A stretch of 64,000 nucleotides of DNA from contig JAOZHT010000005.1 of NCBI GenBank assembly GCA_026014735.1, positions 1 to 64,000 on the forward strand, given 5' to 3'. The translations under genes were made by a program, and so were the position numbers. The notes under the pieces were generated by a model. It was given only the letters and a program-made list of their open reading frames with translations, was not told the origin of the DNA and made no database searches. The DNA is from Candidatus Bathyarchaeota archaeon (GTDB lineage: Archaea; Thermoproteota; Bathyarchaeia; Bathyarchaeales; Bathycorpusculaceae). Below, in pieces: positions 1 through 64,000 of this stretch; position 1 is the stretch's first letter, and each line of letters begins with the position of its first letter.

Positions 1-39
1 ATCCCGATAGCAGTGGGGTCCGGCAGGATCAACCGGAGT
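1..39 (-). rRNA. 16S rRNA, 5' end only
   Basis: The reverse complement of the first 39 bases contains TCCGGTTGATCCTGCCGGA, the conserved archaeal 16S 5' end (the usual archaeal forward-primer site), followed by CCCCACTGCTATCGGG as in archaeal helix 1-2 regions. The gene runs leftward out of the window, so only its start is present. The exact first base is inferred from the family. Confidence 0.95.
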
Positions 40-773
40 TATGCACTCCAATTGTCTGTCGGATCATTTGTTTTTTGTGTGGTACGAATATATTGACACT
101 TTCTCTCGCATTCAGTTTCTACTTAACTGGATTTGGAGGGAGAAACATTCCACTCTATACGTCAAAGCCCATTTCAGACCTAACTGAGCAATTAGTCAGG
201 TCCACATACGTGTCCCCGCAATTGGAGGCCAACTCCATCATCCCATTAGGCAATCGCCGTCGGTACGGGTTGAGCCGCCGCCATGTGAAAATTGCGGGGC
301 TAGCAATTGTAGCTGAATTCTTACAGAAGTAACCTCAGCTAATATAAAGATTCCGTTTCCAGTGACATAAACCTTGTCACAGCCGCCAACACGCATAACC
401 CCCACAATATACATGTAATACAAACAAAAAACCTCCCCAGCCACACCGATTATGCCATAACCACCCTGTAATTTTGCAGCCGCACCGAAACCGCCCAAAG
501 AAAAAAAAGCCCCCAAGCCCCCACAAAAGCGCTAACCAGCCAAAACTAACCCCAAACCGTCTCGCCCCCCACAAAAAACACCGCTCCAAAACCAAAAAAT
601 GCGCGGGCGCGGCGGCAAACCCTTGATATCCAGATGCGAGCGACCATTTTTGGGTTGCATCTGCTGGAAGCATGCGGGATTAAGACTGTGGCTACCGCTT
701 CTCTGACACAGCCTCTCCGGCATCATTAATCAAAAATATTACTTGAAGGAAAAAACGATAAAATTAAAAAAGG
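40..773. other. rRNA leader / gene-free stretch
   Basis: No convincing protein gene. Bases 440-620 are strikingly biased: the plus strand is nearly all A and C, so a leader read toward the 16S gene would be G/U-rich. Just before the 16S end, bases 35-49 form GGAGT-TATGC-ACTCC, a 5-bp inverted repeat that includes the first bases of 16S. The stretch probably holds the rRNA promoter and processing leader. Confidence 0.5.
338..352 (-). promoter_or_regulatory. candidate rRNA promoter TATA box
   Basis: On the minus strand GGAATCTTTATATTAG resembles a BRE plus TATA box (TTTATAT), about 300 bases ahead of the 16S gene. The leader length is plausible for an archaeal rRNA operon. Another AT-rich patch near 88-95 is an alternative. 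Position only; no transcript data. Confidence 0.3.
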
Positions 774-1397
774 TTAGTTTTCCAGCGGCTTCTCAAGGAT
801 GGTGATTGAGCCATTCTTTCCCAACCGCAGTTGCCTTTCGCCCTTAAACATAGCGACATGTGCATTGCGAACCTCGATGCAATCGCCAACATGTACAGTG
901 TTAACTTGCTGGTCCCAAAGACAAAGCAGCATCCTACCTGTTTCATCCTCGATTACAGCGTTGGAAACCACTGCGTTGTCGCGGAATTGGGTATGCACCT
1001 TCGATGGTTCAGCTACCTCTACAACTTGTGCGGCAGCGTTGATTTTTTTCATGCCAACCCGCAGGTCCTCGATTTTCAGGTGGCTTGGCGACGGGTTTTG
1101 CCTAGCAATTTCTTTGCGGACTCTGCCTGTTTCCATGGAACTATCAAAGGACACGTCGGTGCGGCCTAGAGTCTCGTCTGGCACACGGAACTGAGCAATC
1201 ACTTTTCCCTCTTTGGTGATTAGAAAGATAGATTGGTCCGCTACGTTCCCCCGGTACTCGACCGTTAACTCTTCAACTTCGCTTTTGCCCTCTTCTTTTG
1301 CCCTGACTAATCCCTCGAAGAGTTCAGTGGGGTACACCTCGTTCTGGGCTGAAATGAAGGCAAGCTGGTCCTCTAATGTTGGTTTCTTTGGCTTCAT
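774..1397 (-). CDS. OB-fold single-stranded nucleic-acid-binding protein
   Basis: 207 residues. The C-terminal ~100 residues (from LKIEDLRVGMKKINAAAQVV to the end) match the OB fold of archaeal RPA/SSB-like proteins: the strand pattern V-V-E-V, then IEDETGRMLLCLWD, a short VHVGDCIEVRNA turn and a final RLGKNG strand. The N-terminal ~100 residues are charged, with no clear domain. It probably binds single-stranded DNA during replication or repair. It is transcribed away from the end-joining genes across a 260-base divergent region. A GGGAGAAG stretch lies upstream of the ATG. Binding to ssDNA rather than RNA is inferred from the family. Confidence 0.8.
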   Translation of the reverse strand: MKPKKPTLEDQLAFISAQNEVYPTELFEGLVRAKEEGKSEVEELTVEYRGNVADQSIFLITKEGKVIAQFRVPDETLGRTDVSFDSSMETGRVRKEIARQNPSPSHLKIEDLRVGMKKINAAAQVVEVAEPSKVHTQFRDNAVVSNAVIEDETGRMLLCLWDQQVNTVHVGDCIEVRNAHVAMFKGERQLRLGKNGSITILEKPLEN

Positions 1398-1626
1398 TTA
1401 CATGATCTTCTCCCTTTTTTTTGTAGCGAATTATCTTGAAAAAAGCAAGCCGTCAGCTAAATTTTACTTTTTCTTGATTAAATTCTGCAAATATAACTAT
1501 GCGAGGCTTTCCTATTTAGGTGTAACTGTGCAAAAAAATGTTTTTTCCCGATAAACTTTGCATTTGTCGAGTTTATTTTTGGCGTTCGCCATAAAGCACA
1601 AAGCCAACATTATACATACTGTTCTT

Positions 1627-1641
1627 ATGGTTTTTATATTA
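1627..1641 (+). promoter_or_regulatory. TATA box of the end-joining polymerase gene
   Basis: TGGTTTTTATATTAG has a TATA box centred near 1636, about 26 bases before the ATG at 1662. This predicts an almost leaderless mRNA and favours ATG 1662 over the GTG at 1653, which would lie too close to the box. Confidence 0.5.
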
Positions 1642-1661
1642 GCCGTTTTGATGTGGCAGCA

Positions 1662-2543
1662 ATGGAGAATACTGAAGAATATCGGCAGCTCACCAAGGTT
1701 CACCTCAAGAACCTCGAAAAAATCTTTTACCCAAAGGTTCCCCTCAGCAAAGGTCAAGTCATCGAGTACTACATCAAGATGGCCCCCAAAATCCTCCCCG
1801 TCATCGCCGATCGCCCACTGGTTTTAACCCGCTACCCCGACGGCGTAGACGGCAACACCATGGCGTTCTTTGAAAAAAACGCTCCGGAGGGCACCCCCAG
1901 CTGGGTGAAGCGCCACACCATCTATTCCCCCACCTCCAAACGCGATGTCCACTACATCGTATGCAACGACCTTGACACGCTGATTTGGCTGGCTAACCTG
2001 GCGGCGCTGGAAATCCACATGCCCTTCTCAACCACCCACAGCCTCAGCAAACCCGACCTGCTCTTCTTCGACATCGACCCCGAGCCGCCCGCTAACCTAA
2101 GCGACGCCGCCGAAGTTGCGCTTCAACTCAGAGAGAAGCTTCTTGATTTAGGTCTCACCCCGTTTGTGAAGACATCGGGCAAGAAGGGCTTGCATGTGGT
2201 TATCCCCATAGAGCCCGAGCATAGCTTTGAAGCGGCAAGAGGGTTTGTCCATAAAATCGGCATCGCATTGGCCAACGAAAACGATTTGGTGGTTTCCGAG
2301 TTTAAGGACACCAAGAAACCCGGCAAAGTCTTCGCGGATTACCTGCAGAACTCACCTATGCGTACGATGGTGATTCCCTACAGCCTCCGCCCCACTCCGA
2401 ACGCTACGGTTTCATCGCCGCTTGATTGGAGCGAGGTCAAAGCAGGAATCGACCCTGCTGACTTTACGGTTGAGTCTGTTTCTAAGCGGGCCGGCGACCC
2501 CTGGAGGGGCATTTTCAAGAAAAGATGCCACCTCACCTTGTAG
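1662..2543 (+). CDS. LigD-type end-joining DNA polymerase/primase domain (PolDom)
   Basis: About 293 residues, the length of a stand-alone LigD polymerase domain of the archaeo-eukaryotic primase superfamily. It extends gapped or annealed ends during non-homologous end joining and typically prefers ribonucleotides. Visible features are the metal-binding DxD in LLFFDIDPEPP, the SGKKGLHVVIP nucleotide-binding motif and the third acidic site in KVFADYLQN. No ligase or phosphoesterase is fused; these are encoded 2 kb downstream. The GTG at 1653 is an alternative start, but spacing to the TATA box favours 1662. An aldo/keto reductase separates it from Ku on the same strand. Family assignment is firm; activity is inferred. 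Confidence 0.93.
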   Translation: MENTEEYRQLTKVHLKNLEKIFYPKVPLSKGQVIEYYIKMAPKILPVIADRPLVLTRYPDGVDGNTMAFFEKNAPEGTPSWVKRHTIYSPTSKRDVHYIVCNDLDTLIWLANLAALEIHMPFSTTHSLSKPDLLFFDIDPEPPANLSDAAEVALQLREKLLDLGLTPFVKTSGKKGLHVVIPIEPEHSFEAARGFVHKIGIALANENDLVVSEFKDTKKPGKVFADYLQNSPMRTMVIPYSLRPTPNATVSSPLDWSEVKAGIDPADFTVESVSKRAGDPWRGIFKKRCHLTL

Positions 2544-2605
2544 CACTGCGGTTTAGTTAATCTTTAAAGGTTGCCGTCTACTACCTGAACTTGTTTTTGG
2601 TGTGG

Positions 2606-3751
2606 ATGTTTTTGCAGTACAGAATTGTGCCTAAAAACGGCGATAAACTTTCTGTCCTTGGCTTTGGATGTATGCGTCTGCCCATGAAGGGACAAGCCAT
2701 CGATGAGGAAGCGGCGATCAAACAGATACGCTTAGCCATAGACCACGGCGTAAACTATGTGGATACAGCGCCGCCCTACCATGACGGCGAAAGCGAAACC
2801 TTAGTCGGCAAAGCCCTTCAAGATGGCTACCGCGGCAAAGTCAAAGTCGCCACCAAACTCACGCCCTTCATGCTCCATAAACCCCAAGATATGGAGAAAA
2901 TGCTCAACACCTCCCTGCGGAAGCTTCAAACCGACCACATAGACTACTACCTGCTGCATGCACTGGAAGCGGAGTCCTGGAGAAAACTGCAGGGTTTTGG
3001 AGCCATTAGATTTCTGGAGAAGGCCAAGGCAGAGGGCAAAATCGTGAATATGGCGTTCTCTTTCCATGGTTCGCTGCCTACCTTTAAGGAAATCATCGAT
3101 GCTAACGATTGGGCTATGTGCCAAATCCAGTATAACTACCTTGACGAGAAGCTTCAGGCAGGCACAGAGGGGATGATGTATGCTACGGCGCAGAAACTGG
3201 CGGTTGCTGTTATGGAGCCCCTGCGCGGAGGCAACCTGGCAACGCAGCTTCCAGCTTCGGCAAAAGCATTCTACCAGAAAGCCCCCGTTAAGCGGACTCC
3301 CGCTGAGTGGGCGCTACGTTGGGTCTGGAATCACCCCGAAGTAACCGTTGTGCTCTCCGGCATGAATGAGACCCGCCAAATTCTGGAAAACGTTGCTGTA
3401 GCCGAAAATGCGTTGCCCCACTCCTTAACGCCCCAAGACCTGGCAGCAGTAAAAGGCGCCGCTGAAGCCTACCGAGAGATGCTTAAAGTGCCCTGCACGG
3501 GATGCCAGTACTGTATGCCCTGCATAAACGGCGTAGATATCCCCCGTAACTTCCAAGCCCTCAACGAATACTACCTCAGCGGCGACGAACAGCAAGCCCG
3601 CGCCATGTACGCAACGTTTCTGATGGGGGCGCTTACGGGTGTACGGGTTGACGCGAGCCTCTGCAAGCAGTGCCAGCAATGCGTCGAGCGCTGCCCACAG
3701 CACATTAACATCCCTGAGAAACTTAAAGAAGTCGCCAACGAACTTGGGTGA
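2606..3751 (+). CDS. aldo/keto reductase with C-terminal 4Fe-4S tail (COG1453-like)
   Basis: 381 residues from ATG 2606; in-frame TTG 2591 is possible. The first ~280 residues form an aldo/keto-reductase TIM barrel: GFGCMRLP, VNYVDTAPPYHDGESE with catalytic Asp/Tyr, the Lys in VATKL, and LLHAL. The last ~90 residues hold two cysteine clusters, CTGCQYCMPC and CKQCQQCVERCP, typical of bacterial-ferredoxin-like 4Fe-4S sites. It is probably an NAD(P)H- or ferredoxin-linked oxidoreductase of unknown substrate. It sits between the end-joining polymerase and Ku on the same strand; I see no mechanistic link and the placement may be accidental. Confidence 0.9.
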   Translation: MFLQYRIVPKNGDKLSVLGFGCMRLPMKGQAIDEEAAIKQIRLAIDHGVNYVDTAPPYHDGESETLVGKALQDGYRGKVKVATKLTPFMLHKPQDMEKMLNTSLRKLQTDHIDYYLLHALEAESWRKLQGFGAIRFLEKAKAEGKIVNMAFSFHGSLPTFKEIIDANDWAMCQIQYNYLDEKLQAGTEGMMYATAQKLAVAVMEPLRGGNLATQLPASAKAFYQKAPVKRTPAEWALRWVWNHPEVTVVLSGMNETRQILENVAVAENALPHSLTPQDLAAVKGAAEAYREMLKVPCTGCQYCMPCINGVDIPRNFQALNEYYLSGDEQQARAMYATFLMGALTGVRVDASLCKQCQQCVERCPQHINIPEKLKEVANELG

Positions 3752-3851
3752 CCCAAAGCCCAAGATGCCCTGGCGGCATTGAAGCAAAACAAAAACAAGC
3801 CCCAGGTTTGAACTCGGAAAAAGGTTAAACTCTAGTAGCTCCACAGAATTA

Positions 3852-4727
3852 GTGGATAATTTAGCTTTTTGGAAGGTATGGTTTTTGGGTTTAGAGCAGG
3901 AAAACCAACAAAGCGCTGAGCAAACGCCAAGCGAGAAAGCCAGTGCCGCCGCGCCAAGCCGCTCGATTTGGTCAGGCAGCATAACGATTGGCTTAGTTAA
4001 TGTGCCCGTTAAGCTTTACTCGATGATTTATGATAAGGGGATATCGTTTCATTTCCTCCATAAAACCGATGGTCACCCGCTTAAGTACGTGAAGATGTGC
4101 ACCAAAGACGACCAGATCGTGCCATGGAACGAGGTTGCCCGCGGCTACGAAGTCGCCAAAAACGAGTTCATCATCTTTGATAAGGCGGAACTCGACGCCG
4201 CCAAACCCGAATCCGACAAACGCATCCGCATAAGCAAATTCGTCGACTACTTCTCAGTTGACCCCGTCTACTTCGACCGCACCTACGCGCTGTTACCCGA
4301 CAAAAGCAAAGACGCCTACAGCCTACTTCTAAACGCGCTGCAACGCACCAACAAAGCCGGCGCCGCACGCATCACCCTTCGCACCAAAGAGTACCCGGCG
4401 CTACTGCACCCCTACAAGGGCGCCCTGGTGCTAACGACCCTGCGCTATTCCTACGATGTGGTGGATCCACAGGACTTCGAGGCGCTTCACAAGCTCTCTG
4501 AGCCACAAAAAGCCGAGTTGGATTTGGCAGTGAAAATCGTCACTGACCTCTCAGGAGAATTCGACATCGCCGAATTCAAAGACACCTACCAGGAACGCGT
4601 TGAGGCGTTGGTTGCCCAGAAAATGAAGGGTGAAAAAATCACCGTCCAGAAGCCCCCTGAGGAAGCCGCCCGTGGACTCATGGTTGCGCTCCGCGAGACC
4701 CTCAAGCAGCTGGAAACACAGAAATGA
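3852..4727 (+). CDS. ku: Ku homodimer, DNA-end-binding protein
   Basis: 291 residues, single-chain bacterial/archaeal Ku. The core starts at SIWSGSITIGLVNVPVKLYS, the hallmark of the family, followed by the beta-barrel ring segment (KISKFVDYF-like, YALLPDKSKDAYSLL). The last ~30 residues are a basic, alanine-rich tail. About 37 residues precede the core from the GTG start, longer than usual, so the true start may lie further in. Ku dimers thread onto broken DNA ends and recruit LigD. Its stop overlaps the ATG of the ligase (ATGA), indicating translational coupling. Ku is rare in archaea, so this block may have been acquired from bacteria (inference). Confidence 0.95.
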   Translation: MDNLAFWKVWFLGLEQENQQSAEQTPSEKASAAAPSRSIWSGSITIGLVNVPVKLYSMIYDKGISFHFLHKTDGHPLKYVKMCTKDDQIVPWNEVARGYEVAKNEFIIFDKAELDAAKPESDKRIRISKFVDYFSVDPVYFDRTYALLPDKSKDAYSLLLNALQRTNKAGAARITLRTKEYPALLHPYKGALVLTTLRYSYDVVDPQDFEALHKLSEPQKAELDLAVKIVTDLSGEFDIAEFKDTYQERVEALVAQKMKGEKITVQKPPEEAARGLMVALRETLKQLETQK

Positions 4728-6160
4728 GCCGCAGCCACTACTACCAGCCGATGCTCGCTAAAATCGCTGAGCAAGCCTTCACTGATAAGAACTGGATTTT
4801 CGAGATTAAATGGGATGGATTCCGCGCCGTCGCCTACATCGAGGAGCCCTTTAGCCTGCGTAGCCGCCGCGGCAAGGAACTGAAAAGTAACTTTCCTGAG
4901 CTCTCTGAGTTGACGGGTCTGGGCAGCGGCTTGGTGGTGGATGGCGAAATCGTTGTTATGCGGGATGGCAAACCTGACTTTCAGACGCTGCTGGAGCGGG
5001 GCCAGGCGGTTTCCGAGGGCGAAATCAGGCGGCAAATGCAGCGCTCCCCGGCCCTATACGTCGTCTTTGACCTGCTTGAAAAAGACGGCGAATCGCTAAC
5101 TGGGTTGCCGCTGCTGGAACGCAAAAGACTGCTCCGTGAAAGCCTCCGGGAGGGCCCCCATGTGCTGCTCTCAGACTACATCGAGGAGAAAGGCGAAGCC
5201 TACTATCGGCTGGTACTGGAGCGGGGACTCGAGGGCATAATGGCTAAATGCAAAGACAGCGCCTACGAGGAAGGCCTGCGCACGGGCAGCTGGCTTAAAA
5301 TCAAGATGCTAAAAACCTGCGACTGCGTCATCTTCGGGTACACCCAAGGCGGCAACGTCAGGGCGGAAACCTTCGGGGCGCTGCTTTTAGGCCTCTACGA
5401 TGCGGGGGGGCAGCCTGTTTATGTGGGTAAAGTCGGCACGGGCTTTTCGGAGCAGACCCTGCGGCTTCTGGTGGGGAAATTCGAGAAAATCAAAACCACA
5501 CAGGCACCCTTCAAATCCGAAAGCGGCGATGTCGTCACGTGGCTGGAGCCTAGGCTTGTCTGCGAAATCGTTTATCAGGTAGTGACACGGGATGGTAGAC
5601 TGAGGATGCCTCGTTTTAAACGGTTAAGGGAAGATAAACCCCCCCAACAATGCACGATCGATCAGTTATTGGAGGAAAAGACGTTGGATGTGAAACAGGA
5701 AAAACTCTCTGAGTACCAGTCGAAACGCAACTTCGGGCAAACCCCGGAGCCCAGCGGAGGCAACAAAAAAGGCGACGCCCTAATCTTTGTGGTTCAGGAG
5801 CACAATGCAAGACGCCTGCATTATGACCTACGGCTGGAACGTGACGGCGTGCTCAAAAGCTGGGCGGTCCCCAAAGGCATCCCCGAAGCCGCCAAGGTAC
5901 GCCACTTAGCCGTAGAAACCGAAGACCACCCCTACGACTACGCCAGCTTTGAAGGCACCATCCCCAAGGGCCAATACGGCGCGGGAACCGTGAAAATCTG
6001 GGACAGCGGCCACTACACCGTTAAGCTTTGGGAACCCGACAAAATCGAAGTCACCCTCGATGGCACCCGGCTGCATGGACGCTATGTGCTGGTGCGGCTT
6101 AAGAAATCCGAGGACCAGAAGGATTGGCTGCTGCTGAAGGGTAAAGATGACTCCGCCTAA
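4724..6160 (+). CDS. ATP-dependent DNA ligase fused to 3'-phosphoesterase (LigD Lig-PE)
   Basis: 478 residues. The first ~200 are the ligase nucleotidyltransferase: motif I is FEIKWDGFRA with the AMP-accepting Lys29, then GEIVVM, EGIMAKC and SWLKIKM. An OB-fold (IFGYTQGG, VYVGKVGTGF) follows to ~315. From ~350 the chain is the LigD 3'-phosphoesterase: HNARRLHYDLRLE, SWAVPKG, DHPYDYASFEG, GQYGAGTV, carrying the metal-binding His/Asp residues. PE trims 3'-phosphate or ribonucleotide ends before Lig seals them. The domain order Lig-PE without Pol differs from the common Pol-PE-Lig, PE-Lig-Pol and Lig-Pol forms. Start codon overlaps the Ku stop. Confidence 0.94.
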   Translation: MSRSHYYQPMLAKIAEQAFTDKNWIFEIKWDGFRAVAYIEEPFSLRSRRGKELKSNFPELSELTGLGSGLVVDGEIVVMRDGKPDFQTLLERGQAVSEGEIRRQMQRSPALYVVFDLLEKDGESLTGLPLLERKRLLRESLREGPHVLLSDYIEEKGEAYYRLVLERGLEGIMAKCKDSAYEEGLRTGSWLKIKMLKTCDCVIFGYTQGGNVRAETFGALLLGLYDAGGQPVYVGKVGTGFSEQTLRLLVGKFEKIKTTQAPFKSESGDVVTWLEPRLVCEIVYQVVTRDGRLRMPRFKRLREDKPPQQCTIDQLLEEKTLDVKQEKLSEYQSKRNFGQTPEPSGGNKKGDALIFVVQEHNARRLHYDLRLERDGVLKSWAVPKGIPEAAKVRHLAVETEDHPYDYASFEGTIPKGQYGAGTVKIWDSGHYTVKLWEPDKIEVTLDGTRLHGRYVLVRLKKSEDQKDWLLLKGKDDSA

Positions 6161-6899
6161 GCTGCATCTGGGCACAATCGGCTGGAGCTACACCTTCTGG
6201 AAGGGCAACTTCTACCCCGCCAAAACCGCCTCCAAAGACTTCCTGGGCTACTACGCAGGCCAATTCGGCACCGTCGAGGTGGACAGCACCTTCTACCGCA
6301 TCCCCACCGAGCAAACCATCCGCAGTTGGGGCAGCCAGACGCCCAAGGGGTTTTTGTTCTCCTTCAAGTTCCCCCAACTGATAACCCACATCAGACAGCT
6401 CCGGGACTGCCAAGTCCAAACCGCCTCTTTCCTCTCCCGCCTCGAGCCGCTGGGCGATAGGGTAGGGGCTCTTCTGCTGCAGTTTCCGCCCAGCTTCACC
6501 GCAAAGCATCAGGCCGACCTAGCCGAGTACCTGCATAGCCTACCCGATGGATACCGCTATGTGGTGGAGGTGCGCCACAGGTCCTGGTTGACCCCTGACT
6601 TCTTTTCCCTTCTACGCATGCATCATGTGGCTTATGCCTGGACTGACAGCCAATATGTGCCGGAAACAGCTGAGGTAACCTCGGATTTCCTCTATGTCCG
6701 CTGGGAAGGCAACCGCGCCGCCGTTGTGGGGACATTAGGCAGAATCGAGGTTGATCAAACCGCGGACTTGCATCTGTGGGCAGATAAGCTGAGGCCCTAC
6801 CTGGAGCGGGGCATGGAGGTTTTTGGGTACTTCGGCAAGTACTACTCAGGCTATCCACCAAACGATATTCTGGCATTTCAAAAATCATTTCAACAGTGA
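6147..6899 (+). CDS. DUF72 (YecE-like) TIM-barrel protein
   Basis: 250 residues, full length for DUF72. Signatures are LHLGTIGWSYTFWKGNFYP at the N terminus, EVDSTFYRIP, FSFKFPQLITH, LLLQFPPSF, VVEVRHRSW and a C-terminal YFGKYYSGYPPND. DUF72 proteins fold as TIM barrels; the biochemical role is not settled, although members often neighbour nucleic-acid metabolism genes. Its start overlaps the ligase-phosphoesterase gene by 14 bases, so it belongs to the Ku-LigD operon and is a candidate accessory factor for end joining (inference from context). Confidence 0.9.
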   Translation: MTPPKLHLGTIGWSYTFWKGNFYPAKTASKDFLGYYAGQFGTVEVDSTFYRIPTEQTIRSWGSQTPKGFLFSFKFPQLITHIRQLRDCQVQTASFLSRLEPLGDRVGALLLQFPPSFTAKHQADLAEYLHSLPDGYRYVVEVRHRSWLTPDFFSLLRMHHVAYAWTDSQYVPETAEVTSDFLYVRWEGNRAAVVGTLGRIEVDQTADLHLWADKLRPYLERGMEVFGYFGKYYSGYPPNDILAFQKSFQQ

Positions 6900-6941
6900 A
6901 TGGTTGCTGCACAGCTGTTTTGGTTAAGAGTTTCTGAATGC

Positions 6942-7061
6942 ATGGATTGGCAAATTCGCAGTTATCCGATACACTTGGGCGCTGAGGCGGGAAGAGGCGA
7001 TAGCCGAAATCAAGCCCATGTTTTTGAGCGGATTAAACTGTATCTTTTAGAAAAATACTAA
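6942..7061 (+). CDS. possible 39-residue protein
   Basis: A short open frame from ATG to TAA in the gap between the DUF72 and HD-domain genes, ending HVFERIKLYLLEKY. No family recognised and no clear ribosome-binding site. Listed because composition looks protein-like; it could be chance. Confidence 0.22.
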   Translation: MDWQIRSYPIHLGAEAGRGDSRNQAHVFERIKLYLLEKY

Positions 7062-7101
7062 ATAGCTTCTTTTCCCACCTTTTGCAGCGGAGGCCGTCAA
7101 T

Positions 7102-7596
7102 TTGGATTTGGATAAACTATGGCAGCTGGCAACACCCTACCTGAGCAAAAACGACTTCGGCGTAGCCCATACCCGACGCGTTTTTGAGATAGCAAAACAG
7201 AACTTCCCCGTTAAAGCGCAACTTGAGGAACTCACGTTTGCATCGATAATCCTGCATGACATCGGCGGCAGCAGCATAAAAGACCAATATGAGAAGGGAC
7301 CCCAAATTTCAGCCGAGATCCTAAAACAGATAGGTTCCCCCGACGAGTTCATAATGGAGGTCTGCGCCATCGTGGGCACCCACCATGAGCACCCTGCCTG
7401 TCCCTCTGAAGCCTTCCGTGTCCTCTACGATTCAGATAAGCTCGTAATGTTTTCGCAGGAAGAGTATCCACACTACAATGCTCGTGAAGGATTTGACTGG
7501 GACAAAATCGTGGCGCTGATTTATTCTGAGCAGGGCCAGGAGCTGGCGAGGTTGAGCCTGCGGCAACGCAGAAAAGAAACCATGTTGGGGACATAG
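7102..7596 (+). CDS. HD-domain phosphohydrolase
   Basis: 164 residues. The HD metal site is visible: His23 in VAHTRRVF, His52-Asp53 in ILHDIGG, His94-His95 in GTHHEHP and an Asp in LYDSDKL. HD proteins are metal-dependent phosphohydrolases acting on nucleotides or signalling molecules; the substrate cannot be read from sequence. Start is TTG 7102, supported by GGAGG eight bases upstream. It is two bases from the metallo-beta-lactamase-fold gene and probably cotranscribed with it. Confidence 0.85.
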   Translation: MDLDKLWQLATPYLSKNDFGVAHTRRVFEIAKQNFPVKAQLEELTFASIILHDIGGSSIKDQYEKGPQISAEILKQIGSPDEFIMEVCAIVGTHHEHPACPSEAFRVLYDSDKLVMFSQEEYPHYNAREGFDWDKIVALIYSEQGQELARLSLRQRRKETMLGT

Positions 7597-7598
7597 CT

Positions 7599-8213
7599 GT
7601 GTTTTTCCGGCAGATCCAGCGGCACGGCGACAACTTCAGCTACCTCATAGCTGACCCAAAAACCAAAGAAGCCGCCGCTGTGGACTCCAGCTACAACGCC
7701 GACGCGATAATCGGAGTCATCAAAGAAAATGGCTTCACCTTGAAATACATCATAAGCACGCATGGCCACTCCGACCACACCGCAGGCAACATGGAGCTAC
7801 ATCAAATCTTCGGGGCAAAATTGGTTGCGCATAAACAGTCACGGTTGCCCTGCGACTTGGCGGTTGACGACGGCGACGTACTGAGGGTCGGCGATGTTCC
7901 CCTTAAGGTGCTCTATACTCCCGGTCACACCCCCGACGGCATCTGCTTGCTTGTTGATGAGCAGAAGCTGCTGACGGGTGACACGTTGTTTGTGGGGGAA
8001 TGCGGCAGAACAGATTTGCCCGGCGGCAACGCAAGGCAACTCTATGATAGCTTATTCCATAAGCTGCTCTTGTTAGATGACTCAATCGAGGTTTATCCGG
8101 GCCACGACTACGGCGCTTCCCCCTCATCTACCATAGGCATCCAGCGAAGAACCAACTATGTCCTGCGACCCCGTGGCCTCAAAGAGTTCCTTGAGTTTAT
8201 GAATCAGCCGTAA
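7599..8213 (+). CDS. metallo-beta-lactamase-fold hydrolase, persulfide-dioxygenase/glyoxalase II-like
   Basis: 204 residues. Metal ligands are complete: THGHSDHTAG (His55, His57, Asp59, His60), His110 in TPGHTPDG, Asp128 in LTGDTLF and His169 in YPGHDYG. The stretch GDTLFVGECGRTDLPGG is typical of ETHE1-like persulfide dioxygenases and related glyoxalase II-type enzymes. It likely acts in sulfide/persulfide or thioester detoxification in the cytoplasm. GTG start at 7599. Its 3' end overlaps the convergent metalloprotease gene by 17 bases. Confidence 0.88.
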   Translation: MFFRQIQRHGDNFSYLIADPKTKEAAAVDSSYNADAIIGVIKENGFTLKYIISTHGHSDHTAGNMELHQIFGAKLVAHKQSRLPCDLAVDDGDVLRVGDVPLKVLYTPGHTPDGICLLVDEQKLLTGDTLFVGECGRTDLPGGNARQLYDSLFHKLLLLDDSIEVYPGHDYGASPSSTIGIQRRTNYVLRPRGLKEFLEFMNQP

Positions 8214-9117
8214 TTGCCGCTCGAGTGCGTGGTCGAGTGTAGTGGGCAAAAACCCCCACCGCCACCAAAAACGCAATCATCGCAATCACTATAACGGCGA
8301 TTTCGGGATGCAGCAGCCACTCGTATATTGAGACAAAAAACCGTCCTAATGGATTATCCGTCAACGATTGCGGCGGCATGTTTTGCTCTGACATAGGCAG
8401 CCCCTGGTAGGCTATGGAGTCGGGCAGGGTCACCGTGTTCTCTTTCAGCCACTCGCCGACGGGGTAGAAGCTCGAGGGGTTTTCCATCCATGCAAACAGC
8501 GTCGCGACTCCGTATGCATCAAGAGTTGAGATCTCCTGGGCAGTGCTGCCTACGGTGTAGAATGCATACATCATATCGCCTGAGTAGTTGCAGTGCCCTA
8601 AACCTAAACCGTGCCCTAACTCATGAACCGCGATATTCTGCATATCCATACCTGACAGTTCGACGCCGTGGGCGGTATGAGTGGCAAGGCTAATCGTGCA
8701 GTTTGTTAACACGTTTTGGTTGTCCGCGTAGAGCTGCGCTAACCCCACCTCGTCGGAGCTGTCGCTTAGCGGCGACTCCGTATAGTTGACGTAGACGTCA
8801 TATCCCGCTTGCCATTGGCTGGAAACCTCGGGCTCAAACTTTATGCTGGATAAGTAGGAAAACTCTGAATAGTTATCTGCAAACCCCGCCACTGCCTCGT
8901 TCCACTGCCCCATTGCACGCAGAGTGCTGTTTAAATCGGCAGGGTCCCACCAGGATTCATTATCCGCTGGAAATATGAGTGCTTTTAGAGTTGTATGGTC
9001 CCAAACAAAGCTGCTTATCTGAAGCGAATACGAATTCTGCGCCTGCACAAATACCGTCCCGAAAGATGCGGCGACAAGGCAAAAGCTAGACAGGAGAACT
9101 AACAAAAACCGCTTCAT
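8197..9117 (-). CDS. membrane-anchored matrixin-like zinc metalloprotease
   Basis: 306 residues from the ATG at 9117 (in-frame ATG at 9138 less likely, since the charged MKRF starts a signal peptide of ~27 residues). The zinc motif VHELGHGLGLGH (His165, Glu166, His169, His175) is followed by GDMMYAF with a metzincin Met-turn. Several N-glycosylation sequons (NST, NYS, NYT, NCT) fit an outside location. A hydrophobic span near residues 270-293 with a basic tail anchors the C terminus. It is probably a cell-surface protease of the M10/metzincin group; its target is unknown. It abuts the surface-glycan region. Confidence 0.88.
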   Translation of the reverse strand: MKRFLLVLLSSFCLVAASFGTVFVQAQNSYSLQISSFVWDHTTLKALIFPADNESWWDPADLNSTLRAMGQWNEAVAGFADNYSEFSYLSSIKFEPEVSSQWQAGYDVYVNYTESPLSDSSDEVGLAQLYADNQNVLTNCTISLATHTAHGVELSGMDMQNIAVHELGHGLGLGHCNYSGDMMYAFYTVGSTAQEISTLDAYGVATLFAWMENPSSFYPVGEWLKENTVTLPDSIAYQGLPMSEQNMPPQSLTDNPLGRFFVSIYEWLLHPEIAVIVIAMIAFLVAVGVFAHYTRPRTRAAITADS

Positions 9118-9424
9118 GATTACCAAATGAAAAAGCAATGTTGCCTGTTTAAGTCTTCTTACAAGCAGTCCCTTTTGCAGGTTGAGATTCTGGGTTTCTT
9201 CAGATATTTATTTATATATAAATCATGCAAGTAAGCCTAACTCTAAGCAGGTAAAATAGGGGCAAAAAACAAAGGTTAAAAAGATTAAAAAAGTATAGTG
9301 AACATGATGAGGAATTTATCTTCCTCTCCTAAGTGGGCTCGGCTGGAGAGTTTTAAAGCTTCAAGTTTGTATCGTTACTATAGACTACCGCATGTTTCCC
9401 TCTGTCGGTTAGGTTTGGGTCTGT
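9118..9424. other. divergent intergenic region between metalloprotease and glycosyltransferase
   Basis: Promoter space between two genes pointing away from each other. It contains an almost symmetric AT patch at 9206-9226 (TATTTATTTATATATAAAT) that reads as a TATA box on both strands. No coding sequence seen. Confidence 0.45.
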
Positions 9425-10672
9425 ATGCTTGTTGTTGACATAATATCAACGGTTCTACTTGCCGTTCTTCTCTTTTGGACCATATATAACGGATCCATAA
9501 TCTACGTGGGAATAAAAAACAAGCGGAGAACCCTTGCCCTGCAGAACGGGCAGCAATCACCGACTTTCTCGATTATTGTTCCCACAAAAAACGAGGACTC
9601 AGTTATCCGACGCTGCCTAGACGGCATCCTTGGTGTAGATTACCCCAAAGATAAACTGCAAATCATTGTTGTCGATGGAAACTCATCTGATGAAACCTGC
9701 AAAATAAGCCTTGAATTCCAGCAGAAATACCCATCAACTGTCACGGTGCTCCGAGAGGAAAAAGCAAAAGGTAAACCCGCCGCCCTCAACTTTGCGCTTC
9801 CACACGTCCGAGGGGACATCGTGGCTGTTTTCGACGCTGACAGCCTCCCCCAGAAAGACGTGCTTAGACGGGTAGCTGGCTACTTCAACGACGAGAAAGT
9901 AGTGGCGATTCAGGGCAGGACCACCTCGATTAACGAGAGAAAAAACATTCTAACCCGGGTTATCGCCATGGAGGAGCGGGCGTGGTTCCAGATGCTGATG
10001 AGTGGACGCGAGAAGCTGCAGCTGTTTGTTCCACTGGCGGGGACTTGCCAGTTTGTACGCCGTGGCGTACTCGATGAGATGGGCGGCTGGGATGCGAACT
10101 CTTTAACTGAGGACGTCGAGTTGGCGCTGCGTTTAGTCGAGAAGAACCACATCATAAAATATGCTCCCGACGTATGCTCAGAGCAGGAAACCCCCAATGC
10201 ATTGCATAGCCTAATTACTCAGCGGGTCCGCTGGTACCGCGGATACATGGAAACCGCCCTCAAATATGGCCGCCTCCTAAACAGGGTAAACAAGCGAACG
10301 GTGGATGCGGAAATTTCGCTTGCCGGACCCTTTATGATGGTGGTTTCGCTGCTGAGTTACATAAACTGGTTTTTGGTAGCCGTATTTTTTTCCCAAAGCA
10401 CCCCCGTCTTGAACTTCACAGGGTTAGTTATCGCGTTAACCGCGGCTTCTTTGATCTCCATCGGTATAGGCGTAACCGCCTCTGAGAAGCCAATAAGACT
10501 CCGCAACATCCTCTGGATACCATCCATCTACGCTTACTGGCTTATCCAAATGGTCATCGCAGGCTGGGCATTTCTGAAACTGGTTTTCCGGCGTAGGCGT
10601 GACTGGACAAAAACCGCTAAAGACGGCTCTTTGGTGCCAAATGAGGTCCGCGCATCAAGCGTTCTATCCTAG
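9425..10672 (+). CDS. processive membrane glycosyltransferase family 2
   Basis: 415 residues. N-terminal membrane span (residues 4-27), then a GT-A domain: FSIIVPTKNE, VVDGNSSDET, DAD at 137-139, TED at 228-230 and QRVRW at 266-270, the D,D,D,QxxRW set of cellulose/hyaluronan/chitin-synthase-type enzymes. Three to four membrane spans close the chain, which ends with a basic RRRRDW segment. It probably polymerises and exports a surface polysaccharide from a nucleotide sugar. It opens a run of same-strand glycosyltransferase genes. Confidence 0.9.
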   Translation: MLVVDIISTVLLAVLLFWTIYNGSIIYVGIKNKRRTLALQNGQQSPTFSIIVPTKNEDSVIRRCLDGILGVDYPKDKLQIIVVDGNSSDETCKISLEFQQKYPSTVTVLREEKAKGKPAALNFALPHVRGDIVAVFDADSLPQKDVLRRVAGYFNDEKVVAIQGRTTSINERKNILTRVIAMEERAWFQMLMSGREKLQLFVPLAGTCQFVRRGVLDEMGGWDANSLTEDVELALRLVEKNHIIKYAPDVCSEQETPNALHSLITQRVRWYRGYMETALKYGRLLNRVNKRTVDAEISLAGPFMMVVSLLSYINWFLVAVFFSQSTPVLNFTGLVIALTAASLISIGIGVTASEKPIRLRNILWIPSIYAYWLIQMVIAGWAFLKLVFRRRRDWTKTAKDGSLVPNEVRASSVLS

Positions 10673-10887
10673 AGATGCAAATTTAAGCCAGTTTGAACTG
10701 TTTAGCGGCTTTGCTATTCAGGGTTTGATTGTAAACTTTATTTGGAAGCTAACCTATTCTAAAAAGAATGCTGACTACACTGATGAGCGTTTTAAGCGGC
10801 TTAGACACCGTAACACCAGGGGAGCTACTGCAGCAACGTATTTTAGAAGACCCTAGACGCTTCGGGGTTAAGCAGGCTGTGTGAAGA

Positions 10888-12036
10888 TTGGGGCTGAAGG
10901 TTTGCTTTATCTCATCGTATCCACCTAACCGGGCTAGACTCAGCGAGTACGCCCAAATCTTAGTTGCCGCCATAGCCAGCCGACCAGAAGTAGATGAACT
11001 CCATGTTATAGCTGACCAAACCCTTCTTCCTCGACCAGCATATGAAAATGGAAAAGTCCATATCCACCGGGTCTGGAAAGCCGACGGGCTCTTTTCTATT
11101 TTTGCCATAATGTATTATGTACTGCGGATTAGACCCAACGTCGTTCACTTTAACATTTCTTATCAGAGCTTTGGTAAATCCAAAATCACCAACCTATGCG
11201 GGTTATCTCTGATTTTGTGGAGCCGCCTCTTAGGCTTCAAAGTCGTCGCTGCCCTTCACACTTTAGGCGATAAGGCTGATTTAACGCAGTACGATATGAA
11301 GGCAACCCTGATTAACAAAATCGGCATTTTAGTCGCCACCAAAATTATCCTTTCCGCTCAGCGAGTGGTTGTGCTGGTGAAAACCTACAGCGAATATCTA
11401 ACCCAACGCTACACCCACAACGGCGTCATCTACATTCCCCATGGCGCAACCGTGGAGGCAACCCCGGCGCTTGATGGTAGCGAAAACGCCATTTTGCTCT
11501 TCGGACACATGGGGCCCCATAAGGGACTCCCCATTATGCTCCATGCCCTAAAGAAGATACGCCAAAAAGACCCTTCCGTCAAGCTCATCGTAGCGGGTAC
11601 AAACCACCCCAACTACCCCCTCTACCTCTACCAGTTCATACGCGCCCGCCTCCCCAACGTTGAATTCACAGGTTACGTTCCAGCTGACAGGTTAGCTTCG
11701 GTTTTTCTGCGGGCAAAGGTGGTTGTTTTGCCCTATCTTGCAGCCCCCGGAACCAGCGGCGTCTTCCATTTAGCCTGCGGCTACGCTCGACCCGTCGTGG
11801 CTTCGGATTTGCCTGAGCTAAGAGAAATGGTTAACGACGGCGCCTGCGCGGTGCTGGTTCCCCCGGGAAACGTGGATAGCTTGGTAGATGCGATTTTGAA
11901 GGTTATGTGCAACCCCAAATTCGCTTTAGCAATGAGCCAGCAGAACCTGCATTTTGCTCAAAGGGAAAGCTGGAGTGTTGTTTCGAAGGCTTATGTGGAT
12001 GTTTACCTCTCGCTGCTGCGCAAAAAACCCCGCTGA
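10888..12036 (+). CDS. glycosyltransferase family 4
   Basis: 382 residues, GT-B fold. The N-terminal half begins KVCFISSYPPNRARLSEYA, and the C-terminal half has the donor-binding region LLFGHMGPHKGLP, LIVAGTNHP, VEFTGYVP, VVLPYLAAPGTSG and the GYARPVVASDLPELREMV motif with the EX7E-type glutamates. It transfers a sugar from a nucleotide donor to a lipid-linked or protein-linked acceptor on the cytoplasmic face. Start is TTG 10888, chosen because family members begin a few residues before KVCFISS. Confidence 0.9.
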   Translation: MGLKVCFISSYPPNRARLSEYAQILVAAIASRPEVDELHVIADQTLLPRPAYENGKVHIHRVWKADGLFSIFAIMYYVLRIRPNVVHFNISYQSFGKSKITNLCGLSLILWSRLLGFKVVAALHTLGDKADLTQYDMKATLINKIGILVATKIILSAQRVVVLVKTYSEYLTQRYTHNGVIYIPHGATVEATPALDGSENAILLFGHMGPHKGLPIMLHALKKIRQKDPSVKLIVAGTNHPNYPLYLYQFIRARLPNVEFTGYVPADRLASVFLRAKVVVLPYLAAPGTSGVFHLACGYARPVVASDLPELREMVNDGACAVLVPPGNVDSLVDAILKVMCNPKFALAMSQQNLHFAQRESWSVVSKAYVDVYLSLLRKKPR

Positions 12037-12089
12037 GGCAGCATCTGTTCTCGGGTGGTTTTAGGGTAATCTTTAACCGCTCGGACTCG

Positions 12090-13595
12090 TTGTTTAGTTC
12101 CAAGTTGATTCCCAAGAAACATCTCTATCCGCTACTTGCCTTTCTGGTTCCGCTTCTAGTGAGGTTTATCCCGGAGATACTTATGGGGCCCTACCTTGTT
12201 GGCTTTGACACCCTGGCCCATTACTTGCCCACGACCATGCATTGGATGCGTGGCGACGTAACTTTCGTGGGCTTCATCGCTACAGCGCCCCTGCTTTACG
12301 TGTTCTCAACGGGTTTAAGCTACGCTTTAGGCTCAGTGGTGCTTGCGTTAAAGGTGCTTTCGCCGCTGCTGCTTGGGTTTTTAGGCTTATCCAGCTACCT
12401 GTTTGCCCGAAGAGGCCTTGGGTGGTCACAGATTAAAAGCCTCGCACCCGCCCTGCTGGGGACGCTGTATTTTGTGGCGTTACGCATCTCCTGGGATGCC
12501 CTGCGAGAAGAAGTCGCTGTAATTTTCCTCTTCTTAGCCCTCACTCTGCTCCTTCAAGCCCAAGCCAAACATTCCTGGAAGAACACCCTGCTGTTTTCTT
12601 TGGCGCTGCTTGCAGTTGTGCTGTCAAATCAGGTGGTGGCGGTTCTTGCGTTAGCAGTGGTATTCTTCAGCTTAATCTACATGTTTCTGCGGGGCAACCG
12701 CTCCGCATCCTTACGTTTAGGTGCGTTTATGCTGCCTAGCATCCTGTTTTTCCTGGCGGTTTTCTTCTTCAGCCCCGCCGTCCCCGAGTACCGATTAATC
12801 TTCGGCTTCCCCAGTTCGCCTGACGGTTGGCTTGCCCTATTCGGTTACGCCTCCTACCCCGAAATGCTCGGAAGCGAAGCCATTTTTCTGCTGTTCTGTT
12901 TCCTGCCGCTTCTGCCCCTAGCGGTTCTGAGTATTCGCCGCTTCCAAAACTTCCAAATGCAGGCGTGGGCAATAGTGGTTTTAGCTGCGTTTTTTATTCC
13001 TATGGTTAGCCCCAGCAACCTGCGTCTGCTTATGCTACTGGTTTATCCGTTAGCGTTCTACGTCACTGATGCTTTAAGCCTGCTTAAAACCCGCCGCTTC
13101 TGGCGCTTCAAGGGCAGCTTGATGAGGGTTGGACTGGTTTATTTGGCGGTGGTCACTGCAGTTTTCAGTTTAGGCTTCATGGTATTGCCACCTGAGACAC
13201 CTTTCACCTATTTCTCGTCTGGAAGCGGATTTAACAGTCACATCTACCAGATTCCCTCCTCTATGCTTCAAAACACCGTCTCTATCAGCGACTGCCCCGG
13301 CGCCGCCGACGCGGTACATTGGCTTAAAACAAATATGGGTGAGGGCGATGTTTTGTTGACGCATCGGGCTTTCTATGGCTGGGCACTCACTGAGCTGAGC
13401 CCTGATCAGGTTCACCTCTACGAGTACGATAACCCCGCCGATGTGGCGCCCTCCGTGGCGGATACGCAAAGCGGAAAAGTTTTCTTGATTTGGTGGGTGC
13501 CCAATGAAGGTTGGTATGGACTACCATCGGTGCCCCCCATGTTCAGTGAAGTCTACCGTAGCGGCGACATAGCGGTTTACACATACACGCCCTAG
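12090..13595 (+). CDS. polytopic membrane protein, GT-C-like glycosyltransferase candidate
   Basis: About 500 residues with at least ten hydrophobic spans and a C-terminal extracytoplasmic domain of ~140 residues ending in VYTYTP. The first loop, GPYLVGFDTLAHYLPTTMHW, places an Asp just after the first span, as in GT-C enzymes that use polyprenyl-phosphate sugars. The open frame continues upstream into the preceding glycosyltransferase gene, but the true start is probably TTG 12090 or TTG 12105, after that gene ends. Likely part of the glycan pathway; the specific activity is unknown. Confidence 0.75.
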   Translation: MFSSKLIPKKHLYPLLAFLVPLLVRFIPEILMGPYLVGFDTLAHYLPTTMHWMRGDVTFVGFIATAPLLYVFSTGLSYALGSVVLALKVLSPLLLGFLGLSSYLFARRGLGWSQIKSLAPALLGTLYFVALRISWDALREEVAVIFLFLALTLLLQAQAKHSWKNTLLFSLALLAVVLSNQVVAVLALAVVFFSLIYMFLRGNRSASLRLGAFMLPSILFFLAVFFFSPAVPEYRLIFGFPSSPDGWLALFGYASYPEMLGSEAIFLLFCFLPLLPLAVLSIRRFQNFQMQAWAIVVLAAFFIPMVSPSNLRLLMLLVYPLAFYVTDALSLLKTRRFWRFKGSLMRVGLVYLAVVTAVFSLGFMVLPPETPFTYFSSGSGFNSHIYQIPSSMLQNTVSISDCPGAADAVHWLKTNMGEGDVLLTHRAFYGWALTELSPDQVHLYEYDNPADVAPSVADTQSGKVFLIWWVPNEGWYGLPSVPPMFSEVYRSGDIAVYTYTP

Positions 13596-13607
13596 CTGCA
13601 GCGTTTT

Positions 13608-13905
13608 CTACATTGACGCTCCATTAATGGGTTCATCTCTTTTCCATGCGCCGATTTCGTGGGTTGTATAGGATTCAAAAAAGGCTCGGAGTGCATATTT
13701 AGCAAAATCTTGATGCTGCCCAAGGAGGTTTTGATGTAAACCCCTAGGGTGCCCAATCAAAGCCTTTATGTTTTCGTAAACGCTTTCATTTAATGTAGCT
13801 CCCCGTGTTTTGAGCTACCCCGTTCTGTGAAGGTGAATTTTAAGTTCTTGCCATTGTTTTTCAGCGTCAAGATTGCCTGTTTAATCCACGGTTTTAGAGT
13901 GAATA
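13608..13905 (-). pseudogene. decayed protein gene, frameshifted
   Basis: This gap is not empty. On the minus strand one frame reads SVKVFTLKPWIKQAILTLKN and on to FTERGSSKHGELH before a stop. A second frame then takes over with LNESVYENIKALIGHPRGLH and ends FFESYTTHEIGAWKRDEP, then INGASM and a TAG. Together they make about 100 residues broken by one frameshift near 13795-13815, where GTAGCTC/GAGCTAC forms a 7-bp hairpin. No start codon is visible. Family not recognised. Confidence 0.5.
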
Positions 13906-13914
13906 CTTTTACGG

Positions 13915-14730
13915 ATGCCCTTTTTGATGTTAGATGTTAAGCCTCAGCTTTCAGTGGTTGTTCCAGCTTATAACGAAGCCGAACGTATAGGGCTCACATT
14001 AAATGAGCTAATCCTCAAGGACCCCTCCCTCTTTGATCGCCCATGCGAGGTGCTGGTGGTGATGGACGGCTGCACCGATGACACCCCCAAAATCGTTAAG
14101 GAGATAATCGGCGCCAACCCCTGCGCGGCGGCGCTGGTTTTTCCTTCTCGGCTGGGTAAGGGCGGAGCAATCATGGAAGCCCTAAAGCACACCCAAGGCG
14201 ACGTGATTGCTTTTGTCGATGCAGACGGCTCTATTCCTGCCTCGGAGCTGCGGCGGCTAATCAAGATGGCAGATGACTACGACTTAGTGATTGGTTCACG
14301 CTACAGCAGCGACTCGAGGCTGCCTAAGAAGCGGTCACTTAAGCGCACGCTGCTTAGCCGCGCCTTCAATGTAGTTGCGAAACTGATGTTTTGGAACCTG
14401 CATCCCATCAAAGATACCCAATGCGGCGTCAAAGTGTTCAGCCGCCGCCTAATCGACGCCATAAAAAACGATTTCTTGATAACGGGCTTTGCCTTCGACG
14501 TGAACTTCATCTATTCGGCGCTGAGCTGCGGTTTTAAAGTAAAAGAAGTCGGCATAAGCTGGATGGAACGCGACGGCAGCAAAATGTCAGGCTCTTTTGG
14601 CAAGCACTCTGTGGTTATGGCTTTTTCGTTGCTGCGGCTTAGACTCTACTATAGCCGTGCCCGGCGGGTTCTGTATTCCCGGCGGTTCAGTTGGTTGTTT
14701 GCGCTGTTTTATATGTGGTCAAAAAGTTGA
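13915..14730 (+). CDS. dolichyl-phosphate sugar synthase-like glycosyltransferase family 2
   Basis: 271 residues. GT-A signatures are LSVVVPAYNEAERI, VLVVMDGCTDDTP, GKGGAIMEAL, FVDADGSIP (metal-binding DAD) and the late DTQCGVKVFSR and GFAFDVNFIYSA, typical of DPM1/Alg5-type dolichyl-phosphate mannose/glucose synthases. It would load a sugar on dolichyl phosphate at the inner membrane face, the donor for the GT-C enzymes encoded nearby. The C terminus is basic with one hydrophobic stretch. ATG 13927 is an alternative start. Confidence 0.88.
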   Translation: MPFLMLDVKPQLSVVVPAYNEAERIGLTLNELILKDPSLFDRPCEVLVVMDGCTDDTPKIVKEIIGANPCAAALVFPSRLGKGGAIMEALKHTQGDVIAFVDADGSIPASELRRLIKMADDYDLVIGSRYSSDSRLPKKRSLKRTLLSRAFNVVAKLMFWNLHPIKDTQCGVKVFSRRLIDAIKNDFLITGFAFDVNFIYSALSCGFKVKEVGISWMERDGSKMSGSFGKHSVVMAFSLLRLRLYYSRARRVLYSRRFSWLFALFYMWSKS

Positions 14731-14785
14731 TGGAAAATTTTGCGGTTCGGTGTAGTTTAGGCGAGTTAGTTAGGAGATAAACTGG

Positions 14786-15847
14786 ATGAGCGAGAAACCT
14801 GGTTTAGAAAGGGGAATATCGGTCCTGATCCCCACGTATAACCCCGATATAGAGGATATACGCCAGATTCTAGGTGCTCTTGCCAACCAGGAATACCGCC
14901 GCTTCGAGGTTATAATCGCCAACGACGGCGTCGACTTTTACGATGAAATCTCCGGTATGGTGCCCTTCGGCGAGGTGCCCTTTCTGTTCAGAAATAACCC
15001 CTCTCAGCTGGGACTCTACAACTCCATCAAAGAGAACCTCAAGTACTGCCTATACGACGACATCTTGGTGTTGGAGCAGGATATTGTTCCGCTGAGCAGA
15101 AAATATTTGATGCGGCTTATGGAGCTTTTAGATGCTTCTCCCTCCAACATCGTTACCTCCAAGCTGGTTATCGACGCCGAAACCGACTACAAAAAATATG
15201 TGTTCTATAAGCGTCGCATCGCTAACCTTGAAGTCTTTGACCCCGCAGTCAGCCCTGACTCAGAGCCAAATCATGCAGTAGAAGCCGAGATTGCCTTCAC
15301 AAAAGCCGACTTACTCAGCAAACAAGTCCTCAGCGAATTGTTTTCCCAAGGCTCCGCCAACTCCTTCACCGCTCAAGACATAATCTTAACCTCCATCGCG
15401 CAGACAAACGGTAAACTCGTAACCAGCGACGCAACAGCCTGCGAGGTGGGACTAAGTGACCCTGACACGCTGTCTTTTTTCCTCAAAAAGGAATTCCTCT
15501 ATGGCAAATCCGTGCTGGATGCCTGGCGATACTCCAACAAGAACTGGCTAAAATCCACCGCGTACTTCAAAGAAAAACTTTACCGGGTGCTCTTTCTGTT
15601 CTTTGAGGCAGTGGCGTTGGCGGCGTTGCTGCTTAATTTCTTGGTCGGGGGCGCATTGATGGCTCCGATACTGGCTGCGATGCTGGTTTTTGGTTTGCTC
15701 TACACACAGGTGGTTCTGTTTAGGATTGGGTTTTGGCGGTTTTGGCGGCACAGCAGGAAGTTAGCTGCGGCATTGGATTCAGGCGCCTATGTGGCGCTGC
15801 TGGATTTAGCTTACGCTTTAGGCATACTGAGGAGGCTGCTACTTTAG
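14786..15847 (+). CDS. glycosyltransferase family 2 with C-terminal membrane spans
   Basis: 353 residues. GT-A start ISVLIPTYNPDIEDI, then FEVIIANDG and ILVLEQDIVPLS, where EQD replaces the usual DxD. Two hydrophobic spans lie near 275-325. A GGAGA ribosome-binding site sits ten bases before ATG 14786. Its stop codon shares a base with the GTG of the next glycosyltransferase, so the two are cotranslated. Acceptor unknown. Confidence 0.85.
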   Translation: MSEKPGLERGISVLIPTYNPDIEDIRQILGALANQEYRRFEVIIANDGVDFYDEISGMVPFGEVPFLFRNNPSQLGLYNSIKENLKYCLYDDILVLEQDIVPLSRKYLMRLMELLDASPSNIVTSKLVIDAETDYKKYVFYKRRIANLEVFDPAVSPDSEPNHAVEAEIAFTKADLLSKQVLSELFSQGSANSFTAQDIILTSIAQTNGKLVTSDATACEVGLSDPDTLSFFLKKEFLYGKSVLDAWRYSNKNWLKSTAYFKEKLYRVLFLFFEAVALAALLLNFLVGGALMAPILAAMLVFGLLYTQVVLFRIGFWRFWRHSRKLAAALDSGAYVALLDLAYALGILRRLLL

Positions 15848-16737
15848 TGTCTGATGCTTCAGGTAAAAGCGCCATCATCACGGTGACCTACAATAAGGTG
15901 CCTGACTTCTCATGCTTTGAAGCTGCATCGCCGATGGTGGATTATGTAGTTATCTGCGACAACAGCACCGACAAGCAAGTAACCTCTCGCCTAGACGAGT
16001 ACTGCCGCTGCCACCCCCAGTTTGTGTTGATAAAAAACCATGAAAACCTCGGTATCTCCAAAGCCTACAACAAAGCCGTCTCCTATGCGGCGGCGCTGGG
16101 CGCTTATTGGCTCTACTTCTTCGACGACGACGCCCACTTCGACGCAGAGTGGCTGATTAAAGCCCAAGCCGCCTGGCGATGGCTTGAGGCATCAGGGGTG
16201 CCTGTGGGGCTTTTAGTTCCCATAATCTCCAACGACGAAAAATACGTTAACTCAAACTTGGGCATAAAAACCCCCTACTCCGTCATCTCCTGGGGCATCA
16301 CTTCGGGGTTCTTCACCACGACCTCGGTGTTTAATCGCTGCGGCGGCTATGACCCCGCATACTTTGTAGATTGGGCGGACCTAGAGTTTAACCGAAGAAT
16401 CAGAAACGGCGGCTACCTTGTCGTGCGCCTCAACGAGGTGCTTATCCATCAGGATTTTGGGCGCAGCCTCAGCGGAGGCTTCCTCAGCCGCATCATAAAC
16501 GCAGCAGTAAAATCCTATTCCCTGATAAGCCTAAAACTCAATAAATCCAACACGTTCACCACGGCGTATTCGCTGTATTCCCCTTCCCGCTACCGCAGCT
16601 TAAGCGACAACGGGGTTTGGTCGCTTCGGCAGGCCGGCATGGGTGATTCGCGTTTTCGGTTGCTTATGATTCTGTTTCAACACGTTTTTCTCTCGCGGGT
16701 TCTGCGCAGAGAAATCCTTTATCCAACTCGGAGTTGA
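15847..16737 (+). CDS. glycosyltransferase family 2, rhamnosyltransferase-like
   Basis: 296 residues from GTG 15847 (TAGTG overlap with the previous stop). Signatures: AIITVTYNKVPDF, YVVICDNSTD, LGISKAYNKAV, WLYFFDDDAHFD (DDD metal site), GITSGFFTTTSVFNRCGGYD, FVDWADLEFNRR and a late LIHQDFGRSL, the pattern of rhamnosyl- and galactofuranosyl-transferase-like GT2 proteins. No membrane span. It belongs to the surface-glycan operon. Confidence 0.87.
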   Translation: MSDASGKSAIITVTYNKVPDFSCFEAASPMVDYVVICDNSTDKQVTSRLDEYCRCHPQFVLIKNHENLGISKAYNKAVSYAAALGAYWLYFFDDDAHFDAEWLIKAQAAWRWLEASGVPVGLLVPIISNDEKYVNSNLGIKTPYSVISWGITSGFFTTTSVFNRCGGYDPAYFVDWADLEFNRRIRNGGYLVVRLNEVLIHQDFGRSLSGGFLSRIINAAVKSYSLISLKLNKSNTFTTAYSLYSPSRYRSLSDNGVWSLRQAGMGDSRFRLLMILFQHVFLSRVLRREILYPTRS

Positions 16738-16766
16738 AGTGAATAAAACAGAGATTCCTTGTCCTG

Positions 16767-19205
16767 TTGCTTGTCGCGGTAGCTGTAAACATAGCGTTGG
16801 CTCTTCTTCCCACCTACGACTCGATGAATATCCGCTGCTGGGTATCGGTTGGCAGCTCCATAAACGGTGCTGTACCCACGATGGCGCATAGCCCCTGGCC
16901 CGGCGGCTTCTTCTCGTTTATGTTCTTTGTTCCTCTCCACTTCGCCTACCTCTCCTCTGGGTTTAACCTCTACTTCTCGGTGGTGACACTCAAGGTGATT
17001 CTGTTCTTCTTCACCTTGCTCACTGCGCTTCTGCTCTACCGTATAGCACAGAAGATTAAGCCGGCCTACGCGGAGGCAGTGCTGCTTTTTACGCTGCTTA
17101 ACCCCGCGGTGCTCTACGTCAACTACTTCTGGGCGCAAGTCGACATTCTGCCCGTTTTCTTTTTTGTTTTAGGCTACACGTTGCTGCGTAACGTGGACTT
17201 CGGCGGCAACAACCAAAAGCGCTACTTCATCGCGCTATTACCCATTGTTATCAGCGCCTTCATCTACCGCTACACCCTTATCCTCATACCCACCTTGCTC
17301 TTCTTCGACGCCGCCTCGCTGCGCAGCAAACTCTCCGGTTTTGCCATAGCCGTCGGCATGGTCGCTGTTTTCTTCGGGTTCGAGTTCATGTTTTTCCGCG
17401 GGGGATTCTACGATTTTCTGGGTGCCTTGTCGGGTTCAGTTATCGATAATTCCGCGTGGGAGGGTTTCCAGTACTGGATGCAGCTGCCCCAGTTGCCTTA
17501 CCTTGCCTTGCTGGTTACGTTGGCGGTTGCTGCTCCCCTGCTTTTCAAGCATATGCGTCTGGACGAATCGGCGGTGCTGTTTTTTGTTCTGCTACTCTTC
17601 ATCTACACGGCGATGGTGCAGTTGCCCGATTATTACCTGTGGCTTTACCCGCTGGGCGTGTTGTTGGCGTTGACGGCTACTTCTAGGCGCCAGTTTAACA
17701 GGTGGCTGCTGCTCACAAACCTGCCTATCTTTGTGGGCTTATTCTTCATCAGCTTCATCATCGGAACCGGCGAGCAAGCCGGCATCTTCTACTTCACCTA
17801 TCCGATGCTGCAGCAAAACATTGTGTTCTTCTCAACCTGGGAAACCTACTCCGCTTGGCTCTGGGTCTTCAACGTGTTTTTGCTTGCCTCAGTGGCGGCT
17901 GCCGCAGCCTACTGCTTAGCCAAATCACCCCGCACAGGCGCCCCCCCATCTGATCCGCCGCGTCTATGGCGCTGGCCCAAGCGGCTTAATGCAAAAATGT
18001 CGGCGCTGCTTACCGCGGCGGTTCTGCTGCTGCTTGGTCTGGGTTTTGTCTTTGACGCCTCCTATGCTGAGCCGATTGTTGCCTCGGACAGCGCGGTTTT
18101 TCCCCTCGGCATCTTTCCCCCCTCAGACACGTATGATTCCTCGCCGATGTTTAGCACCTACTATCTTGCTTGGGCAGGCAAAGTGGGCTTCAACGACTGG
18201 TCCCGTCCCATTGCCTTTAACCATAGCTTAAGCCAGCAGAACCTGAATTTAGATTTGAGTTTTGATTTGCAGACCAACTACTACGGCAGTTATCCGCTGC
18301 TAAAAGCTGATAATTTGACGGTGGGGGTGTCGGTTGCGCCGCGGCTCCAACTCTCCGATTTGACGGCGGCTACCGTAGTCTCCAGCAGCAGCGCCCCCTC
18401 CAGCCATGAACTTTCATTGCTTGATTCGCCGGTTCCCATCTACCCCGTCGGCGCCGGCACATACATCAATTACAACCTCAACGGCTCCTCAACTGGGGAA
18501 ACCTACGTTTTAGCCTTCAAACTCCAAAACGCCAGCTCCACCGAGCGCATCATGCTCTATTTTAGAAACCCTCAGTGCCTACTGCAGCTTAGCCTCAGCG
18601 GCAGCCACGCCACCCTATCCAGCTACGACTTCGCCGCCCAAAGCGTCACCTCAGCCTCCACCACCTACAGTCGCCTCGAAGGCTACAACCTGCTCAAATT
18701 CACCCCCGCCTTCAACGGCTTATACTGCTGGATAAACAATCAGTCGCTTAGCCTGCCCGGCGGCTTTTTCCGCTCCGAAACCACAAGCTTGACGGTGACA
18801 TCAGCTGAGGGTCAGGAAGATTTTTGGCTGGGCGGCAACGTCACACAGCTCTACAGTGGCCCCTCTAAGCCAGATGAGTCCTCTCGGGTTTTCTTTGTTG
18901 AGGACGACTCGGGCAGCGGGTTCTCGGCCGCTCTGGGCAGCGGCAGCATAAACTTCTCCTTCATCGGGACCGCCCAAAACTGCACGGTAACTTACCAGAA
19001 ACACACCTACACCTCGGCGGGGGCGGATTGGGTGGCTTTCGGCAAATTATCCTCGGGAGTCTATGGCTTCTCGCTGCAGCTTAACCAGCTTGCGCTGTCT
19101 GCACGTGGGGAAGGCTACTATCTGCTGCCCGTTTACTTCGCTGCCCTGGTGCCCTTTGCGGTTGCGCTGCTATCTTTGCCGTTGATACGCAAAAAACCTG
19201 TTTGA
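16767..19205 (+). CDS. large GT-C-like membrane protein with extracytoplasmic C-terminal domain
   Basis: About 812 residues. The first ~400 contain ten or more membrane spans with an early LLPTYDSMNIRCW loop carrying an Asp, and a central YYLWLYPLG, as in polyprenyl-dependent mannosyltransferases. A span near residue 420 is followed by a ~340-residue beta-rich domain with many N-glycosylation sequons and a final span before the basic RKKPV. TTG 16767 is a safe start, but an in-frame ATA at 16743, nine bases after GGAG, would add IKQRFLVL and the positive charge expected before the first span. It is probably a lipid-linked-sugar glycosyltransferase. Confidence 0.75.
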   Translation: MLVAVAVNIALALLPTYDSMNIRCWVSVGSSINGAVPTMAHSPWPGGFFSFMFFVPLHFAYLSSGFNLYFSVVTLKVILFFFTLLTALLLYRIAQKIKPAYAEAVLLFTLLNPAVLYVNYFWAQVDILPVFFFVLGYTLLRNVDFGGNNQKRYFIALLPIVISAFIYRYTLILIPTLLFFDAASLRSKLSGFAIAVGMVAVFFGFEFMFFRGGFYDFLGALSGSVIDNSAWEGFQYWMQLPQLPYLALLVTLAVAAPLLFKHMRLDESAVLFFVLLLFIYTAMVQLPDYYLWLYPLGVLLALTATSRRQFNRWLLLTNLPIFVGLFFISFIIGTGEQAGIFYFTYPMLQQNIVFFSTWETYSAWLWVFNVFLLASVAAAAAYCLAKSPRTGAPPSDPPRLWRWPKRLNAKMSALLTAAVLLLLGLGFVFDASYAEPIVASDSAVFPLGIFPPSDTYDSSPMFSTYYLAWAGKVGFNDWSRPIAFNHSLSQQNLNLDLSFDLQTNYYGSYPLLKADNLTVGVSVAPRLQLSDLTAATVVSSSSAPSSHELSLLDSPVPIYPVGAGTYINYNLNGSSTGETYVLAFKLQNASSTERIMLYFRNPQCLLQLSLSGSHATLSSYDFAAQSVTSASTTYSRLEGYNLLKFTPAFNGLYCWINNQSLSLPGGFFRSETTSLTVTSAEGQEDFWLGGNVTQLYSGPSKPDESSRVFFVEDDSGSGFSAALGSGSINFSFIGTAQNCTVTYQKHTYTSAGADWVAFGKLSSGVYGFSLQLNQLALSARGEGYYLLPVYFAALVPFAVALLSLPLIRKKPV

Positions 19206-19286
19206 CCATGGATTAGCCTATTGTCGCGGGTTGTTTCCAACAAGCGAAAATAAAGCCGTCTATGCCTAATCTATGTGGCGTTTGCG

Positions 19287-19571
19287 TTGAATAGAACCGA
19301 AGCGGTGAATCTTATCCGGGAAATCAATGATGAATGTCAGGACATCCGCGGCACATCCATCATGCTTATGGAGCCCACCAAGAAGAATCCGCTGTCAAAG
19401 GGCTACCAAGTGCATCTGGTAATGAAGGCTACGCCCCAGCGCCTAAAGTGCCTGCAGATCGTTGCGGAGCAGTACGGCTGCAAAGTCCACGTCAGCGAAG
19501 ACAAATGGACGGTAATCGTTTACCGCCCCATGAAGACGCCTCAGGCGATAAATGCCGCCAGCCCCGCATAG
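19287..19571 (+). CDS. small conserved protein, paralogue of the one at 44438-44692
   Basis: 94 residues, no known domain. It aligns over its length with the 84-residue protein encoded at 44438-44692: NRTEAVNLIREI against DRTQAINLCREI, SKGYQVHL against SLGYTINL, and WTVIVYRPMK against YLIIYTPRAIK. The alignment supports TTG 19287 as start rather than GTG 19275. The alpha-beta layout with a final IVYRP strand suggests a small cytoplasmic fold. Function unknown. Confidence 0.7.
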   Translation: MNRTEAVNLIREINDECQDIRGTSIMLMEPTKKNPLSKGYQVHLVMKATPQRLKCLQIVAEQYGCKVHVSEDKWTVIVYRPMKTPQAINAASPA

Positions 19572-19736
19572 CCGCCGAAAACAGCGCATAGCCCCAGGGG
19601 TTTGGAGTCTAGATGTTTCTCTGTTTTTGCTGCCTTGAACAATTCGCCTCCGCCGAGGGATTAATGGTTCATTTAGAGCTTCTGCATCCTGCCTTCATGG
19701 CTTGCCTTGTCAACATGCAAATCGGCGGCGCCGCAG

Positions 19737-22111
19737 TTAGCCACCGCCACCTAAACTAGCCTGCTTTGGCAGTTTGCATCTGACTATGTGGTTTGCTGTG
19801 TGGAGGGCTTGGTGGAGGAGGCTGGCGATGGCGAAGGCGAAGGCGGGCATGGCGGGTAGAATATACCAGTAAAGTTTAGTCTGCGCGGCAGTGAAGAAGC
19901 CTAGCACAGCAAGTATCCACCATGCAACCAGCATATCCGGTTTTGAACGCTTAGTTGCCGCCCTAAATAGGCATAGAGCCGTGGCGGGGACCAGCAGCGT
20001 CATCCAGAGCAAGCTTTCGTTTTGGGCTAAGTAGTTAAAGTAGAACAGCAGGTTCCCCGTGTGTCCCTCCACCGTCGAAATCGTCCGCTGCAAAATGGCG
20101 TAGCCGAAGTAGCAGTCCCAGAAATCCTTGAAGTTCAAACCCATGTAGATAACGTAGGGCAAGAAGATTGCGAGGGCAACGGCGGCGAAAAGCAGAAAAC
20201 GCCGTGTAATAAGGAATCGGAGGCTGCGTTTAGAGACGACGAGGTAGGGAACCAATATTAGGGGTATAAGCAGAGCTTCCAGCTGCTTTGTCATCAGCGC
20301 TAACCCAAAAAACAGCCCTGCAAACACTGCATATCGGGTGCCGCTTGGGTTTTCAGTGCTAAGCAGCATACAGTACATGCTTGCCAGCATGAAGAACAGC
20401 AGGTAAATATCCGTCATGGCATGCGACGCAAACGCTCCAAACGTCGCAAACGAGCCCAAAACCAGAACGGACAGCAATCCCACGTGGGCGCCTAACAGTT
20501 TTTTACCGATAAAGTACACCGCAACCAGCGATAAAGCGCCAAAAACGGGGCTCCAAAACCGCGCCGCAAAGCATGTGGGTCCCAGTGCCTGATAGGACAG
20601 CGAGGTAAACCACATCATCAGAGGCGGCTTGCCTGCCCAGATGGCTTGTTCACCGTATGCCCACGGGTAAAGGTAGTCACCGCGTTTTAGCATGCTGTAG
20701 GCAATTTGGGCGTAGGCTTTTTCGTCGGCGTTCCAAAGCTGACCCGCCCCCAAATTCAGGTACCACAAGATCATGAAGGCTACAATCAGCAGAGCGCAAA
20801 AGATGCCCGTTTGGGATAGAAGCCAGTTTAGGTTAAGGGGCTGTTTCGCCGGGAGCTGATTTGGCCCTCGCTTTTTCCGTGCTGCTTGAAGGTGACGTGC
20901 GACAATGATAACTGAAGCTGCGAAGATGAGGATGGCAAGTGCGTCAAAGACGATTGTGCCTAGCGGCGCAGATTCGGTGGCGGCGGCAGGCGGTGGCTCG
21001 GTGGCGTTTAGGCTCAAGGCGTAGAGGTGGTAGTCAGAGGAGCCCACATAGAGCATGTCGTCTGCGATGGCCGGTGAAGATTCGATTATGCACCCGGTTG
21101 TATAGCGCCAATTCTCTGCGCCCGTGGCGGCGTCGAGGCAGTAGAGGCTGTAGTCTTGCGAACCCACATACACGTTCCCGTTTGCCACTGCAGGCGAAGA
21201 CCACACCCAATAGCCTGTGGTGAACTGCCATAGCTTTTCGCCGCTGGAAGCGTTAAAACAGTAGACGTTGCAGTCCTGCGAGCCCACATAAACCCGTCCA
21301 TACGCCACCGCAGGTGAAGAGCCGACGGTGTCCTGCGTCTGATAAACCCAGATTCCCTCGCCACTCGAAGCGTTGATACAGTGCACTAAACCGTTGTATG
21401 AGCCGATGTAGAGTAAACCGCCGCTTATACAGGGCGAGCTGAGCTCCGTTATAGCTGGGTGACGCCAGATTTCCGTTCCGCTGGTGCCGTTTAGGGCGTA
21501 GATGAATTCGCTTGTGCTGGCAAAGTAAACCACGCCGTTGTGTACTGCCGGCGAAGATTCCACGGCATGCTCGGTGGGGAAAGTCCAGAGTTGGGCGCCG
21601 TCGGAGGCGTTAAAGCAGAGCAGGTCATGGTTGCGGCTGCCCACAAAGACGCGGTCATCATCAACTGCGGGGCTGGAGCGCACTAGCCCGCCGACCCAAG
21701 AGATCCATTGCGGATAGCCCGAGGTGAAGTTTAGGCAGTAGAGCCAGCCATCGTCGCTGCCCACAAACACGCAGCCATAGGCGACTGCGGGGGAAGAATC
21801 CACTTCGCCGCATGTCTTAAAACTCCATTTTTCTTCGCCGCTGCTACTGTTGAGGCAGTAGACGGCGCCGTTTTTGCTTCCGAACACCACCCAGCCGTCC
21901 GTAACCGCCGGAGAGGACATAACCGATGCATAGGTTGGCGCTGCCCAACAAAGCCGCATCGAGTCGCCTCCGTTTTCCTCCGATACAACTCCGCTATGGG
22001 CGGCGTCATGGCGGAACATCTCCAGCTATCCGCCGTAGCGGGGGCAGCTGCACATGATTGGACCAAGATACCGACTGTAAACGCCATCAGCAGCCACTTA
22101 AATGCACGCAT
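19737..22111 (-). CDS. PQQ-type beta-propeller fused to GT39/ArnT-like glycosyltransferase (frameshifted after the signal peptide)
   Basis: About 790 residues if joined. A signal peptide MRAFKWLLMAFTVGILVQSC is read from ATG 22111 to ADSW. One base is then missing, and the rest continues in another frame from MFRHDAAHSG at 22019. About eight propeller repeats of type SSPAVAYGRVYVGSQD...YCFNASSG follow, then a span, then a GT-C domain with ADEKAYAQIAYSMLKRGDY (catalytic Asp) and KPPLMMW as in ArnT/PMT enzymes. It is a tandem paralogue of the next gene upstream, which is intact at this junction. The frameshift is a real mutation or a sequencing error. Confidence 0.8.
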
Positions 22112-22131
22112 GAGGCTCCATTGAGCGGCGT

Positions 22132-22148
22132 CTGATATTAAATTTGGC
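22132..22148 (-). promoter_or_regulatory. promoter of the downstream propeller-glycosyltransferase gene
   Basis: Minus strand GCCAAATTTAATATCAG: BRE-like CAAA and TATA-like TTTAATAT centred ~29 bases before ATG 22111. The same block precedes the paralogue at 24527, so the promoter was duplicated with the gene. Confidence 0.5.
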
Positions 22149-22157
22149 GCCTATAGC

Positions 22158-24527
22158 CTAACGCATCGGTAACCTGCGTCCCCGATACCAGCCCACGGTT
22201 TTCTTTAGCAGAGTCCAAACGGCGTTTCCTGTTTGGGCTAAGAGGCTGCCTAATGCAAGGGCAAACGCTGGCATGGCGGGTAATATGTACCAGTACAGTT
22301 TGGTTTGAGCTAACGTGAAAATCCCCAGCACAACCACAATCCATACAATAATCAACAGGTCCGACTTGGAGCGTCTGAGTGCCTTGTAAACACACAGCGC
22401 CGCCGCGGGGACAAGCAGAAGCATCCAGAGCTGAGTCTCCTTTGAGGACAGATAGTTAAAGTAAAACAGCCAATCCCCCACATGTCCCTCGATGGGTGTA
22501 ACAGAGCGGGTATAGACGCAGTAGCCAAAATAGTAGCTCCAGAACTCCCTAAACGAGAAGCCCATATATGCCAGGTAGGGACCGAAAACCGCCAGCGCCG
22601 ACGCCGAGAAAACCGCAAGCTCCTTAGTCAAGATGGCCCTGACGCTTTTGCCTTTAATGACAAAGTAGGCTATGACTAGGATTGGGATAAGCAGGGCTTC
22701 CACCTGCTTAGTTAGAAACGCCAGCCCAAAGAAGAGTCCGCCCAGCACGGCGTAGCGGCTGCTGCTTTGCTGCTTTTGCTGCGCCTCTATCATGAAGTAG
22801 AGGCTTGAGAGCATAAAGAACAGCAGGGGAACATCAGTCATGGCGTGACTTGAAAAAGCCCAAAACGTCGCCATCGTCCCCAGAACCAGAACCGACAGCA
22901 ACCCCGCGTTGGCGCCGTAGAGTTTTTTGCCTAAAAAGAACACTGCAGCCAACGATAAGCCGCCAAAAAGTGGCAGCCAGAACCTTGCGGCGAAAATGCT
23001 AAAGCCAAACATCTGGTAGCCCAGCGCCATCATCCACATCAGCAGAGGCGGCTTCCCCGTCCACAACCCGCTTTCCCCATACGTGTAGGGCACCAGGTAA
23101 TCGCCCCGCTTGACCATGCTGTAGGCGATCTGGGAATAGGTTTTCTCGTCCGCTGACCAGAGGGGGCCCAGGTTGAGGTTTTGGTAGAATAAAATGATGA
23201 AGGCTAAGATGAGCAGGCCGCAGAGCAGTTGTTGGTTGGTTAAGAGGCGCTTGAGGCTTCTCTGTGTTTTGGGCGTTTGGGTTCTCTGGTTCTGCCGGAA
23301 TGCTTGGATATAGCGTGCACCCGTAACAGCGATTATGGCGGCAACCAAGCAGGCTAAGGCGTCAAAAACGATTGTTCCCCATGGCAGGTTCTGGGCGGTT
23401 TGGGGCAGCGAATATGCGGTTTCATTTAGGCTGAAGGCGTAGAGGTTGCGGTCATGGGAGCCCACGTAGAGCATGTTGTCTGCCACGGCGGGGGATGACT
23501 CCACGATGCCTCCGGTCTGGTAACTCCACACTTCTTCGCCCGAGGCGGCGTCGAGGCACCAGATGCGGTAGTCCTGCGAGCCCACATATACTCTGCCGTC
23601 AGCCACGGCGGGGGAGGACCAAACCCAAAACCCCGTCTTAAACCGCCAAATTATCTCACCTGAAGAAGCGTTGAAGCAGTAGACGTTGCAGTCGTCTGAA
23701 CCCACATAAACCCGCCCGTCCGCAGCCGCCGGCGAGGAACCAACCGTGTCCCCCGTCAGCGTCCTCCAGTTTTCCTCTCCCGTAGAGGCGTTTAGGCAGT
23801 AGAGGTAGCCGTTGAATCCGCCGATGTAGAGGCAGCCGCCGCTTATGCAGGGGGAACTGTCGCCCGCTGAGGCTTTGTTGCGCCAGATTTCTTCGCCGCT
23901 GCTGCAGTTGAGGGCATAGACAAATCCGTCGTGGCTGGCAACATAGACTGTTCCGTTATCGATGGCGGGTGAGGCGTTGATGCGAGCGCGCGTCGGAAAG
24001 CTCCAGAGCAACGCCCCGTCGGCGGCGTTGTAGCAGAAAAAATCGTAATCCATCGAGCCCACATAGACTCGTCCATCGGCGACTGCGGGGCTTGAATGGA
24101 CATATCCTCCGACCTTGGAAATCCATACCGGGTAGCCAGAGCTGAAGTTTAAGCAGTAAAGCCAGCCGTCCTCGCAGCCGACAAAAACGCAGCCGTAGGC
24201 GATGGCGGGCGAAGAATCCACTTCCCAACCCATCCTAAAACTCCAAATCATCCTGCTGCTGGATGCGTTAAAGCAGTAGGTAACGTTATCTCTGCAGCCC
24301 ACCACCACGCAGCCTTCGGAAACCGCGGGGGAAGACAACACCGACGCCGACATGTTCGCCGCCCACCGTAGCCCCGCTGCGTTGCCCACCGTGCCCTCCG
24401 CATCTCCGCTGCGGTTTAGGTCATGGCGAAACATCAGCCAATCCTCAGCTGATGCGGCGGCAACTGTGGAGGATAGGACTAGAATTCCGATTAGAAGAAG
24501 CAGAAGCATGCATTTTTGCGCAGGCAT
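22158..24527 (-). CDS. PQQ-type beta-propeller fused to GT39/ArnT-like glycosyltransferase
   Basis: 789 residues. Signal peptide (MPAQKCMLLLLLIGILVLSS), then EDWLMFRHDLNRSG and about eight ~40-residue propeller blades with the motif SSPAVADGRVYVGS and YCLNASTGEE.W. Residues ~355-410 form a span and cytoplasmic linker. The rest is a GT-C domain with about nine spans: LWSADEKTYSQIAYSMVKRG, TGKPPLLMW, AMTDVPLLFF and YWYILPAMPAFAL, as in ArnT and protein O-mannosyltransferases. The propeller should lie outside the cell and may bind the acceptor. It was tandemly duplicated to give the frameshifted gene downstream. Pentapyrroloquinone binding is not implied. Confidence 0.88.
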   Translation of the reverse strand: MPAQKCMLLLLLIGILVLSSTVAAASAEDWLMFRHDLNRSGDAEGTVGNAAGLRWAANMSASVLSSPAVSEGCVVVGCRDNVTYCFNASSSRMIWSFRMGWEVDSSPAIAYGCVFVGCEDGWLYCLNFSSGYPVWISKVGGYVHSSPAVADGRVYVGSMDYDFFCYNAADGALLWSFPTRARINASPAIDNGTVYVASHDGFVYALNCSSGEEIWRNKASAGDSSPCISGGCLYIGGFNGYLYCLNASTGEENWRTLTGDTVGSSPAAADGRVYVGSDDCNVYCFNASSGEIIWRFKTGFWVWSSPAVADGRVYVGSQDYRIWCLDAASGEEVWSYQTGGIVESSPAVADNMLYVGSHDRNLYAFSLNETAYSLPQTAQNLPWGTIVFDALACLVAAIIAVTGARYIQAFRQNQRTQTPKTQRSLKRLLTNQQLLCGLLILAFIILFYQNLNLGPLWSADEKTYSQIAYSMVKRGDYLVPYTYGESGLWTGKPPLLMWMMALGYQMFGFSIFAARFWLPLFGGLSLAAVFFLGKKLYGANAGLLSVLVLGTMATFWAFSSHAMTDVPLLFFMLSSLYFMIEAQQKQQSSSRYAVLGGLFFGLAFLTKQVEALLIPILVIAYFVIKGKSVRAILTKELAVFSASALAVFGPYLAYMGFSFREFWSYYFGYCVYTRSVTPIEGHVGDWLFYFNYLSSKETQLWMLLLVPAAALCVYKALRRSKSDLLIIVWIVVVLGIFTLAQTKLYWYILPAMPAFALALGSLLAQTGNAVWTLLKKTVGWYRGRRLPMR

Positions 24528-24547
24528 AGTTCTCCATTGTTTAGGGT

Positions 24548-24562
24548 AGATATTAAATTTGG
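24548..24562 (-). promoter_or_regulatory. promoter of the upstream propeller-glycosyltransferase gene
   Basis: Minus strand CCAAATTTAATATCT with the TATA core ~27 bases before ATG 24527, predicting a leaderless or nearly leaderless mRNA. It is nearly identical to the block before 22111. Confidence 0.5.
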
Positions 24563-24589
24563 CATCGCTGGTTTAGGCGGGGCTTTTTT

Positions 24590-24604
24590 GGGAAATTATA
24601 TATC
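24590..24604 (+). promoter_or_regulatory. promoter of the secreted protein gene at 24627
   Basis: GGGAAATTATATATC, a BRE/TATA arrangement centred ~28 bases before ATG 24627. It stands back to back with the minus-strand promoter at 24548. Confidence 0.5.
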
Positions 24605-24626
24605 TGCCTGCGATAGAGAGGTTGTT

Positions 24627-25397
24627 ATGCGCGGCTTAGTCGTGTTGCTGCTTGCCGTTTGCTTGGCGCTACCAAGTTTTGCCATGGCTGGATCAGCAAC
24701 CGCTATTCCACGGCCGTCCGTTCCAGAATTCACCATAAAACAAGTAGATAATTCGTATGATGTACCCACGACTTACTCAATAGACCCTTACACAGGAGTT
24801 ACTGTAACTCATCCTGGTCACCATGTTACAAACAGAACCGTTGAATTGGTGATAAAGAATCAACCCTTTGTCTCTACAAATAGCGACGGCTGGAATACTT
24901 CTTTCTTCTATAATGTTCGTATGAAGGGGCATTATGGTGATGACTGGGTAACCCTTTACAATCCGACAGTTACTCCCTATTACGCTCAAGAAAACTCTGA
25001 ATATACAGTGATATCTTTTGGGGAGTTTTCTTCGAACTCTAAAATTGATTTTCAAGTCCAAGCGCTTGTAGGTTATGTCCACAGGATATCGAACGGCAGC
25101 GCAACAAACATACTCGACAAGTTTCCGTGGGTTTTTGATGGTGAAACAAGCGGCTGGAGTGCCACCCACACCTTAACAATAATTGAGGCATCGTCTACGC
25201 CCGCTCCTTCGTCTGCAACTCTGAATCCATCTGATTCGCCGCTATCTCCTACGCAGACGCCTCTGGAGCCTAACGTTGGCACGTCGGTGTTGTCTGGTCT
25301 GGATTGGGTAGGTATGGCTATCCTTGTGCTGCTTTGTGTGGTTGTGGTGTTGTTGGTGTTGTTGGTTGTGTTTTTGGGGAAGCGCCGCGTGGGCTAG
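24627..25397 (+). CDS. secreted, C-terminally membrane-anchored protein of unknown function
   Basis: 256 residues from ATG 24627 with GAGAGG upstream. Signal peptide MRGLVVLLLAVCLALPSFAM, then a beta-rich domain beginning SVPEFTIKQVDNSYDVPTTY with several NxS/T sequons, a Ser/Thr/Pro-rich stalk (SSTPAPSSATLNPSDSPLS), one span (MAILVLLCVVVVLLVLLVVF) and a basic GKRR end. The open frame extends upstream to 24516, but the promoter position supports 24627. The domain resembles that of the broken gene at 31772-32571 (VPEFTLKTANHAYDEPGY), so both belong to one surface-protein family. Confidence 0.82.
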   Translation: MRGLVVLLLAVCLALPSFAMAGSATAIPRPSVPEFTIKQVDNSYDVPTTYSIDPYTGVTVTHPGHHVTNRTVELVIKNQPFVSTNSDGWNTSFFYNVRMKGHYGDDWVTLYNPTVTPYYAQENSEYTVISFGEFSSNSKIDFQVQALVGYVHRISNGSATNILDKFPWVFDGETSGWSATHTLTIIEASSTPAPSSATLNPSDSPLSPTQTPLEPNVGTSVLSGLDWVGMAILVLLCVVVVLLVLLVVFLGKRRVG

Positions 25398-25499
25398 GGC
25401 GGGTTGCTGCTGTGCCCCTATTGCCGGGGCTTTCTTGGGCAGCATGGAAGTGGGAGGGCTGTCTTGGGAATTTGTGCGTTTGTCTTGGCAGTGGAATAA

Positions 25500-25625
25500 A
25501 TTTTGGTTCTGCTTGTGGGGGCTCCACAACCAGCTTGCAATGCGCCAAAACGCCTGACGCAGAAACCCTTTGTTTTTCTCAGTCCGAGGGTAGTTGTTGT
25601 GTAAAGAGGGGTCCCCCACAACCAC
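25500..25625 (-). repeat. dispersed hairpin element, copy A
   Basis: The minus strand aligns with 53269-53400 over ~125 bases. Two blocks are nearly identical: CCCCTCTTTACACAACAAC (25593-25612 region) and GCTGGTTGTGGAGCCC (25517-25532). The second folds as TTGTGG-AGCCC-CCACAA, a 6-bp hairpin kept in the other copy with a loop one base longer. The length change breaks any shared reading frame beyond that point, favouring an RNA or DNA element over a protein. It lies between the secreted protein gene and larE. Confidence 0.6.
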
Positions 25626-25693
25626 AACTAAACAATAACAGTCACGCAGGATTATCTACCCGAAAACAAGGGGCGAAATAGAAACAGCCGCGG

Positions 25694-26515
25694 CTAGAGC
25701 GCCCTTAGCATGTTGCCTCTTTGGTAGCCCTCCAGATCCAACGCCACATACCGGTACCCCAGCTTCTTGAGGGCAGCGGCAACCCTGTCGAGCACATCTT
25801 GGTCAAAGAACAGTTTCCGCTCAAGCGCAGCCACCTCGATTCGGGCCAAGCCTTCGTGGTCGCGGACCCTCAGCTCCTGTACATTTACGATTTGCCGAAT
25901 TGCCTCCTCAGCCTTCTCGATGCGCGCCAGCTTCTCGGCGGTTATGCGTTCGTTGTAGGGAATCCGCGAGGCAAGGCACGGCGAAGCGGGTCGATCATGC
26001 ACGCTGAGGCCCATCTGTTTGGCGAGTGCTCGGATTTCGTTTTTGCTGAATTTACAGAACACCCAGGGCGTATAGACTCCCTTGGCTTCCTGGATGGCTT
26101 TAAAGCCGGGTCGGTGCTCGCCAAGGTCACTGTAGTTGGTGCCGTCGAAAACCGCGCCAAAGCCGTGGTCGCGGGCAAACACTGAGAGTTTTTCGAGGAG
26201 TTCTCTTTTGCAGAAGTAGCAGCGGTTCTCGGGGTTTTTGGCGAAGTCCTCGTTTTGCAGTTCATGGGTTAAGGTGACATAGAGTTTTATGCCTATCGAG
26301 AGCGCGGTTCGTTTGGCGCTACGCATCTCCTCCTCGGTGTAGGTGGGGGAATGCGCGATGACGGCGACGGCTTTTTTGCCCAGCACCTGATGCGTAACCG
26401 CCGCCAACGTGGTGCTGTCTACGCCGCCTGAAAAAGCGATTACTACGCCGTCTTTGCCCTTGTCTGCTATGTAGGCTTTAAGTTCGTCGAGTTTACGTTT
26501 TAAGTTTTCACCCAT
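25694..26515 (-). CDS. larE: LarE, ATP-dependent sulfur transferase of nickel-pincer cofactor synthesis
   Basis: 273 residues. PP-loop FSGGVDSTT binds ATP for adenylation of the pyridinium carboxylate. Cys180 in RPASPCLASRIPY matches the conserved sulfur-donor position, and Cys99/Cys102 in NRCYFCKREL make the three-cysteine set of LarE variants that carry a 4Fe-4S cluster and can donate sulfur repeatedly. It converts the LarB product to the dithio form later metallated by LarC. It starts two bases after the larC stop, so the two form one operon. No larA (racemase) lies in the window. Confidence 0.92.
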   Translation of the reverse strand: MGENLKRKLDELKAYIADKGKDGVVIAFSGGVDSTTLAAVTHQVLGKKAVAVIAHSPTYTEEEMRSAKRTALSIGIKLYVTLTHELQNEDFAKNPENRCYFCKRELLEKLSVFARDHGFGAVFDGTNYSDLGEHRPGFKAIQEAKGVYTPWVFCKFSKNEIRALAKQMGLSVHDRPASPCLASRIPYNERITAEKLARIEKAEEAIRQIVNVQELRVRDHEGLARIEVAALERKLFFDQDVLDRVAAALKKLGYRYVALDLEGYQRGNMLRAL

Positions 26516-26517
26516 GC

Positions 26518-27774
26518 CTAATCCTCCCCTTTAAGGTACAGTTCCTGTGCTTTAGAAGTGGCAAGATCTAAGAGTTCACGCAGCGGCCGATTAGTTTTCT
26601 CTGCAAGCCGCTTAAGGTCCTCAAACTCAGGTTTAACCCGAACCACCTTGCCCCTGGCGTCTCTTGAGATTTTAACCTGCACGGATTCGCGGTTACCCAG
26701 CAACGTCAAATCCACCGAAGCCACCTCGCGATTGATGATGTGGCGCTGGCAAAAGTACACCCTCACGCCCAAAGTGCCTGTTTCCGCAATGAGCACCTCT
26801 GAGAGATGCGCCGCGTCTTTTTGGTCAGCGATGACTTTGACGACGTGGGCGGGGCGGCTCTTCTTGGTGACGGCGGGGATTACGGTGACGTCTTTTGCGC
26901 CCTCCGAAAGCAGCTTATCTATGGTGTAGCCTAACACCTCGCCTGACACGTCGTCGATGTTGGTTTCCAAAACCGCAACTTGCTCGCCTAAAGCCTCCGA
27001 CTCAACTGACCTGCCCAGAGTCAACCGCAGCACCGCAGGCAACTCCTTGAACTCCCGTGTCCCCGCGCCATAACCCACCTTCAACGGCGCCATCGAAGGA
27101 TAAAAGCTCCCTGCCTCCGCAGCCAAATTAACCAGCAACGCCGCACCCGTGGGGGTGGCGAGTTCCTGCTCTATGGGGCCCCCGTGGAACGGGAAACTTT
27201 TGGATTTCAAAATAGCCAGTGTAGCCGGTGCAGGAACCGAGACGATGCCGTGGGAAAACTTGATTACGCCGCCGCCCACCGCCAGCGGAGTCGAATAAAC
27301 CTCCGCGTTCTCCTCGAAGAGATGCAAATCATCCAGAGCTACCGCGCAACCGATGATTTCCGCCGCCGTATCCACCAGCGCCACCTCATGGAGATGCGCC
27401 TCATCAAAGCTGGTTTGGTGCAGGTCGGCTTCTGCCTCAATCAGGGAACGGATAACTTTGGAGGCGAACAGCCGGGCTTTCTCTGTCATGTAGATGCCTG
27501 CGGCGGCTTTCTCCACGACTTCGATTAGTTGGCTGCCGTGGCGTTTTTGGGTGGCGGTTGAGGTTACGTCGATTTGGGTTGCGCGGAATTCGCCCCGCAT
27601 CACCTCCTCGATGGCTACATCGATGTGCCCGTAGCCGAACTCGGGTGCTTGGAGGGTTTTTATTGCGGAGATCACCCGCTCCACGTTGGCGCCTAAATCC
27701 AGCAGCGCCCCCAAAAGCATGTCTCCGGCGATTCCTGAGGCATTGCAGTCCACGATCAGAATCTTTTTAGTCAT
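26518..27774 (-). CDS. larC: LarC, nickel insertase of nickel-pincer cofactor synthesis
   Basis: 418 residues, single uninterrupted chain (in Lactiplantibacillus larC is split by a programmed frameshift). Hallmarks are IVDCNASGIAGDMLLGALLDLG at the start, DEAHLHEVALVDTAAEIIGC, THRI-like histidines, GGGVIKFSHGIVSVPAPAT, PTGAALL, and the C-terminal ETNIDDVSGEVLGY and RPAHVVKVI. It uses CTP and Ni to metallate the dithio pyridinium mononucleotide. First gene of the larC-larE operon, divergent from larB. Confidence 0.93.
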   Translation of the reverse strand: MTKKILIVDCNASGIAGDMLLGALLDLGANVERVISAIKTLQAPEFGYGHIDVAIEEVMRGEFRATQIDVTSTATQKRHGSQLIEVVEKAAAGIYMTEKARLFASKVIRSLIEAEADLHQTSFDEAHLHEVALVDTAAEIIGCAVALDDLHLFEENAEVYSTPLAVGGGVIKFSHGIVSVPAPATLAILKSKSFPFHGGPIEQELATPTGAALLVNLAAEAGSFYPSMAPLKVGYGAGTREFKELPAVLRLTLGRSVESEALGEQVAVLETNIDDVSGEVLGYTIDKLLSEGAKDVTVIPAVTKKSRPAHVVKVIADQKDAAHLSEVLIAETGTLGVRVYFCQRHIINREVASVDLTLLGNRESVQVKISRDARGKVVRVKPEFEDLKRLAEKTNRPLRELLDLATSKAQELYLKGED

Positions 27775-27850
27775 TTTCCCTCACAAAAGCATGTTTAACC
27801 AAGCAGGCATAATAGATATATTGCAAGTGCTTTTTTAAGTATGTCTGTTT
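27775..27850. promoter_or_regulatory. divergent larC / larB promoter region
   Basis: 76 bases between two divergent starts. For larC the minus strand reads GCAATATATCTATTATGC ahead of a GTGAGGGA ribosome-binding site. For larB the plus strand has CTTTTTTAAGTATG about 20 bases before the ATG. Shared control by nickel supply is plausible but no operator is evident. Confidence 0.4.
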
Positions 27851-28633
27851 ATGCAGACGCTGCGTGAAATCCTAGAAAAGGTTTCTTGTGGGGAAATTTC
27901 GGTAGCGGAAGCAGAAAAAAAACTCAAGCTCCTAGCCGTGGATGAACTGGGCTGCATCGCAAGGCTCGATGGTAACCGCGAATTGCGCAAGGGCGTCCCC
28001 GAAGTGATCATGGCAGAAGGCAAAACCGCCTCCGATGTCGCTGAGATCTGCAGAAGAATGCTTCTTGCCGGCGGCAGGGTAATTGTGAGCCGAGCAGGCA
28101 GCGAGCACATCCAAGCCATACGTGCCCTTGCCTCCGAAGACGCAGTTGTGGAAGTCAACGAAAAAGCGCGGATGGCGGTTCTTAGAACTAAAGCCTTCGT
28201 TGCCTCCACAAACGGGGGACGCGTCGCAATTTTGACTGCTGGCACCAGCGACATCCCCATCGCGCAGGAAGCCCAAATCGTCGCGCAGGAAATGGGCTGC
28301 AGCGTCTTTTGCTTCTTTGACGTGGGCGTGGCGGGCATCCACAGGTTGCTTGAACCCATAAAACAAATCATCGACCACGACTGCGATGTGGTTGTGGTGG
28401 TGGCGGGCCGTGAGGGCGCGTTGGCGTCGGTGGTTTCTGGTTTGGTTGATGTACCCGTGATTGCGGTGCCTACCTCCAACAGCTACGGCTTTGGCGCGGG
28501 CGGGGTGGGTACGCTTATGGCTATGCTGCAGTCTTGCTCGCTGGGGCTGGCGGTGGTTAACATCGATGGCGGCGTGGCGGCAGGTGCGGTGGCTGCGCTG
28601 ATTGCGAATCGCGCTGCAAAATATCGTATGTAA
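27851..28633 (+). CDS. larB: LarB, carboxylase/hydrolase of nickel-pincer cofactor synthesis
   Basis: 260 residues. The N-terminal third (LREILEKVSCGEISVAEAEKKL, LDGNRELRKGVPEVIMAEGK) and the C-terminal PurE-like domain (VAILTAGTSDIPIAQEAQIVAQ..., DVVVVVAGREGALASVVSGL, VPTSNSYG, GGVAAGAVAALIAN) are characteristic of LarB. It carboxylates nicotinic acid adenine dinucleotide and cleaves the phosphoanhydride. With LarC, LarE and the adjacent nickel importer it forms a complete cofactor supply unit apart from LarA. Confidence 0.93.
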   Translation: MQTLREILEKVSCGEISVAEAEKKLKLLAVDELGCIARLDGNRELRKGVPEVIMAEGKTASDVAEICRRMLLAGGRVIVSRAGSEHIQAIRALASEDAVVEVNEKARMAVLRTKAFVASTNGGRVAILTAGTSDIPIAQEAQIVAQEMGCSVFCFFDVGVAGIHRLLEPIKQIIDHDCDVVVVVAGREGALASVVSGLVDVPVIAVPTSNSYGFGAGGVGTLMAMLQSCSLGLAVVNIDGGVAAGAVAALIANRAAKYRM

Positions 28634-28635
28634 CC

Positions 28636-28875
28636 TTAGATGGCGGTTTCTTGGAGGATGTTGATGCGGGCTTTGAGGAGGTTGAGGATTTTTTTGGTGT
28701 CTTCGATGTAGCTTAGGGTTAGGTTTAGGGTTGTTTGGTTGATTTTGCATGTGGTATAGTGGTATTTGGTGTTGGCGGTTATGAGTTCTAGTTCGTCGTC
28801 TATTGAGTCGAAGATGCGTTGGTGTTCGCGTTGTTTGATGGTTTGTGGTTTAGCGTTCATGCTCAGTAGCACCAT
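28636..28875 (-). CDS. small hypothetical protein
   Basis: 79 residues or 74 from the inner ATG at 28860. Charged and helical throughout, with stretches such as KQREHQRIFDSIDDELELI and IEDTKKILNLLKARINIL. No known domain. It lies convergent to larB and upstream of cbiM on the opposite strand. The composition looks protein-like, but no ribosome-binding site is obvious. Confidence 0.42.
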   Translation of the reverse strand: MVLLSMNAKPQTIKQREHQRIFDSIDDELELITANTKYHYTTCKINQTTLNLTLSYIEDTKKILNLLKARINILQETAI

Positions 28876-28983
28876 TGTTAGTAAGCGTAATACTGGTTTA
28901 TTAGTTTTGCTGGTGGGCTGTTTGTGGGGAAAATTTGGGTTTTTTAGGTTTGGTATGGTGGTTTGGTAGCAACAAATCGCAAG

Positions 28984-29037
28984 GCTTTAATACTGGGTAA
29001 CACCGCAGTAAATATTCGTATTACTTGGAGTTGGGAG
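28984..29037 (+). promoter_or_regulatory. promoter, possible operator and ribosome-binding site of the nickel importer
   Basis: GCTTTAATACT (28984-28993) fits a TATA box; transcription would start near 29014. That point lies inside GTAAATATTCGTATTAC (29008-29024), an imperfect dyad with GTAA/TTAC ends, a place where a metal-responsive repressor such as NikR could block initiation (speculative). GGAGTTGGGAG follows directly ahead of ATG 29044. Confidence 0.35.
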
Positions 29038-29043
29038 AAACAT

Positions 29044-29733
29044 ATGCACATACCTGATGGATTCCTAAGTCTATACGTAATTATCCCCGCGTTTACAATA
29101 ACCATACTCTTCTGGTTACTATCGCTCAAAAAAATCAAACTCACCGAACATCAAGTCCCCATGATGGGACTTCTAACAGCGCTATTCTTCGCAGCCATGA
29201 TGATGAACTACCCAATCATGGGCGGAACCACCGCGCACCTGCTAGGCGGCGCAGCAATCGGCCTAATCCTTGGACCCTTCGCAGGCTGCATCTCCATGAC
29301 GATAATTCTGGTGCTGCAGGCGCTTCTCTTTGGAGACGGCGGATTAACCGCGCTTGGCGCCAACGTCTTAAACATGGGTGTAATCGGCGTCTTCGTACCC
29401 GTGTTGGTGTTCCTCTTGGCTAACAAAGCCTTCAAAATCAAAACTACCACTTCGCTGTTCGTGACGGTTTTCGTCGCTGCGTTCCTTGGAGATGTGCTTG
29501 CGGCTATTTCTGCTGGCACCGAGTTAGGTTTGTCCCAGCCGGTTTTCCAGTATGGCTTAAGCATCACCGTTCCCGCCATGGCAATTAACCATTCAGTAAT
29601 CGGCGTTGCAGAAGGCATAGTCACCGTCATCCTCGTCGCTACCCTGCTAAAGCTGCGTCCCGACGTATTGGAGAATAGCCCCGTCTTGGGAAAACTCGCC
29701 ATGTTCAAAAGCAAAAAAGAGGTTCCGGAGTGA
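29044..29733 (+). CDS. cbiM: CbiM/NikM, substrate-binding membrane subunit of Ni/Co ECF importer
   Basis: 229 residues starting MHIPDGFLS, the diagnostic N terminus whose free amine and His bind the metal. Six or seven spans follow with AMMMNYPIMGGTTAHLLGG, LLFGDGGLTALGANVLNMG and a late AINHSVIGVAEG motif. An open frame exists upstream to 28963, but the MHIPDG start is fixed by the family and has a ribosome-binding site. First gene of the M-N-Q-O importer operon; with the lar genes next door the cargo is most likely nickel. Confidence 0.93.
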   Translation: MHIPDGFLSLYVIIPAFTITILFWLLSLKKIKLTEHQVPMMGLLTALFFAAMMMNYPIMGGTTAHLLGGAAIGLILGPFAGCISMTIILVLQALLFGDGGLTALGANVLNMGVIGVFVPVLVFLLANKAFKIKTTTSLFVTVFVAAFLGDVLAAISAGTELGLSQPVFQYGLSITVPAMAINHSVIGVAEGIVTVILVATLLKLRPDVLENSPVLGKLAMFKSKKEVPE

Positions 29734-29739
29734 TAAAAC

Positions 29740-30024
29740 ATGATGTCAAGTAAAAACAAAAAAACCCTGCTCGTCGGCTTAACCGTTGCCATAATCTTTG
29801 TTATTCTGGGAGTCTTCTGCTTCTCCTATGCGATGGAGACGCTTGATGTGAAAGCAGAAGAACTCGGCGCAGAAGAACAGCCCGTCTATGAACCGCCGCT
29901 ACCTGACTACACCATACCCGGTCTGGAAAATGAATGGGGCGCTTTGCTGCTCGGGATTACAAGTACGCTGTTGCTGTTCGGGGTGGGCTTAGGCGCCGCT
30001 GTGCTCCTGAAAAAGAAAAAATAG
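29740..30024 (+). CDS. CbiN/NikN-like PDGLE-domain small subunit
   Basis: 94 residues, two spans (near residues 9-29 and 65-90) flanking an extracytoplasmic loop ending PLPDYTIPGLENEWGA, a variant of the PDGLE motif of CbiN/NikN accessory subunits. Small subunits of this kind are needed for metal release or transfer through CbiM. Located between cbiM and cbiQ with seven bases to the former. Confidence 0.82.
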   Translation: MMSSKNKKTLLVGLTVAIIFVILGVFCFSYAMETLDVKAEELGAEEQPVYEPPLPDYTIPGLENEWGALLLGITSTLLLFGVGLGAAVLLKKKK

Positions 30025-30035
30025 AGAAGGCCAGC

Positions 30036-30848
30036 ATGAAGGTTCCGCAGTCCCTCCGTGACTTAATCGAAGCAGCCGAATCGTTAGTGTATCTTGAAGA
30101 CTTAAGCAACAAAAAAGGGCTCCTGCAAACCATAAATCCCCTCGCAAAGCTGGTTGCCACAGTCGCGATGATTGTGGCTTCCCTCTGCATTTTTAATCTC
30201 TCCATTCTGCTTCTGATATGTGTGGTCCCGTTGTTTTTGGCGGTGGCTTCACGGATTCCGCTAAAACAGATGCTTTCCCGAACTGCTATGGTAACGCTGT
30301 TTTCCGCCTTCATCGCGGTGCCCTGGATATTTGGGGGTGAAGGCACAGCGGTGTGGTCAGCAACCGTCGGCGGCTGGCATCTTGCCGTAACCTCCGGGGG
30401 GTTGATGAGCTTCGCGGTTTTCGTGGTTCGCGTTTGGTTCTGTGTTGCCTCCCTGATTACCATGGTGCTCTCGATGGGCTTTGACCGCACTCTCAAGCTT
30501 CTTTCCTCGCTAAGAGTGCCTGCTGTGGTCATTCAGCTTTTCAGTTTAACCTACCGCTACTTCTTCGTGTCCCTCCACGAGGCGCAGAGCGTGCTCATAG
30601 GCAAGGAAGCCCGCACCTACGTACATAAGAAAACCTTTAACCTTCAATCCCTCCGCGACCTCGGCTCCGTGCTCTCCTCGCTTTTCATCCGCACCTATGA
30701 GCGATCCGAGCGCGTGTATTTGGCGATGAAAGCCCGGGGCTTTGAAGTCAGCAGCGACACGCGGCTTGCCATACCTAAGATGCATGTTTGGGATGTCGCG
30801 TTTGCGGCATCATTAATAGTGGCGTTTGCGTATCTTGCGTTGCTATAG
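30036..30848 (+). CDS. cbiQ: CbiQ, transmembrane (T) subunit of ECF importer
   Basis: 270 residues from ATG 30036. N-terminal INPLAKLVATVAMIV is typical of ECF T components, followed by five spans and the coupling-helix motif YERSERVYLAMKARGFEVS (the Ala-Arg-Gly site docking with the ATPase). It links CbiM to CbiO. Eleven bases separate it from both neighbours in the operon. Confidence 0.92.
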   Translation: MKVPQSLRDLIEAAESLVYLEDLSNKKGLLQTINPLAKLVATVAMIVASLCIFNLSILLLICVVPLFLAVASRIPLKQMLSRTAMVTLFSAFIAVPWIFGGEGTAVWSATVGGWHLAVTSGGLMSFAVFVVRVWFCVASLITMVLSMGFDRTLKLLSSLRVPAVVIQLFSLTYRYFFVSLHEAQSVLIGKEARTYVHKKTFNLQSLRDLGSVLSSLFIRTYERSERVYLAMKARGFEVSSDTRLAIPKMHVWDVAFAASLIVAFAYLALL

Positions 30849-30859
30849 AAGGCTGCAGC

Positions 30860-31693
30860 ATGGCTCAACCCATCGTTTCCGTCGTTGATGTTAAATTTAC
30901 TTATCCCGCAGGCGTCTCCGCACTCAAGGGCGTCTCGCTGCAGGTTGAGCCGGGCCAGCGACTGGCACTATTGGGCCCCAACGGCTCAGGCAAATCCACC
31001 CTGATTCTACTCATCGCGGGGTTACTGACACCTACCGCGGGAGAAATCACGGTTTTCGGCGAAAAAACAACCAGCAAAAACTTTCAAAAGCTGCGCAGCC
31101 GCATCGGTATAGTTTTTCAGGACCCTGACGACCAACTCTTCACCCCCAGCGTAATCGAGGACATCGAGTACGGTCCCAAAAACCTCAAGCTGCCCGACGG
31201 AGACATCAAAGCCCGAAGTACTCATGTGCTCGAGCAGATGGGGATCATGCATCTTAAGGATCGTCCGCCGCACCGCTTGAGTTTTGGCGAGAAAAAGAAA
31301 GTTTCTCTGGCAACGGCGCTGGTGCTAAAACCCGAGCTGCTAATCCTCGACGAACCCACCGCCAACCTTGATTTGGTCAGTCGCCGCGGCTTAATCGATA
31401 CCCTAAACGAGCTCAGCCGCTCCGGCACAACCATCATCGTCTCCACCCATGACGCCGAAGCCATCCCTGAACTTGCCGACCGCATCGTCGTCATTAGCCA
31501 CGGCGGCAAACTCTGCGAAGGCAAAACCGCCGAGGTGCTGCAGGATAAGAAGATGCTGGAGGCGTCAGGTTTGGAGCCGCCTACGATTGTGGACCTGTTT
31601 GGGGAACTCAAGGCACGGGGTCTAGTGGACGAGGTGCCCCTGACGCTTGCCGAGGGTAAAGCGGCGCTGGCTAAGCTTTTGAAAAAGCAGTAG
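30860..31693 (+). CDS. cbiO: CbiO, ATPase subunit of Ni/Co ECF importer
   Basis: 277 residues from ATG 30860. ABC ATPase motifs are complete: Walker A LLGPNGSGKST, Q-loop GIVFQDPDDQLF, signature LSFGEKKKVSLA, Walker B LLILDEPTANLD and switch His in VSTHDAE. The C-terminal extension DEVPLTLAEGKAAL is shared with a stray fragment found at 32571-32645. Last gene of the importer operon; a T-rich stretch (31705-31714) follows and may terminate transcription. Confidence 0.93.
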   Translation: MAQPIVSVVDVKFTYPAGVSALKGVSLQVEPGQRLALLGPNGSGKSTLILLIAGLLTPTAGEITVFGEKTTSKNFQKLRSRIGIVFQDPDDQLFTPSVIEDIEYGPKNLKLPDGDIKARSTHVLEQMGIMHLKDRPPHRLSFGEKKKVSLATALVLKPELLILDEPTANLDLVSRRGLIDTLNELSRSGTTIIVSTHDAEAIPELADRIVVISHGGKLCEGKTAEVLQDKKMLEASGLEPPTIVDLFGELKARGLVDEVPLTLAEGKAALAKLLKKQ

Positions 31694-31727
31694 TCTCTCC
31701 GACAAGTTTTTTGACCCATTGTTATTC

Positions 31728-31742
31728 CGTAAATTTAATATC
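31728..31742 (+). promoter_or_regulatory. promoter of the broken secreted-protein gene
   Basis: CGTAAATTTAATATCTG, the same AAATTTAATATC block as before 22111 and 24527, centred ~35 bases ahead of the TTG at 31772. Confidence 0.45.
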
Positions 31743-31771
31743 TGCAAAAATCGCCGATAGTTTGATGTCAA

Positions 31772-32571
31772 TTGAATAAAGCCCTGGCTCTTCCACTATG
31801 CATATGCGCCATCGTTTTGTTGGCTACAGCGGCGTGGCTTTTAAGCGTTAATGAACAGTCCCTTCCCCCGGAACCCACACCCACGCCAACTCCAGAGCCC
31901 CTTCCCATTCCACCCGTGCCGGAATTTACCCTGAAAACTGCCAACCATGCCTACGATGAGCCCGGATACGCTGGCATGCCAGCTATGCACTACGAATGGA
32001 AAACAATCGAGATAACCATAACAAATCCCCAAATCGACAGCGCCTACTCGAGTTACTGGGATACACTTTTCAATACAAAATGATAAGCGAAAAAGAGTGG
32101 CACAAAATGTACCATCCAGTCTACTTTAATGCCTCTGAGGGCAACCAAACCGTTGTTTCTTTCCGTTTAAGACCCCAAAGTTACCTTCCAGGCTGTGTGA
32201 CGGGAAAGGAAATGTGGCTGTCGATTGGTAACGAAGAGTTTATTGAGGTAAAAGCAATGATAGGCACAGAAAATGGTGACGTACCCGGTTTCATTGGCAC
32301 TGAAAGCGCATGGAGCGACCCGCAAAGCATAACTGTACCCGCCCCCGCTTCCAGCGCAACCGTGCTGGACTACCCTGTTGCGCCCACGCCGTCCCCATCA
32401 CCAACACCCACAACCCCTCCTACCCCCACACCTCAGCCTCCAACCCCGACACCCCCTCCTTCATTTCAGGATTGGACAGTAAGCGGCATTGTTGTGGTTT
32501 TGGTTGTGGCTGCCTTGGGGCTGATTGCTGCTGCGGCGCTGATTCTAATAAGGAGCCAAAGACATGCCTAA
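31772..32571 (+). pseudogene. secreted membrane-anchored protein gene with one frameshift
   Basis: The first frame runs from TTG 31772: a signal peptide-like ALALPLCICAIVLLATAAWL, a Pro/Thr segment, then VPEFTLKTANHAYDEPGY and SSYWDTLF before a stop at 32083. Coding then continues one frame over, QYKMISEKEWHKMYHPVYF onward, through a long TPTPSPTP-type stalk to a span (VVVLVVAALGLIAAAALILI) and a basic end. Joining needs one extra base in the CTTTTC run near 32067. The domain is a relative of the intact protein at 24627-25397. A sequencing slip in the T run is as likely as true decay. Confidence 0.7.
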
Positions 32572-32645
32572 AGATCACCAGCCGGCTGATTGACTCGGTG
32601 CCGTTTATGGTAGCGGAGGGCAAAGAGGCTCTAAAAAAATCCTGA
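32571..32645 (+). pseudogene. stray CbiO C-terminal fragment
   Basis: Reading LKITSRLIDSVPFMVAEGKE, then ALKKS and a stop. This matches the end of the CbiO protein 1 kb upstream (RGLVDEVPLTLAEGKAAL...KKQ). Only the tail is present, immediately after the stop of the broken secreted gene, as if that gene had been inserted beside, or had replaced, a duplicated cbiO end. Confidence 0.4.
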
Positions 32646-33171
32646 GAACTAAACATCATTAACTTTCTGATGGGCGAATTTTGCTGATCGCTGTGTCTTT
32701 AAAGCCTGGCAGATAACGGCTTGTTTTCTTTAGAGAGGGATCTTTGAGAGCAGCAGTGGCCGGTCTGCCGGTGAGGGTTTGTGTTTCAGATGCCTAGTGG
32801 AGAGGTTGTTTTATGTGCGGTTGCCCTTTTTTTCTTGCTGCAGCTGGGCAGGTGTGTTGCTGGATTGGCGGGGTGTCCGCGTTTGTTGAGGGTATAAATA
32901 GAGGGGGGTATAGGTTGGTGGAGCAACAGAGTCCTGTGCTGTGTCTCTGCAATAGAGGGATAGAAAGGGAAGAGCTGCAAAAGGCCTGGTTTTGGCAGGT
33001 TGGGTTAGCAGGTGCCTTCGCGCTTTTTCGCAAACAAACTCTGGGCTGGATCTGGTTGGCTGCCGCTGCGCTCTTTGGCTACACACATACAAAAGCTGCG
33101 CCTAGACGATAACTTTGCTGCGGCTTAGGAATCTATCGTTCAAGGGATTTAGGGATGAACCCTTTTTTGGG
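32646..33171. other. gene-free stretch with a strong promoter-like block
   Basis: No protein gene that I trust. An open frame from ATG 32813 (99 codons, preceded by GGAGAGG) is Trp/Cys/Gly-rich with no recognisable fold. At 32893-32910 lies TATAAATAGAGGGGGGTA, also found on the minus strand upstream of the cysteine synthase gene at 35394-35411. A non-coding transcript starting near 32920 is possible. Confidence 0.35.
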
Positions 33172-33546
33172 TTACGCTAAAATGAGTGCCTGTGGGGTTT
33201 TGACGGTGAGTTCTGGGCTGATTCTCTGGCAGATCATAAGCAGCGAGTTCTGGGTTGCGTTGAGGAGCTCTTTTCCCTGCTCGGTTAGCTGATAGACTTT
33301 GCGTGGCCTCTCAGAAGTCATGTTCCATGCGCTCTTCACATAGCCCTTCTTTTCTAGTTGACCAAGCAGCGGGTAAACGGTGCTGGGGCCAAAGTAGATG
33401 CCGTAGCCTTTGCGGATGCTTGTGATTAATTGGTAGCCGTGCATGCCCTCTTTTTCTAGGTACTGCAGGATAATCATGTCTAGCAGGCCTTTTGTGAGTT
33501 TTGTCTGCGCTTCTTTTTGGTTTTTTGCGTTCATTTCCGATTTCAC
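33172..33546 (-). CDS. PadR-family transcriptional regulator
   Basis: 124 residues. The winged-helix core is LLDMIILQYLEKEGMHGYQLI, YFGPSTVYPLLGQLEKKGYV and RPRKVYQLTEQGKELL, textbook PadR. The short C-terminal helix (TQNSLLMICQRIS) would mediate dimerisation. Starts are GTG 33546 or ATG 33534. A 7-bp inverted repeat overlapping its TATA region (33565-33590) suggests autorepression. PadR regulators often control efflux or stress genes; no obvious target is adjacent. Confidence 0.9.
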   Translation of the reverse strand: MKSEMNAKNQKEAQTKLTKGLLDMIILQYLEKEGMHGYQLITSIRKGYGIYFGPSTVYPLLGQLEKKGYVKSAWNMTSERPRKVYQLTEQGKELLNATQNSLLMICQRISPELTVKTPQALILA

Positions 33547-33564
33547 CAGTTAGTCTTGTGTCTT

Positions 33565-33590
33565 CTTTATCGCTATTTTAGTAGATAAAG
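33565..33590 (-). promoter_or_regulatory. candidate PadR operator overlapping its promoter
   Basis: CTTTATC, 12 bases, GATAAAG: a perfect 7-bp inverted repeat. On the minus strand the spacer includes ACTAAAATAG, a TATA-like core ~28 bases before the GTG at 33546, so a bound dimer would occlude the promoter. Confidence 0.45.
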
Positions 33591-33906
33591 CCTCTTACAT
33601 AACCAAAGCATACCCAAAACAGGTCCTGTACAACACAAATACAGCCACGCAACATGCCTGATGGATTAAAAAACAGTATTTCCACTCAGGAAATAATCCT
33701 AAACAACCTGTAGAACAATACTACACCAAACCCCAAATACCCCGCTTTTTCCGGCCAGCTGCCCGCATAAACGCGGCGAAACGCATTTCAGGCGCCTAAA
33801 AGGGCATAGAGAGGGTTAAGTGCGCCTTAGGAGGCATGGCAGCAGCAAACCGGGGCAAGCGCTTATGCGTCAACAGCAATATAAAATCCAGACCCCAGTA
33901 TTTACT

Positions 33907-34293
33907 ATGTTACGACCAAAAGAGAAGCATCAAACCCTCGAGGAAGTCCTAGGCAGCCTACAACCCCGCCAGCGAAAAACCGTGCAGAACCTACGCAAAC
34001 TCATCCAAGACACCGTTCCCGAAACCGTCGAGCTGATTAAGCAAGGCAGAATCGTCTACAAGCTAGCGGAGAAGGATTTCGTTTGGATTGACGCCTTTGT
34101 GGATCATGTGGATTTGGAGTTTGCGATGGGGGCAAGCCTAAGTTCGAATCTGCTTAGAAACCGTGGCGTCGCCGAGAAGAGCGAGATGGTGCGGCATGCC
34201 TCCGTCGCGGATTTCAGTGGGGAAAAGGCGGAGTTGACGCGGCTTTTGCGGGATGCGGCGGCGCTGGGTTTTGAGCATTGCCAAACCCGGTAA
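33907..34293 (+). CDS. DUF1801 (YdhG/frataxin-like fold) protein
   Basis: 128 residues from ATG 33907. The family pattern is visible: TVPETVELIKQGRIVYKLAEKDFVWIDAF, LEFAMGASL and a late EMVRHASVADFSG. DUF1801 domains are small alpha-beta proteins; some bacterial members have been tied to iron or stress handling, but the role is not established. A TATA-like CAATATAAAATC at 33878-33889 lies ~24 bases before ATG 33907, favouring it over the upstream in-frame starts at 33820 and 33865. Confidence 0.75.
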   Translation: MLRPKEKHQTLEEVLGSLQPRQRKTVQNLRKLIQDTVPETVELIKQGRIVYKLAEKDFVWIDAFVDHVDLEFAMGASLSSNLLRNRGVAEKSEMVRHASVADFSGEKAELTRLLRDAAALGFEHCQTR

Positions 34294-34344
34294 GAAAAAC
34301 ACAGGATGAAGAAGCCATGGATGATTAGCCGCTGTTGGGGCGCC

Positions 34345-35313
34345 TTAGGCTTTCTGCATGGGATCGCCATCTCGGTAGCTGCATTTGATGCCGTGCTTCT
34401 TGACGCACTCAAGGCACAGCGCCGGATCACACAGCGTCGTGCTCAGGTAACGTTCGCCGCCATCAGGCGCGATACACACGATTACGCCCTGCTTAAGCGT
34501 CTTGGCTTTCTCGTGGGCAACATAGAATGCTGCGCCAGAGCTTGGACCCACAAACAACCCTTCCTGCAGCGCCAGCAGCCTTGCGTTTTCGTCAGCTACC
34601 TTCGGATGCACCCTGGCAACCTCATCTACCAGCGCTGGATTCCAGATCTTTGGCACATGCTGGGTGCTTAGGTCCTTGAGTCCCTGAATCTGTGTGCCGG
34701 TCTGCGGCTGCACCCCAATGGCTTGCACGGCAGGGTTTTGTTCTTTGAGGCGTTTAGCGATGCCCATAAGCGTGCCTGTGGTGCCTAAACCTGCGACGAC
34801 ATGGGTGACTTTGCCCTCTGTGTCGTGCCAAATCTCCTGTGCCGTGGTTTCGTAGTGGGCTTGCACGTTGGCTTGGTTAGCGAACTGGTTAGTTAAAAAG
34901 TACCGCTGGGGGTTCTGGGCGGCGATTTGGCGGGCAAGGTCCTCTGCGCCATCCATCCCCAGTTTGGCGTCGCTGAGCAGCACCTTGGCGCCGAGCGCGA
35001 TGAGGATTTGGCGGCGCTCCATACTCATGCTTTCCGGCATCACGATGACTGCATCATAGCCCTTGGCGCGGCACACCAAAGCGATGCCGATTCCCGTGTT
35101 GCCTGAGGTGGCTTCAATCACGGTTTTACCCGCCGAAAGCTGCCCCGAAACCTCAGCTTGCTCAATCATGTATTTGGCTATGCGGTCCTTGCTGCTGCCG
35201 CCAGGATTGGCCTTCTCCAGTTTCAGGTAAATCTCCACATCCGGATTGGGATTTAAACGCTGTATCTTCACCAGCGGAGTGTTGCCGATTAAATCAAGGA
35301 TGCTTCTACTCAA
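34345..35313 (-). CDS. cysteine synthase (PLP-dependent), with cysteine-rich C-terminal tail
   Basis: 322 residues. Signatures are ILDLIGNTPLVKI, PGGSSKDRIA with the PLP Lys42, EATSGNTGIGIA, the GLGTTGTLMGIA phosphate loop and GPSSGAAFY. It makes cysteine from O-acetylserine or O-phosphoserine and sulfide. Most relatives end shortly after ERYLST; here 28 residues continue with CDPALCLECVKKHGIKC, four cysteines spaced like a metal or Fe-S site. Two promoter-like blocks precede it: TTTTATAA near 35360 and a TATAAATA at 35404-35411. Confidence 0.92.
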   Translation of the reverse strand: MSRSILDLIGNTPLVKIQRLNPNPDVEIYLKLEKANPGGSSKDRIAKYMIEQAEVSGQLSAGKTVIEATSGNTGIGIALVCRAKGYDAVIVMPESMSMERRQILIALGAKVLLSDAKLGMDGAEDLARQIAAQNPQRYFLTNQFANQANVQAHYETTAQEIWHDTEGKVTHVVAGLGTTGTLMGIAKRLKEQNPAVQAIGVQPQTGTQIQGLKDLSTQHVPKIWNPALVDEVARVHPKVADENARLLALQEGLFVGPSSGAAFYVAHEKAKTLKQGVIVCIAPDGGERYLSTTLCDPALCLECVKKHGIKCSYRDGDPMQKA

Positions 35314-35391
35314 CGCTATGCCGCCTAAGCAACTGTAGCAATGCAGCGCTGAGCTTATAAAATTCTCGATGTCTGATGCGCGCTTCTCTCT

Positions 35392-35413
35392 CTACCCCCC
35401 CTCTATTTATAGT
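35392..35413 (-). promoter_or_regulatory. promoter-like block upstream of cysteine synthase
   Basis: Minus strand TATAAATAGAGGGGGGTA, an 18-base exact match to 32893-32910 on the plus strand. It sits ~90 bases before the cysteine synthase start, giving a longer leader than the nearer TATA at ~35360. Confidence 0.4.
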
Positions 35414-35494
35414 CTAGGCAACTGCAGAGACCTAGCTGCTGGCTAGATGCGTCTGTTGGGGTTTAGCGGTGTTTTGTTTTTGGATGTGCTGTAT

Positions 35495-36193
35495 TCAGGT
35501 TTTTCTGTGGACACTTGCCGCAGAGGGGTTTGCTTTTTCTTTTTTGCGTGCAAGAATTACCGCTAAAGCCATAGCCGCCGCTGTCACCACGCCAGCAACT
35601 GCAGCTATCAGCCAGACCTGGGTTTGGGTTTGCTCTTGGCTAGGCAGGCTCCACAGGTTGGTGGCAACAAGGTTTGCTTGCACCGTGTAGCTTGTTGTGT
35701 TTTCCAAGGAGTACACGTAGACGCCTGTGGCTTTATCCCATTCCCGGTAGAGCCTTCCGGGGTCACTTGCATAAGTCACGGTGCGGCTTACGCCCAGCAG
35801 GGTCCGTTGTGTTTCGCCCTCGACGGTTACGTTGGCGGATTTTGAGGCATCAAAAAACACATCCCCCATGCCAAGACCAGCGGGAATAATCACCCACCCA
35901 AAAGTTAGCCCCTCAGCCAAGTTAAAGCTCCAAACCGAACTCGAAAACGTCCCATTCACCGACAACGCCGTCTTGTTCACCTCCAACACCGCACCCTCCA
36001 CGCTTAAAATCTCCATTCGATACCACGTCAGGTTCCTTTCCACATCCAGAGGCGGCCCCCTCATGCTCAGGGAGTATTCAATCCAGTCGCCCTCTTTGAC
36101 GCCAACCGCAACCTTGCCATGTGCGGGTTTGGGAGCGGCAACCGCGCAGACAAGGATAGCGGCTACTAAGAGTATGGCGGCGAGTCTCTTCAT
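35495..36193 (-). CDS. secreted, C-terminally anchored protein of unknown function
   Basis: 232 residues. Signal peptide MKRLAAILLVAAILVCAVAA, an extracytoplasmic beta-rich domain starting GVKEGDWIEYSLSMRG with several NxT/NxS sequons, a short Gln/Thr spacer, one span (VWLIAAVAGVVTAAAMALAV) and a basic end (RKKEK). Proteins with KxGDWxEY starts are common among archaeal surface proteins; the role is unknown. Transcribed in the same direction as cysteine synthase, ~180 bases upstream of it. Confidence 0.82.
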   Translation of the reverse strand: MKRLAAILLVAAILVCAVAAPKPAHGKVAVGVKEGDWIEYSLSMRGPPLDVERNLTWYRMEILSVEGAVLEVNKTALSVNGTFSSSVWSFNLAEGLTFGWVIIPAGLGMGDVFFDASKSANVTVEGETQRTLLGVSRTVTYASDPGRLYREWDKATGVYVYSLENTTSYTVQANLVATNLWSLPSQEQTQTQVWLIAAVAGVVTAAAMALAVILARKKEKANPSAASVHRKT

Positions 36194-36328
36194 GGGTATC
36201 GCTTTGGAGGGGATTTTGCGGTTTTAAATTGGTTTTCGTCAAGGAACCTTGACTAACAAACCGATGGGGGTCAAACTTTTTTGACTATCTGCCCAGCGGC
36301 GTCTTAGGCAACCAACCTCGTTAATTAC

Positions 36329-36898
36329 CTAAAGCGTAGTTGTGTTTTTTCTGAGCTTTAAGCAGTAACCTCTCTTATCGGCAACCCCTTGGATGATCGA
36401 ATGCATAACCCTAGCTTTCTCTTTTATCTGCAACCCCTTCGAGTTACCCCTCGCCGCAGTGAGGATTTGCTCTAACTCCTCAACGGAAAACACCGTTGCC
36501 ACAACACAAAAAAGGCTCTTGGAGCGCCCCTCATTAAACTCGCATAGCATCTCATTGAGTAGTCGCCATCTGACTTTCTGCTGCTCCTCAAAGCAGTCAA
36601 TTCCATGCTGCAGGACAAATTTGATATCTGCTTCTAAGGTTTGATAGCACTTAAAAGAATCCGCCGCCCTGCTTGCATCGCGATGCGCTCTCCACTTCTC
36701 ACATGAAGAGCTCTCTTTGCATTCCCAGCAGAAATCCAGCCCTTTTTTCTTAACTGCGCAAGTGATGAATGGGCAACCCACCTGCATCCTCTCGGGGGAT
36801 TTGCAGCCTCCACAGCGGCTTTGAGCTTGCGAGTTATAGGAAGGGCAGAGCCTGCAGGATAACCCGCAGACGCCCACCTCAACATATTTCGGATTCAA
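36329..36898 (-). CDS. DUF3795 cysteine-rich protein
   Basis: 189 residues from TTG 36898. The N-terminal third holds at least ten cysteines in the DUF3795 pattern: VGVCGLSCRLCPSYNSQAQ, RCGGCKSP, VGCPFITCAVKKKG and FCWECKE, likely metal-binding. The remainder is helical and charged. Cytoplasmic; function unknown. Last chromosomal gene before the tRNA-Arg-associated region. Confidence 0.88.
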   Translation of the reverse strand: MNPKYVEVGVCGLSCRLCPSYNSQAQSRCGGCKSPERMQVGCPFITCAVKKKGLDFCWECKESSSCEKWRAHRDASRAADSFKCYQTLEADIKFVLQHGIDCFEEQQKVRWRLLNEMLCEFNEGRSKSLFCVVATVFSVEELEQILTAARGNSKGLQIKEKARVMHSIIQGVADKRGYCLKLRKNTTTL

Positions 36899-36983
36899 CT
36901 TCTTTCGCTAAACTATTTGGCAGAGTGGGCTTAAATTACTTAGCATAGCTTGCCCTTTAGAGCGCCGCCGAGATGCTCTTTGA

Positions 36984-37076
36984 CATAGAAGAGTTTGTTT
37001 ATTTATGGGGCTTCTACAAGTGGCCGATTGTTGGCGAGTTGCTCAGTACGGATAGAGCATCAGCCTCTAAGTTGCC
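36984..37076 (+). repeat. decayed copy of the tRNA-Arg promoter and 5' half
   Basis: CATAGAAGAGTTTGTTTATT aligns with the promoter of the tRNA-Arg gene (39681-39701). Then GGCGAGTTGCTCAGTACGGA, TAGAGCATCAGCCTCTAAGTTG (37033-37074) aligns with the tRNA itself from the acceptor through the anticodon stem. One C of the anticodon loop is missing and homology stops after AAGTTG. It is a pseudo-tRNA half and looks like one boundary of an integrated segment that ends at the intact tRNA, 2.7 kb away. Confidence 0.75.
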
Positions 37077-37142
37077 CAATTTGACCCAGTACAAAGATTA
37101 CTCTATACAGCATATACTGTAAGAGCTAGGCAGCTGCACCAG

Positions 37143-37439
37143 CTAACAATCCTGCTCAAGCTGTTGTTTACATATATCACAGATGGTTGCATTTGCATTT
37201 TGAATGGAGCCACAATTAGGGCAAATGTTTGGGGTAAATGGTTGCTTTTTGATTGGAATAAACACGGGGACGCTTTTTGCTAGAAACATGATGCCTACAA
37301 CAACAGAGCAAACTCCTCCTGTTAGATATGCAGCTGTTTGATTGCCGCTAAAGTAGATAGATAGGGCAGCAACACCAAATATTTCAATACTGACTCCCGC
37401 TATCAAACCCAACAAGAAGACTTGCCTAAACTCATGCAT
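37143..37439 (-). CDS. membrane protein with C-terminal zinc ribbon
   Basis: 98 residues. Two spans (near 8-31 and 36-58), a short linker VPVFIPIKKQPF, then ICPNCGSIQNANATICDICK, a four-cysteine zinc ribbon expected on the cytoplasmic side. No family function known. It lies inside the segment bounded by the tRNA-Arg 5'-half copies. Confidence 0.72.
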   Translation of the reverse strand: MHEFRQVFLLGLIAGVSIEIFGVAALSIYFSGNQTAAYLTGGVCSVVVGIMFLAKSVPVFIPIKKQPFTPNICPNCGSIQNANATICDICKQQLEQDC

Positions 37440-37770
37440 ATCTAAGTCCCCAATATCAAATCAAACTATACATTAAAAAAACTTGACCATACAGAACTTC
37501 TTCTAATGGTCATTATCTAGCTAAACCTTGAAGTAGTTATAGTCACTACAAGTCGTTATCTTGAATTGTATTCTCAATTGCTTGCTGACTTAAACCTTAG
37601 AGTTATTACTTCCGATAAACTTACTGAGATACTGGGCGGAAAATTGGGTTTCCCCCTTTCTCGATCTTCAGTGTATCATTGAATATATTCGTAGGTTTCT
37701 TTGAGTATTTTCGGTCAAAAAACCTACAAATAAGCTTTTTACTCTCCAAACAATTAAGTTTAAGACGCAG
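37440..37770. other. intergenic region with a long-loop hairpin
   Basis: Promoter region for the downstream propeller gene. GTAGGTTT (37691-37698) and AAACCTAC (37720-37727) form a perfect 8-bp stem around a 21-base loop, ~45 bases before the start codon. No coding sequence seen. Confidence 0.4.
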
Positions 37771-39546
37771 ATGAGTGCAATGAAGAAAACGATGTTCAGA
37801 GTGATGTTTGCTTCAGCGTTCCTTCTTTTGGTGGCAATTGGAACCTTACCTGATGTAGATTTTGGGGTGGCGGACGCCGTGGCTGATGATGAGTGGAAAA
37901 TGCTTCAGCATGACGTAACTCATTCGGGGTATTCCTCTTCAAATGCGCCATACACGAACGTTACTCTATGGAACTACACAACTCACAGTTCTTATTCAAG
38001 TCCAGTTTTAGCTAATGGCTGTGTCTTCATTGCCTCGATAAATGGATACATCTATTGCCTAAACGCATTAACGGGAACTCTGGTCTGGAGCGTTTATATG
38101 AATAAAACAAATATCATGCAAGCTGTAGTTCCCACTGTTGTGGACGGCAAGTTGTACATAGGGGCAGGCGAAAGTGTTTACTGCTTAAATGCCTCTCAAG
38201 GTTCCCAAATATGGAAATATACTACGGGTGCAGGCATAACTCAGTCATCTCCAGCGGTTATCAGCGGCAGAGTATACATAGGATCAATCGATAAGAACAT
38301 GTATTGCTTGGATGCAGTCACAGGAAGTCTGATATGGAACTTTACAACAGGCAGCTTCGTTATAGCTTCCCCCATTGTAGCAAATGATATAGTTTACTTT
38401 GGATCCCATGACTATAACTTTTATGCGTTAAACGCAAGTAGCGGTGAAATGATATGGATTCGCAATGCCGGTTTCATCGTTGACAGCTCACCGACTTTTT
38501 CAGAAGGAAAAATTTACTTCGGAACAAAAGATGGCAGTTTCATCTGCTTAGATGCTTCTAAGGGCACCTTCGTATGGATCCATGTCGCCGGCAGCAGTAT
38601 CACAGGGGCGCCGGCAGTGGTAGACGGTAAGGTTTACTTTGGCTCCTGGGACCACAAACTATACTGTTTGGATGCAAAAACTGGCGAGGCGATCTGGACC
38701 TATACCACGGGGGACACGATTGCGGGGGCTTCGCCTGCGGTTGCTAATGGTAAAGTCTACATTGGATCATACGACCACAAAATATACTGTTTGAATGCTA
38801 ATGAAGGCTGGGTGATTTGGAGTTACGATACACAAACGTATGTTGGCACATCGCCTGCTATTGCCAACGGAATTGTCTACGCCAATTCGTTTGATGTGCT
38901 CTATGCTTTTGTTGGTTCCCCTGGTTCCCCTGAACCAACGCCTAAAACAAACCCAACAACCGCGGCTACGAATTCTCCGTCACAAGAAAATACTCCAAAA
39001 CAAACACCGACTCCAAAGCCGCAGTCGCAGCCATCCACAATACAAGTGGCCACAAACACTGGAGCTTTGCTTAACTTCACAATTAAAGGAAACATAACAG
39101 GTTCACAGATTTCAAGTGCTGTTATAACCACAAATCAATCTGCCAAAACCACCCAGTTGTCGTTTAACTTGACTGGTCAGAGTGGAACCATAGGGTTTAG
39201 CAATATCACAATTCCAAAAAATGCTGCCTCTTACGGAAACTCACTTGCCGTTTTTATCGATGGGCAACCAGCTGAACAGCAGGGCTACGCGCAAGACGCT
39301 GTTAACTACTACGTTTGGTACACGACGCACTTCAGTAGCCACCAATTATCTATAATCTTCTCAACGGATTCTGCGAATACAACTGTGTCGCCTGAGGTAC
39401 CGTGGGCGCAGGGATTCAGTTTAACGCAGATAATCGGTGGGGCAGCGGTTGGCATAGTTATTGTGGGCATCATTACTGCTTTGTTAGTGGTTGTAATCCG
39501 AAGGGGCGAAAAGACTCAAACAAAAAGAACCGATAAAGAAGAATAA
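37771..39546 (+). CDS. secreted PQQ-type beta-propeller protein with membrane anchor
   Basis: 591 residues. N-terminal signal sequence (MFRVMFASAFLLLVAIG), then DEWKMLQHDVTHSGYSSSNA and about eight blades of the type SPAVANGKVYIGSYDHKIYCLNA. A Pro/Thr/Gln stalk (PTPKTNPTTAATNSPSQENT) leads to a beta domain with NFTIKGNITGSQISS and an FIDGQ strand, then one span (GIVIVGIITALLVVVI) and a basic cytoplasmic end. The propeller is related to that of the GT39 fusions at 19.7-24.5 kb but without the glycosyltransferase. It may bind surface glycan or protein. Base composition is more AT-rich than in the fusions. Confidence 0.85.
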   Translation: MSAMKKTMFRVMFASAFLLLVAIGTLPDVDFGVADAVADDEWKMLQHDVTHSGYSSSNAPYTNVTLWNYTTHSSYSSPVLANGCVFIASINGYIYCLNALTGTLVWSVYMNKTNIMQAVVPTVVDGKLYIGAGESVYCLNASQGSQIWKYTTGAGITQSSPAVISGRVYIGSIDKNMYCLDAVTGSLIWNFTTGSFVIASPIVANDIVYFGSHDYNFYALNASSGEMIWIRNAGFIVDSSPTFSEGKIYFGTKDGSFICLDASKGTFVWIHVAGSSITGAPAVVDGKVYFGSWDHKLYCLDAKTGEAIWTYTTGDTIAGASPAVANGKVYIGSYDHKIYCLNANEGWVIWSYDTQTYVGTSPAIANGIVYANSFDVLYAFVGSPGSPEPTPKTNPTTAATNSPSQENTPKQTPTPKPQSQPSTIQVATNTGALLNFTIKGNITGSQISSAVITTNQSAKTTQLSFNLTGQSGTIGFSNITIPKNAASYGNSLAVFIDGQPAEQQGYAQDAVNYYVWYTTHFSSHQLSIIFSTDSANTTVSPEVPWAQGFSLTQIIGGAAVGIVIVGIITALLVVVIRRGEKTQTKRTDKEE

Positions 39547-39730
39547 TCGCAAAATTGAGCTATAAACAGCTGTTACGAATACGGGACTATTCCAACAAAA
39601 CCTAACGTTATTGCTCCCTTGAACGCTCTTTTCCTCAGCCAGGGGCGCCGGAGCGTTTATCGCAGAGGGCTTTTTGTTTGTCATAGAAGGGTTTGTATAT
39701 TTAAGTGGCTTTATCAGTTGCATTCGGCGT

Positions 39731-39808
39731 GGGCGAGTAGCTCAGTACGGATAGAGCACCAGCCTCCTAAGTTGGGGGTCGAGGGTTCAAATCCCTCCCC
39801 GCCCGCCA
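39731..39808 (+). tRNA. tRNA-Arg (anticodon CCU)
   Basis: Folds as a full cloverleaf: acceptor GGGCGAG/CCCGCCC, D-stem GCTC/GAGC, anticodon stem CCAGC/GTTGG around CTCCTAA (anticodon CCT in DNA), T-stem GAGGG/CCCTC with loop TTCAAAT, discriminator G and encoded CCA. One defect: A6 faces C67 in the acceptor stem. A TATA-like GTATATTTAAG lies ~35 bases upstream. The 3' half from AGTTGGGGG recurs three times downstream and the 5' half once upstream, marking the gene as an integration target. Confidence 0.93.
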
Positions 39809-39869
39809 CCCTTTACGGTAACAAAACTTTAGTAATAGTTTCTCATGAGGTAATCCAGAGGTCATAACT

Positions 39870-40085
39870 GTGAAGTTTGGAGTAGTTGTGGAAAAAGACG
39901 AATACGGCTATTATGTTGCTTCTGTTCCCGAGTTACCGGGTTGCCATACACAAGCTAAAACGCTTGATGAAGTTATGAAGCGCATCAAGGAAGCAATCGA
40001 AGCCTGTTTAATGGCTGAAGGCGCCCAAAGACGTAGCCGCACCGAGTTGGTCGGTGTTCAATTCGTTGAGGTTTCAGCTGAATGA
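39870..40085 (+). CDS. hicB: HicB-like antitoxin
   Basis: 71 residues from GTG 39870. The partial RNase-H-like HicB fold is clear: FGVVVEKDEYGYYVASVPELPGCHTQAKTLDEV. It neutralises the HicA ribonuclease. It overlaps hicA by four bases (ATGA), indicating coupled translation. Antitoxin precedes toxin here. The pair alone fills the 0.5-kb segment between the tRNA-Arg gene and its first 3'-half copy. Confidence 0.92.
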   Translation: MKFGVVVEKDEYGYYVASVPELPGCHTQAKTLDEVMKRIKEAIEACLMAEGAQRRSRTELVGVQFVEVSAE

Positions 40086-40306
40086 GTTTGAAGCCCCAAC
40101 CAGCAACAAAAATCATCAAAGCGCTTTCTAAAATAGGTTTTAGAATCGTGAGGCAGCATGGCAGCCATGTTGTTCTCAAAAATGCAGACGGACAAGTTAC
40201 CGTTGTTCCAGTGCATCCAGGCGAAGATATAGGCCCAGGGTTGCTAACAAAAATCATCAAAGATACGGGTCTTTCAAAAGAAGAATTCCTAGAATTACTC
40301 AAATAG
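40082..40306 (+). CDS. hicA: HicA mRNA-interferase toxin
   Basis: 74 residues. The dsRBD-like HicA fold with the catalytic histidine at RQHGSHVVLKN (His29) and GEDIGPGLLTKIIKDTGLS at the C-terminal half. It cleaves mRNA ribosome-independently when HicB is lost. Stop codon lies 14 bases before the tRNA-Arg 3'-half copy. Confidence 0.93.
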   Translation: MSLKPQPATKIIKALSKIGFRIVRQHGSHVVLKNADGQVTVVPVHPGEDIGPGLLTKIIKDTGLSKEEFLELLK

Positions 40307-40317
40307 CCAGTCGCCAG

Positions 40318-40359
40318 AGTTGGGGGTCGAGGGTTCAAATCCCTCCCCGCCCGCCACCC
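40318..40359 (+). repeat. tRNA-Arg 3'-half copy 1 (attachment-site-like)
   Basis: 42 bases identical to 39770-39811: from AGTTGGGGGTC in the anticodon stem through the T-arm and acceptor to CCACCC. Identity extends only three bases past CCA. No 5' half is present, so it is not a tRNA gene. Confidence 0.88.
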
Positions 40360-40508
40360 ACAATCCCATACGCCTTTCCTTAATGTGTAAAGCGCACAGG
40401 ATCTTTGTATAACTTTAGTCTATTTATTGGGGAAACCAACGTTGCATATGCTCTAACCGTAAGACCTAAATGTTTAGGCGATAGACAGTACACAAAGCAG
40501 GGTTACAT

Positions 40509-41945
40509 TTGGCTAACCAAGAAAAAACTAATATTACAACATATCAGCCTGGGCAAATACAAAAAAACGTTGATGAATTTACAAGCGAGTTAACGACTTA
40601 TCTCAATACCTTGGGCTTGCCATCTACAAATGTCTTGGTAGCAATACCGGAAAGGAAAAATGTCATTAATAACTTACCGTCGGTTGTTGAACGTCTCGAT
40701 CCTTTAGCTAGGAGTAGTTCAGTCTACATATCGAAATTTACGGCAGCATGTGCAGTCGGACTATTTGATGCAGCACTAAATTTTCTATGGGATGAAACAA
40801 TCGCAAGCCTTCGTGAAAAGGCTTCACGATTTGATCTAGAGTTCTTCTTTAGTAGTGTTGTGACAGATCAAAATCGGCGCTCAAAGCTACATACCGCTGA
40901 AGATCTTGAGAAACTTGAAGATTGGGAACTAGTCAGAGGTTGCCAATTAACCGGAATACTCTCGGACATTGGGTTTAAACATCTTGATTATATAAGAGAT
41001 GTAAGAAATTGGGCTAGTGCGGCTCATCCCAATCAGAATCAATTGACTGGCCTGCAAGTTGTTACTTGGCTAGAGACTTGTATTAAAGAAGTAATTGGTA
41101 AAGAACCCTCGGGACCAGCTATACAAATACGGCTCCTTCTTGAAAATATTAGAACAAAAGTTTTAAGTTCTCCAGATGTAAAAGCAACAATCGCAAATGT
41201 TCAAAATCTTTCCATAGAAATGGCTTCATCGCTCCTGCGAACAATTTTCGGAATGTACACTGATCCGGCAATGACGGCATCCGCCAAGAATAACATTAAA
41301 CTTATTGCCAAAGCGGTATGGGACGTATCACCAGATGAACGGAGATACGAAGTAGGATTAAAATTTGCAACATTTGATGCAAACGCCGATATTACGCGCC
41401 GCGACGCAGCAAGGGAGTTCCTAGAAATCTCAGAAGGTATGTCCTACCTTCCTACAGAAACCCTTGCAAGGGAATTGCAGGAAAAGGTACAGAATTTGCT
41501 CACCGCACACTACGGAATGAATAACTTCTACAATGAAACATCGCATGCAAAAATGCTAGCCGAACAAGTTCCAAAGACTGGAAAAATCCCTAAATCTATA
41601 AGGGCTGAATATGTTAAGACTCTGATATTGTGTCGCATTGGAAACTTCTATGGATTATCATGGGCTGCAAGCGATTACTATGACGAGTTAATCTCTCGCT
41701 TTCAAGAAGTCGAGATCCAACAAGTTGCGCGTTTATTACTGGATAAGGAAGTATTTTCGCGTATGCAGAATACTGCTTGCGCCTCTCGATTCTTAGCAAT
41801 CTGTGCCAACTTGAGAAAACGCGCAACAAACACTCATACCACGAGCGTTTTAGATAGGATTCTCAAGATGCGCTCAGATGAACTATCAGCCGCTGATATT
41901 ACCAAAGACTTTACCCCCTTGTTATCTTCACTGACACTCAGTTAA
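40509..41945 (+). CDS. HEPN-like protein, putative abortive-infection or toxin function
   Basis: 478 residues, mostly helical, no membrane span. Near residue 160 the stretch HLDYIRDVRNWASAAHPNQN contains Arg166-Asn167 and His173, the R-N-x(5)-H arrangement of HEPN ribonuclease domains. The flanking helices (WELVRGCQLTGILSDIGFKH, TWLETCIKEVIG) fit a HEPN bundle. The remaining ~290 residues are a helical-repeat-like region without a recognised family. TTG start at 40509. It is the only gene between two tRNA-Arg 3'-half copies, typical of defence cargo. Assignment is motif-level only. Confidence 0.55.
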   Translation: MANQEKTNITTYQPGQIQKNVDEFTSELTTYLNTLGLPSTNVLVAIPERKNVINNLPSVVERLDPLARSSSVYISKFTAACAVGLFDAALNFLWDETIASLREKASRFDLEFFFSSVVTDQNRRSKLHTAEDLEKLEDWELVRGCQLTGILSDIGFKHLDYIRDVRNWASAAHPNQNQLTGLQVVTWLETCIKEVIGKEPSGPAIQIRLLLENIRTKVLSSPDVKATIANVQNLSIEMASSLLRTIFGMYTDPAMTASAKNNIKLIAKAVWDVSPDERRYEVGLKFATFDANADITRRDAAREFLEISEGMSYLPTETLARELQEKVQNLLTAHYGMNNFYNETSHAKMLAEQVPKTGKIPKSIRAEYVKTLILCRIGNFYGLSWAASDYYDELISRFQEVEIQQVARLLLDKEVFSRMQNTACASRFLAICANLRKRATNTHTTSVLDRILKMRSDELSAADITKDFTPLLSSLTLS

Positions 41946-42056
41946 CCTTAACACCGATAGACATCACTCAGCTAAGAAAACCTGAAGGCCTATTAAAGAC
42001 ATAGAAAAGAGGGAAGTTGTTGAGTGATGTTATCTCCGCAAGCAAAATCTCGAGCC

Positions 42057-42090
42057 GAGCAGGGGTTCAAATCTCTCCCCGCCCGCCACT
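42057..42090 (+). repeat. tRNA-Arg 3'-half copy 2
   Basis: GAGCAGGGGTTCAAATCTCT then CCCCGCCCGCCAC: T-arm and acceptor of tRNA-Arg with two substitutions. The anticodon side is lost. Confidence 0.75.
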
Positions 42091-42105
42091 CCGCCACTTG
42101 GATAA

Positions 42106-43503
42106 TTAAGCTATGATTTGTTTCTGCTTTAAAGGAATCCTAACTTCAAAGGTGGTTCCCTTCCCCTTCTGGCTCGTATAGGTTATTGTTCCACCTAACG
42201 CTTCAACGAGTCGTTTAACAACCGCTAAGCCTAACCCTTGACCCTTAGACTTGGTTGTCACCATCGGAGTAAACAGCTTGGGCTTGATTTCCTCAGGAAT
42301 ACCCAAACCGGTGTCCCCCACGTAAACCTCTACGTTTCCGTCTTTCTCCAGAGCCCGAACCGTTAAGATTCCCCCGTTAGGCATCGCTTGAATCCCGTTA
42401 AGAACCAGGTTAGTGAGTACTCGCCTAAAAAACTCAGGGTCCACTTCCACCGGTTCATGGATATCGACGTCTGTTTGTATTTCTATGTTTTTAGGAAACT
42501 TTATTCCACCGATGGTTTTGAAAACCTGTTCCCGAAAATCCACTTGGACACAACTGGGGTTGAGGGGGCGAGCAAAATCCTGCAGGTCAGCAACGATTTT
42601 GTTAATATACGAAATGTTGTCTTCGATGCCCTGGATGCTTTCCTGCAATTCCTCTTTTACGCTGCTTTGGGGCATCTCATCTAAACCGGTCCTAAGAAGG
42701 TAGATATCGCCCTCTATTGCTTGCAGGGGATTACGGATGTCATGGCCAATCATTCCCGCGGTCATGCCTATGGCGCTAAGCCTCTCGGAATTCTTAAGCT
42801 GCAAGGTTTTTTCCTCCACAACCCTCTCCAGTTCTTTTGAATGTTTTTCAACCTTAACTTTCATCTCTGATAGGTTAGCCATATTCTTGAAGTCTCTTCT
42901 GCGAAAGAGCTGCAGATTATACGAGCAAATCACAGTAACAAAAAAGGCAGTTACCAAACTGAACACGACGGTAAATAAGCCATAATCCCAAGGCAACCCT
43001 GAAGAAACCACAATTATCTCGCCTGCACAGGCAGTTGCCGACAGAATAATTTGGCTGACAAGCTTGGTTGGTATGTAAAGCCCCACAAGCAGAATCACCG
43101 CTGCAGTAATCACGGAATGGGTAAGGAAACTCTGGGGGCGAGTGGCATTAAACGTCAACATAGCAATGATTAAAGCAAAAGCCAAAACGAACAGCACTTT
43201 ATCGTAGACTTGGTAACTGTTCACTTTAGCCAGGTACACCGCTACGGATATGGCTACTGCAGACAATGCAACCCTTATTGCTAGCGAGAAGAAGAAAACT
43301 TGAGACAACCCCAGAATTTGGTAATCGTTGAAGGCAAAAGCAATCCACGCTGCAACTGCAATGATCAACCCATACCTTGCGAGTTTGATGTCTTCCTTAG
43401 CATACCAGGTTCGGTACTGTCTTTCCTCTAAGTAATTTAACCCAAACAACGGTTTATTAAACAAAGATGACCCTGAGTTGACTGCTAACCTTTTTTGGTT
43501 CAC
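42106..43503 (-). CDS. membrane sensor histidine kinase
   Basis: 465 residues. Five or six spans between residues 43 and 193 form an integral membrane sensor without a large external loop. A coiled coil (EKHSKELERVVEEKTLQLKN) leads to HisKA with His254 in GMIGHDIRNPLQAI, then the ATPase with N-box LTNLVLNGIQAM, G1 VGDTGLGIPEE and G2 KGQGLGLAVVK. It autophosphorylates and passes phosphate to a response regulator; no regulator gene is near. It occupies the segment between 3'-half copies 2 and 3. Confidence 0.92.
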   Translation of the reverse strand: MNQKRLAVNSGSSLFNKPLFGLNYLEERQYRTWYAKEDIKLARYGLIIAVAAWIAFAFNDYQILGLSQVFFFSLAIRVALSAVAISVAVYLAKVNSYQVYDKVLFVLAFALIIAMLTFNATRPQSFLTHSVITAAVILLVGLYIPTKLVSQIILSATACAGEIIVVSSGLPWDYGLFTVVFSLVTAFFVTVICSYNLQLFRRRDFKNMANLSEMKVKVEKHSKELERVVEEKTLQLKNSERLSAIGMTAGMIGHDIRNPLQAIEGDIYLLRTGLDEMPQSSVKEELQESIQGIEDNISYINKIVADLQDFARPLNPSCVQVDFREQVFKTIGGIKFPKNIEIQTDVDIHEPVEVDPEFFRRVLTNLVLNGIQAMPNGGILTVRALEKDGNVEVYVGDTGLGIPEEIKPKLFTPMVTTKSKGQGLGLAVVKRLVEALGGTITYTSQKGKGTTFEVRIPLKQKQIIA

Positions 43504-43585
43504 TAACTATTTAAGGTTTTAAGTATAACAGCTGCCTTGAAACACATGTGAAGGATAACTGAGGGCGGAACATACATCATATCCT

Positions 43586-43626
43586 CAGTTAGGGGTCAAG
43601 ACTCCAAATCCCCGTCCACCCGCCAA
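43586..43626 (+). repeat. tRNA-Arg 3'-half copy 3, strongly decayed
   Basis: AGTTAGGGGTCAAGACTCCA then AATCCCCGTCCACCCGCCAA aligns with the tRNA-Arg 3' half from the anticodon stem to CCA with about eight changes, disrupting the T-arm. Confidence 0.6.
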
Positions 43627-43645
43627 GCAACCTTGCCCTCTTCGT

Positions 43646-44101
43646 TTAAAGCCTCATTCTTTTGGATGCCTCTTTAGGTATGGGGTTTTCGATGATTAAC
43701 CCCCGTTCTCTGCATAATCTAGCTATGTGTGCGTCGTTACTTACAACCACAGAGATATTGTTTGTTTCCGCAGACGCTATTAGGGTTGCATCAAATGACC
43801 GGACCTTGTGGAGTTTAGCTATTTCAAGGGCTTTTCGGGCAGTATCGACTGTCAGAGGTAGAAAACGTATTTTGGTGCTTCTGGTTAACCCGTCAAGTTT
43901 GTATTGGGCTTCTTCTCTTTCCACACCATAATCCTCCACCAATGCATGATATGCTTCCATCAGGTTGGCAGCGGTGACTGCGGCGCTTAATTTTCCATGA
44001 ACTGCATCCTGGAGCAGCGGCCAGCAGTATGGGTGAGCGTCATGTTTCTGGAAGAGCGCATAGGAAAGGATGTCTGCGTCGATTAGCCTCATCTTTTCCA
44101 A
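43646..44101 (-). CDS. vapC: VapC-type PIN-domain toxin
   Basis: 151 residues. PIN signatures: RLIDADILSYAL with the first acidic site, AANLMEAYHAL with Glu, and VRSFDATLIASAETN with the C-terminal Asp. Likely a Mg-dependent endoribonuclease targeting tRNA or rRNA. It overlaps the AbrB-type antitoxin gene by 13 bases. It lies just outside the last tRNA-Arg 3'-half copy. Confidence 0.88.
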   Translation of the reverse strand: MEKMRLIDADILSYALFQKHDAHPYCWPLLQDAVHGKLSAAVTAANLMEAYHALVEDYGVEREEAQYKLDGLTRSTKIRFLPLTVDTARKALEIAKLHKVRSFDATLIASAETNNISVVVSNDAHIARLCRERGLIIENPIPKEASKRMRL

Positions 44102-44337
44102 GCCTTTTCCCGCGAGAAAACCTTATCACGCGCCTCTGATTTGCCTGTTTTGCAGGGTTCTCTTAGGGAGCGGGTTGCTAAATCGTCCTCTTCAACCAAT
44201 GGAATCAGCTCGATGGAATCCTCTTTCGCAACTAATTCTAGGCGGCCGTCATCTGACAGGCCGTATTTCTCCCTGATTTCTTTAGGGATGACTATGCGTC
44301 CTTGCTTGTCAATCGCTACTTCCAATGGCATCACCAT
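44089..44337 (-). CDS. vapB: AbrB/SpoVT-type antitoxin (VapB)
   Basis: 82 residues. N-terminal swapped-hairpin DNA-binding motif EVAIDKQGRIVIPKEIREKY, then GDxLEL-like GRLELVAKEDSIELIP. The charged C-terminal tail (SEARDKVFSREKAWKR) should wrap the PIN toxin. First gene of the pair; probably autorepressing. Confidence 0.88.
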   Translation of the reverse strand: MVMPLEVAIDKQGRIVIPKEIREKYGLSDDGRLELVAKEDSIELIPLVEEDDLATRSLREPCKTGKSEARDKVFSREKAWKR

Positions 44338-44437
44338 TTACCATTGCCACAGATTCGCTTAATAATCTTTCTCGCAAATGTCTAAATTCGGAGCCTCTTA
44401 AGCCAGCTTGCAGCCCTAAAAACTCTCCCTCGCCAAC

Positions 44438-44692
44438 TCAAATGTTTTTGATGGCTCTTGGCGTGTATATGATTAAGTAATTGTCTCCCTCGTTAACTTC
44501 CAAGGGATAATTTTTGATTAGCTGCCGGATTTTCCTTCGGCATTCAGCACATACGCCGGTGAGGTTGATGGTGTAGCCCAGGGATATGGAATTGTTTGGT
44601 CCGGACTCCAAAAAGGAGATGCCTTGGGGAGATAACTCTGGAACGCTTGACTGGATTTCTCTGCAGAGATTAATCGCTTGAGTTCTATCCAT
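44438..44692 (-). CDS. small conserved protein, paralogue of the one at 19287-19571
   Basis: 84 residues beginning MDRTQAINLCREIQSSVPEL and ending NYLIIYTPRAIKNI. It aligns with the 19287 protein throughout. Unlike that one it has CAECRRKI, a CxxC pair that could bind metal, in the middle. Function unknown; two copies in 64 kb suggest a lineage-specific family. Confidence 0.72.
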   Translation of the reverse strand: MDRTQAINLCREIQSSVPELSPQGISFLESGPNNSISLGYTINLTGVCAECRRKIRQLIKNYPLEVNEGDNYLIIYTPRAIKNI

Positions 44693-45134
44693 CCAATAGC
44701 CCCATGCTGCCTGGCGCAGTTTAAAAGGCGGCTTTATTTTAGATAACGTTTCTTGCGAACGCTAATTTGCTTTTTAGTCAAGGCGAATATGCGGCATAGA
44801 GAACTGCACTTAACTAAGAGCGGCAACTAACGCAAACAAGCGGGCGGCTTTTTCTAGAAGCGTAGAAGGTTTGGATAAGCGGATTTAGCCTTGCGTTGGC
44901 AGATAAGAGGCGTAAAAGTAGTAGGTGTGGCTCGCCTTCTTTTCTGCTAACAGCCAGATCCGCTTAACTTGGCTATCCCGTGTGTGTGAGTTGTGCTCCT
45001 TTCTTACAAGAATAGGATAAGCGCGTTTTTGCTTAAAAGGGATATTTCGAATTACGAAATATGTCACCATTAACATGACTTAAGCCTTAAGACCTAACTC
45101 TTCCTCCTAACAGCTACTTCTGCAAGAGCCAGCA
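44693..45134. other. gene-poor region with a perfect inverted repeat
   Basis: No protein gene I can support. ATATTTCG-AATTA-CGAAATAT at 45042-45062 is a 21-base perfect palindrome with a 5-base centre, operator-like. A minus-strand open frame of 63 codons starts over it but lacks recognisable features. Confidence 0.4.
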
Positions 45135-46811
45135 TCAATCCGAAGCCAGAAAAACCCTAAAGATCGTGCCTTTACCCAGGGCGCTCTCAACCTCAATTCT
45201 CCCCCCATGAGCCTCCACAATCTTTTTACAAATAGGCAACCCAACCCCCATACCCTTAGCTTTAGTGGTGAAGAAAGGCGTCCAAAGCTTCTCCAAAGTC
45301 TGCTTTGACATGCCCACTCCCGAATCAGCAAACTCAACGACAACTTGCTTTCTTGCTTTTCTACTCGATATCGATAACATTCCACCATCTGGCATGGCGT
45401 CAAAAGCATTCTTGACGAGGTTAGAGAACACACGAATGATTTTTTCATGGTCAACAAGCACTTCAACCTCGGGGCCGGTCATATTAGCAACCGCGATGTT
45501 GCCGGGGGGTGAGAATTGCCGCAGGGAAGTATCAACTAACTCCTTAAGCGGGTACCGCTTCTTCTCCAACTTTATTTCAGTGGAGAAATCAAGCAAATCA
45601 GAAACTATTTTGTCTGAGTAATCGACGCATTCGTTGATGGTCTTTAGCATCGCTTTGCTCTCGGCATCTAAATTGGTGTTTCTTTTGCCGATAACGTAAA
45701 CGGCGTTTTTGATTCCAGCCAAAGGATTGCGCAGGTCATGCGCAACCATCACAGAAACCTCCTTCATGGCTTCGAATTTCTTATCCAGAGTCTCATGCAC
45801 GGCGCTGTAAACGAGGTTTAGTTCATCTGAACCGACTTTACTGAATTGTTGGGGTTGCTTAGCATTCAACGATGTTGACTTTACCGCTGAGGCAAGTCTT
45901 TTGATTGGCCTAATCACCGATGTCTCGATGAGAATCGATAAACCAATTCCTAAGATAACCGCCAAAACGATTGATCCCCCCAAAAAAAGGAAACTCTGGC
46001 TCTTTGCTTCCTGAAATGCAACTCGCTCATTAGTTACCTGCAAAACAAGAAGGGGGTTAGAGTGAATATCATTAACTAAAACGTAACCTGACAGTATAAG
46101 GTCATCGTTGTTTTTCACTACTCTCTGAGTGGGGTCTGAAAGCAGGCGCTGAGCAATTTCGTTGTTGTCAGCCTCAAAATCAGTTAGGGAAACTATTGAG
46201 GCATGAAAGTTCAAGATTTTCTCCAATCTGCCGATTTGGTCGCTTAAAGATTCTCCAAAAATCATTCTGCCCACGATTGGACCTTGGTTTTGGCTTGTAA
46301 GTATGGGGGCACTTGCGATTATGAATGGTTCATTGTTTAAGGTGGCGAAACCTGTAACTACGGAGGCATCGACTGTTGGTGGAGAGAAGACTGCATCGGT
46401 TTCTAAGAGCTGTATTAATTCATCGGGGGCGTCAACTTTTTGGGACTCGTCAAGATCATAGAATTGACAATACATTATCTTCCGATCGTTATCTATTATA
46501 GCTATGAAGTGGAGTTTTAAGTTTTGAAATGTCCCCTCCCCAAAGTTCTCATCAACATATAGAGGGTTGGACCCCAGGGCAAAACGGTAGGTTTCATCCC
46601 ACGATGAATAATCAACAAGAGCTACTGCCAAGTTTTCTTTTTGGTAACCAAAGGCGTTAATGACTTGGGCGAGGTTCTTCTCTATTTCTCTTTGATCCAC
46701 TTTTTCATAGCTTGGAAGCCTCATGTAGACGCTGAAGGCATGAAAGCCTACGAAAACCAATAGCGTAAGGAGCCCTATCGTCAGTAGACTTTTTGTCCTA
46801 ATCTTCATCAT
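45135..46811 (-). CDS. CHASE4-type membrane sensor histidine kinase
   Basis: 558 residues. A first span (9-28), then an extracytoplasmic domain of ~240 residues with LVDYSSWDETYRFALGSN and an AIIDNDRKIMYCQFYD strand, matching CHASE4 sensors. A second span (273-296), a HAMP linker (RPIKRLASAV), HisKA with His358 in MVAHDLRNPLAGIK, and an ATPase with SNLVKNAFDAM, FADSGVGM and KGMGVGLPICKK. It senses an external ligand and signals by phosphotransfer. No partner regulator is adjacent. Confidence 0.93.
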   Translation of the reverse strand: MMKIRTKSLLTIGLLTLLVFVGFHAFSVYMRLPSYEKVDQREIEKNLAQVINAFGYQKENLAVALVDYSSWDETYRFALGSNPLYVDENFGEGTFQNLKLHFIAIIDNDRKIMYCQFYDLDESQKVDAPDELIQLLETDAVFSPPTVDASVVTGFATLNNEPFIIASAPILTSQNQGPIVGRMIFGESLSDQIGRLEKILNFHASIVSLTDFEADNNEIAQRLLSDPTQRVVKNNDDLILSGYVLVNDIHSNPLLVLQVTNERVAFQEAKSQSFLFLGGSIVLAVILGIGLSILIETSVIRPIKRLASAVKSTSLNAKQPQQFSKVGSDELNLVYSAVHETLDKKFEAMKEVSVMVAHDLRNPLAGIKNAVYVIGKRNTNLDAESKAMLKTINECVDYSDKIVSDLLDFSTEIKLEKKRYPLKELVDTSLRQFSPPGNIAVANMTGPEVEVLVDHEKIIRVFSNLVKNAFDAMPDGGMLSISSRKARKQVVVEFADSGVGMSKQTLEKLWTPFFTTKAKGMGVGLPICKKIVEAHGGRIEVESALGKGTIFRVFLASD

Positions 46812-46944
46812 GAGTCCCCATGGAAGCCCAAAAGCTCTATTCGGAAACTGAATATAACTCTAAGTGTTCCAAGATACAGATTTTAACTCCAATAATCTGC
46901 ATGCTTGGCAGCAATCTGGTCACAATTTTTCGGTCCCAGAGGCC

Positions 46945-47697
46945 TTATCGGATGGCTTTTTTTAAGGCGACAAAACAGAGCGCAAAAAACACCACGCCAA
47001 ACGCCGCTAGAACCAGAAGTGAAATCCAGGGGAAGGCTTGTCCAAGCGCGGATGCCCGCAGACAATTGCAGGCATGGGTTAGCGGTGAAGCATATAGGGC
47101 TACGCTTAGGGCAGGGGGAATCTGGTTTAGCGAGAAAAAGGTGCCGCTTAGAAAAGACATGGGCAAAATCACTAGGCTCATAAACAACGTCATGTCCTGA
47201 TGGGTCTTAGCCTGCAACGCCACGGTGACGCCCAGAAAAGCAAAGACAAAGCAGGTTAACACAAGCGTTAAGACGAAAAGAAGGTTCATCGCGGGCAGCG
47301 GCGAAAACAGCAGCGCTACCGCCAGCAACGCAGCGGAGCTTAAGAGCCCCCGCAGTACACCGATTAGGGATTTACCCACGATAATCGAAAAAGCACTCAC
47401 AGGCGCCATCAGGGTTTCGTCGAAGCATTTGTAGAATAGGCGGTCAACATGCAGTTTAAGTCCTGAGGTGTTAAAGGCAGTGGTCATCGCCGTTAAAGCT
47501 ATGATTCCCGGGATTACGAAGTCAAGGTAGCTGTAGCCTTCGATGCTGGTGCCTCTGCCTAAGCCGTATCCGAACGCCAGCAGATAAAGTATGGGCGCGA
47601 TGAGGGTTAAGGCCATGGTTTTGCCTATGTTTCGGCGCAGAAAACGCAGATCAACCCATACAACTGTGCCTATATCCTGCAGGGTTTCAAGCAACAT
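46945..47697 (-). CDS. ABC-2 type exporter permease (DrrB-like)
   Basis: 250 residues with six spans, beginning with an amphipathic stretch VWVDLRFLRRNIGKTM. ABC-2 landmarks are LVIPGIIALTAM, FDETLMAPVSA and the late LPMSFLSGTFFSLNQIPP, as in daunorubicin-resistance-type permeases. It overlaps the ATPase gene by 11 bases and pairs with it to export a drug, lipid or glycan. Confidence 0.92.
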   Translation of the reverse strand: MLLETLQDIGTVVWVDLRFLRRNIGKTMALTLIAPILYLLAFGYGLGRGTSIEGYSYLDFVIPGIIALTAMTTAFNTSGLKLHVDRLFYKCFDETLMAPVSAFSIIVGKSLIGVLRGLLSSAALLAVALLFSPLPAMNLLFVLTLVLTCFVFAFLGVTVALQAKTHQDMTLFMSLVILPMSFLSGTFFSLNQIPPALSVALYASPLTHACNCLRASALGQAFPWISLLVLAAFGVVFFALCFVALKKAIR

Positions 47698-48571
47698 TTT
47701 CTGCCCCCACCTTTTTGCCGGTTAACTTTACAAAGACATCCTCCAGGTTGGAGTCGCGGATCGCCGCCTTAACATTAGATGGCAAGCCCTCGATATACCG
47801 TATAGCCGTCTGTCGTTCCGCAAAGTGCTCGTAATGGGTGACTTCTCCCTCATCAACCGTCTCCACCGTTACCATGCCAACTGCCGCTCTAAGCTCCCAG
47901 GGCGAACCCAAGGCGATCAGGCGCCCCTGATTAACGATGCCTACCCGCTGGCAGAGGGCCTCAGCTTCCTCTATGTAATGCGTGGTCAGAAATATGGTGG
48001 TGCCTGCTCGTCTTAAGTTGCGTATCAAATCCCACATTTTGCGTCGTACCTGAACATCCAACCCCACTGTGGGTTCATCTAAAAAGAGCACTTGGGGTCT
48101 GTGAAGCAGGGCTCGGGCGATCATCGCCGCCTTCTTCATGCCTCCGGATAGGTCCTCAACCATCTTTTCACTTTGCTTGGTTAAACCAACGAATTCCAGC
48201 AGTTCACTGATTCGTTGCCTGCGTTCGTCGACGCTGATGTGGTGTAGGCGTGCGTGCAGGTCCATGTTTTCCCGCAGGTTCAGGTCTAAATCAAAGGTGA
48301 GATGCTGCTGAACTACCCCGATGACTCTTTTGACTTTGTCAGGTTCCTTTTCCACATCGTACCCTCTGACCCATATGCCTCCTGAGGTGGGCCTTGTTAA
48401 GCCTGTGAGGGCGCGGATGGTGGTGGTTTTGCCTGCGCCGTTGGGCCCCAAAAACCCAAAGATTTCGCCTGTATGTACGCTGAGGTTTAGGTTTTCTACT
48501 GCACAGACATCTCTGTATTGCTTAGTGAGATTGCTGGTTAGGATTGCCTCATCCAACGCCCTTTGCCCCAT
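47687..48571 (-). CDS. ABC exporter ATPase (DrrA-like)
   Basis: 294 residues. Walker A FLGPNGAGKTTTIRAL, Q-loop VIGVVQQHLTFD, signature VEDLSGGMKKAAMIARAL, Walker B VLFLDEPTVGLD and switch His in LTTHYIEEA. The ~80-residue C-terminal extension (GSPWELRAAVGM onward) is typical of DrrA-type subunits. First gene of a two-gene exporter operon. Confidence 0.94.
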   Translation of the reverse strand: MGQRALDEAILTSNLTKQYRDVCAVENLNLSVHTGEIFGFLGPNGAGKTTTIRALTGLTRPTSGGIWVRGYDVEKEPDKVKRVIGVVQQHLTFDLDLNLRENMDLHARLHHISVDERRQRISELLEFVGLTKQSEKMVEDLSGGMKKAAMIARALLHRPQVLFLDEPTVGLDVQVRRKMWDLIRNLRRAGTTIFLTTHYIEEAEALCQRVGIVNQGRLIALGSPWELRAAVGMVTVETVDEGEVTHYEHFAERQTAIRYIEGLPSNVKAAIRDSNLEDVFVKLTGKKVGAENVA

Positions 48572-48712
48572 AGATGACCGATGGAATTACTATCTTAACC
48601 TGAAAGCTCATAAAGTTTTCAACAATCAATAAAAAAGAATCCAAAAGATCCCAAAACCAGATTGCATCAGACATCCAACTAGAAGCAACCCCTTTGCCGC
48701 CTACTAAGCTGC

Positions 48713-49702
48713 TTACCGCTTATACCATAACATTACAGCTAAAAGAGCAATCAGCACCGCCAAAATCGTAACCTGCAGAACTGTGAGGTAACAGGTTATT
48801 CCATCAACGGGCTGTATGAGTGGCAAGGTAAAATCTTGGGGGGGAGTTGGGGTTGCATGGGTTGGCATGGGTGAGGCGGAGGTGGCGGTTGGTGTCTGGG
48901 TTATGGTTTTGGTCGGCGGAGGCAAGGGGGCCTGGGTAGGCGCGGTGGCTTGGGCTGGCTGCGGCGTCGTCACTGTGGTGGGCAATGCATCTGAATCTGA
49001 GATATCCAGCACTACGTTGTCAACTTGAAGTTCCAGTTGTTCCTTGCTGTTGCTCCACCAATTCTCGCCCAGCCCCGACATGAGGCTAATGGGGTGTGTT
49101 TTGTCGGTGAACTGCTGCTGAGACGCAGCTATGACCACTGCACCGTTCACTGCTAAGGACACTGTTTTTGCGTCATTGTTGATGGTTAAGACAAGATGGT
49201 ACCAGGTGTTGCTGACTGGGGGAGAACCCGCGGTCTGGAAGATATAGGTGTACACGGCGCTGCCCCCTATCCATAGTGACCAGGCAGTTGATCCGTCTAT
49301 ACCTACGCCGACGTTGCCGTAGTTACCGTTAAGATTAGTGGAATCGCATATGTAGAGGAAAAATATTGCGCCGTTTCCCTGTGTGCAGCCGTTAGGAACG
49401 TTGGTGACTAAGACATCCTGTGAGGCAACTATGGTGCTGTTCACGGTTGAGGTGAAACCGTCCTTTACTAGGTAGGAGTAGGTGCTGGCTCCGGCAACTG
49501 GAGGGGGAACGATGAAGCGTGCTGTTTGGTCGCTGACGGTTTGGCTTGCGCCAGATATCACGAATGATCGGCTCCATTGGTTAAAGTTGCCGCTTGAAAA
49601 GTTGTCTGAGAACGCGCCTACTGCGTCGGCGAGTTTCATGGGGGCAGCTACCATAAAAGAAAGCAGTATTATAGTAAGAGATGCCGCTATGATCTTGTTC
49701 AT
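48713..49702 (-). CDS. secreted lectin-like (concanavalin-A-fold) surface protein
   Basis: 329 residues from ATG 49702. Signal peptide KIIAASLTIILLSFMVAAPM, then a ~200-residue jelly-roll-like domain: FSDNFSSGNFNQWSRSF, a YLVKDGFTS strand, WYHLVLTINNDAKTVSLAVNG and VDNVVLDI, the pattern of LamG/concanavalin-A-like domains. A ~60-residue Thr/Pro stalk (QATAPTQAPLPPPTKTITQT) and a final span (LTVLQVTILAVLIALLAVML) ending WYKR anchor it. It probably binds sugars at the cell surface. Confidence 0.82.
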   Translation of the reverse strand: MNKIIAASLTIILLSFMVAAPMKLADAVGAFSDNFSSGNFNQWSRSFVISGASQTVSDQTARFIVPPPVAGASTYSYLVKDGFTSTVNSTIVASQDVLVTNVPNGCTQGNGAIFFLYICDSTNLNGNYGNVGVGIDGSTAWSLWIGGSAVYTYIFQTAGSPPVSNTWYHLVLTINNDAKTVSLAVNGAVVIAASQQQFTDKTHPISLMSGLGENWWSNSKEQLELQVDNVVLDISDSDALPTTVTTPQPAQATAPTQAPLPPPTKTITQTPTATSASPMPTHATPTPPQDFTLPLIQPVDGITCYLTVLQVTILAVLIALLAVMLWYKR

Positions 49703-49980
49703 CTCTATTCGCCAATCCAATAGAAGCGTCGCCGATTAATAAGGGCAAAAGAAGTTAGATAAACTGTACTGCAAAAGCTAATTTAAACGAAACGACGAGT
49801 TATCTCCAAAAGCAGCAGCCACCAATCCCTCCAGCCTAAAGACTAAACTTTGGTGGTAACGATGCAGAGATTTGCAGCCATTACTAAACGCCTCTTAAAC
49901 CCCAAGGCTTTCTAGTTGTATCCTTTTGCAGCCACAGACGTTCATATCCACTGCCCAAGATAGTTCTTAACGTGAAAAAC

Positions 49981-50187
49981 ATGACTGTTGTGAAAATTAT
50001 AGAGTTAATTGGTGCTTCGCCGACTAGCTGGGAAGACGCCGCCAAAAACGCATTAGCTCAAGCCGCCAAGACCCTCAAGAACATCAAATCCATCTACGTC
50101 AAAAGCTGCAAAGCAACCATCGAAAACAACCAAATCAAGGAATACCATGCTATAGTTAAAATTGCGTTCGTAGTCGAAGGCAGCTAA
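49981..50187 (+). CDS. dodecin-family flavin-binding protein
   Basis: 68 residues from ATG 49981 (GTG 49972 also in frame). Starts MTVVKIIELIGASPTSWEDA, the dodecin signature, followed by the helix AAKNALAQAAKTLKNI and the strands SIYVKSCKATI and EYHAIVKIAFVVE. Dodecins form hollow dodecamers that store or buffer flavins. Single gene. Confidence 0.92.
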   Translation: MTVVKIIELIGASPTSWEDAAKNALAQAAKTLKNIKSIYVKSCKATIENNQIKEYHAIVKIAFVVEGS

Positions 50188-50375
50188 AAGCTCCTTTCTT
50201 GTGATTTCTTTAATACTTCGAAATAATAGAAGTTACTATATTGTTGATTTTTTCCATCTCGCATCTCGGTTGAAGAATCACTCGATTTCAGAAGCCGAAG
50301 GGAAACTTTTGGGAAAATAAATATTATCATATTTTGATTATCAATATAAAAAAAGTTTTTAGGGAAAATTTGGGA

Positions 50376-50388
50376 AGAAATTATATAC
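50376..50388 (+). promoter_or_regulatory. TATA box of the gene at 50423
   Basis: GAAATTATATACT; centre near 50382. The TTG at 50402 is only 20 bases away and the TTG at 50423 about 41, so either start is possible. Confidence 0.4.
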
Positions 50389-50422
50389 TTGATCGGGAAA
50401 TTTGACGCCTTGGGTAGGCAGT

Positions 50423-50770
50423 TTGGCTGTTTATACAGTTGAAGATAGATTGAAAAAGCTTGAGGGCAAAATAGCTATGCTTGTTTCCGTGACGGACTAT
50501 GAGAAGTATCCATTTATCTGCGCCTGCTTGGACGCTGACCTGGACCTTGCTCAAGTGGACAAAATTCTTGCTTTAATAAGTGAAGCTGAAAACCTCAATA
50601 ATACTCCTAACGAGATGAGTTATCACCAGTTTGAGGAAGAACTCATAACTATTGTGCCCTCAAAAAGGAATGATTCTCACTTCGTTAAATCAATCGTAAA
50701 GGCGTTAAACAAGGAACACAAATTTCTAATCTGCGCCAAGAAGTTTAGGGATCAAGGCATAGAGATTTAG
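50423..50770 (+). CDS. hypothetical cytoplasmic protein
   Basis: 115 residues from TTG 50423 (TTG 50402 would add seven). It begins YTVEDRLKKLEGKIAMLVSV, then YEKYPFICACLDADLDLAQV and helices to the end. The overall helical pattern resembles the small DUF1878-like proteins, but I am not certain. No membrane span. Single transcription unit. Confidence 0.65.
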   Translation: MAVYTVEDRLKKLEGKIAMLVSVTDYEKYPFICACLDADLDLAQVDKILALISEAENLNNTPNEMSYHQFEEELITIVPSKRNDSHFVKSIVKALNKEHKFLICAKKFRDQGIEI

Positions 50771-50791
50771 ACTTCAGCGGCTTACTTTTTT

Positions 50792-50920
50792 CTATTTTTC
50801 CCTTTTGACTATAAATTTGTGGTTGCATTGTTTGCAGAGGTACTCTTGTATCAACGGGTCATCTTCGAATTGGTCGGTTGGTTTGCAGTTTTTGCTGGTG
50901 CAGTAGGGGCATTCTGTCAT
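50792..50920 (-). CDS. 42-residue zinc-ribbon protein
   Basis: ATG 50920 to TAG 50792 encodes MTECPYCTSKNCKPTDQ at the start and IQEYLCKQCNHKFIVKREK at the end. Two CxxC knuckles (CPYC and CKQC) about 22 residues apart make a complete small zinc ribbon. It is convergent with the gene at 50423. Such single-ribbon proteins may bind nucleic acid or protein; function unknown. Confidence 0.7.
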   Translation of the reverse strand: MTECPYCTSKNCKPTDQFEDDPLIQEYLCKQCNHKFIVKREK

Positions 50921-51107
50921 GTTGTTAACCCACCACAAACTACTCACAATCTGAATATGAATGTTTTTTCAGAACTAACAGTATAACCAAACCATACCTA
51001 AACCCAAACTCGATATGTTCAAAACCCACGCTTACGGTGGCAAAGCAATAGCTTAACCATAACACACTTAGGCAAAAACAAACATTCAGACAGCAGAGGA
51101 AAGAGGA

Positions 51108-51518
51108 ATGTCGGCGATAGCCAACAGTTGCGAGTACCTAACACCCGATAAAGAGTGCTTAGCGGTTTTCGAAAGCGAAAAAGCAAAAGAAAGCAGACAA
51201 CTTAACTGCGAAAACCCCCAGAAGACAACCTGCTGCTATATCTGCCCATCCAGACCAACATGCGCCATCAGTTGCAGGTATCTGGGGCGGATCGAAACGG
51301 ATCAGGCTGCACCAGAAATGCAGACGCCCAAACCCCTCGGCGAGAAAGAGGTTTCTACTGCTGCATCAGCGATGGTTTGTCCTTGCTGCAATGGCGAGAT
51401 GAACTGTGGCAAAACCAAACTTGCCGTCGAAGGGTTAGATGTTAAAGATTTGTCTGTCCTAGTGTATGTTTGTCGGGTCTGCGGCAAAATCGAGTTCAAG
51501 GCAGAAAGTACGGGATAG
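51108..51518 (+). CDS. cysteine-rich zinc-binding protein
   Basis: 136 residues. N-terminal half: NSCEYLTPDKECLAVF, NCENPQKTTCCYICPSRPTC and SCRYLG, about nine cysteines in a compact pattern. C-terminal half: MVCPCCNGEMNCGKTKL and VYVCRVCGKIEF, a four-cysteine ribbon. A spacer rich in Glu/Pro separates the two. AGAGGAAAGAGGA lies just upstream of ATG 51108. Likely cytoplasmic; function unknown. Confidence 0.78.
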   Translation: MSAIANSCEYLTPDKECLAVFESEKAKESRQLNCENPQKTTCCYICPSRPTCAISCRYLGRIETDQAAPEMQTPKPLGEKEVSTAASAMVCPCCNGEMNCGKTKLAVEGLDVKDLSVLVYVCRVCGKIEFKAESTG

Positions 51519-51609
51519 AAGATTCTTAGCTTGGCTAATGTCAAGCTTAGATCAACATTTATTAGCGCTAACCCGTTTTTAGCTCCAAACAATTGGGGAT
51601 TCAACGTAA

Positions 51610-51837
51610 ATGAAGCTTTCACATCGTGCCCTTGGAGTAACAGCGTTAGCATCAGGCATCATGGCGTTTTGTCTTCTTGTTCTTCCATATATGCTGTTTC
51701 CACAGTTCTACGTGCCTAAAACGTCAGGAGTAGGCTACACTGCTCCAGCGACAATAGAGGGCCTTGTGCTTATGGCAGCCGGCTTGGTTTTGCTTGTCGT
51801 CAGCGTAATTTTTGCCCAGCTCTACAGGCACCGCTAA
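51610..51837 (+). CDS. small two-span membrane protein
   Basis: 75 residues. Two hydrophobic helices (about 7-31 and 48-69) separated by a loop FPQFYVPKTSGVGYTAPATI, with basic ends (MKLSHR, YRHR). No known family. It lies convergent with citrate synthase. Confidence 0.65.
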   Translation: MKLSHRALGVTALASGIMAFCLLVLPYMLFPQFYVPKTSGVGYTAPATIEGLVLMAAGLVLLVVSVIFAQLYRHR

Positions 51838-51871
51838 AACCTGCCGGTTAACCGATTTCTCTTAAGATGTG

Positions 51872-53005
51872 TTACCTCTGGTTAATGGGGAGGAAGGGTT
51901 TACCGAATTCTCCAACGTAATGCGAGGAAGGCCTAAGCAGCACTGCATCCTCATACTGCTCAAGAACATGAGCCACCCATCCTGAGATGCGGCTGGAGGC
52001 AAAAAACGGCGTGAAAAACTCTGAGGGCACACCCAGCGAGTTAAGGGTGACTGCAGCATAGAAGTCCACGTTGGGGAAAATCTTCTTCTTTTCGTGGACA
52101 ACGTTTTCGATTTTTATGGAAAGGTTGTAGATGGTTAGGTTGCTTTTGTTGTGGCAGAGTTGCTCAGCGATTCCCCGCAGATGCTTGGTTCGGGGATCCT
52201 CGGTCTTGTAGATGCGGTGGCCGAACCCCATGATTTTTTTCTGGTCATCCAGCATGCCTTGGATGTAATCTTCCACTTCTTCCTCGGTGTTTATGTCGTC
52301 GAGCATAAGCATGACTTTCTCGCTGGCGCCGCCATGCAGAGGCCCCTTAAGCGTACCTATAGCGGAGGTAACCGCGGAGTACACGTCGCTGTTGGTGCTG
52401 GCGGTGACGCGGGCGGCAAAGGTGGAGGCGTTAAATCCGTGGTCGGCATGCAGCGTCATGAAGCGGTCAATGGCGTTTTTCTCTTCGCCGTCTGCCTCGT
52501 AGCCGCGGAACATGTAGAGAAAGTTTTCTGCGACGCCCATGTTAGGTTGCGATTCGAGGGGTTGCAGGTTCATGCGGGTTCTGTAGAGCGCCGCCACCAA
52601 AGTTGGAACACGCGCAACTAGGCGAATGGCTCTTTTCTGGTTAGCCGCAAGTGTGTTATCGCAGCAGTCAGGGTCATCTTGGCAGAGCCGTGAAACCTCG
52701 GTGCGTAGAACATCCATGGGGTGGCAGCTTTTTGGGGTCGCCTGAAGGGTTTCTATGGTGGTGTCGGGCAGTGTCATCTCGGAGACCAGCAGTTGCCTGA
52801 ACTCGTCGAGTTCTTTTTGGTTGGGTAGTTTCTTGTTGAAGAATAGGTAGGCGACTTCTTCGTAGCAGACGTTCTCTACTAAATCATCTATATCGTAGCC
52901 TAGATAGTAGAGTTTGCCTTTTGGGTCCACGAAGCTGATTCTTGTTTCTGCTGCATGGACATCGCGTAGTCCTCGGGTTACAGTTTTCTCTTCTTTTTCA
53001 CACAA
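51872..53005 (-). CDS. gltA: citrate synthase
   Basis: 377 residues, the compact archaeal/Gram-positive length. Conserved sites: MTLHADHGFNASTFAARV (catalytic His), GPLHGGASEKV (acyl-binding His), MGFGHRIYKTEDPR (oxaloacetate His) and FPNVDFYAA (catalytic Asp). N-terminal TRISFVDPKGKLYYLGYDI and VCYEEVAYLFFNKKLP are also standard. It condenses acetyl-CoA and oxaloacetate for the citric acid cycle or glutamate synthesis. Convergent with the two-span protein. Confidence 0.95.
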   Translation of the reverse strand: MCEKEEKTVTRGLRDVHAAETRISFVDPKGKLYYLGYDIDDLVENVCYEEVAYLFFNKKLPNQKELDEFRQLLVSEMTLPDTTIETLQATPKSCHPMDVLRTEVSRLCQDDPDCCDNTLAANQKRAIRLVARVPTLVAALYRTRMNLQPLESQPNMGVAENFLYMFRGYEADGEEKNAIDRFMTLHADHGFNASTFAARVTASTNSDVYSAVTSAIGTLKGPLHGGASEKVMLMLDDINTEEEVEDYIQGMLDDQKKIMGFGHRIYKTEDPRTKHLRGIAEQLCHNKSNLTIYNLSIKIENVVHEKKKIFPNVDFYAAVTLNSLGVPSEFFTPFFASSRISGWVAHVLEQYEDAVLLRPSSHYVGEFGKPFLPINQR

Positions 53006-53206
53006 GATATTCTCCCCCAGACAAGGCCCCTAAGCCCGCTAAGGAGCCTTCCGAGTGCCTTTAAGAGGTAATCTTATTTTAGTTTAGCGATGAAAAAACA
53101 GTAAAATATCAGCGGAAACCCCCTGTTTTCTCTACAAATGTTTGGTTACCATCGAAAAAACCGCTAACTTGGCTGCGTCAATGCCTATTCGGCGCTACAT
53201 CTACCG

Positions 53207-53222
53207 CCGATATTAAATTTGA
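53207..53222 (-). promoter_or_regulatory. promoter-like block upstream of citrate synthase
   Basis: Minus strand CTCAAATTTAATATCGG, the same AAATTTAATATC motif seen at 22140, 24554 and 31736, here ~200 bases before citrate synthase. Either a long leader or an unseen short transcript starts here. CTACCGGTAG, a 10-base palindrome, lies ten bases upstream of it. Confidence 0.4.
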
Positions 53223-53268
53223 GCTAGCCCTGCTACCGGTAGAGCAGACTTCGCAGAGCTTTTTGTTA

Positions 53269-53400
53269 GTTGGTATGGGGTACCCCTCTTTACACAACAA
53301 CAACCTGCGGATTGCCAGAATCAATGCTTTTTGGAAACGGACCAAGGGGTACATTGCAGGCTGGTTGTGGAGCCCGCCACAAGTAAAACAAAAAATTTTG
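53269..53400 (+). repeat. dispersed hairpin element, copy B
   Basis: Counterpart of the element at 25500-25625. Contains GGGGTACCCCTCTTTACACA (53277-53296) with a GGGGTACCCC palindrome, and GGCTGGTTGTGGAGCCCGCC (53359-53378) whose TTGTGG-AGCCCG-CCACAA folds into a 6-bp hairpin. The intervening ~65 bases are only weakly conserved. Confidence 0.6.
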
Positions 53401-53477
53401 ACGTTACAGAAAGGACAACGTTGCGCCTTCGCCTTACACCAATGAGCATCCGGCGGAGACTCATCCCAAGGAGGCGT

Positions 53478-53645
53478 TTAGGTTTTTCGAGAGGGGTTGT
53501 CGGCTGAGTCTAAACCCCACGCGATCACCGTCTGCCCCGGGTACGTTTCAAAGCCGTTTTCCTTGATGCAATCTCAGATTAGGTCTTCTACGGTCACCCA
53601 AACGCAGGTTTGGCGTCGACGTGAAGCATGTTCCTCAGCCGACAT
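53478..53645 (-). pseudogene. decayed coding fragment with in-frame TGA
   Basis: From ATG 53645 the frame reads MSAEEHASRRRQTCVWVTVE then DLI, a TGA at 53574-53576, then DCIKENGFETYPGQTVIAWG, LDSADNPSRKT and a TAA. Continued protein-like sequence after the TGA suggests a nonsense change (perhaps from TGG). GTCGGCTGAG (53499) and CTCAGCCGAC (53634) also make a 10-bp inverted repeat. Family not recognised. Confidence 0.4.
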
Positions 53646-53679
53646 GCAGGTTAAGTCTAAACCTCAATTGGTAGGTATT

Positions 53680-53808
53680 TCACCAGAAGCTCACATCAAG
53701 ACCATATCCTCGATTTCTCTCGGTCAGGTTCTTTAATAGCTGCTTTTGGTCTGTACATCTGCCAGTTGAAGCGTGTTCCTCAACCTGCAACAGTACACGC
53801 CCAAACAT
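53680..53808 (-). CDS. possible 42-residue protein, related to the decayed fragment downstream
   Basis: Open frame MFGRVLLQVEEHASTGRCTD to RNRGYGLDVSFW. Its EEHAS segment and DNA (GAGGAACACGCTTCA) repeat in the fragment at 53478-53645, so it may be part of the same decayed gene, partly duplicated. No start signals found. Confidence 0.28.
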   Translation of the reverse strand: MFGRVLLQVEEHASTGRCTDQKQLLKNLTERNRGYGLDVSFW

Positions 53809-53895
53809 CGAATATAATATTATGTGGGCGTCATGGAGCAGCATACAGAATCGGAAAACTTAAACAGAACCATGCTGAACTGTATCGGTGCTGGT

Positions 53896-54018
53896 GGCGG
53901 GGTATCCGAGCCAGGTCTAAATAGGGCCAGATCAACCTATTTGCCCCTAAGATATGGAGGAGGACTTAAGATCCTCTGGCGCAGGCCTTCGTGGGTTCAA
54001 GTCCCACCCCCGCCACCA
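53896..54018 (+). tRNA. tRNA-Leu (anticodon UAA) with insertion in the D-loop
   Basis: Acceptor GGCGGGG/CCCCGCC, anticodon stem GAGGA/TCCTC around CTTAAGA (anticodon TAA in DNA), a long variable arm (GGCGCAGGCCTTC region) typical of Leu, T-stem GTGGG/CCCAC, discriminator A and encoded CCA. The D-stem is TCC/GGA. Between GGTC (53914-53917) and GGA (53956-53958) lie 38 bases where three or four are usual. This insert contains AAATAGG/CCTATTT (7 bp) and is probably a non-canonical intron. Confidence 0.85.
53918..53955 (+). other. probable D-loop intron of tRNA-Leu
   Basis: The insert holds a stem AAATAGG (53919-53925) with CCTATTT (53936-53942) and a 10-base loop. Its flanks pair loosely (AGG with CCT) leaving three-base bulges, a relaxed version of the bulge-helix-bulge substrate of the archaeal splicing endonuclease. 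Exact cut sites cannot be fixed from sequence alone. Confidence 0.5.
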
Positions 54019-54249
54019 CTACTCAACCCACGAAAGTAAAATCGCCAGTATTTCTTAGATTGCCATTCGCTGTACCCTTTATCGAAAGATTGTTTGAGTG
54101 CTTTCTGTTTTCGTTTTCCATTTCTCATTGCTCTTAATTCTATTGCTTTCAATCTGTTTTCAAAATTCTGGAAAGACTTCTTTTGTTTGGCTTTCGTTTC
54201 TATGATGGAAGTATTTCATCAATTGTTGTTTTATTTTCTTACTCATCAT
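53997..54249 (-). pseudogene. decayed basic protein gene reading into the tRNA-Leu end
   Basis: From ATG 54249 one frame gives MMSKKIKQQLMKYFHHRN. Protein-like sequence continues in another frame: ETKAKQKKSFQNFENRLKAI, ELRAMRNGKRKQKALKQSFD, KGYSEWQSKKYWRFYFRGLS. It ends SGGGGGT in the antisense of the tRNA T-arm. Very basic and helical; no family recognised. One frameshift near 54200. It lies at the left end of the tRNA-Leu-associated element. Confidence 0.4.
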
Positions 54250-54308
54250 CGATAACCTACCCTTCAGTAGTATAAGGGAGTGTGAATGATTTTGCTGTTA
54301 CATAATCC

Positions 54309-55058
54309 CTATTGCTTGCTATTCAATTGAGCTGCTTTTTCACGAATCATATTAACAATGCGAATGCAACTATCTTGATTAGTACAGTCAAACTTCTCAT
54401 AGTCAGTGAGGTTCTTGACTAATTCAGGAAATGAACCTTGACTAGAAACGTTCTCATCAATTAAACAAACAATGGGCAAGCCTTTCATTTTAGCCGCACC
54501 TAATTCAAAATTTACCCAATCCCTAGTGTGCTTATCACTTACCACGTTTGGAGTAATATAGGCAAACAAAGCAAAAGAACTATCAATGGCTTGAATAATT
54601 TTTTCAACGGGATTCTTAGCTTCTATCTCTTTGCCTGCAAAATAAGGCTGTAGTTCATTATTCTTAAAAGCCAGATTTGTAAGACCTATAAGTGTCTCAT
54701 CCTTAGAACTGTGGGATATAAAAAATCTTTTTGAACTAGCCACTCGTATTAATTTCACTTTTCCGAAACCCGGGATATTTGGTGTCTTAGTTGTATCATC
54801 TTTTTTGTATGCGTGATTTCTAGAGCGAGCAGCTTCAAGAGCGGTGTTTAATCGAGCATCAAGCATGGTTAGTTCCATATAAACATCTGAAGTTTCAGTT
54901 GTTCTATCGGCAACCATTTCAAAGTAACTTCTATCAATGTCGAACTGCAATTTTATAGACTGAACGGCCCTTTCATCGAGTCCAGTTGCTTCACTCTCAA
55001 TCTTAGCAATTTGGTTCTCCCAACCCTTCTTAAAATCTTCCAGAGACATTCTAGGCAT
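54309..55058 (-). CDS. TIR-domain protein, putative NADase defence effector
   Basis: 249 residues. N-terminal ~100 residues are helical and charged. Residues 110-245 form a TIR domain: KRFFISHSSKDETLIGLTNL, the LQPYFAGKEI loop, DSSFALFAYITPNVV and RDWVNFELGAAKMKG, where Glu185 sits at the position of the NAD-cleaving glutamate. Bacterial and archaeal TIR proteins deplete NAD or make cADPR signals during anti-phage defence. No Thoeris ThsA or STING-like partner is adjacent. It is the first recognisable gene inside the element bounded by tRNA-Leu and its 3' copy, strongly AT-rich compared with the chromosome. Confidence 0.85.
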   Translation of the reverse strand: MPRMSLEDFKKGWENQIAKIESEATGLDERAVQSIKLQFDIDRSYFEMVADRTTETSDVYMELTMLDARLNTALEAARSRNHAYKKDDTTKTPNIPGFGKVKLIRVASSKRFFISHSSKDETLIGLTNLAFKNNELQPYFAGKEIEAKNPVEKIIQAIDSSFALFAYITPNVVSDKHTRDWVNFELGAAKMKGLPIVCLIDENVSSQGSFPELVKNLTDYEKFDCTNQDSCIRIVNMIREKAAQLNSKQ

Positions 55059-55207
55059 AATTTGTCTAATAGTCTCTACTGCGCTAAAAAACTTATCACT
55101 AATTTAAAGTCCTAATTATCTTATCGATTCAGACGTACTACCTATCGCTTTTAGTTTTTGCCTACGTAAACATGAACTAACGCCTAACCTGACAAAGAAA
55201 TCTTTGT

Positions 55208-55687
55208 TCATGGGTTGGTTATTTGTACTGTACAACGCTCGGAGCGATTATTGGAATCCCTAGCCCAAAGCACCAAGCAATTTGCGTCGTCAATAATATG
55301 GTGTTCAGTATTGGACTTGTCATAAAGTATCCAATCGCCATCGTTTCGTTTAAAATAAATTTCATGATTCCAATGCAAAGAGCCGTTGTGCAATGTCTCA
55401 TCGTAATAAAAAACATGAGAAAGGCTTAAACTATCACCTGTAACAGGGTCTATTCCGTTGAAATTTATGCTACCCGCACACCGATGTTTTGCCCTAGCGA
55501 TGTCTGGTACTTCATAAAGATTACCAGTAACATGAAATGTCCAATCTACAGGGGTTATGGCGCCCCCCAAGGTAAGTTCCCGCAAAGCACCTTGATTCCA
55601 AGGGCTGAACTCGTCGCTTTCTTTGTCAGTCTCAAACCCAATAATAACGTCAAGAGACCCCTCATTAGTTGTCAATAATATCGCCAC
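55208..55687 (-). CDS. hypothetical protein beside the TIR gene
   Basis: 159 residues, predicted mostly beta: VIIGFETDKESDEFSPWNQG, SLSLSHVFYYDETLHNGSLH and CLVLWARDSNNRSERCTVQI. No signal peptide or span, no family recognised. Same strand as the TIR gene, separated by ~150 bases with its own AT-rich promoter space. Could be a sensor or immunity component of a TIR-based system, but this rests on position only. Confidence 0.6.
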   Translation of the reverse strand: MAILLTTNEGSLDVIIGFETDKESDEFSPWNQGALRELTLGGAITPVDWTFHVTGNLYEVPDIARAKHRCAGSINFNGIDPVTGDSLSLSHVFYYDETLHNGSLHWNHEIYFKRNDGDWILYDKSNTEHHIIDDANCLVLWARDSNNRSERCTVQITNP

Positions 55688-55862
55688 AAATTATCTATAA
55701 GGCGGAATATTTATCGCTTTATTGAATATAGACTTCTAAAAATTTATCTATAGATTCAGACCTACTACCTAGCCGTTTTCTTTTTTGCTCTAACGCGAAC
55801 TTGCAGCGCCTTTAATCCAGTTTTCCTCTAACAGACAAATTTAAGATGAAGATAGTAAAAAG

Positions 55863-56306
55863 TCAAGAGGGCGGGTCTTTTTTCTCTTGCAAGTTACCTC
55901 TGACTACTTTCACAATAAAATTATCAACCAGACCAACTGCTTCAGTGAGTGCTTGATGATAGCCTATCGCAAACTTTAACAATAGTTGAAGCTCTTCAAA
56001 CTTGAACGTGTAGATACGGCTATTTGTTTCAGAGTTGTACTCTTTTTCGGTATGATGCCATGAGCCTTTTTCGATTTCGTTTCCAGCTTGGTCATATATG
56101 TTGGCATCTAACACTGGGTCAACACTTGGGTTATCGTTAGGGTCGAGTCTTAACTGGATACTATAGTTCTTGTAATGAATCCCTTCCATAAAGAAACATC
56201 TGCTGTCCTTTTTTCCACTCCAACTCTTCTTTCGAGTTAAAGGTGTTTTTTTGCCAGTTTCCAAGTCTATGAGTGCAACACTCATTATTTCTACCATAGC
56301 CATCAA
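55863..56306 (-). CDS. hypothetical protein in the tRNA-Leu element
   Basis: 147 residues. Beta-rich first half (MSVALIDLETGKKTPLTRKK, NYSIQLRLDPNDNPSVDPVL), then a helical end (FEELQLLLKFAIGYHQALTE). Three Met codons in the first eight residues leave the start open. No family recognised. Same strand as the TIR gene; element cargo. Confidence 0.58.
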   Translation of the reverse strand: MMAMVEIMSVALIDLETGKKTPLTRKKSWSGKKDSRCFFMEGIHYKNYSIQLRLDPNDNPSVDPVLDANIYDQAGNEIEKGSWHHTEKEYNSETNSRIYTFKFEELQLLLKFAIGYHQALTEAVGLVDNFIVKVVRGNLQEKKDPPS

Positions 56307-56713
56307 TCGGTAGATTATATGGTACCCTATAAATAATTACAAGATCCTATATTACCAGTTTACCATCAACTCAAATATAGCCCAATTATGCCGCAACAAG
56401 CCACACAAACGTATTGGATGTGCTTCTGCTCTTTTCGTCTATAGCTTAAAAAGGGTTTTTCTTTACCATACCCTTACCAAAATGACTGAATCTACCTCAT
56501 GCCACTCAAATAGTGATGTCCCATCCCTGTAGCCTTTATAATGACCTATTCTTACGCTATTTCCCCGCGCCATAACGTACCCACAAGAGTAGCGCTATAT
56601 CTGGACTTATTGCCTATGCTTTTGTAGAAGATGCTTGTGGCATCGGATAAATATTTTGTACATTTTTTTGTTTAAAAAAATCTTAAATTCAGTTTAATGA
56701 CAATTAGTTAGTT
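56307..56713. other. AT-rich intergenic region
   Basis: Separates minus- and plus-strand cargo genes. A TATA-like GATAAATATTTTG lies ~55 bases before ATG 56714. Apart from one short open frame (56463-56573) I see nothing definite. Confidence 0.4.
56463..56573 (-). CDS. possible 36-residue protein
   Basis: ATG 56573 to TAA 56463 encodes MARGNSVRIGHYKGYRDGTS and LFEWHEVDSVILVRVW. The composition is protein-like, but the length is short and no ribosome-binding site stands out. It might be the remnant of a larger gene. Confidence 0.28.
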   Translation of the reverse strand: MARGNSVRIGHYKGYRDGTSLFEWHEVDSVILVRVW

Positions 56714-57457
56714 ATGATTAAAACTGACAAGTTTAGAAAGCATTTGACTAAGGAGAACGCTAAGATTGCGCTTTCAGTAGTAGTCATAATTTCTTTTTTA
56801 CTGATAGCGGCCTTTCTTTACCTTAAAACCACTGAACAGCATTACGAACTGATTTCTTCAAATTCTGTTGAATGTAATGTTTCTGGTATCAACATTTCTC
56901 CAAGTATCTATTCTCCCCAAAATAATTTAGCTATCTTGAATGAAGAAGCATCGTTCGATATTACCACATACAACTATACAAATGATACTTTGGAGGTTAA
57001 GTTATCCATAATTGGCAATGATAACATAGTATACACTGAGAACATAAATATCTCTGCAAAATCCGAATATAACCGATACTTACGCCAAACTATTTCTTAT
57101 ACAGGTCTTTGGCTCGTCACGGCATCTTCCAATAATACAAGAATGTTTGCCACTTACTCCTTCCAGACTGTAACTAACGCTCAAGAAGCTAATATGCAGA
57201 TTAATTCAGAAATGATGTATCTGAATCAACAAAACTCCAGCGATTGGTCTAATACCTTAGCCTCGATAGCAATCTTAGTTAGTGTTGTAAGCGTTGCTAT
57301 TAATTTTGGTGTTTTAGGTCTAAACTTTCTGCGTTACCGTAAAAATAATAAGAAAAGTGTAAAGAGAAAGAGAGACCAGCACATCAATCAACCACCACAA
57401 GGCAGCACTAATCACCGAACAGGAAACATATCAAGTAATAATGAAACAAGCTCTTAA
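56714..57457 (+). CDS. two-span membrane protein with extracytoplasmic domain
   Basis: 247 residues. First span IALSVVVIISFLLIAAFLYL (19-38), an outside domain of ~140 residues with many NxS/T sequons (CNVSGINIS, NYTNDTLEV), second span TLASIAILVSVVSVAINFGV (near 183-205) and a basic, Asn/Gln-rich cytoplasmic tail of ~45 residues. No known family. Within the tRNA-Leu element and opposite in strand to the TIR group. Confidence 0.65.
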   Translation: MIKTDKFRKHLTKENAKIALSVVVIISFLLIAAFLYLKTTEQHYELISSNSVECNVSGINISPSIYSPQNNLAILNEEASFDITTYNYTNDTLEVKLSIIGNDNIVYTENINISAKSEYNRYLRQTISYTGLWLVTASSNNTRMFATYSFQTVTNAQEANMQINSEMMYLNQQNSSDWSNTLASIAILVSVVSVAINFGVLGLNFLRYRKNNKKSVKRKRDQHINQPPQGSTNHRTGNISSNNETSS

Positions 57458-57654
57458 TATAAAAAATCATTAGAAAAAAGAATCAGTGAACCTTGGAACG
57501 TCTAACCATTACCAGTTTGGCAATGCTTTGTTTCTATAAAGGCAGCTGTTCTGTTGATGTATCTTCTATATTCGCTGGTCTATGGATTTCGGTTTAGTTA
57601 AACAATAGCCCCAATCCGTCTTTGCCACTAGAGGCGTACCCAATCATTCTTTCG

Positions 57655-58083
57655 CTACTCCACAGGATTCGCTTTATTCTTTGAAAGATAAGCAAGCATT
57701 TCTTCTATACTGATTATCTGAACTTCTCTAAATGTCTTGAGCGTTAATAGATCGCTATCTCCAGTTACAATTAGGTTGGCTTTTCCATCGATTGCCGTCG
57801 CAATAATCATATCGTCTTTTGGGTCAACTTTGACAGCTTTGATTCTTGTTTTTACCGTTATAACGTCCGCTGTTCTGTTAATGGCGAGAATTACTTGTTT
57901 GATTTGGTCCGGGCTTGTTTTGAATTTTGGGCGCTGAAGAACAGTGGCGAGTTCTTTTAGAATCAAATCAGATGTAACTATGCGATATTGGTCTGCTATT
58001 GCCTTCTTCAGCAGGTCTCTTGCTTTTCCATCAGAAATTATGGCGCTGACCAAGACGTTTGTGTCGAGGACGGCTCGGAGCAT
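57655..58083 (-). CDS. PIN-domain toxin (COG1569-like)
   Basis: 142 residues. LRAVLDTNVLVSAIIS carries the first Asp, SDLILKELATVL the Glu and KVDPKDDMIIATAIDGKANL the acidic pair, then IVTGDSDLL. This is the PIN family of putative toxin components. Two bases separate it from the upstream AbrB-type gene, forming an antitoxin-toxin operon at the right end of the tRNA-Leu element. Confidence 0.9.
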   Translation of the reverse strand: MLRAVLDTNVLVSAIISDGKARDLLKKAIADQYRIVTSDLILKELATVLQRPKFKTSPDQIKQVILAINRTADVITVKTRIKAVKVDPKDDMIIATAIDGKANLIVTGDSDLLTLKTFREVQIISIEEMLAYLSKNKANPVE

Positions 58084-58085
58084 TT

Positions 58086-58358
58086 CTAGTCATCTGCTTT
58101 TCGGGCGGCGGCGACTTCTTTTTGTATATCTTGCTCAGATATCTTTAGCTGTTTTTTATCCATTAGCTTAAAGATGTCGTTCCATTCCTTTTTGAGGTCG
58201 GGGAGTTCCAGTTTTTTCATAATTATAGTGTCTCCCTTGCCGTACACGAGGAACTTGTTTTTGGGTTTTATTCCGAGTTCTTTGCGTATGGATTGCGGTA
58301 TGACTACTTGACCTTTTTCGCTTACAGTTGTGACTTCGGGCTCGTCAGTAATTGTCAT
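58086..58358 (-). CDS. AbrB/SpoVT-type antitoxin
   Basis: 90 residues. VTTVSEKGQVVIPQSIRKEL is the swapped-hairpin DNA-binding motif, followed by NKFLVYGKGDTIIMKKLELP and a charged C-terminal helix (KISEQDIQKEVAAARKADD) expected to bind the PIN toxin. A TATA-like ATAATTATTTTAC region lies just upstream. Confidence 0.88.
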   Translation of the reverse strand: MTITDEPEVTTVSEKGQVVIPQSIRKELGIKPKNKFLVYGKGDTIIMKKLELPDLKKEWNDIFKLMDKKQLKISEQDIQKEVAAARKADD

Positions 58359-58420
58359 TGGTATCAGTATAATTATTTTACTTTCTTACATTTAGTGTTT
58401 GTGGCTAGCCTTACGGCTTC

Positions 58421-58474
58421 TCTGGAGCAGGCCTTCGTGGGCTAGGTCCCACCCCCGCCACCACTACTCAACCC
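58421..58474 (+). repeat. tRNA-Leu 3'-end copy 1 (attachment-site-like)
   Basis: Aligns with 53975-54028. CAGGCCTTCGTGGG and TCCCACCCCCGCCACCACTA then CTCAACCC are identical, and the match continues 13 bases past CCA. The T-loop TTCAAG is changed to CTAGG and one base is lost. It closes a 4.4-kb segment that opens at the tRNA gene. Confidence 0.88.
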
Positions 58475-58480
58475 CCGTTA

Positions 58481-58669
58481 GTGAATCGAACAGTATCTTT
58501 TGCAGTTTGGCTACTGAACAAAAAAGCGAATAGAGGAAGCACCATAGAGCGAAAGATGCGTTATCTCAAGCAACTTAGGGGTTCACCTCAAGAGATGGCT
58601 AATCAAGTTTTGTCAAAAGCATAGAAAGATGGTACTAAGGAGAATGCTTTGGATGGCGCTGAGCAATAA
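58481..58669 (+). pseudogene. tyrosine integrase N-terminal remnant
   Basis: From GTG 58481 the frame reads NRTVSFAVWLLNKKANRGST, IERKMRYLKQLRGSPQEMAN, QVLSKA, then a TAG at 58622-58624, then KDGTKENALDGAEQ and TAA. The core-binding-domain pattern (FAVWLL..., STIERKMRYLKQL, VLSKA-W-KDGTKENALD) matches archaeal tyrosine recombinases, with TAG standing where Trp (TGG) is expected. The catalytic half is missing. It starts seven bases after the tRNA-Leu 3'-end copy, the place expected for an integrase beside its att site. Confidence 0.7.
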
Positions 58670-58794
58670 TCCGGAGTATTTTGACCGCCTAGGGATGTGG
58701 TGTACCACTTGTATTAGTCAAGAAACCTTGACAAACCTTAGTCAAGAGTTTTTTACCAATAGGCTTTTATTGTTTCTAGTTTAAACGTGAAACC

Positions 58795-60312
58795 ATGAGC
58801 GTTAGCAAGAGCATATGCTTGTTCATTGCGCTGGGAATGCTTCTCTCGAGCCTAATTTCAATTGAAAATGTGGACGCTCAAACGACGACCGTACAATGGA
58901 AAACTCAAGTCGTTGACTCACGAGGCACAGCAGGCACATTAATCGTTGACTCACAAAACAACCCACACATATTTTATCATGAAAATACAGTCGATGATAT
59001 AGACTACCAGCCTCAGGGCTTGTACTATTCAATTTTAACAGATCAAGAGTGGAGCATACAAAATCTAAAAGAAGTTGCAGGCAACATTTTCATAATGGAC
59101 CAAAACAACAAACCCCACATTGTCTCAATCGAAAATGGACATCTAGATGATACTACCTTACTTGGCTCAAACTGGAACCTGAACCAGTTTGGGGTAGAAA
59201 GCATAGCAGGAGAAACGATGAAATTAGATTCGAATGGAAACATGCATACTTTAACAAAAGAACAAAAATCTTACCCAGAAAATAACAGCCGCGAAGACTA
59301 TCTGTACTATCACAACTGGACAAAAACGAGCGACTCTTCAACGCTAATTGCCAAGACAAGCGCAAGTGGAGCTAACTTTGACTACTTAATACCACTAACC
59401 CTTGTTGTGGACTCCCAAAATAATCCACATTTGATCTTTATTGAAGAAGTAGAAGCAGGCGTCCCAAATTCTGATGGGGGATACTCATACCCAACAACAA
59501 GCAGAAGCATAGAATCTGCCAAATACGATGGTTCACAATGGCTGTTTGAAACGATAGCAAAAAACGTTTCAGAAAGTGCTAATGATGTAAGCGATTTAGT
59601 GCTCGATAGCAAAGGATACCCTCATCTATGCTGCGTAAAATATACAAACCAACGCTCCATAGACCACATCTACTTCAATGGTGAAAGTTGGGTATCCCAA
59701 ACTATTGATGCGGACGACTATAATTACTATAGTTTTCCAACTCTTCGCATAGATGGAAATGGCAATCCACAAGTTTATTATTATCAAGACAACTATGCCG
59801 CTCAAAACAAGAATGGGTTAATGGTTGCAAAATGGACTGGCGCACAGTGGGATATTAAGAACCTCGGGACTGTTCCATTTGACTCAAGTGGGGAATATCA
59901 TGAACAAACAACGATTGACAGTATTGAGTTTGATTCTTATGGGAACCTGTATGTACTATACAGTGAAGTTGTTGGAACCTATCGCGGTGCTCCCCGATAC
60001 GGTGACTTGACAGTTGCATACTTGAACACAAATACAATTATCCAGCCTTTAATTCTACTGCTAGTTGCTGCACTGGTAGCAATAGTTATTTTGCTTTTCG
60101 TCTTGATTTTTAGAAGGTATCGAAAAACCGCAAACCCTAAGCAAAGACCTTTTCCCACAACTATGCTACCCCAACCCATGTTACTTCTGACTGCTCTTCT
60201 TGCTGAACAGAGATTTTCGGGAAAGATCTCTGGTGAGGATGTTCAAGTTCCACCCCCCGCCACCACTAATTTAAGAAAAAGTCCACTCAACTCATGCCCA
60301 GCGATTCGGTAA
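58795..60312 (+). CDS. secreted repeat (beta-propeller-like) protein with membrane span
   Basis: 505 residues. Signal peptide (ICLFIALGMLLSSLISI), then seven or more repeats built around VDSQNNPHIFYHEN, MDQNNKPHIVSIEN, LDSKGYPHLCCVKY and FDSYGNLYVLYSEV, spaced ~60-70 residues, suggesting propeller blades. One span near 405-428 (PLILLLVAALVAIVILLFVL) and a basic cytoplasmic tail. The last ~30 residues (GEDVQVPPPATTNLR...) are encoded by the second tRNA-Leu 3'-end copy and what follows, so the original C terminus was cut by integration. Function unknown. Confidence 0.78.
   Translation: MSVSKSICLFIALGMLLSSLISIENVDAQTTTVQWKTQVVDSRGTAGTLIVDSQNNPHIFYHENTVDDIDYQPQGLYYSILTDQEWSIQNLKEVAGNIFIMDQNNKPHIVSIENGHLDDTTLLGSNWNLNQFGVESIAGETMKLDSNGNMHTLTKEQKSYPENNSREDYLYYHNWTKTSDSSTLIAKTSASGANFDYLIPLTLVVDSQNNPHLIFIEEVEAGVPNSDGGYSYPTTSRSIESAKYDGSQWLFETIAKNVSESANDVSDLVLDSKGYPHLCCVKYTNQRSIDHIYFNGESWVSQTIDADDYNYYSFPTLRIDGNGNPQVYYYQDNYAAQNKNGLMVAKWTGAQWDIKNLGTVPFDSSGEYHEQTTIDSIEFDSYGNLYVLYSEVVGTYRGAPRYGDLTVAYLNTNTIIQPLILLLVAALVAIVILLFVLIFRRYRKTANPKQRPFPTTMLPQPMLLLTALLAEQRFSGKISGEDVQVPPPATTNLRKSPLNSCPAIR
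60225..60269 (+). repeat. tRNA-Leu 3'-end copy 2, decayed
   Basis: GATCTCTGG, then GTTCAAGTTCCACCCCCCGC and CACCACTA: the variable-arm start and the T-arm/acceptor end of tRNA-Leu with ~9 bases lost between. It lies inside the 3' end of the repeat-protein gene. Confidence 0.65.
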
Positions 60313-60388
60313 ATTTTCGAATCTCCATGTCAAAAGAGATTCATGCACGATTTGTTTTTATAAATCATGTTGAATTTGTCGGGTTACA

Positions 60389-62227
60389 TTGGTGTTCCGG
60401 TTGCCGTTCAAGAGAATTCTGCTGGTGAAACCTGCTGGAAGGAAAGGGCTTAGTTTTTCTTTCGATCTGATACCTATCGGTTTAGAATACATAGCCTCAT
60501 ACATCAAAGACGCGGTGGATCAAGTCAACATAGTTGATCTTGAACTTGACAACAGAAAATTCCAAGACATCATCAACAGGTATAGTCCCGACCTAGTCGG
60601 GATCACCTTATCCGCCACTGAGCACAACCAAAGTCTACGCCTCGCAAAAACCGCTAAACAAAACAATTTACCCGTTGTGGTAGGCGGGTATCATCCGACA
60701 AGCGTTCCTGAACTGATGCTTTCACACACCGAAATCGACGCGGTTATCCGCGGCGAAGGCGAAGTCGCAATGAAAGAGCTTGTTGAAACAGGCGCCTTCG
60801 AGAATGTTTTAGGGCTATCTTACAAGAAGAACGGAAAAATAATCCACAACCAAACAAGAAAACCAATAGAAAACCTGGACACGCTTCCTTTTCCCGCTCG
60901 ATATTTGAGGCAGTACCCTTACAAAAGCCAAGACCGAGTAACCGACTGCGACGTAATAGCCATGTATAGAGGCTGTAATGGACTCTGTAGTTTCTGCTGC
61001 GAACCAAGCATGAGCCAAAGCTGCCTTCGAACCAGGTCACCTGAAAACGTCATGAAAGAGCTTCTGGAGATGGCTGAGTATCATAAGGGAAAACCTGTAA
61101 ACGTCATGTTTGCAGACCCGCACTTTATGGGTAACCCCAAACAGGTTGACCGCCTATGCGACTTGATGATGAAGCATACACTAAACATGGAGTTTTGTGC
61201 CCTAGTAAGGGCAGACGCTATGGCGGCGCATCCCCAGATCGTAAAGAAAATGTGCCAGGTGGGCATACGCCGATTTGAAATGGGGATAGAGAGTCCAAAC
61301 GCTAAAGATTTAAAGGCGACAAAAAAAGGCATAACCAACAAGGTTCACGTCGAAGCCGTTAAAAACATACGGGAAAACGGCGGAAGGGCAGGCGGAACAT
61401 TCGTTATAGGTTTACCTGAGCAAACAGAAGAAGAAATCCGCATGTTTCCTGTTTACGCTAAAGAAATCGGATTAACAGGAGCCGCCTTCGGAATCGCAAC
61501 GCCTTTTCCCGGTACAGATTTCTACAAAGAGCTGGATGCGCAAGGATTAATTTTTGAGACTGACTGGAATAACTTTGATGAAATGCATTCAGTTTACACA
61601 ACTAAATACTTGTCGAAAGAGAAAATTGAAGAAATGGCCACTTATTGTATGGCTAAATTCTGGAATCTCGACACATTCTTTGACCATGAAAGGGTTTCTC
61701 AAGCAGTAAATAAACAAAAAAAGACATTAGTGGATTTTGTTCAAGAACGAATAATTAATCTTAGTTTCATGACTAATAACGGAACCACCCTGCAGAAGGA
61801 TCATTTTGAAAAACACATCGCTACGTTTCTTGAGGCATACATAGACCCACGCGTCGAAATGTATACTCGACAAGTTGGGGTGCATGACATCCTAGAAATG
61901 AGGCGTTTCCTAAGCCTTTTAGGTGCTCAGACAATTCAATGCACATTAAAACTTGATGATAAAACCACTAGTTTCGTTTTCAAAACTAGCAAAACAGATG
62001 TTAAGTACATACGGGTCATAGAGGGAAGACAAGGAAATTCAACGATTACTTTTGAGGTGGACCTCAAATGGCTAAGTGAACCAGCTAACTCACACATGCT
62101 TAACAGACTCGCGTTGGCGCTCTCAGGTAATTTAACAACCGAAAAAATGTGGAGCACCTGCAGGCTTTTCATCGCTCTCGGAGTTGATGTTTTGGCATGG
62201 AATCTTCAAAAAATAAGAAAAAATTAA
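60389..62227 (+). CDS. B12-binding-domain radical SAM protein
   Basis: 612 residues. Residues 8-135 form a cobalamin-binding Rossmann-like domain (RILLVKPAGRKG, DLVGITLSATEHN, VVVGGYHPT, AVIRGEGE). The radical SAM core has Cys196, Cys200, Cys203 in YRGCNGLCSFC (CxxxCxxC), then FADPHFMG, FEMGIESPN and GTFVIGLPEQTEEEI. The last ~190 residues are family-specific. Such proteins methylate or rearrange unactivated carbons; the substrate is unknown. TATA-like GTTTTTATAAATC (60352-60364) predicts a leaderless start at TTG 60389 or GTG 60392. Confidence 0.92.
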   Translation: MVFRLPFKRILLVKPAGRKGLSFSFDLIPIGLEYIASYIKDAVDQVNIVDLELDNRKFQDIINRYSPDLVGITLSATEHNQSLRLAKTAKQNNLPVVVGGYHPTSVPELMLSHTEIDAVIRGEGEVAMKELVETGAFENVLGLSYKKNGKIIHNQTRKPIENLDTLPFPARYLRQYPYKSQDRVTDCDVIAMYRGCNGLCSFCCEPSMSQSCLRTRSPENVMKELLEMAEYHKGKPVNVMFADPHFMGNPKQVDRLCDLMMKHTLNMEFCALVRADAMAAHPQIVKKMCQVGIRRFEMGIESPNAKDLKATKKGITNKVHVEAVKNIRENGGRAGGTFVIGLPEQTEEEIRMFPVYAKEIGLTGAAFGIATPFPGTDFYKELDAQGLIFETDWNNFDEMHSVYTTKYLSKEKIEEMATYCMAKFWNLDTFFDHERVSQAVNKQKKTLVDFVQERIINLSFMTNNGTTLQKDHFEKHIATFLEAYIDPRVEMYTRQVGVHDILEMRRFLSLLGAQTIQCTLKLDDKTTSFVFKTSKTDVKYIRVIEGRQGNSTITFEVDLKWLSEPANSHMLNRLALALSGNLTTEKMWSTCRLFIALGVDVLAWNLQKIRKN

Positions 62228-62277
62228 AGCCTGTTCCCTTCATATTCTAACTATTCATATGAAAGTTACAGTCACCT

Positions 62278-62448
62278 CTAAGTCTGTGCCTCTAACCACC
62301 GAAAAATCATCTCCGATGCCTCAGCATCCAAAACCCCGCCTGCCCCATTATACCCCAGTGTTGCCTCCTGCAGGTTAAGCTGCTCCAGCGGTTTAGCCTC
62401 ATGTTTGAGCACAGGCTGGCACTCAACTGAGCGGCTGCAAGAATATTT
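62278..62448 (-). pseudogene. decayed coding fragment
   Basis: The minus strand holds an uninterrupted protein-like frame SCSRSVECQPVLKHEAKPLE, QLNLQEATLGYNGAGGVLDA, EASEMIFRWLEAQT ending in TAG, with no start codon and a stop just upstream. Probably the C-terminal end of a lost gene. Family not recognised. Confidence 0.35.
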
Positions 62449-62475
62449 TTAATCTCCAAGCAACCAATACCCTGC

Positions 62476-62949
62476 ATGCGCACAGAAACCGATTCCATCA
62501 TCATCAATAAAGTCACTGCCCAAAACTTCAACGACTTCATAGGCTTAGTTACGGCGCTAGCCCAATACGAGAAGCTCTCACCCCCAAATGCAGAGGCACA
62601 GGCGAGACTGCGTCGGGACTGCCTATGCGATGAGCCAAAATTCCATGCTTACATAGCGCAAATCAGCGGCAGAAGCGTCGGCTACATCACTTACTTCTTT
62701 AACTACTCAACCTTTCTTGCCCAGCCCACCCTCTACATCGAAGACATCTTTGTGCTTGAAGAATACCGGGGCAGCGGCGTTGGCAAAAATATGTTTGGTT
62801 TCCTGAAAACTCAAGCTAAGGACGCGGGCTGCGGCAGAATCGAATTCACAGTCCTGAAATGGAACAGGACGGCACAGCAGTTCTACGAGAAAAACGGTGC
62901 AGAACAGCTGGAATGGCTCTTCTACCGAATTAATCAGGACAGATTTTAG
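62476..62949 (+). CDS. GNAT-family N-acetyltransferase
   Basis: 157 residues. GNAT motifs: acceptor strand AYIAQISGRSVGYITYFF, YIEDIFVLEEYRGSGVGKNM with the acetyl-CoA pyrophosphate loop (RGSGVG), and RIEFTVLKWNRTAQQFYEKN. The order and STFLAQPTLYIEDIFV resemble diamine (spermidine/spermine-type) acetyltransferases. The actual acceptor (amine or protein) is uncertain. Confidence 0.9.
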   Translation: MRTETDSIIINKVTAQNFNDFIGLVTALAQYEKLSPPNAEAQARLRRDCLCDEPKFHAYIAQISGRSVGYITYFFNYSTFLAQPTLYIEDIFVLEEYRGSGVGKNMFGFLKTQAKDAGCGRIEFTVLKWNRTAQQFYEKNGAEQLEWLFYRINQDRF

Positions 62950-63023
62950 CCTGTGTGGCCTGCTGGGTGTAAGTTGCGCAAATGCTATATTTGAATTACG
63001 CCAATAGGGTATCGGAGATTTGG

Positions 63024-63263
63024 ATGCCCAGCGCATATGTACTGTTTAATGTCTCCCCCGGAGCTGAAGAGAAGGTTTTAGAGGAAGCTAGAAAAACAGG
63101 CGGAGTAGAGAACGCCTACATTTCATACGGAGTCTACGATCTAATAATCAAAGCCACCGCAGCGTCACAGCCGGAGCTAAAGGAACTGGTGACGTTTAAG
63201 CTTAGAAAAATCCCCCATGTCACCGCAACCCTAACGCTGATGCTGACCGACAACAAAAAATAG
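63024..63263 (+). CDS. stand-alone Lrp/AsnC ligand-binding (RAM) domain protein
   Basis: 79 residues from ATG 63024, with GGAG ten bases upstream. The RAM fold: SAYVLFNVSPGAEEKVLEEA, VENAYISYGVYDLIIKATA, ELKELVTFKLRKIPHVTATL and TLMLTD. No helix-turn-helix is present, so it cannot bind DNA by itself. It may sense amino acids or partner with full-length Lrp proteins. Confidence 0.88.
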   Translation: MPSAYVLFNVSPGAEEKVLEEARKTGGVENAYISYGVYDLIIKATAASQPELKELVTFKLRKIPHVTATLTLMLTDNKK

Positions 63264-63269
63264 GCGCTC

Positions 63270-64000
63270 CTAAAGCCGCTTAGCTGCCTTCCGCTGCAGG
63301 TAACCGTTGATGGCATCTATGAGGGCTTCACAGGCAAACCAGCGCTCCTCTAGGGACCCATCGGTTTCTAAGTCACCGATTTTCTTCTGAAACCCCTTTA
63401 TCTGCCACAAAACCGGCTGGCGCTTAGCATCAAAGCCGTTTTGAAGCTGCTTTTTCTGGGCGCTAAAATCAAGCAGCAGAAGCTCAAGTTCACGCTGTAT
63501 ATCGCTGATTTGGGCTGTGAGGGCGGCTTCTTTTTGCTCTCGGCCCTTCTTTGATATGCCGTGGAGAATCCCTGTCTTCATCTGGATAACCTTGTCCAGT
63601 TCAGCTTTGAGGCTGTCTATGCTGGCATAGAGGGGTTTGGTTTGGCGGTTCCGCTTGCTCTTCAACGCCGTCATCGCCTCTGCATACTCTAGGTCAATTT
63701 GGTTTAGGCTGCTTCGGAAAAAGGCAATGTTCTTGATTTCCTGCTCCACCGCGGCTTCCTTTCGGCGGCGGTCCTCCAGTTGCAGCTTGACAACGTCAAA
63801 GGCCTGTGAACATTCACCTAAGAATTGTTCATCTACGCCCATGCTGGGATGCGATTTGAATTCGTCTAGTACCGTCTTAACGGTGCTGAGCCAGCGATCA
63901 AAATGCCCGCTGAAAGGTGAGGACCCGAACTTTTGGGTTCCCAGCGTGTGTAGCCGCCGCAGGGTTGCGTCGATTATTTCTTTTTCTGTAGGAAAAATTT
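63270..64000 (-). CDS. coiled-coil protein, 5' end beyond the window
   Basis: The frame stays open past ATG 63842 to the right edge, adding IFPTEKEIIDATLRRLHTLG, SSPFSGHFDRWLSTVKTVLD and EFKSHPS, so the gene begins outside. About 243 residues visible. A long charged coiled coil (DRRRKEAAVEQEIKNIAFFR, EQKEAALTAQISDIQREL) and a C-terminal ERWFACEALIDAINGYLQRK. No enzymatic motif. Seven bases separate it from the convergent RAM-domain gene. Confidence 0.7.
   Translation of the reverse strand, partial: IFPTEKEIIDATLRRLHTLGTQKFGSSPFSGHFDRWLSTVKTVLDEFKSHPSMGVDEQFLGECSQAFDVVKLQLEDRRRKEAAVEQEIKNIAFFRSSLNQIDLEYAEAMTALKSKRNRQTKPLYASIDSLKAELDKVIQMKTGILHGISKKGREQKEAALTAQISDIQRELELLLLDFSAQKKQLQNGFDAKRQPVLWQIKGFQKKIGDLETDGSLEERWFACEALIDAINGYLQRKAAKRL

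What the first reader, a model, noticed from the sequence alone, without database searches (positions are those of the whole stretch)
36984..39811. Opposite tRNA halves on opposite sides meet in the anticodon stem-loop
The upstream copy (36984-37076) includes promoter and 5' half and stops after ...CTAAGTTG. The downstream copies start at AGTTGGGGG. Both break at the same few bases, the 3' side of the anticodon stem-loop. This implies a crossover in the anticodon region and that some elements restore the 5' half while others restore the 3' half of the gene. Using one tRNA from both sides is unusual.
Basis: partly seen in the sequence, partly recalled or inferred. Interest (0 to 1): 0.7.

Follow-up and report, generated by a model that had tools for sequence, protein, structure and literature searches.

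The report
tRNA gene invaded from both sides
In archaea of the genus Bathycorpusculum, one arginine tRNA gene has repeatedly been cut in its anticodon arm by two kinds of mobile DNA, one replacing its back half and one replacing its promoter and front half, which shows how a tRNA gene can change its promoter and lose an intron in a single step.

Summary
Window 36975-37074 is a displaced copy of the promoter and 5' half of the tRNA-Arg(CCT) gene at 39731-39808, ending in the anticodon arm. The downstream copy at 40307 starts there; the one at 42063 breaks in the T arm instead. Of the 46 tRNAs Rfam finds in this genome (genus Bathycorpusculum, Bathyarchaeia), ten have displaced 3' pieces and only this one has a clear displaced 5' piece. 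Five of 32 genomes carry displaced 5' pieces upstream of this tRNA. In G014 the displaced half keeps the old promoter and an intron; the working tRNA has another promoter and no intron. In three genomes the displaced half is fused to an N-terminal integrase fragment. In G013 the working tRNA's 5' half runs antisense, in the same frame, into an integrase core-binding-domain remnant. Best explanation: a 'suicidal' (SSV-type) integrase carries the tRNA's 5' half and promoter on its antisense strand, while a classical integrase uses the 3' side. The window itself holds no integrase gene, so there the mechanism is inferred. Closest known: pTN3 of Thermococcus. A new variant of a known kind.

The parts
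36975..37074 (+). displaced (outer) promoter and 5' half of tRNA-Arg(CCT), ending in the anticodon arm
37143..37439 (-). 98-aa membrane protein with a C-terminal zinc ribbon, between the two displaced 5' pieces
   Evidence: ORF; Pfam DZR weak
37578..37648 (+). second displaced 5' piece: old 'type B' promoter of the same tRNA as in relatives G022, G005 and others
   Evidence: E 5.5e-10; alignment
37649..37690 (+). decayed 5' half with remains of the position-9 intron (TTTCTCGATCTTCAGT)
   Evidence: alignment to G014 outer copy; weak taken alone
37771..39546 (+). 591-aa exported PQQ-type beta-propeller protein, cargo of the inner 5'-side segment
   Evidence: ORF; PF13360 4e-55
39674..39730 (+). 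present promoter ('type A'); its antisense encodes LNIQTLL, the residues that precede the integrase core-binding domain in G013 and its counterparts
39731..39808 (+). functional tRNA-Arg(CCT), intron-free; crossover in its anticodon arm
   Evidence: ARAGORN, Rfam
39870..40085 (+). HicB-like antitoxin
   Evidence: PF15919 4e-9
40082..40306 (+). HicA toxin; HicBA fills the segment between the tRNA and the first 3' fragment
   Evidence: PF07927 2e-20
40307..40359 (+). displaced 3' half of the tRNA, break at AGTTGG (anticodon arm)
40509..41945 (+). 478-aa protein of unknown family between 3' fragments
42063..42089 (+). displaced 3' fragment starting in the T arm
42106..43503 (-). histidine kinase between 3' fragments
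43582..43625 (+). older displaced 3' half (77% identity)
43646..44350 (-). PIN-domain toxin (43646-44101) and upstream partner region; 76% DNA identity to a cassette in G003 that lies between tRNA-Arg 3' fragments

Best explanation
The anticodon arm of tRNA-Arg(CCT) is a chromosomal attachment site used from both sides by two kinds of tyrosine-integrase elements. On the 3' side, classical elements bring a new 3' half and push the old one downstream. On the 5' side, elements with an SSV-type ('suicidal') integrase bring a new promoter and 5' half and push the old ones upstream. The 5'-side integrase gene is read antisense to the tRNA: its N-terminus (M..KKLLSPKAG), then the antisense of the tRNA 5' half (ALSVLSYSP), then the core-binding domain (IQTLL..LERKGKSPRTI..). 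The tRNA promoter therefore sits inside the integrase gene on the other strand. Integration splits the gene: int(N) stays with the displaced 5' half, and int(C) stays against the new working tRNA. The integrase parts then decay, leaving the promoter (which is needed) and cargo. Shown: displaced 5' pieces, constant break, shared neighbour, promoter and intron swap, int(N) fusions, an int(C)-like remnant in frame. Inferred: the catalytic reaction, the order of events, and that the window's own two 5'-side segments arose this way.
For: (1) Displaced 5' pieces upstream of this tRNA in G000 (2), G009 (2), G014 (1), G003 (1, on a separate contig) and G024 (promoter only), all in tRNA orientation, with breaks in the anticodon arm where a 5' half is still readable. 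(2) G014: the outer half has the promoter and position-9 intron of the undisturbed tRNA of G022 (80%) and G005 (83%), but only 57% identity to its own inner half, which is intron-free; G014 groups with G013 and G022 on a LarC tree. (3) The junction int(N)|5' half (AAGCCCTAAGGCTGGTGCTCTATCC) occurs in G009, G014 and G003 only, of 163 order genomes, with no hits of the reversed control. The left arms differ (type A, type B, D-loop-intron form) while the right side is the same. (4) G003: DUF1801, displaced half and int(N) lie on one contig, the tRNA with an int(C)-like remnant on another. (5) G013: an 89-aa antisense ORF starting in the anticodon arm matches integrase core-binding domains (E 4.9e-4 among 22,891 six-frame ORFs with a profile that does not include it; E 2.6e-5 against genus integrases), in the same frame as int(N). 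(6) The int(N) family is a split integrase elsewhere: in G011:C23 int(N) and int(C) flank an element. (7) 3' side: intact classical integrases abut the tRNA 3' end in G022 and G016, C-terminal stubs in G014, G009 and G013.
Against: No intact integrase carrying the tRNA-Arg 5' half was found in any genome or viral contig searched. The int(C) remnants keep at most the core-binding domain and none keeps the catalytic domain; Pfam does not recognise them, and those of G003, G017, G024 and G009 are read by eye, the last two across a frameshift. The window's own displaced copies have no int(N), and its promoter keeps only LNIQTLL. In G000 and G009 the outermost copy is better preserved than the middle one, which does not fit simple outward ageing. 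No excised circle was seen, and the LarC tree is from one gene.
Confidence: 0.72

Rival explanations
1. The upstream copy is a tandem duplication of the tRNA locus (by homologous or illegitimate recombination) whose 3' part has decayed; no site-specific recombinase was involved.
For: In G000 the outer copy has no int(N); integrase genes are absent from the window; promoter similarity between copies extends about 50-70 bp upstream.
Against: Five readable copies in four genomes all stop within the anticodon arm, with abrupt ends next to preserved 5' sequence. Int(N) is fused at that point in three genomes. G014's outer and inner halves have different promoters and introns (57% identity), so they are not duplicates of one another.
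Confidence: 0.1
2. The element is an ordinary tRNA island that happens to restore the 5' half through a classical (non-suicidal) integrase now lost; the int(N)/int(C) matches in relatives are coincidental neighbours.
For: 5' islands make up about 4% of Islander islands. The window shows no int(N).
Against: int(N) sits exactly at the break in three genomes with different left arms, and its frame continues into the G013 ORF. The same int(N) belongs to a split integrase at another locus.
Confidence: 0.15
3. Split (trans-spliced) tRNA halves as in Nanoarchaeum or Caldivirga.
For: Halves separated near position 37 with a promoter on the 5' half are the anatomy of split tRNAs (established knowledge).
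Against: An intact tRNA-Arg(CCT) gene is present. The 5' piece lacks an anticodon base, and G024 keeps only promoter sequence.
Confidence: 0.02

Closest known systems
pTN3-like suicidal integrases of Thermococcales (TKV4, pTN3; Cossu 2017 PMC5495485; review PMC8371274)
   Same: attB is the 5' half of a tRNA gene; the integrase gene is split by integration; the tRNA is rebuilt but separated from its original promoter
   Different: Target is tRNA-Arg(CCT), not tRNA-Leu. The promoter sits in the antisense strand of int(C), whereas pTN3 tRNAs are said to use the integrase promoter. The int(N) sibling family has a PF00589 catalytic domain, with PF16795 below cut-off. The same tRNA is also used on the 3' side by a classical integrase.
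Caldiarchaeum subterraneum tRNA-Thr(GGU) locus (Sugahara 2012, PMC3293823)
   Same: displaced 5' half with its upstream sequence, a 1.9-kb insertion, and an intron state that differs between displaced and working gene
   Different: There an intron was gained at positions 24/25; here G014 shows an intron lost, breaks lie in the anticodon arm rather than at position 27, and integrase halves mark the ends.
Islander-type tRNA genomic islands with 5' fragments (PMC4383910)
   Same: 5' fragment upstream in tRNA orientation, anticodon-centred site
   Different: Segments here are 0.6-2.6 kb and hold no integrase, so the Islander filters (integrase present, at least 2 kb) would discard them; one tRNA carries both 5' and 3' fragments.

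Membership tests
SSV-type / suicidal integrase (5'-side element) | attP lies inside the integrase gene, which is split into int(N) and int(C) on integration | tested here: met
   int(N) at the displaced half (G009, G014, G003) and an int(C)-like remnant at the working tRNA (G013, G003), same frame; met in relatives, not in the window itself
SSV-type / suicidal integrase (5'-side element) | catalytic tyrosine-recombinase domain in int(C) | tested here: inconclusive
   only the core-binding domain survives next to the tRNA (E 4.9e-4); the sibling family at rnpB has PF00589 at 2e-15
pTN3-like integrase family | attB in the 5' half of a tRNA gene | tested here: met
pTN3-like integrase family | Phage_integr_3 (PF16795) domain and sequence similarity to IntpTN3 | tested here: inconclusive
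   no catalytic domain remains at tRNA-Arg; the sibling matches PF16795 only at E 0.13, below cut-off. Not filed as a member.
Genomic island in a tRNA gene (Islander definition) | tRNA plus cognate fragment on the correct side and in the correct orientation | tested here: met
Genomic island in a tRNA gene (Islander definition) | an integrase gene between tRNA and fragment | tested here: not met
   no PF00589 on the window's contig; three in the whole genome. So the window's segments are remnants or integrase-free passengers, not Islander islands.
Classical (type II) integrase on the 3' side | intact integrase gene next to the tRNA 3' end | tested here: met
   G022 L058:6793-8004 and G016 L066:108-1355; no such gene in the window
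Split tRNA | no intact gene for the tRNA; halves joined in trans | tested here: not met
   intact gene at 39731-39808

The most novel reading that the evidence does not exclude
Suicidal integrase genes in Bathycorpusculum act as carriers of tRNA promoters and front halves on their antisense strand. Repeated integration swaps the whole 5' module (promoter, 5' half and any intron in it) of tRNA-Arg(CCT) between species. If so, many present promoters of this gene are fossil integrase coding sequence, and intron loss or gain in archaeal tRNAs can follow directly from mobile-element integration.
Probability: 0.5. Interest if true: 0.72.

Novelty: new variant of a known kind. Interest (0 to 1): 0.58.

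Why it matters
How archaeal tRNA genes gain and lose introns, and whether mobile elements drive it, is an open question (proposals of Randau and Soll, and of Sugahara and colleagues). Here the displaced half with the intron and the working half without it lie 0.8 kb apart in one genome (G014), and a relative (G022) keeps the undisturbed form, so the proposal can be tested directly. The locus also shows one tRNA gene serving two integrase types from opposite sides of the same anticodon arm, and a tRNA promoter apparently supplied by the antisense strand of an integrase gene.

Tried and rejected
Viral contigs hold no exact copy of the tRNA-Arg halves or of the int(N) junction; the phage collection gave only chance-level hits. 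A five-sequence profile of the int(C) remnants did not find bona fide integrases, so the reverse test, an integrase profile against six-frame ORFs, was used. I first read TAGGGCTTAGTAATTT as an element-specific end; it proved to be the reverse complement of a dispersed int(N) coding stretch. G024's open frame across the whole tRNA looked like an unsplit integrase, but IQTLL and the core-binding part lie in different frames there, so it is not used as evidence of an intact gene. The CATCAGCC form of the outer copy resembles tRNA-Arg(TCT) of relatives; origin from TCT rather than CCT is possible and was not resolved. The idea of free-moving integrase-free cassettes (HicBA, VapBC) stays open: VapBC recurs bracketed by 3' fragments in G003, but HicBA relatives in the genus were not seen at this tRNA.

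Full report
WHAT IS IN THE WINDOW. The window belongs to a Bathyarchaeia genome whose same-genus relatives include Candidatus Bathycorpusculum MAGs. An intact, intron-free tRNA-Arg(CCT) lies at 39731-39808. The region 36975-37074 repeats the promoter and 5' half of this gene at about 81% identity and stops inside the anticodon arm, after CTAAGTTG. Away from the two copies the best score in the window is 36, against 118 for this copy. Three displaced 3' pieces lie downstream: 40307 (break in the anticodon arm), 42063 (break in the T arm) and 43582 (older, 77%). Between the tRNA and 40307 sits a HicBA pair and little else.

SECOND 5' REMNANT. A profile of the tRNA-Arg promoter made only from relatives finds 37578-37648 at E 5.5e-10. 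It is followed by remains of a 5' half with the intron that some relatives have at position 9. The '2.7-kb segment' is therefore two segments: one holding a zinc-ribbon membrane protein, the other a PQQ beta-propeller protein.

HOW UNUSUAL. All 46 tRNAs found by Rfam in the genome were surveyed within 6 kb on each side. Nine other tRNAs have displaced 3' pieces downstream; tRNA-Arg(CCT) has three. Only tRNA-Arg(CCT) has a significant 5' piece upstream (E 5e-11; the next, at C1:819687, is E 0.009). No hit at E 1e-3 or better is on the opposite strand, which serves as a control. One long 3' match lies upstream of the tRNA at C2:648027 and looks like a second tRNA copy rather than a fragment; it was not followed up.

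RELATIVES AND EMPTY SITES. The ancestral left neighbour appears to be DUF1801, next to LarC and cbiMQO where contigs reach. In G022, G004, G012, G001, G013 and G024 it lies close upstream of the tRNA. Displaced 5' pieces occur in G009 (two), G014 (one), G003 (one, beside DUF1801) and G024 (40 bp of promoter just after the DUF1801 stop). G014 is the clearest case: its displaced half carries the promoter and position-9 intron of G022 (80% over 111 bp) and G005 (83%), whereas its working half has another promoter, no intron, and 57% identity to the displaced one. G014, G013 and G022 group together on a LarC tree (89/85 support).

INTEGRASE HALVES. Right of the break, G009 (middle copy) and G014 share CCAGCCT|TAGGGCTTAGTAATTTCTTA although their left arms are of different types. 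This is the reverse complement of a coding stretch M..KKLLSPKAG, found 25 times in 14 genomes with no reversed-pattern hits. In G011:C23 such an N-terminal fragment and a 408-aa PF00589 integrase whose frame starts at the matching sequence flank a 3.9-kb element, which is the anatomy of an SSV-type integrase. The exact junction with the tRNA-Arg 5' half occurs in G009, G014 and G003 only, of 163 genomes of the order. On the other side of the predicted element, reading antisense out of the working tRNA, G013 has EAGALSVLSYSP...IQTLLLHLERKGKSPRTIKSVKKCLIALAKLCNLKD. An alignment of core-binding domains from 18 integrases finds this ORF at E 4.9e-4 among 22,891 six-frame ORFs. G003, G017, and with a frameshift G024 and G009 (middle copy), keep L.L..KGKS-like remains at the same place; these are weak taken singly. 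The frame of KKLLSPKAG|ALS and that of AGALSVLSYSP agree.

READING. The type A promoter (AGAAGGGTTTGTATATTTAAG) is the antisense of the IQTLL codons. In G000, G014, G009 (inner copy), G007 and G011 only this part remains, as expected if the promoter is kept by selection while the integrase decays. This step is inference.

THE 3' SIDE. In G022 and G016 an intact classical integrase abuts the tRNA 3' end. G014, G009 and G013 keep its last residues, and their 3' flanks are related to those of G022 and G016. G014 and G009 therefore show use from both sides, as G000 does.

WHAT IS KNOWN. 5' fragments are 159 of 3919 islands in Islander. In archaea the pTN3-like integrases were described as unique in using a 5' half, with the tRNA separated from its original promoter. 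One element of a thaumarchaeal survey, in Caldiarchaeum, uses the 5' region of a tRNA-Ser, and the Caldiarchaeum tRNA-Thr case links a displaced 5' half to intron change. The present locus is a new variant: antisense promoter supply, intron loss, and both sides of one anticodon arm.

LIMITS. No intact copy of the 5'-side integrase was found and no reaction was observed; the window's own segments carry no integrase remains beyond the promoter codons. The outermost copies in G000 and G009 are better preserved than the middle ones, so the order of events is not settled.

Noticed in passing
L224:6967-7264 (G011:C23), L230:9512-9813 (G013:C27): The KKLLSPKAG suicidal-integrase family appears to use the 3' end of the archaeal RNase P RNA gene as its attachment site: int(C) reads out of rnpB and int(N) copies lie downstream. 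One literature search gave a single paper, on cyanophages, which was not read.
   Followed up: partly
window 53896-54018 and 58410-58501: A probable intron-containing tRNA-Leu(TAA), missed by ARAGORN, has a displaced 3' copy 4.4 kb downstream (score 108 vs 30 in shuffles), followed by a possible integrase remnant ORF at 58409-58624 (E 0.19).
   Followed up: partly
window 43646-44350; L063:535-1239: A VapBC-like cassette 76% identical in DNA to one in G003, in both cases next to tRNA-Arg 3' fragments.
   Followed up: partly
tRNA-Arg(CCT) of relatives (L050, L053, L057-L061, L064-L082): The same tRNA carries introns at position 9, in the D loop or at the canonical site in different species; the distribution looks patchy on the LarC tree.
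   Followed up: partly
G000: C4:362639, C1:444472, C2:235133, C1:386114 and others: Nine other tRNAs have displaced 3' pieces 0.6-6 kb downstream, while the whole genome has only three PF00589 integrases, suggesting many small or decayed insertions.
   Followed up: no
L055:3039-3863 (G024): The segment between the promoter remnant and the tRNA in G024 carries a proteasome alpha-subunit-like gene.
   Followed up: no
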